Shown here piece after piece: positions 1-13,679 of a DNA stretch of 13,679 bases. The stretch comes from Bacteroidota bacterium (GTDB taxonomy: Bacteria; Bacteroidota; Bacteroidia; Chitinophagales; Chitinophagaceae). A program made the translations under genes and the position numbers. The stretch covers positions 1 through 13,679 of the forward strand of contig JAGWPI010000125.1 in assembly GCA_028877005.1 (NCBI GenBank), read 5' to 3'. Under the pieces are notes generated by a model that did no database searches, was not told the origin of the DNA, and saw only the letters and a list, made by a program, of their open reading frames with translations. Each line of letters opens with the position of its first letter. Position 1 is the first letter of the stretch.

Positions 1-699
1 GCTGCCATTGCTTCATTTGCTTTTCAACTACCTTATGCCGTGGTAGACGGCAATGTATTTAGGGTATTAGCAAGGGTATATGATATGGATACGCCAATAG
101 ACAGTACCGCCGGCAAACAACAATTTACCGCACTGGCACAGCAGGTATTAGACAAGGCACACCCCGATTGGCACAACCAGGCTATGATGGATTTTGGCGC
201 CACGGTTTGCAAGCCAACGTTACCGCATTGCAGTACTTGCCCCTTGCAAAAAATTTGCCAGGCTTATAAAAATGGTACCGTACAACAATTGCCCGTAAAA
301 GAAAAAATATTACAAAAAAAGAAACGGCGATTTTATTATTTTTTATTGGAACAAGAGGGAAAAGTATGGATACATAAACGCAACCGAAAAGATATATGGG
401 AAAACTTATATGAGCCTTATTTGGTAGAAAGTGAAGTAGAAATACAATGGACAGAAGCCTATATAAAAGCTTGGTTACAGGAACAATGGGGCATTACTTT
501 GTTTAGCCTGGTGCAGGTATCGGGTAAAGAAGTGCAAGCCTTAACCCATCAGCAAATTAGTGGGCAGCTTATTCATATTGCCCTACAACAACCCTTACCT
601 ACCTTGCAGCATTACCAAGCGGTAGCATGGGCAGCACTGCCGGAAAAACCATTTCCTAAATTGGTACATCAGTTAATGAAAAACGCAGGAATATGGTAA
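1..699 (+). CDS. mutY: Adenine DNA glycosylase MutY, C-terminal part (cut by window start)
   Basis: MutY removes adenine mispaired with 8-oxoguanine in base excision repair. The reading frame is open from base 1, so the N-terminal part of the helix-hairpin-helix glycosylase domain lies outside; 232 codons are visible. The first residues carry the PYAVVDGNVFRVLAR block, whose Asp (visible residue 16) matches the catalytic aspartate of the family. An iron-sulfur loop follows with Cys at 70, 77, 80 and 86 (C-x6-C-x2-C-x5-C), the exact MutY/EndoIII spacing. Residues from about 105 to the end form the NUDIX-like C-terminal domain (FYYFLLEQEGKVWIHKR, then a degenerate NUDIX fold) that reads 8-oxoG in the opposite strand; its presence separates MutY from EndoIII. 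The gene ends in TAA and converges on the minus-strand membrane protein gene 60 bp away. No frameshift is seen in the visible part. Confidence 0.95.
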   Translation, partial: AAIASFAFQLPYAVVDGNVFRVLARVYDMDTPIDSTAGKQQFTALAQQVLDKAHPDWHNQAMMDFGATVCKPTLPHCSTCPLQKICQAYKNGTVQQLPVKEKILQKKKRRFYYFLLEQEGKVWIHKRNRKDIWENLYEPYLVESEVEIQWTEAYIKAWLQEQWGITLFSLVQVSGKEVQALTHQQISGQLIHIALQQPLPTLQHYQAVAWAALPEKPFPKLVHQLMKNAGIW

Positions 700-759
700 C
701 CCATTACCAAACACTATGCCCCACCGTTGTATATGTATAGCATTGCAATGCCCGCTATT

Positions 760-1110
760 TTAGGGTTCATTGCTGCGCACCAACCCCTCAATAAATGAAG
801 AAACCAGCGACACAATTATACTAAACCAAAGTGCCGGCCACCAGCCATCTACCCGAAAGCCGGGCACAAGGGCAGAAGTCCATTTAATGATGAGTACGTT
901 AATGACCAATAAAAATAACCCCAGGGTAAGAATGGTAAACGGGATAGTGAGTATAATTAAAATAGGTTTTACAAAAGTATTCAGCAAACCCAATACGGCT
1001 GCCACTATAATAGCAGTAGCCGTGCTGTTTACATGAACCCCATTTAAAATATAGGTAGCAATTAATACGGCTACGGCTGTGAATAATACTTTGGAAAGAA
1101 ATGATACCAT
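760..1110 (-). CDS. Phage holin family (PF04020-type) four-helix membrane protein
   Basis: A 116-residue, very hydrophobic protein of the family named 'phage holin family 4 superfamily 2' (PF04020; YvlD-like). These proteins are widespread chromosomal membrane proteins in bacteria and their role is not established; the name does not mean phage lysis. Four membrane segments are visible at roughly residues 4-20, 30-46, 50-75 and 92-110. The family signature is the conserved AAVLGLLNTFVKPIL stretch between helices 2 and 3, followed by the ILTIPFTILTLGLFLLVIN helix. I chose the ATG at 1110: a TTG at 1134 is also in frame but would overlap the preceding M16 gene, adds a polar tail (RSSNSKH) and is a poorer start. 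With the ATG, the gene begins 10 bp after the stop of the M16 gene on the same strand, so it is probably the last gene of that operon. The functional link to the proteases is unknown. Confidence 0.8.
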   Translation of the reverse strand: MVSFLSKVLFTAVAVLIATYILNGVHVNSTATAIIVAAVLGLLNTFVKPILIILTIPFTILTLGLFLLVINVLIIKWTSALVPGFRVDGWWPALWFSIIVSLVSSFIEGLVRSNEP

Positions 1111-1120
1111 ATGTTTGGAA

Positions 1121-2401
1121 TTAGATGACCTCAAGTTCGTAAAAATCGTCGGGATTCAGGTATTTTTGCGCCAATATTTGTAATTCCTCGCCGGTAGTAT
1201 CTTTAATGGTTTGGATGCTGGTATAAAAATAATCGGGTGGCATATTATTCAGGATATAACTCTTCCAACGTTCAATAATATGAAAAGGACCATCCACATC
1301 GCCCAGTAAAGAGCCAATCATAAAATTTTTAATAAGGCTTAGTTCTTCGGCAGATACAGGCTCTTTTTGTAGTGCCAGCATTTCTTTATAGGTTTCTTCA
1401 ATGGTAGCACGGCTTACATCTCTACCCGCTTCGGTGGTTACCATCCAGGCACTTTGTTGCTGGTGTGGTTGAATAAAAGAGTGAATACCATAGGTATATC
1501 CTTTGTCTTCGCGAATATTGCTCATTAATCGAGACCCAAAATAGCCGCCAAATAATGCATTGAGTAATTGCGACTTTAAAAAATCGGGGTGATGGCGGTT
1601 AGGAAAAGCGGTTGCTAAACGAATAGCGGCTTGCACACCATTGGCATCATTGCTGATGGCATATTTTTTTTGTGTAGCCGGTGTAATGCGATACTCCGGC
1701 TTAGCCAAAGCGGTACCGTTGAGTGGAAGTTGTCCAAAAAAACGATTCAGTAATGTTTCTATATCGGCAGGTAATTGTCCGGCTATAAAAATGGTACAAT
1801 GTCCTTTTACATAATACTGCTCATAAAACTGTAATAAGTCATCGCGGTTAAGTGCCTCATAATCGGCCGCACGGCTGTATTTGCCATAGGGATGTTGCTC
1901 ACCAAACACATATGCATCAATGAGCCGATTGGCAATAAAATCGGCCTTTTTTAGGTTAACGGATAAGCGTTGTTGTTGGTTTTGTTTGTAAATATGCAAT
2001 TCACTTTCGGGAAATATCGACTCACTTAAAATTTCGGAAAGGGCTGGTAATAACTGGGGTAAATATTTGGTTAAACTATGCACGCTTAAAGATGCCCTTT
2101 CATGGTAACAGCCACGGTTTAAATAGGCACCATACATTTCAAAATGTTCATTCAGCTGAAATGCAGTTTTGTGTTTTGTACCATTTTTCAGTAAAAAGTT
2201 GGTGGTAGCCGCTTGAATATTTTTTTGCTCGTACCAGTTACCTGCCTCAAATACACATTCTAATTGCACCACTTCTTGCGCACCGGCCTGAACTGCATAT
2301 ACAGATACGCCATTATCGAGCGTAAAATGCTGTGCAGGCGGCAGGTGTAAGTGTAAATGGATAGGATCGGTAATAGCGGGTTGTTGCGTTCTATTTATCA
2401 T
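1121..2401 (-). CDS. M16 family peptidase-like protein, catalytically inactive partner subunit
   Basis: A 426-residue M16B-type (insulinase/processing peptidase) protein. The zinc-binding HxxEH motif is absent: where the upstream neighbour has H48-L-F-E-H52, this protein has N68-F-L-L-K72 within TTNFLLKNGTKHK. The C-terminal M16 domain is well preserved, with the FGGYFGSRLMSNIRED block and the R297...Y302/Y304 pair (NIREDKGYTYG). In two-subunit M16 enzymes this R/Y motif sits in the non-metal subunit and helps bind substrate. The start ATG overlaps the stop TGA of the upstream M16 gene (ATGA, 2398-2401), which suggests translational coupling and a fixed ratio. No signal peptide or lipobox is visible, so a cytoplasmic site is likely, unlike many Bacteroidota M16 proteins. 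Inference: it pairs with the product of 2398-3639 to form a heterodimeric protease like mitochondrial processing peptidase alpha/beta. Substrate unknown. Confidence 0.9.
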   Translation of the reverse strand: MINRTQQPAITDPIHLHLHLPPAQHFTLDNGVSVYAVQAGAQEVVQLECVFEAGNWYEQKNIQAATTNFLLKNGTKHKTAFQLNEHFEMYGAYLNRGCYHERASLSVHSLTKYLPQLLPALSEILSESIFPESELHIYKQNQQQRLSVNLKKADFIANRLIDAYVFGEQHPYGKYSRAADYEALNRDDLLQFYEQYYVKGHCTIFIAGQLPADIETLLNRFFGQLPLNGTALAKPEYRITPATQKKYAISNDANGVQAAIRLATAFPNRHHPDFLKSQLLNALFGGYFGSRLMSNIREDKGYTYGIHSFIQPHQQQSAWMVTTEAGRDVSRATIEETYKEMLALQKEPVSAEELSLIKNFMIGSLLGDVDGPFHIIERWKSYILNNMPPDYFYTSIQTIKDTTGEELQILAQKYLNPDDFYELEVI

Positions 2402-3639
2402 AAAGTTTTGCTGTAGTAATAAAGGGTGTTTACATTGTTTGCTGTAAAAATAGTGGCAGCGCCTTGCTGAATATCTTGAATGGTAACCGCATGAAAACGG
2501 TTTAATTCCTCGTTAATCAGTGCCGCATCGCCCAATAATTCATAGTAGGCCAAACTGTTGGCGCGGTTCATGAGGGCCATGTCTTCAAACACAATAACAC
2601 TCTCGGTACGGTTTTTAATTTTCATTAGTTCTACTTCTGTTACGGGTTCTGCTACCAATTGCTGAATTACTGCATTAACGGCAGCTTCAGCTTTTTCCAT
2701 AGCAACCCCTTTTACCAACTTACCTTGAATGGTGAGTAAACCAGGATCGATAGTACCCAGTTGGTAACATTGAATATCGGAAAACAATTGTTGTTCTTTT
2801 ACCAACGATTGGTATAAACGTGAAGAGCTGCCCCCGCCTAAAATTTCGGTAATAAGGTCGGCAACGTAGTATCCTTGCTGTAAACGACCCGGCATATGCC
2901 AGGTTTTCATTAGGGCATCTAAAGGCACATCGGCCTTTACTTCCAGCGAACGAGCCGCTGTTTGTACCGGCTCGGCAGGTAATTGGCGTATATATTTTTC
3001 TCCCATGGGAATATCGCCAAACCATTTTTCGGCCAGTTGCTGTATTTCCGCGGTTTGTACATTACCGGCCACTACTACAATTGCATTTACGGGTCGGTAA
3101 TGTTTAAAGAAAAAAGCTTTTACCTCTTCTAACTGCACTTGTTCAATATGGCTTAACTCTTTACCAATGGTAAGCCATTGGTAAGGGTGCACCTGATAAG
3201 CCAATGCCCGCATTTTATGCCACATATCGCCATAAGGCTTATTGATGTAGTGTTCTTTAAACTCTTCGCATACCACTTTTCTTTGCACTTCCAGGCTTTT
3301 TTTACTAAAAGCCAGGCTCAACATTCTATCACTCTCCAGCCAAAAAGCCGTTTCAATATTTTCGGCCGGCAACTGGCAATAATAGTTGGTTAGATCGTCG
3401 GTGGTATAGGCATTGTTTTCGCCGCCTGCTCTTTGCAGTGGCTCATCATAATCGGGAATATGTTTGCTACCACCAAACATTAAATGTTCAAACAGATGCG
3501 CAAAACCTGTTTTGGCAGGGTTTTCATCTCTGGCACCCACATCGTACATAACATTGACTACTGCCATAGGTGTAGCCCTATCTTCATGCACCAAAACCCT
3601 TAATCCATTCTCTAAAACAAATCGGTTAAATTCAATCAT
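2398..3639 (-). CDS. M16 family zinc metallopeptidase, active subunit
   Basis: A 413-residue M16B-type metallopeptidase. The inverted zinc motif H48-L-F-E51-H52 (GFAHLFEHLMFGG) is intact; H48 and H52 bind zinc and E51 activates water. The distal zinc-binding glutamate is E125 or E126 in RKVVCEEFKEHY, about 73 residues downstream as expected for M16. The GGENNAYTTDDLTNYY strand after the active site is typical of the family. The second domain contains LGGGSSSRLYQSLVKEQQLFSD, the structural counterpart of the R/Y region. Length fits a single two-domain M16B subunit, about half of pitrilysin. There is no signal peptide. The gene precedes and overlaps by 4 bp the inactive M16 gene, so the two are almost certainly translated together. 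No convincing promoter was found in the 92 bp upstream (3640-3731); transcription could start there or read through from the aspartyl protease gene on the same strand. Confidence 0.93.
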   Translation of the reverse strand: MIEFNRFVLENGLRVLVHEDRATPMAVVNVMYDVGARDENPAKTGFAHLFEHLMFGGSKHIPDYDEPLQRAGGENNAYTTDDLTNYYCQLPAENIETAFWLESDRMLSLAFSKKSLEVQRKVVCEEFKEHYINKPYGDMWHKMRALAYQVHPYQWLTIGKELSHIEQVQLEEVKAFFFKHYRPVNAIVVVAGNVQTAEIQQLAEKWFGDIPMGEKYIRQLPAEPVQTAARSLEVKADVPLDALMKTWHMPGRLQQGYYVADLITEILGGGSSSRLYQSLVKEQQLFSDIQCYQLGTIDPGLLTIQGKLVKGVAMEKAEAAVNAVIQQLVAEPVTEVELMKIKNRTESVIVFEDMALMNRANSLAYYELLGDAALINEELNRFHAVTIQDIQQGAATIFTANNVNTLYYYSKTL

Positions 3640-3731
3640 AGTTCTTCAGTGAAGGGTGCAAAATAGCAACAAATTAGGAGAGTTGGTGTACCTGTTTTGG
3701 TTTTACACTTTACAAAATGCGTTAAAACAGA

Positions 3732-4949
3732 CTAACGGCGCAGTATATTCACAATTTTTAAATCTAATGTTTCCAATGTGCCATTGCGTTGTACAATTAC
3801 TTTAACCCGGCTGCCGGCATTTTGCAACAAGTTTTTAAAGGTTTGAATATTTTGGGTAAATACATTATTCATGGCCACAATAATATCATCGGGCAAAAAC
3901 CCGGCTTTATCGCCCGGCGAGCCGGGCATCACATCAATTACCTTTACTGCCCCGTCTACCCAATAAATGCCCAGGCCGGTATAGGAATAATCGAAGGGGT
4001 CAAAAAAATGGTGATTGGGAACAATATAAATGCTTTTTTCGGCATAATTAAACACGGTATTAAAACGGCGCATGATATCATTGCCCAAAATACCCCCCAG
4101 AAATGGGTAACTGGTTATATTATAATCATCGCTAAAAATGAGCAGGGGAACACGCCTAAACTGATAAGGGCCAATTTTTATTTTTTCGGTTACGGTTAAC
4201 TGCATTTCTTTTTTTCCCCCTAAACCTTCGGCCTGTGTTGGATACATTTTGCGTTTGGTTTTGAGTAAACTGCTGTCTTTTAAAAATTGTTCAGATACTA
4301 AAAAACACAAACCGGCACCGGTATCAAAAATAAACCGACTGAGTATTTTACGTGCATCCGTAATGGTAACAGGCTGGTATACCAAGGAACTAAAACGAGG
4401 ATGTAACATATAACCCCCATTGCCTTTTGGGTATTTAAAAGCACCTTTTGGATAAATACCCAGGGTATGGGTATCATAATCAACACTTACTACATAGCGG
4501 CTAAAGAAGGTGTAACCAATAATACCATCAATTTTTACGCCATACACACTGGTTAACAAATCATAATTATTGATATGAAAATCGAGGCTATCTAATGTAA
4601 AACCCGGAAATTGAAGGCGATGACCATAGGTAAAATCTACCGTTTTAATGCCGGCAATACCCCGAATGGTGCGGTCTGTATGCACCCTATCTAAATGAAA
4701 TTCATCTACCGTAGCCGAGTCGAGTGAGATACCGCCACTACCGGTATCTAAAATAAAATTGAGAGAGTCGGGTAAACTGTCTAATGCGGCTTTTAAAATA
4801 ATGATACCCCCGCTTAATTGTATAAATCCAAAACTGGCCATAGGTGTAGGTAATGACTGTGCAAAAGTTTTGCCAACCGGCGGTGTGGTTTGTGCATGGA
4901 GTTGGGCAACCACACACAGGCATAAACATAATAAACGGAGCTGTTTCAT
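3732..4949 (-). CDS. Exported aspartyl protease (two DTG lobes) with C-terminal PDZ domain
   Basis: A 405-residue secreted protein, probably periplasmic. The ATG at 4949 gives a normal signal peptide (MKQLRLLCLCLCVVAQLHAQ, cleavage near residue 19/20); an upstream in-frame extension to 5003 would put a polar tail ahead of it and is rejected. Two retropepsin/pepsin-like half-sites are visible: FILDTGSGG with Asp68 and FIFDTGAGL with Asp209. Each is followed by a hydrophobic-Gly motif (DGIIGYTFF near 141-149 and GGILGNDIMRRF in the second lobe). Both catalytic aspartates are therefore supplied by one chain, as in pepsin, rather than by a homodimer. A PDZ domain occupies about residues 325-400 (GLGIYW..., VMPGSPGDKAGFLPDDIIVAMN) and probably recognises exposed C-termini or hydrophobic tails. 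Such aspartyl protease-PDZ proteins are common in Bacteroidota, but their substrates are not known. It lies 92 bp upstream of the M16 pair on the same strand. A weak AT-rich inverted repeat (CTGTTTT 3692-3698 / AAAACAG 3724-3730) lies just past its stop. Confidence 0.88.
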   Translation of the reverse strand: MKQLRLLCLCLCVVAQLHAQTTPPVGKTFAQSLPTPMASFGFIQLSGGIIILKAALDSLPDSLNFILDTGSGGISLDSATVDEFHLDRVHTDRTIRGIAGIKTVDFTYGHRLQFPGFTLDSLDFHINNYDLLTSVYGVKIDGIIGYTFFSRYVVSVDYDTHTLGIYPKGAFKYPKGNGGYMLHPRFSSLVYQPVTITDARKILSRFIFDTGAGLCFLVSEQFLKDSSLLKTKRKMYPTQAEGLGGKKEMQLTVTEKIKIGPYQFRRVPLLIFSDDYNITSYPFLGGILGNDIMRRFNTVFNYAEKSIYIVPNHHFFDPFDYSYTGLGIYWVDGAVKVIDVMPGSPGDKAGFLPDDIIVAMNNVFTQNIQTFKNLLQNAGSRVKVIVQRNGTLETLDLKIVNILRR

Positions 4950-4990
4950 GCAGATGGTGTCATCGGTGTTTTTGCGATTCAGGTAATTAT

Positions 4991-5021
4991 TAAATATAAG
5001 CACAATTGCTAATTAATACAA
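4991..5021 (-). promoter_or_regulatory. Candidate Bacteroidota-type promoter for the aspartyl protease gene
   Basis: Read on the minus strand: TTG (5021-5019), a 20-nt spacer, then TATATTTA (4998-4991). This matches the Bacteroidota sigma factor consensus TTTG/TTG, 19-23 nt, TAnnTTTG except for the last base (A for G). The predicted transcript start is near 4985, leaving a leader of about 36 nt before the ATG at 4949. Positions fit well, but the match is imperfect. Confidence 0.5.
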
Positions 5022-5114
5022 GTTTAGTTGAGGTAAAAAGATAAAAGGCTATAGGGTTGTGTAAACGGAAAAAATGAAACCTACTATTCTACAAAACCAT
5101 TTACTGCCTTAGCA

Positions 5115-5147
5115 TTGACCAACAGAACTTTCTGTACCCTACCTTTG
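5115..5147 (+). promoter_or_regulatory. Bacteroidota-type promoter for mqnC
   Basis: TTG at 5115-5117, a 22-nt spacer and TACCTTTG at 5140-5147 match the consensus TTG-N(19-23)-TAnnTTTG. The -7 box ends 20 nt before the mqnC ATG at 5168, so the leader would be only about 13-15 nt, with no Shine-Dalgarno sequence. The core CCCTACCTTTGTTAC is nearly identical to that ahead of kbl. Confidence 0.7.
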
Positions 5148-5167
5148 TTACTCTTTAAAATTTGTGT

Positions 5168-6292
5168 ATGCAGTTGAATGATTTGTACCAAAAAGCCTTA
5201 AACCTGGAATTTTTAAGTATAGAAGAGGGCATGTTTTTATTTGAGCAGGCCCCATTAACCGAGTTAATGCTGGTAGCCGATACCCTGCGCAAAAAACAGG
5301 TGCCGCACGGAAAAGTAAGTTGGCAAATAGATAGAAATGTAAATACCACCAATGTTTGTATAGCGAATTGCAAATTTTGTAATTTTTATCGTATACCCGG
5401 TCATGCGGAAGCCTATATAACCGATATGGATACCTACCGCAAAAAAATTGCGGAGACTTTGCGTTATGGTGGCGACCAGTTGCTATTACAAGGAGGCCAT
5501 CATCCGGAATTAGGATTGGATTTTTATACCCATATTTTTCGCCAGATTAAACAAGAATTTCCCACCATTAAGTTGCATGCGCTAGGCCCCCCGGAAGTTG
5601 CCCATATTACTAAATTGGAAAAATCAACCCACCGCGAAGTATTAATGGCATTGAAAGAAGCAGGATTAGACTCCTTACCCGGCGCCGGTGCAGAGATTTT
5701 GGTAGATAGGGTAAGAAGATTGATTTCTAAAGGCAAATGTGGTGCCGATGAATGGTTGGCCATTATGCATGAAGCACATGAATTACAAATTACCACCAGT
5801 GCTACCATGATGTTTGGCCATGTGGAAACGCTGGAAGAACGGTTTATACATTTAGTGCGCCTACGCGAAGTACAAGCCATGAAACCCGCCGATGCTAAAG
5901 GATTTTTAGCCTTTATACCCTGGACATTTCAGGATGTAGATACCCTGTTGGCGCGCATAAGAGGCGTACACAACTTAACCACAGCCGATGAATATATACG
6001 CATGATAGCCATTAGCCGAATCATGTTACCCAATATTAAAAACATACAAGCCAGTTGGTTAACCGTAGGCAAAGCCACTGCACAAATTTGTTTGCATGCC
6101 GGCGCCAACGATTTTGGCAGCATTATGATTGAAGAAAATGTAGTGAGTGCAGCAGGTGCCCCACACAGGTTTACCTATAAAACCATTCAGGAAGCTATTA
6201 AAGAAGCGGGCTTTGAGCCACAACTCAGAAATCAGCAATATGAATGGCGTAATATTCCCGACACCATTGAGGAACAAGTGATTCAATACTAA
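5168..6292 (+). CDS. mqnC: Cyclic dehypoxanthinyl futalosine synthase MqnC (radical SAM)
   Basis: MqnC is a cytoplasmic radical SAM enzyme that cyclises dehypoxanthine futalosine in the futalosine route to menaquinone, the usual respiratory quinone of Bacteroidota. The 374-residue protein has the radical SAM cluster motif C64-x3-C68-x2-C71 (CIANCKFCNFYR), preceded by VNTTNV as in the MqnC/MqnE/CofH group. LLQGGHHPELGLDFY (SAM- and substrate-binding strand), LPGAGAEIL and HAGANDFGSIMIEENVVSAAGA are MqnC-type blocks and argue against CofH, as does the lack of any F420 genes nearby. Length fits the family (about 360-380). I chose the ATG at 5168 over a TTG two codons earlier because it sits 20 nt from a good promoter box. 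No other mqn gene is in the window, so the pathway is scattered. The gene ends just ahead of a terminator hairpin. Confidence 0.93.
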   Translation: MQLNDLYQKALNLEFLSIEEGMFLFEQAPLTELMLVADTLRKKQVPHGKVSWQIDRNVNTTNVCIANCKFCNFYRIPGHAEAYITDMDTYRKKIAETLRYGGDQLLLQGGHHPELGLDFYTHIFRQIKQEFPTIKLHALGPPEVAHITKLEKSTHREVLMALKEAGLDSLPGAGAEILVDRVRRLISKGKCGADEWLAIMHEAHELQITTSATMMFGHVETLEERFIHLVRLREVQAMKPADAKGFLAFIPWTFQDVDTLLARIRGVHNLTTADEYIRMIAISRIMLPNIKNIQASWLTVGKATAQICLHAGANDFGSIMIEENVVSAAGAPHRFTYKTIQEAIKEAGFEPQLRNQQYEWRNIPDTIEEQVIQY

Positions 6293-6309
6293 TACCTATT
6301 ACCACACCA

Positions 6310-6341
6310 AGCGGCTACGATTCATTCATAGTCGCTTTTTT
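6310..6341 (+). terminator. Intrinsic terminator of mqnC, overlapping the permease 3' end
   Basis: An 8-bp stem (AGCGGCTA 6310-6317 with TAGTCGCT 6329-6336, one G-U pair) closes an 11-nt loop and runs into six T residues (6336-6341), 17 bp after the mqnC stop. The T-run is only on the plus-strand side, so it serves mqnC. The stop codon of the converging permease gene (6317-6315) lies within the left arm, and the loop, right arm and T-run encode its last residues. Confidence 0.75.
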
Positions 6342-7619
6342 GGGTTGGTTATACGGCTTATCAAATGCATACAACACCAATCCTATCAACAAAATACCAA
6401 TACCCATTAGGCTTTCAATAGGTTTGTCTATGAGTGTAAATACCAATACCCAAACATTGAATAATAAAAAAATAATTTGTAAAAAAGGTTTTAAAGGACT
6501 TTTAAATGTTGGATAGGTTTTAGGGGTGGTAAACAAACTGGTGGCTACGGTTAGGGTAGCCATTAACTGCAGAATAAATCCGGCATACAACAATATTTTT
6601 TCAAAGGAGCCGGTTAACAACAATACAATAGCAATGCATACATGCAACCATATGGCCGCAACGGGTATTCCGTTTTGGTTTTTTTTAGAGACCGGCTGCC
6701 ATAAGGTATTTTCTTGAGCCAATGCCCAAGTAACCCTTGAGCCTACCCATAAATAAGAACTGATGGTGGCAATAAGCTGTATGGCAATAAAAGCACTAAC
6801 CCATTTACCACCTGTACTACCCAGTATATTGTTGAATGCAATAAAAGTAACATCTTCCCTACCTTTTAAGTCGGCTACCGTTGCATGCTTCAGCAAAACA
6901 TATTGAAATAACACATATACTACGGTTACAAATAAGGTACTGCCAATTAAGGCACGGGGTAAACTAATATGGGGGTTGCTGATTTCATCTACCACATAAG
7001 CAGCGGCATTCCAACCGGTATAGGCAAAGGCTACATATACCATAGATACCGCAAAACCGGGTTGCAACATTTCTTTTTGCCAATGATTATCCCATTGCAG
7101 TGCATTAGCCGATGGGGCAGCATACCCAATACCCAGCACAATTAACACCAAAATGAACCCTATTTTTACCAAAGTACTTACATTTTGCATACCACTGCTA
7201 TGCTGTATGGTAAAACTGTGCAATAAACCAATTGCTACAATAATGCCTACAGCCATAAATGGGCTAGCAGGCAAACCCAATACAGGAGAAAGATAATGGG
7301 TAAAAGCCATGGCGGCCAAGGCTACGGGCGCTGAAAAACCTACCGTTAATCCGGCCCAGGCAGATAAATAGCCCAAAACAGGATGAAAAATGCGGGATAA
7401 ATAAATATAATCGCCACCCGATTCTTTATAATGCGTGCCTAATTCGGCATAAGCAAATGCCCCAAACAATGACAGTAAACCCCCTAATACCCATAAACTT
7501 ACAATGCTCCAGGTATTATGAATGGCATTGAGCTGAAAGCCAATACTGGTAAAAACACCGGTACCAATCATATTGGCAATTACAATTGAGGCGGCTGTGT
7601 ATACACTAATTTTTTTCAA
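6315..7619 (-). CDS. APC superfamily amino acid permease
   Basis: A 434-residue inner-membrane transporter of the amino acid-polyamine-organocation superfamily with about 12 hydrophobic segments. Helix 1 contains the unwound substrate-binding motif IANMIGTGVFTS (residues about 14-25). The LSLFGAFAYAELGTHYKESGGDYIYLSRIF stretch in and after helix 2 is typical of the LAT/SteT-like branch, and helix 6 has VYVAFAYTGWNAAAYVVDEI. Substrate cannot be read from the sequence; import or exchange of neutral amino acids is likely. The divergent neighbour kbl belongs to threonine/glycine metabolism, which weakly hints at a related substrate. The start is a TTG at 7619: an in-frame TAA lies 12 bp upstream, no ATG lies between, and the first internal ATG (codon 17) would cut helix 1 in half. 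No good promoter was found for it. It converges on mqnC, with 22 bp between stops. Confidence 0.9.
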   Translation of the reverse strand: MKKISVYTAASIVIANMIGTGVFTSIGFQLNAIHNTWSIVSLWVLGGLLSLFGAFAYAELGTHYKESGGDYIYLSRIFHPVLGYLSAWAGLTVGFSAPVALAAMAFTHYLSPVLGLPASPFMAVGIIVAIGLLHSFTIQHSSGMQNVSTLVKIGFILVLIVLGIGYAAPSANALQWDNHWQKEMLQPGFAVSMVYVAFAYTGWNAAAYVVDEISNPHISLPRALIGSTLFVTVVYVLFQYVLLKHATVADLKGREDVTFIAFNNILGSTGGKWVSAFIAIQLIATISSYLWVGSRVTWALAQENTLWQPVSKKNQNGIPVAAIWLHVCIAIVLLLTGSFEKILLYAGFILQLMATLTVATSLFTTPKTYPTFKSPLKPFLQIIFLLFNVWVLVFTLIDKPIESLMGIGILLIGLVLYAFDKPYNQPKKATMNES

Positions 7620-7768
7620 GAAGCAATATTAAAATTGTTGATAATTGATAGGGAAACGTTCTCACCGCATGCTTACCGCCCTATTACACCACTAAATTAA
7701 GGGAAACAACATCTAAACAGGGGCACGATTTTAATCAGACTTTGTATTTTGTATAAATAAAATAAATA

Positions 7769-7800
7769 TTTGTTATCGGCTGTTCAGGTTTGTATATTTG
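7769..7800 (+). promoter_or_regulatory. Consensus Bacteroidota promoter, distal P1 of kbl region
   Basis: TTTG at 7769-7772, a 20-nt spacer and TATATTTG at 7793-7800 form a perfect match to the TTTG-N(19-21)-TAnnTTTG consensus. The predicted start is near 7806-7808, about 190 nt ahead of the kbl ATG. Such a long leader is unusual here given the 20-nt distance at the proximal core, and suggests a regulated leader or a separate small RNA. Confidence 0.7.
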
Positions 7801-7850
7801 ATGCAGTGGGGTACTATTATTCAACAGACTAGAAGATAGCTGTTATTGAA

Positions 7851-7898
7851 GGCCAATTTTGCTAGCACAAGCACACCAAAAGGATTGGTCAAATTTTT
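7851..7898 (+). terminator. Possible weak terminator/attenuator hairpin in the kbl leader
   Basis: GGCCAAT (7851-7857) can pair with ATTGGTC (7884-7890), giving 7 bp with one G-U pair, a 26-nt loop, and AAATTTTT directly after (7891-7898). The long loop and low GC make it a weak candidate. If real, RNA from the distal promoter would end as a transcript of about 90 nt. Confidence 0.3.
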
Positions 7899-7970
7899 CC
7901 ATTTATACCAATAAGGGTTCGGGATAAAAAGCTAATGTATACAAATGCCTTAGTTGCCATTGGCTTTCCC

Positions 7971-7978
7971 TACCTTTG
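7971..7978 (+). promoter_or_regulatory. Start-proximal promoter core (P2) of kbl
   Basis: TACCTTTG fits TAnnTTTG and ends 20 nt before the kbl ATG, the same distance as in front of mqnC, within the shared sequence CCCTACCTTTGT(C/T)AC. A -33 TTG at the usual distance is lacking: the nearest one upstream (7954-7956) leaves only 14 nt. It may therefore be weaker or need an activator. Confidence 0.5.
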
Positions 7979-7998
7979 TCACCTTAAAAAAATGCACC

Positions 7999-9186
7999 AT
8001 GAACGAACCTTTTGTTGCCCGTATACAGCAGGAGTTAACTGCGATAGCCGAAGCGGGCTTAATGAAGAAAGAACGCATTATTACCAGCGAGCAAGGCGCT
8101 GAAATTATGGTAAATGGACAAAAAGTATTAAACTTTTGTGCCAATAATTATTTGGGTTTATCGGCCCACCCTAAAGTAATAGAAGCGGCACATAAAGCTA
8201 TTGACACGCATGGATATGGCATGAGTAGTGTACGTTTTATTTGTGGCACACAGGATATACACAAAGAACTGGAAACAAAAATTGCCCAATTTTTGGGAAC
8301 AGAAGATACCATTTTATATGCAGCTGCTTTTGATGCCAATGGCGGGGTATTTGAGCCTTTATTTAATGAAGAAGATGCCATTATTAGTGATGCATTGAAC
8401 CATGCTTCTATTATTGATGGTGTGCGACTTTGTAAGGCACAAAGGTTTAGGTATGAGCATAATAATATGGCCGATTTAGAAATACAACTGCAAAAGGTGG
8501 CCGGTTGCCGTAACCGTATTATTGTTACCGATGGCAGTTTTAGCATGGATGGCACTATTGCGCAATTAGATAAAATTTGTGATTTAGCCGATCAATACAA
8601 TGCCATTGTAATGGTAGATGAATGTCATTCATCCGGATTTTTAGGCAAAACAGGCAGGGGCACCCATGAATACCGTGGGGTAATGGGCCGTGTGGATATT
8701 ATTACCGGTACATTGGGAAAAGCATTGGGCGGTGCCAGTGGGGGTTTTACGAGTGGCCGTAAAGCAATAATAGAAATGTTAAGGCAACGGTCTCGCCCCT
8801 ATTTATTCTCCAATACTTTAGCGCCTAGTATTGTTGGCGCCAGTATTGCCGTATTAGACATGTTAACCGAAACCACTGCTTTACGCGATAAACTGGAATA
8901 CAATACCCGCTATTTTAGAACCAAAATGACGGAAGCAGGTTTCGACATTAAGCCCGGAGAACATCCTATTGTTCCAATTATGTTGTATGATGCGGTATTG
9001 GCGCAACAATTTGCCGCTGCCTTATTAGAAGAAGGTGTGTATGTTATTGGATTCTTCTTTCCTGTAGTGCCAAAAGGCCAAGCCAGGATAAGGGTACAAT
9101 TAAGTGCCGCACATGAACAACAACATTTAGACCATGCCATTCAGGCTTTTATTAAAGTGGGTAAAAAATTAAATGTATTAAAATAA
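7999..9186 (+). CDS. kbl: Glycine C-acetyltransferase (2-amino-3-ketobutyrate CoA ligase)
   Basis: Kbl is a PLP enzyme of the alpha-oxoamine synthase family. With threonine dehydrogenase it converts threonine, via 2-amino-3-ketobutyrate and CoA, to glycine and acetyl-CoA; it acts in the cytoplasm. The 395-residue protein has the Kbl-typical blocks FICGTQDIHKELE and FDANGGVFEPLFNEEDAIISDALNHASIIDGVRLCKA, the PLP-contact VDECHSSGFLGKTGRGT, and TGTLGKALGG with Lys241 as the Schiff-base lysine (Lys244 in E. coli Kbl). These blocks separate it from BioF, HemA and serine palmitoyltransferase. The ATG at 7999 is chosen; a TTG 15 codons upstream would place the promoter core inside the gene. No threonine dehydrogenase gene lies nearby. 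The next gene starts 5 bp after the stop, so the two are probably cotranscribed. Confidence 0.94.
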   Translation: MNEPFVARIQQELTAIAEAGLMKKERIITSEQGAEIMVNGQKVLNFCANNYLGLSAHPKVIEAAHKAIDTHGYGMSSVRFICGTQDIHKELETKIAQFLGTEDTILYAAAFDANGGVFEPLFNEEDAIISDALNHASIIDGVRLCKAQRFRYEHNNMADLEIQLQKVAGCRNRIIVTDGSFSMDGTIAQLDKICDLADQYNAIVMVDECHSSGFLGKTGRGTHEYRGVMGRVDIITGTLGKALGGASGGFTSGRKAIIEMLRQRSRPYLFSNTLAPSIVGASIAVLDMLTETTALRDKLEYNTRYFRTKMTEAGFDIKPGEHPIVPIMLYDAVLAQQFAAALLEEGVYVIGFFFPVVPKGQARIRVQLSAAHEQQHLDHAIQAFIKVGKKLNVLK

Positions 9187-9191
9187 AACAT

Positions 9192-10064
9192 ATGCAATTT
9201 GTTCGTCATTGGCTTACCCGGCAGGCGGTTTACGCTTTTGTAAAAATTAGCTTTTGGGTTATTATATCCGGCTTGTTTATGGCCGGTTGCGATACCAATA
9301 ATATTGAAGAGGATGCATCGCTGGGAAACTATTTTACGCAGCAACAAGTAACAGGTAGTTTTGCATTATTAGACAATGGTAGGGGTAGTTTTACCATGTA
9401 TCATTTAAAAAGATACAAGGATTCGGCCTATCAGCCGGCTGCTACCTTTAATATTGTAAATGCATTAGTGGGCTTACAAGTGGGCACCATTGCCAATGAA
9501 AGGATGACGATACCCTGGGATGGACAGATTAGAAAATATGCCAATGGCGATACCGCTGCTGCTTGGAATAAAACCCTTTCGTTTGATACTGCCTTCAGCA
9601 CCAATGCCATCCCGTATTTTCAGGAAATTGCCAGAAGAACGGGTAAAGAAAAATTGCAGTATTGGTTAGATAGTTTACATTATGGCAACCACCAAATTGG
9701 GAATAGCGTAGATAGTTTTTGGATGAATAATACACTAACCATTAGTGCCGACGAACAGTTGGGTTTAATAAAACGGCTATATTTTGGACAGCTGCCCTTT
9801 GATAAAACTTGGCAAATACTTGTAAAAAAATTATTAATAAAACAAAGTAATGCCAACTACCAATTGGCCTATATTAATGGAGAAGGTATTTTACCTAACC
9901 AAAACAGCATTGGTTGGGTATTGGGTTGGGTAGAAGAAAATAAGCACCCTTATTTCTTTGTTTTGAACATAGAAGGTGCCGCTAATAAGCCTTTACAAAA
10001 TACCGGCCCGGCAATGGCGCAAGGTATTTTAACCCAACTTGGATTTTTGAAAGGCAAGAAATAG
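9192..10064 (+). CDS. Lipoprotein with class D beta-lactamase-like domain lacking all catalytic residues
   Basis: A 290-residue protein with an N-terminal hydrophobic segment and a lipobox-like FMAGC (Cys33), so probably a lipoprotein facing the periplasm. Residues about 53-285 follow the class D (OXA) beta-lactamase/penicillin-binding plan: TGSFALLDN..., YQPAATFNIVNALVGL (80-95), WDGQIR (109-114), NAIPYFQEIARRTG (138-151), YGN (164-166), SVDSFW (172-177), ISADEQLGLIKRLYFGQLPF (184-203), and IGWVLGWVEENKHPYFFVLN (240-259). By comparison with the S-T-F-K motif of OXA enzymes, the nucleophile Ser is Ala84 and the carboxylated Lys is Asn87. The Ser of the S-x-V motif is Asn138 and K-T-G reads I-N-G (228-230). 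The scaffold is retained but the active site is gone, and the frame is fully intact. Beta-lactamase or transpeptidase activity is therefore not expected; a binding or structural role is inferred. It follows kbl by 5 bp and precedes batB by 58 bp. Confidence 0.8.
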   Translation: MQFVRHWLTRQAVYAFVKISFWVIISGLFMAGCDTNNIEEDASLGNYFTQQQVTGSFALLDNGRGSFTMYHLKRYKDSAYQPAATFNIVNALVGLQVGTIANERMTIPWDGQIRKYANGDTAAAWNKTLSFDTAFSTNAIPYFQEIARRTGKEKLQYWLDSLHYGNHQIGNSVDSFWMNNTLTISADEQLGLIKRLYFGQLPFDKTWQILVKKLLIKQSNANYQLAYINGEGILPNQNSIGWVLGWVEENKHPYFFVLNIEGAANKPLQNTGPAMAQGILTQLGFLKGKK

Positions 10065-10122
10065 TGCCAACTATCCATAATTTAGTTTTTCCTTTTTAAT
10101 AGTAACCTGTAGCTTGCAGCAC

Positions 10123-11178
10123 ATGGTACATTTTAGTCAACAACAACATTTATGGGCACTAACACTGCTTATTCCGTTAGCAATTGCTTATGTGTTTGCT
10201 ATACGGTACAAGCGCCGTATTAGAAAAATGTTGGGTAATACCCAATTGGTGCAACAACTAACCAATAATTATCTACCCAAAAGGTATGGATTAAAAATGG
10301 TGCTTTTATTGTTGGCTATTGTTTTATTAGTATTGGCATGGGCCAATCTGCGAAAACCTTTATTAGAAAAAGGAGGTAAAGGCAATGGTATAGATGTAAT
10401 GCTGGTTTTAGATGTTAGTAAAAGTATGCTTAGTCAGGATGTACCACCCAGTCGTTTAGATAAAGCAAAAACCTTTTTAAATGCATTAACGCCTGCAATA
10501 GAACACAACCGCATAGGCTTAGTTATTTTTGCAGGGGAGGCTTATTTGCAAATGCCATTAACACCCGATGCCGTTGCCACAAAATTATTTATAGACAACG
10601 CATCGCCCGATTTGGCGCCTATACAAGGCACCAATATTGGTGCAGCCCTTAGATTAGCCGATGCTTCGTTAGATGATAAAGAAAAAAAATATAAAGCCAT
10701 TGTATTGGTTACCGATGGAGAAGATTTAGATGCAGGTGCTAAAGCGGCCGCTGAAAAACTAGCAGAAAATGGCACGGTTTTATACACTGTTGGGGTGGGA
10801 ACAGACGGTGGTGCCCCTATTATGGAGAATGGTTCTTATAAAAAAGATGCCAATGGTAAAACAGTGATTTCAAAATTAGATGCCCCACTATTGCAACAAT
10901 TAGCCGCAGAAACAGAAGGAAAGTATTATTTTTTAGATGATACCAATCAAATAGCTAATACAATTGCTGCTCAACTTAATAATATGCAAACCAAACCATT
11001 GAATAACAATGGCGGTTATAGAGACTATACATTATATTATGGGCTATTCTTATCACTAGCATTTGTATTACTTTTACTGGATATATTAATTGCTGAGAAG
11101 AAAAAAGGCAAAACGGTTATTGGTTATTTACAATCCCATCAATCAGAAAAAAAGAGTAACCAACCAGTACATATGTAA
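10123..11178 (+). CDS. batB: BatB-like membrane protein with von Willebrand factor A domain
   Basis: A 351-residue inner-membrane protein of the Bat (Bacteroides aerotolerance) group. Two membrane helices lie near the N-terminus (about 10-27 and 57-73), followed by a periplasmic or membrane-adjacent VWA domain (about 88-285) and a last helix (about 302-321). The MIDAS metal site is complete: D97-V-S99-K-S101 (LVLDVSKSM), the Thr in PIQGTNIGAAL, and the TDGED loop. Metal-dependent VWA domains of this type bind protein partners, and Bat proteins work with MoxR AAA ATPases; their exact role in oxidative stress or envelope maturation is unsettled. The ATG at 10123 is preferred over a TTG three codons upstream. 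The batC-like gene begins 2 bp after the stop. Which of batA or batB it is cannot be proven, but the following TPR gene favours batB. No moxR, DUF58, batD or batE gene is in this window. Confidence 0.83.
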   Translation: MVHFSQQQHLWALTLLIPLAIAYVFAIRYKRRIRKMLGNTQLVQQLTNNYLPKRYGLKMVLLLLAIVLLVLAWANLRKPLLEKGGKGNGIDVMLVLDVSKSMLSQDVPPSRLDKAKTFLNALTPAIEHNRIGLVIFAGEAYLQMPLTPDAVATKLFIDNASPDLAPIQGTNIGAALRLADASLDDKEKKYKAIVLVTDGEDLDAGAKAAAEKLAENGTVLYTVGVGTDGGAPIMENGSYKKDANGKTVISKLDAPLLQQLAAETEGKYYFLDDTNQIANTIAAQLNNMQTKPLNNNGGYRDYTLYYGLFLSLAFVLLLLDILIAEKKKGKTVIGYLQSHQSEKKSNQPVHM

Positions 11179-11180
11179 CC

Positions 11181-11768
11181 ATGAAAATAATTTTTACCAT
11201 ATTAACCGGCATGTTACTGTTTTTGCAAGCTGCTGCGCAAAATAAACAGGATGATGCACTGCTGTATAAAGCCAATTTATTATACCAATCTGGCAACTAT
11301 ACTGCGGCACAGGAATTATATGATAAAGTGTTAGAACACAATCCCAATAACAGCATTGCTTTATTTAATAAGGCCAATGCTTTGCAACAACAAAAAAATT
11401 ATGAAGCAGCAGCCAAGCAATTTCAACAAGCTGCTTTAGCAAGCAATAATCCTACTTTAAAAGCAAAGGCTTTATATAATTCAGGGGTGGCGGCCATCAA
11501 ACAACAACAATTGAATGATGCCATTAATGCATTTAAAGAAAGTTTATTAATTAATCCGAATAATGACTCATCACGCAACAATTTACAAAAAGCCTTAAAT
11601 GAACAAAAAAAGAATGAACAGCAAAACAAACAACAAAAACCAAACAAAAATCCCTTAAACAAACAACAGGCAGATAACTTACTGAATCAACTGCGCCAAC
11701 AGGAAAAAGAATTACAGCAATACGAAAAACAAAAAATAAAACCTGTAAATACGGAAAAAGATTGGTAA
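11181..11768 (+). CDS. batC: BatC-like TPR protein, exported
   Basis: A 195-residue protein with a signal peptide (MKIIFTILTGMLLFLQAAAQ, cleavage near residue 19-20). About three tetratricopeptide repeats follow, at roughly 24-57, 58-90 and 91-129, with typical small/large packing residues (LYKANLLYQSGNYTAAQELYDKVLEHNPNN and the two units after it). Residues 130-165 are a low-complexity K/Q/N linker, followed by ADNLLNQLRQQEKELQQYEKQK, a helical end typical of BatC proteins. BatC is thought to act as a periplasmic scaffold for the Bat VWA proteins. It starts 2 bp after the batB-like gene, so the two are translationally close and surely one operon. No independent promoter is visible. The low-complexity tail is not evidence of foreign DNA, since its codon use matches the neighbours. 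Confidence 0.8.
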   Translation: MKIIFTILTGMLLFLQAAAQNKQDDALLYKANLLYQSGNYTAAQELYDKVLEHNPNNSIALFNKANALQQQKNYEAAAKQFQQAALASNNPTLKAKALYNSGVAAIKQQQLNDAINAFKESLLINPNNDSSRNNLQKALNEQKKNEQQNKQQKPNKNPLNKQQADNLLNQLRQQEKELQQYEKQKIKPVNTEKDW

Positions 11769-11820
11769 CAACTTTTGGTACAACAATTTGTTTTTTATAA
11801 CAGGTAATAAAATATTTATT

Positions 11821-13679
11821 ATGCAACTTTATTGTAACAGTTTAACCCAATACGGTCGTTTAAAAACAAGGGAAGTAAAAATTGGAGATTTGTTATTGGG
11901 TAACGGGCATCCTATTCGCATACAAACAATGACGACTACCAATACAATGGATACTATAGCTACAGTAGAACAAGCTATTCGTTGTATTGAAGCAGGAGCA
12001 GAATTGGTGAGAATTACCGCACCTTCTAAAAATGAAGCAGAAAATTTACTGAATATCAAAAATGAATTACGTAAACGAGGTTACACCACCCCACTGGTTG
12101 CCGATATTCATTTTACACCTAATGCAGCAGAAATAGCTGCTAAAATTGTAGAAAAAGTTCGTATTAACCCGGGCAATTATGTTGATAAAAAGAAATTTGA
12201 ACAACTTGAATACACCGATGCAGAATATGCGGAAGAAATAGAACGAATTCGTGAAAGATTTACACCACTAGTTAATATTTGTAAGGAATATGGTACCGCC
12301 ATGCGCATTGGCACCAATCATGGTTCATTAAGCGATAGAATTATGAGCCGCTATGGCGATACACCTATTGGCATGGTAGAAAGTGCGATGGAGTTTTTAA
12401 GGATAGCCCGAAGTGTAAACTACCACAATATTGTATTGAGTATGAAATCGAGTAATCCACAAGTAATGGTGCAGGCTTACCGATTATTGATACAACAAAT
12501 GATGGCAGAGTTTGATGAATGTTACCCTTTACACTTGGGCGTTACTGAAGCCGGTGATGGTGAAGATGGACGTATGAAAAGTGCTGCGGGAATTGGTACT
12601 TTATTAGAAGATGGCATAGGCGATACTATTAGAGTTTCATTAACCGAAGACCCTGAATTTGAAATACCTGTTTGTCGCGATTTGGTGAAACGCTATACGG
12701 ATAATGTTAGTACCAAAAATACTATTCCCGCCGTTACCACTATTCCTTATAATCCTTTTCAATATAAACGGAGGAATAGTTTTAATGTAATGAATGTGGG
12801 AAGCCAACATGTGCCTGTTGTAATTGCCGATTTTAGTAAAATGGATTCTATAACGCCAGAGCATTTATGTAGTATTGGTTATACGTATGATGCAAAAACC
12901 GACAAATGGAATATTAGTGATGCTGCTGCCGATTATATTTTTACAGGACACCAGCTATTAAACTTTGAACTACCAGGTACTTTACAGGTTATTTGTTATC
13001 CAGCTACCTGGGCATTAGCCAATGATAAAAACAAGTATCATCCTGTATTTAGCGGTTCCGGTTATTTACAGGCAAAGAAGAGAGATGCTCATATAAATTT
13101 TGTATTAATTGATTGTTTTAGTGATGACACTTCAATAAATGATTATACCTATTTAACTGAACTAGAAAATGACCCATCGGTGGTATTGTGCTTAACTAGC
13201 AAAAATGAGCACACAATGCCAGCCTTACGCAGAATGGCAATAGAATTAATGAACAGAAATATTTCAAATCCAATTATACTGAATATTAACAGTCAATGGA
13301 ATACCGTTGATGAACATTTAATTCATTATGCCACTACAGCCGGTGCACTTTTATTAGATGGTATGGGTGACGGACTATGGTTGGAAATAGAACAACAACA
13401 ATATAATAATTTAGCACAAAACAACACAGCTGCCAGTGGCAGAAATTATGTTCAAAATACCAGCGTAGAAGCCTTTTTAAATAATACAGCATTTGGGATT
13501 TTACAAGCCACCCGTTGCAGAATTTCTAAAACAGAGTACATATCTTGTCCTAGTTGCGGCCGAACACTATTTGATTTACAGGAAACTACCGCACAAATAA
13601 GAGCTAAAACGCACCACTTAAAAGGTGTAAAAATAGCTATTATGGGTTGTATTGTAAATGGCCCCGGAGAAATGGCCGA
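11821..13679 (+). CDS. ispG: 4-hydroxy-3-methylbut-2-enyl diphosphate synthase IspG, three-domain type (cut by window end)
   Basis: IspG (GcpE) is the iron-sulfur enzyme that reductively converts MEcPP to HMBPP in the MEP isoprenoid pathway. The frame is open from the ATG at 11821 to the window end (619 full codons) with no stop. The N-terminal TIM barrel carries GHPIRIQTMTTTNTMDT, ADIHFTPNAAEIAA, KVRINPGNY, MRIGTNHGSLSDRIMSRYGD and LHLGVTEAGDGEDGRMKSAAGIG. A long insert (about residues 290-540) separates it from the C-terminal [4Fe-4S] domain, marked by SCPSCGR (Cys576, Cys579) and GCIVNGPGE (Cys610 and the following Glu). This large form is known from plants, Chlamydia and Bacteroidota; the E. 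coli type lacks the insert. Only the last residues are missing. It starts 52 bp after batC; that gap is AT-rich with no clear promoter box, so read-through from the bat genes is possible. Confidence 0.94.
   Translation, partial: MQLYCNSLTQYGRLKTREVKIGDLLLGNGHPIRIQTMTTTNTMDTIATVEQAIRCIEAGAELVRITAPSKNEAENLLNIKNELRKRGYTTPLVADIHFTPNAAEIAAKIVEKVRINPGNYVDKKKFEQLEYTDAEYAEEIERIRERFTPLVNICKEYGTAMRIGTNHGSLSDRIMSRYGDTPIGMVESAMEFLRIARSVNYHNIVLSMKSSNPQVMVQAYRLLIQQMMAEFDECYPLHLGVTEAGDGEDGRMKSAAGIGTLLEDGIGDTIRVSLTEDPEFEIPVCRDLVKRYTDNVSTKNTIPAVTTIPYNPFQYKRRNSFNVMNVGSQHVPVVIADFSKMDSITPEHLCSIGYTYDAKTDKWNISDAAADYIFTGHQLLNFELPGTLQVICYPATWALANDKNKYHPVFSGSGYLQAKKRDAHINFVLIDCFSDDTSINDYTYLTELENDPSVVLCLTSKNEHTMPALRRMAIELMNRNISNPIILNINSQWNTVDEHLIHYATTAGALLLDGMGDGLWLEIEQQQYNNLAQNNTAASGRNYVQNTSVEAFLNNTAFGILQATRCRISKTEYISCPSCGRTLFDLQETTAQIRAKTHHLKGVKIAIMGCIVNGPGEMA

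What the first reader, a model, noticed from the sequence alone, without database searches (positions are those of the whole stretch)
9192..10064. Class D beta-lactamase-fold lipoprotein with every catalytic residue replaced
The frame is intact and the OXA scaffold motifs remain (WDG at 109-111, YGN 164-166, FW 176-177, the GWVLGWVE strand 241-248). By motif comparison, however, the nucleophile Ser is Ala84, the general-base Lys is Asn87, the S-x-V Ser is Asn138 and KTG is I-N-G. Sensor domains such as BlaR1/MecR1 keep the Ser and Lys, so acylation-based sensing is also unlikely. Selection seems to have kept the fold but not the chemistry, which points to a non-enzymatic ligand- or protein-binding role on the periplasmic side of a membrane. 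The alignment was done by eye from remembered family motifs.
Basis: partly seen in the sequence, partly recalled or inferred. Interest (0 to 1): 0.75.

Follow-up and report, generated by a model that had tools for sequence, protein, structure and literature searches.

The report
Dead beta-lactamase-like lipoprotein kept by selection
A gene that databases call a class D beta-lactamase (an antibiotic-destroying enzyme) has lost its key catalytic residues in every sampled member of a bacterial genus yet is still carefully preserved, and similar losses have happened repeatedly in its relatives, so the protein probably does something other than break antibiotics.

The parts
9192..10064 (+). Catalytically dead class D beta-lactamase-fold lipoprotein (290 aa)
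   Evidence: ORF; NCBIfam; PDB sequence matches; model and fold matches
9192..9290 (+). Lipoprotein signal peptide ending at Cys33 (residues 1-33); Cys33 is present in 139 of 140 members of the window's group
   Evidence: sequence; signal-peptide reading by eye
9441..9452 (+). Former S-x-x-K motif, now Ala84-Thr-Phe-Asn87
9603..9611 (+). Former S-x-V motif, now Asn138-Ala-Ile
9681..9689 (+). YGN (164-166), retained
9717..9722 (+). Phe176-Trp177, retained; Trp177 aligns with the Trp of the OXA-10-type 'KFW' stretch (Trp154, number recalled)
   Evidence: alignment
9873..9881 (+). Former KTG, now Ile228-Asn-Gly230, followed by Glu231 (4 of 4 Hydrotalea)
10005..10007 (+). Codon 272 (Gly), in place of the Arg found in 95% of the 114 intact copies of the window's group
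7954..9186 (+). kbl (glycine C-acetyltransferase), ends 5 bases before the OXA-like start codon; recurrent neighbour
   Evidence: TIGR01822; synteny
10114..11178 (+). Bat-like (BatA/BatB-type) vWA protein, recurrent downstream neighbour
   Evidence: PF13519/PF00092; best NCBIfam BatB_Lepto 126 bits, under its cut-off of 350; synteny
11181..11768 (+). BatC-like TPR protein
   Evidence: TPR families; BatC_Lepto 46.9 bits, under its cut-off of 175

Best explanation
This is a class D beta-lactamase pseudoenzyme. Shown by computation: it has the OXA fold; it carries a lipobox cysteine; the chemistry-bearing residues (Ser, carboxylated Lys, S-x-V Ser, KTG Lys) and the conserved Arg272 are replaced; A84, N87 and I228 are shared by all four sampled Hydrotalea genomes; the gene is under purifying selection there and keeps its place between kbl and a Bat-like vWA-TPR pair; and the Ser and/or Lys of the same active site have been lost several times independently among its relatives. 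Inferred: the ancestral protein already had a second, non-catalytic job on the periplasmic face of a membrane; that job is what selection preserves, so the enzyme function can be shed. The most likely job is protein-protein contact in the envelope, with the neighbouring vWA (BatB-like) and TPR (BatC-like) proteins as candidate partners.
Against: The partner is inferred from gene order alone, and dead copies keep the neighbours somewhat less often than intact ones (15 of 25 vs 83 of 109). Some dead lineages keep S138 and KTG: among the 120 Flavitalea-query hits (98 dead, 22 intact) 78 have S138 and 116 K228, so the whole site is not always dismantled. In Hydrotalea positions 138, 229 and 272 vary. 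One ML dN/dS estimate (L005-L007: 0.253/0.238) contradicts NG86 for the same pair (0.218/1.314), and another has dS 7; I take both as optimiser failures at saturated dS. Several dead rows sit on long branches, so the number of losses is uncertain. In 41 of 181 copies examined the class D lipoprotein belongs to another, almost always intact group, so the window's group is not itself universal. Nothing biochemical was tested.
Confidence: 0.48

Rival explanations
1. Non-covalent ligand binder: the altered pocket still binds a small molecule (muropeptide, cell-wall fragment or an anion), and the lipoprotein acts as a sensor or carrier without acylation.
For: Trp177 and Tyr164 stay in 25 and 26 of 26 dead copies of the group. 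Position 87 becomes Asn or Asp in at least one member of 12 of 13 dead clades that lost the Lys, Asn only in 8 (2/7 expected for one-step changes, binomial p 0.013), so the replacement does not look random. Of the 120 Flavitalea-query hits, 98 of them dead, 116 keep K228, 102 T229, 78 S138, which leaves much of the old binding apparatus in place there. Glu231 is new and fixed in 4 of 4 Hydrotalea.
Against: In Hydrotalea KTG and Arg272 go as well, and over 14 dead clades Arg272 is kept in 0.14 and K228 in 0.36; pocket residues differ between dead lineages, so no common ligand is implied.
Confidence: 0.25
2. New chemistry: the scaffold has acquired another catalytic activity with different residues (for example around Glu231, His71, Asn87).
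For: Glu231 and His71 are invariant in 4 of 4 Hydrotalea and differ from the relatives' consensus; Glu231 also occurs in two other dead copies, L193 and L206, and a few positions shift alike in many dead copies (for example Gly83 in 14 and Phe143 in 18 of 26).
Against: No nucleophile-base pair is evident; the shared shifts are conservative and partly due to relatedness; two residues among 160 invariant of 257 in the four Hydrotalea are not remarkable.
Confidence: 0.07
3. Slow decay: the enzyme became useless in these lineages and the gene is drifting to a pseudogene.
For: The Hydrotalea stem branch is long (0.94-1.05), and the two measurable non-Hydrotalea dead pairs have NG86 dN/dS of 0.07 and 0.17 against 0.02-0.10 in the 8 measurable of 11 intact pairs set beside them.
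Against: dN/dS far below 1 at synonymous divergence near or above 1 in all six NG86 Hydrotalea pairs; open frames in 4 of 4 genomes; scaffold residues kept while catalytic ones change.
Confidence: 0.06
4. Still a penicillin sensor of BlaR1/MecR1 type or a weak beta-lactamase by another route.
For: The BlaR1 model scores 5.5e-40 because it contains the same fold.
Against: No acylatable Ser84, no Lys87, no KTG; a stand-alone frame of 290 aa without a BlaR1-like membrane protease part.
Confidence: 0.03

Closest known systems
Class D beta-lactamase Cpin_0907 of Chitinophaga pinensis (PDB 7k3m, 8ep6)
   Same: 42-43% identity, same fold, same NNV/NNI start of the mature part and GW..GW.EEN.HP strand
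   Different: Cpin_0907 keeps STFK, SAV and KTG (alignment); the Hydrotalea protein keeps none of the three
OXA-10 / OXA-48 class D beta-lactamases
   Different: Catalytic Ser, Lys, S-x-V Ser, KTG and the Arg250 position are lost
Inactive class A beta-lactamase homologue of Burkholderia ambifaria (PDB 5IHV), in the 'inactive beta-lactamase group' of PMC12073871 (passages seen)
   Same: A beta-lactamase-fold protein with nucleophile and base replaced
   Different: Not class D; the passages seen speak of two structures, not of a recurrent loss in one gene family
BlaR1/MecR1 sensor domains
   Same: Class D-like periplasmic fold
   Different: They keep the acylated Ser and Lys and are fused to a membrane protease (recalled); neither is true here
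Bat (Bacteroides aerotolerance) proteins
   Same: The neighbours are a BatA/BatB-like vWA protein and a BatC-like TPR protein
   Different: No OXA-like lipoprotein is part of the Bat set as I recall it; the abstract of PMC3557215 reports no growth, morphology or oxidative phenotype for Leptospira biflexa bat deletion

Membership tests
Class D beta-lactamase (as a fold/sequence family) | Significant match to class D profile and fold | tested here: met
   NCBIfam 1e-53 (below its equivalog cut-off of 250 bits), PDB sequences, model
Class D beta-lactamase (as an enzyme) | Nucleophile Ser and carboxylated Lys in S-x-x-K | tested here: not met
   A84, N87
Class D beta-lactamase (as an enzyme) | S-x-V and KTG motifs | tested here: not met
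   N138-A-I; I228-N-G
Class D beta-lactamase (as an enzyme) | Hydrolysis of beta-lactams | not testable with these tools
   needs purified protein
BlaR1/MecR1 sensor | Acylatable Ser in S-x-x-K and fusion to a membrane protease | tested here: not met
   A84; stand-alone 290 aa ORF
Pseudoenzyme | Enzyme fold with catalytic residues replaced and the gene kept by selection | tested here: met
Pseudoenzyme | Demonstrated absence of activity and presence of another function | not testable with these tools
   needs experiments
Bat system component | Consistent genomic linkage to Bat-like genes | tested here: inconclusive
   vWA gene found downstream in 98 of 134 copies of the window's group with enough flank (83 of 109 intact, 15 of 25 dead); neighbours score below curated Bat cut-offs

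The most novel reading that the evidence does not exclude
A widespread lipoprotein of the Chitinophagaceae, now labelled 'class D beta-lactamase', is really a structural or regulatory partner of a split Bat-like (vWA-TPR) envelope system. Beta-lactam chemistry is its optional side activity, and it has been discarded perhaps ten times independently, converting the protein into a dedicated non-catalytic partner. This would make it a natural replicate series of enzyme-to-pseudoenzyme conversion inside one antibiotic-resistance fold.
Probability: 0.3. Interest if true: 0.8.

Novelty: new variant of a known kind. Interest (0 to 1): 0.62.

Why it matters
Class D beta-lactamases are watched as resistance genes; here a member is a fixed, selected, non-catalytic protein in all sampled genomes of a genus, and the active site has been lost again and again among its chromosomal relatives. 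That suggests that the conserved function of this lipoprotein is not drug resistance alone, gives a replicated natural experiment on how an enzyme becomes a pseudoenzyme, points to a possible partner of the poorly understood Bat-like proteins, and warns that annotation by fold inflates resistance-gene counts (the dead H. flava copy P0003, and the dead copy P0230 are named 'class D beta-lactamase' by a public source).

Tried and rejected
Single-event reading: I first took the loss as Hydrotalea-only from the 120 best hits; the loci, the second protein search and the family sample overturned that. Recent pseudogenisation was rejected for Hydrotalea. A second class D gene backing up the dead one was not found: the window protein gives one match in each of the four Hydrotalea genomes at E <= 0.001. 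PF00905 otherwise rings in long PBP-type frames (three in each of G001-G003; two, plus one weak hit under the cut-off, in G000) and, weakly, in a 327-384 aa frame in three of the four genomes; of the latter I read only the one of the window's genome, which looks class A-like by eye.

Trp158: I briefly took it for OXA-10 Trp154; the alignment shows that Trp177 is the equivalent, and the position-158 letters are only a group marker.

A 181-row AU test did not finish; I ran it on 39 rows chosen by me, 9 dead and 30 intact, leaving out the other dead rows, among them those on long branches. Not among the 181 rows: four family genomes with a weak match whose copies were not fetched (G014, G077, G101, G185), extra second matches, and L034 (fragment). 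The loci L005-L033 (29 loci plus the window: 13 with Ser and Lys, 17 without) were counted apart and overlap with the 181 in part. L137 is cut by its contig end.

I had also first called the window's group near-universal; the 184 of 195 count covers both groups of class D lipoprotein.

Literature: eight searches listed 26 entries in all; I opened three papers. PMC9455217 and PMC12073871 were seen as passages, PMC3557215 as abstract and outline; the rest were seen as listings only. None of the titles and abstract starts listed is about an inactive class D homologue or about this gene in Hydrotalea or Chitinophagaceae; the library holds open-licence papers only.

Promoter/terminator scan of 7700-11900 was at chance level for promoters (16 found, 16.0 expected); no plus-strand terminator-like site lies between kbl and the vWA gene, which is weak support for one transcript.

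Full report

The change is fixed in the genus as sampled. All four Hydrotalea genomes held have one match; H. flava CCUG 51397 and H. sandarakina DSM 23241 are among the named loci. In the three other genomes the gene lies in the same place: kbl, OXA-like, vWA, TPR, with the genes upstream of kbl in the window's order as far as the loci reach. A84, N87 and I228 are the same in 4 of 4; 138 is N, N, A, N; 229 is N, N, D, T; 272 is G, G, G, N. Among the 120 listed database hits only P0001-P0004 lack Ser84, Lys87, Ser138 and Lys228 together; 116 of 120 have Ser84 and 115 Lys87.

Selection. Pairwise NG86 without the signal region: dN 0.074-0.236 and dS 0.84-2.39 in the six Hydrotalea pairs, ratios 0.05-0.18; the pair with the lowest dS (L005-L006, 0.84) gives 0.11. 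Six neighbouring genes in the same genomes give 0.02-0.14 where measurable, the vWA neighbour (0.10-0.14) being much like the OXA-like gene. Two of the six ML estimates for the OXA-like gene are unusable (dS 7.1; and 0.253/0.238 where NG86 has 0.218/1.314). Of 83 positions conserved in at least 90% of the 114 intact copies of the group, 11 are replaced in all four Hydrotalea; of 46 at 97% or more, 6 are, and 4 of those 6 are S84, K87, S138 and K228 (9e-5 by a hypergeometric count). The loss is aimed at the chemistry and the scaffold is largely spared.

The relatives. A search of 195 genomes of the window's family (Chitinophagaceae, judging by the named relatives) finds a match in 184, in 164 of 166 high-quality genomes, mostly one per genome. 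In a sample of 149 genomes of the order, 47 match, 18 of them of the window's own family, the others at E 3e-46 or worse. I took 181 copies (window plus 180 loci): 154 have both Ser84 and Lys87, 27 lack one or both. On the tree they form two groups. The window's group has 140 copies, 26 of them dead, with Cys33 in 139; kbl and/or the vWA gene is found beside 98 of 114 intact and 17 of 26 dead copies. The other group has 41 copies, one dead, none with either neighbour in the flank held, which is as short as 1.3 kb in many (Fisher p 0.011 for the difference in dead copies, rows not independent). So the 184 of 195 is a count of class D lipoproteins of both groups, not of the window's group alone.

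Repeated loss. On a tree built without the active-site columns, the dead/intact state needs at least 11 changes, and dead copies form 15 maximal clades, 14 of them in the window's group. On a 39-row subset without the longest branches, holding nine dead rows together costs 201 log units (p-AU 0.00026) and the state needs 6 changes. Five genera contain both dead and Ser/Lys-bearing copies, though in one of them (g65) the latter has lost S-x-V and KTG and in another (g94) both belong to the other group. Separately, a search with a Flavitalea copy gave 3031 hits, of the 120 listed 98 lack Ser84 and/or Lys87. In the 30 rows, 17 are dead; in the tree the Flavitalea/Puia-like dead clade sits with intact L022 and L024 (95/89), and dead L016 sits with intact L013 (99/90), both away from Hydrotalea. 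The Flavitalea sequence P0196 keeps the OXA fold (pLDDT 82.2, TM 0.93 to 7k3m). Outside Hydrotalea, two dead pairs have measurable NG86 dN/dS, 0.07 and 0.17; three are saturated. Of 11 intact pairs chosen beside them 8 are measurable, 0.02-0.10.

What goes and what stays. With one representative for each of the 14 dead clades, seven catalytic or substrate-binding positions are retained as follows: S84 0.21, K87 0.07, S138 0.43, K228 0.36, T229 0.50, G230 0.64, R272 0.14; mean 0.34 against 0.78 for 76 other conserved positions (MWU p 0.00013; two of the seven define 'dead'). A loop around W109, D110 and R114 and a few other positions (D128, M131, I93, A83) also go often. Arg272 aligns with OXA-10 Arg250. 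Against a uniform dismantling: among the 120 Flavitalea-query hits, 116 keep K228, 102 T229 and 78 S138 although 98 lack Ser84 and/or Lys87. W242, G245, W246, E248, F256, D187, E188, G191, F203, L280 and Y164, among others, stay in 26 of 26 dead copies of the group. Lys87 becomes Asn or Asp in at least one member of 12 of 13 clades that lost it, so the replacement is probably constrained.

Setting. Five bases lie between the kbl stop and the start codon, and 49 between the stop and the listed start of the vWA frame; no plus-strand terminator-like site lies between them, which fits one transcript but does not prove it. The vWA and TPR proteins resemble BatB/BatA and BatC but score under the curated cut-offs. 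MoxR lies elsewhere in 4 of 4 genomes, in three of them on the same contig as a second vWA gene; a BatD-type protein is found in 3 of 4, in two of them some 41-42 kb from the OXA-like gene on the same contig. The Bat-like set is thus split.

Mechanism. Shown: fold, anchor cysteine, loss of the catalytic residues, purifying selection, recurrence. Inferred: no acylation, hence neither hydrolysis nor BlaR1-type sensing; a non-catalytic job that predates the losses, because a gene that sheds its chemistry so often without being lost must be wanted for something else; in Hydrotalea the job is more likely a protein contact than retention of the old ligand, because KTG and Arg272 go too; the Bat-like neighbours are the first candidates, from gene order alone.

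Known or new. Pseudoenzymes are a known kind, and an inactive class A homologue (PDB 5IHV) is described in PMC12073871 (passages). My searches (open-licence library, listings) showed no account of an inactive class D family or of recurrent loss in this one. I therefore call it a new variant of a known kind.

Noticed in passing
L223:327-1391 (-), in the window's own genome: A class A-like serine beta-lactamase-fold protein with apparently intact S-M-V-K, SDN and KNG motifs (read by eye, no profile run).
   Followed up: partly
window 10114-11768 and other contigs of G000-G003: The Bat-like set is split: BatB/BatC-like genes here, MoxR elsewhere (with a second vWA gene on the same contig in three of four genomes), BatD-like elsewhere in three of four.
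   Followed up: partly
L200 and L203 (one genus, g65): L203 keeps Ser and Lys but has lost S-x-V and KTG (SK/D/VTG) while its sister L200 is fully dead: perhaps an intermediate stage of the loss.
   Followed up: no
family alignment, position 87: The carboxylated Lys is replaced mostly by Asn or Asp in separate lineages (12 of 13 clades; Asp in 89 of the 98 dead hits), which looks convergent.
   Followed up: partly
41 copies of the other group (for example L164, L177, L191): A second class D lipoprotein group, intact in 40 of 41, occurs in the same bacterial family without kbl or the vWA gene in the flank held, apparently in place of the window's group.
   Followed up: no
window 3732-5003 (-): Aspartyl-protease-like protein with a C-terminal PDZ domain (PF13650 and PF17820), conserved in the other three Hydrotalea loci.
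   Followed up: no
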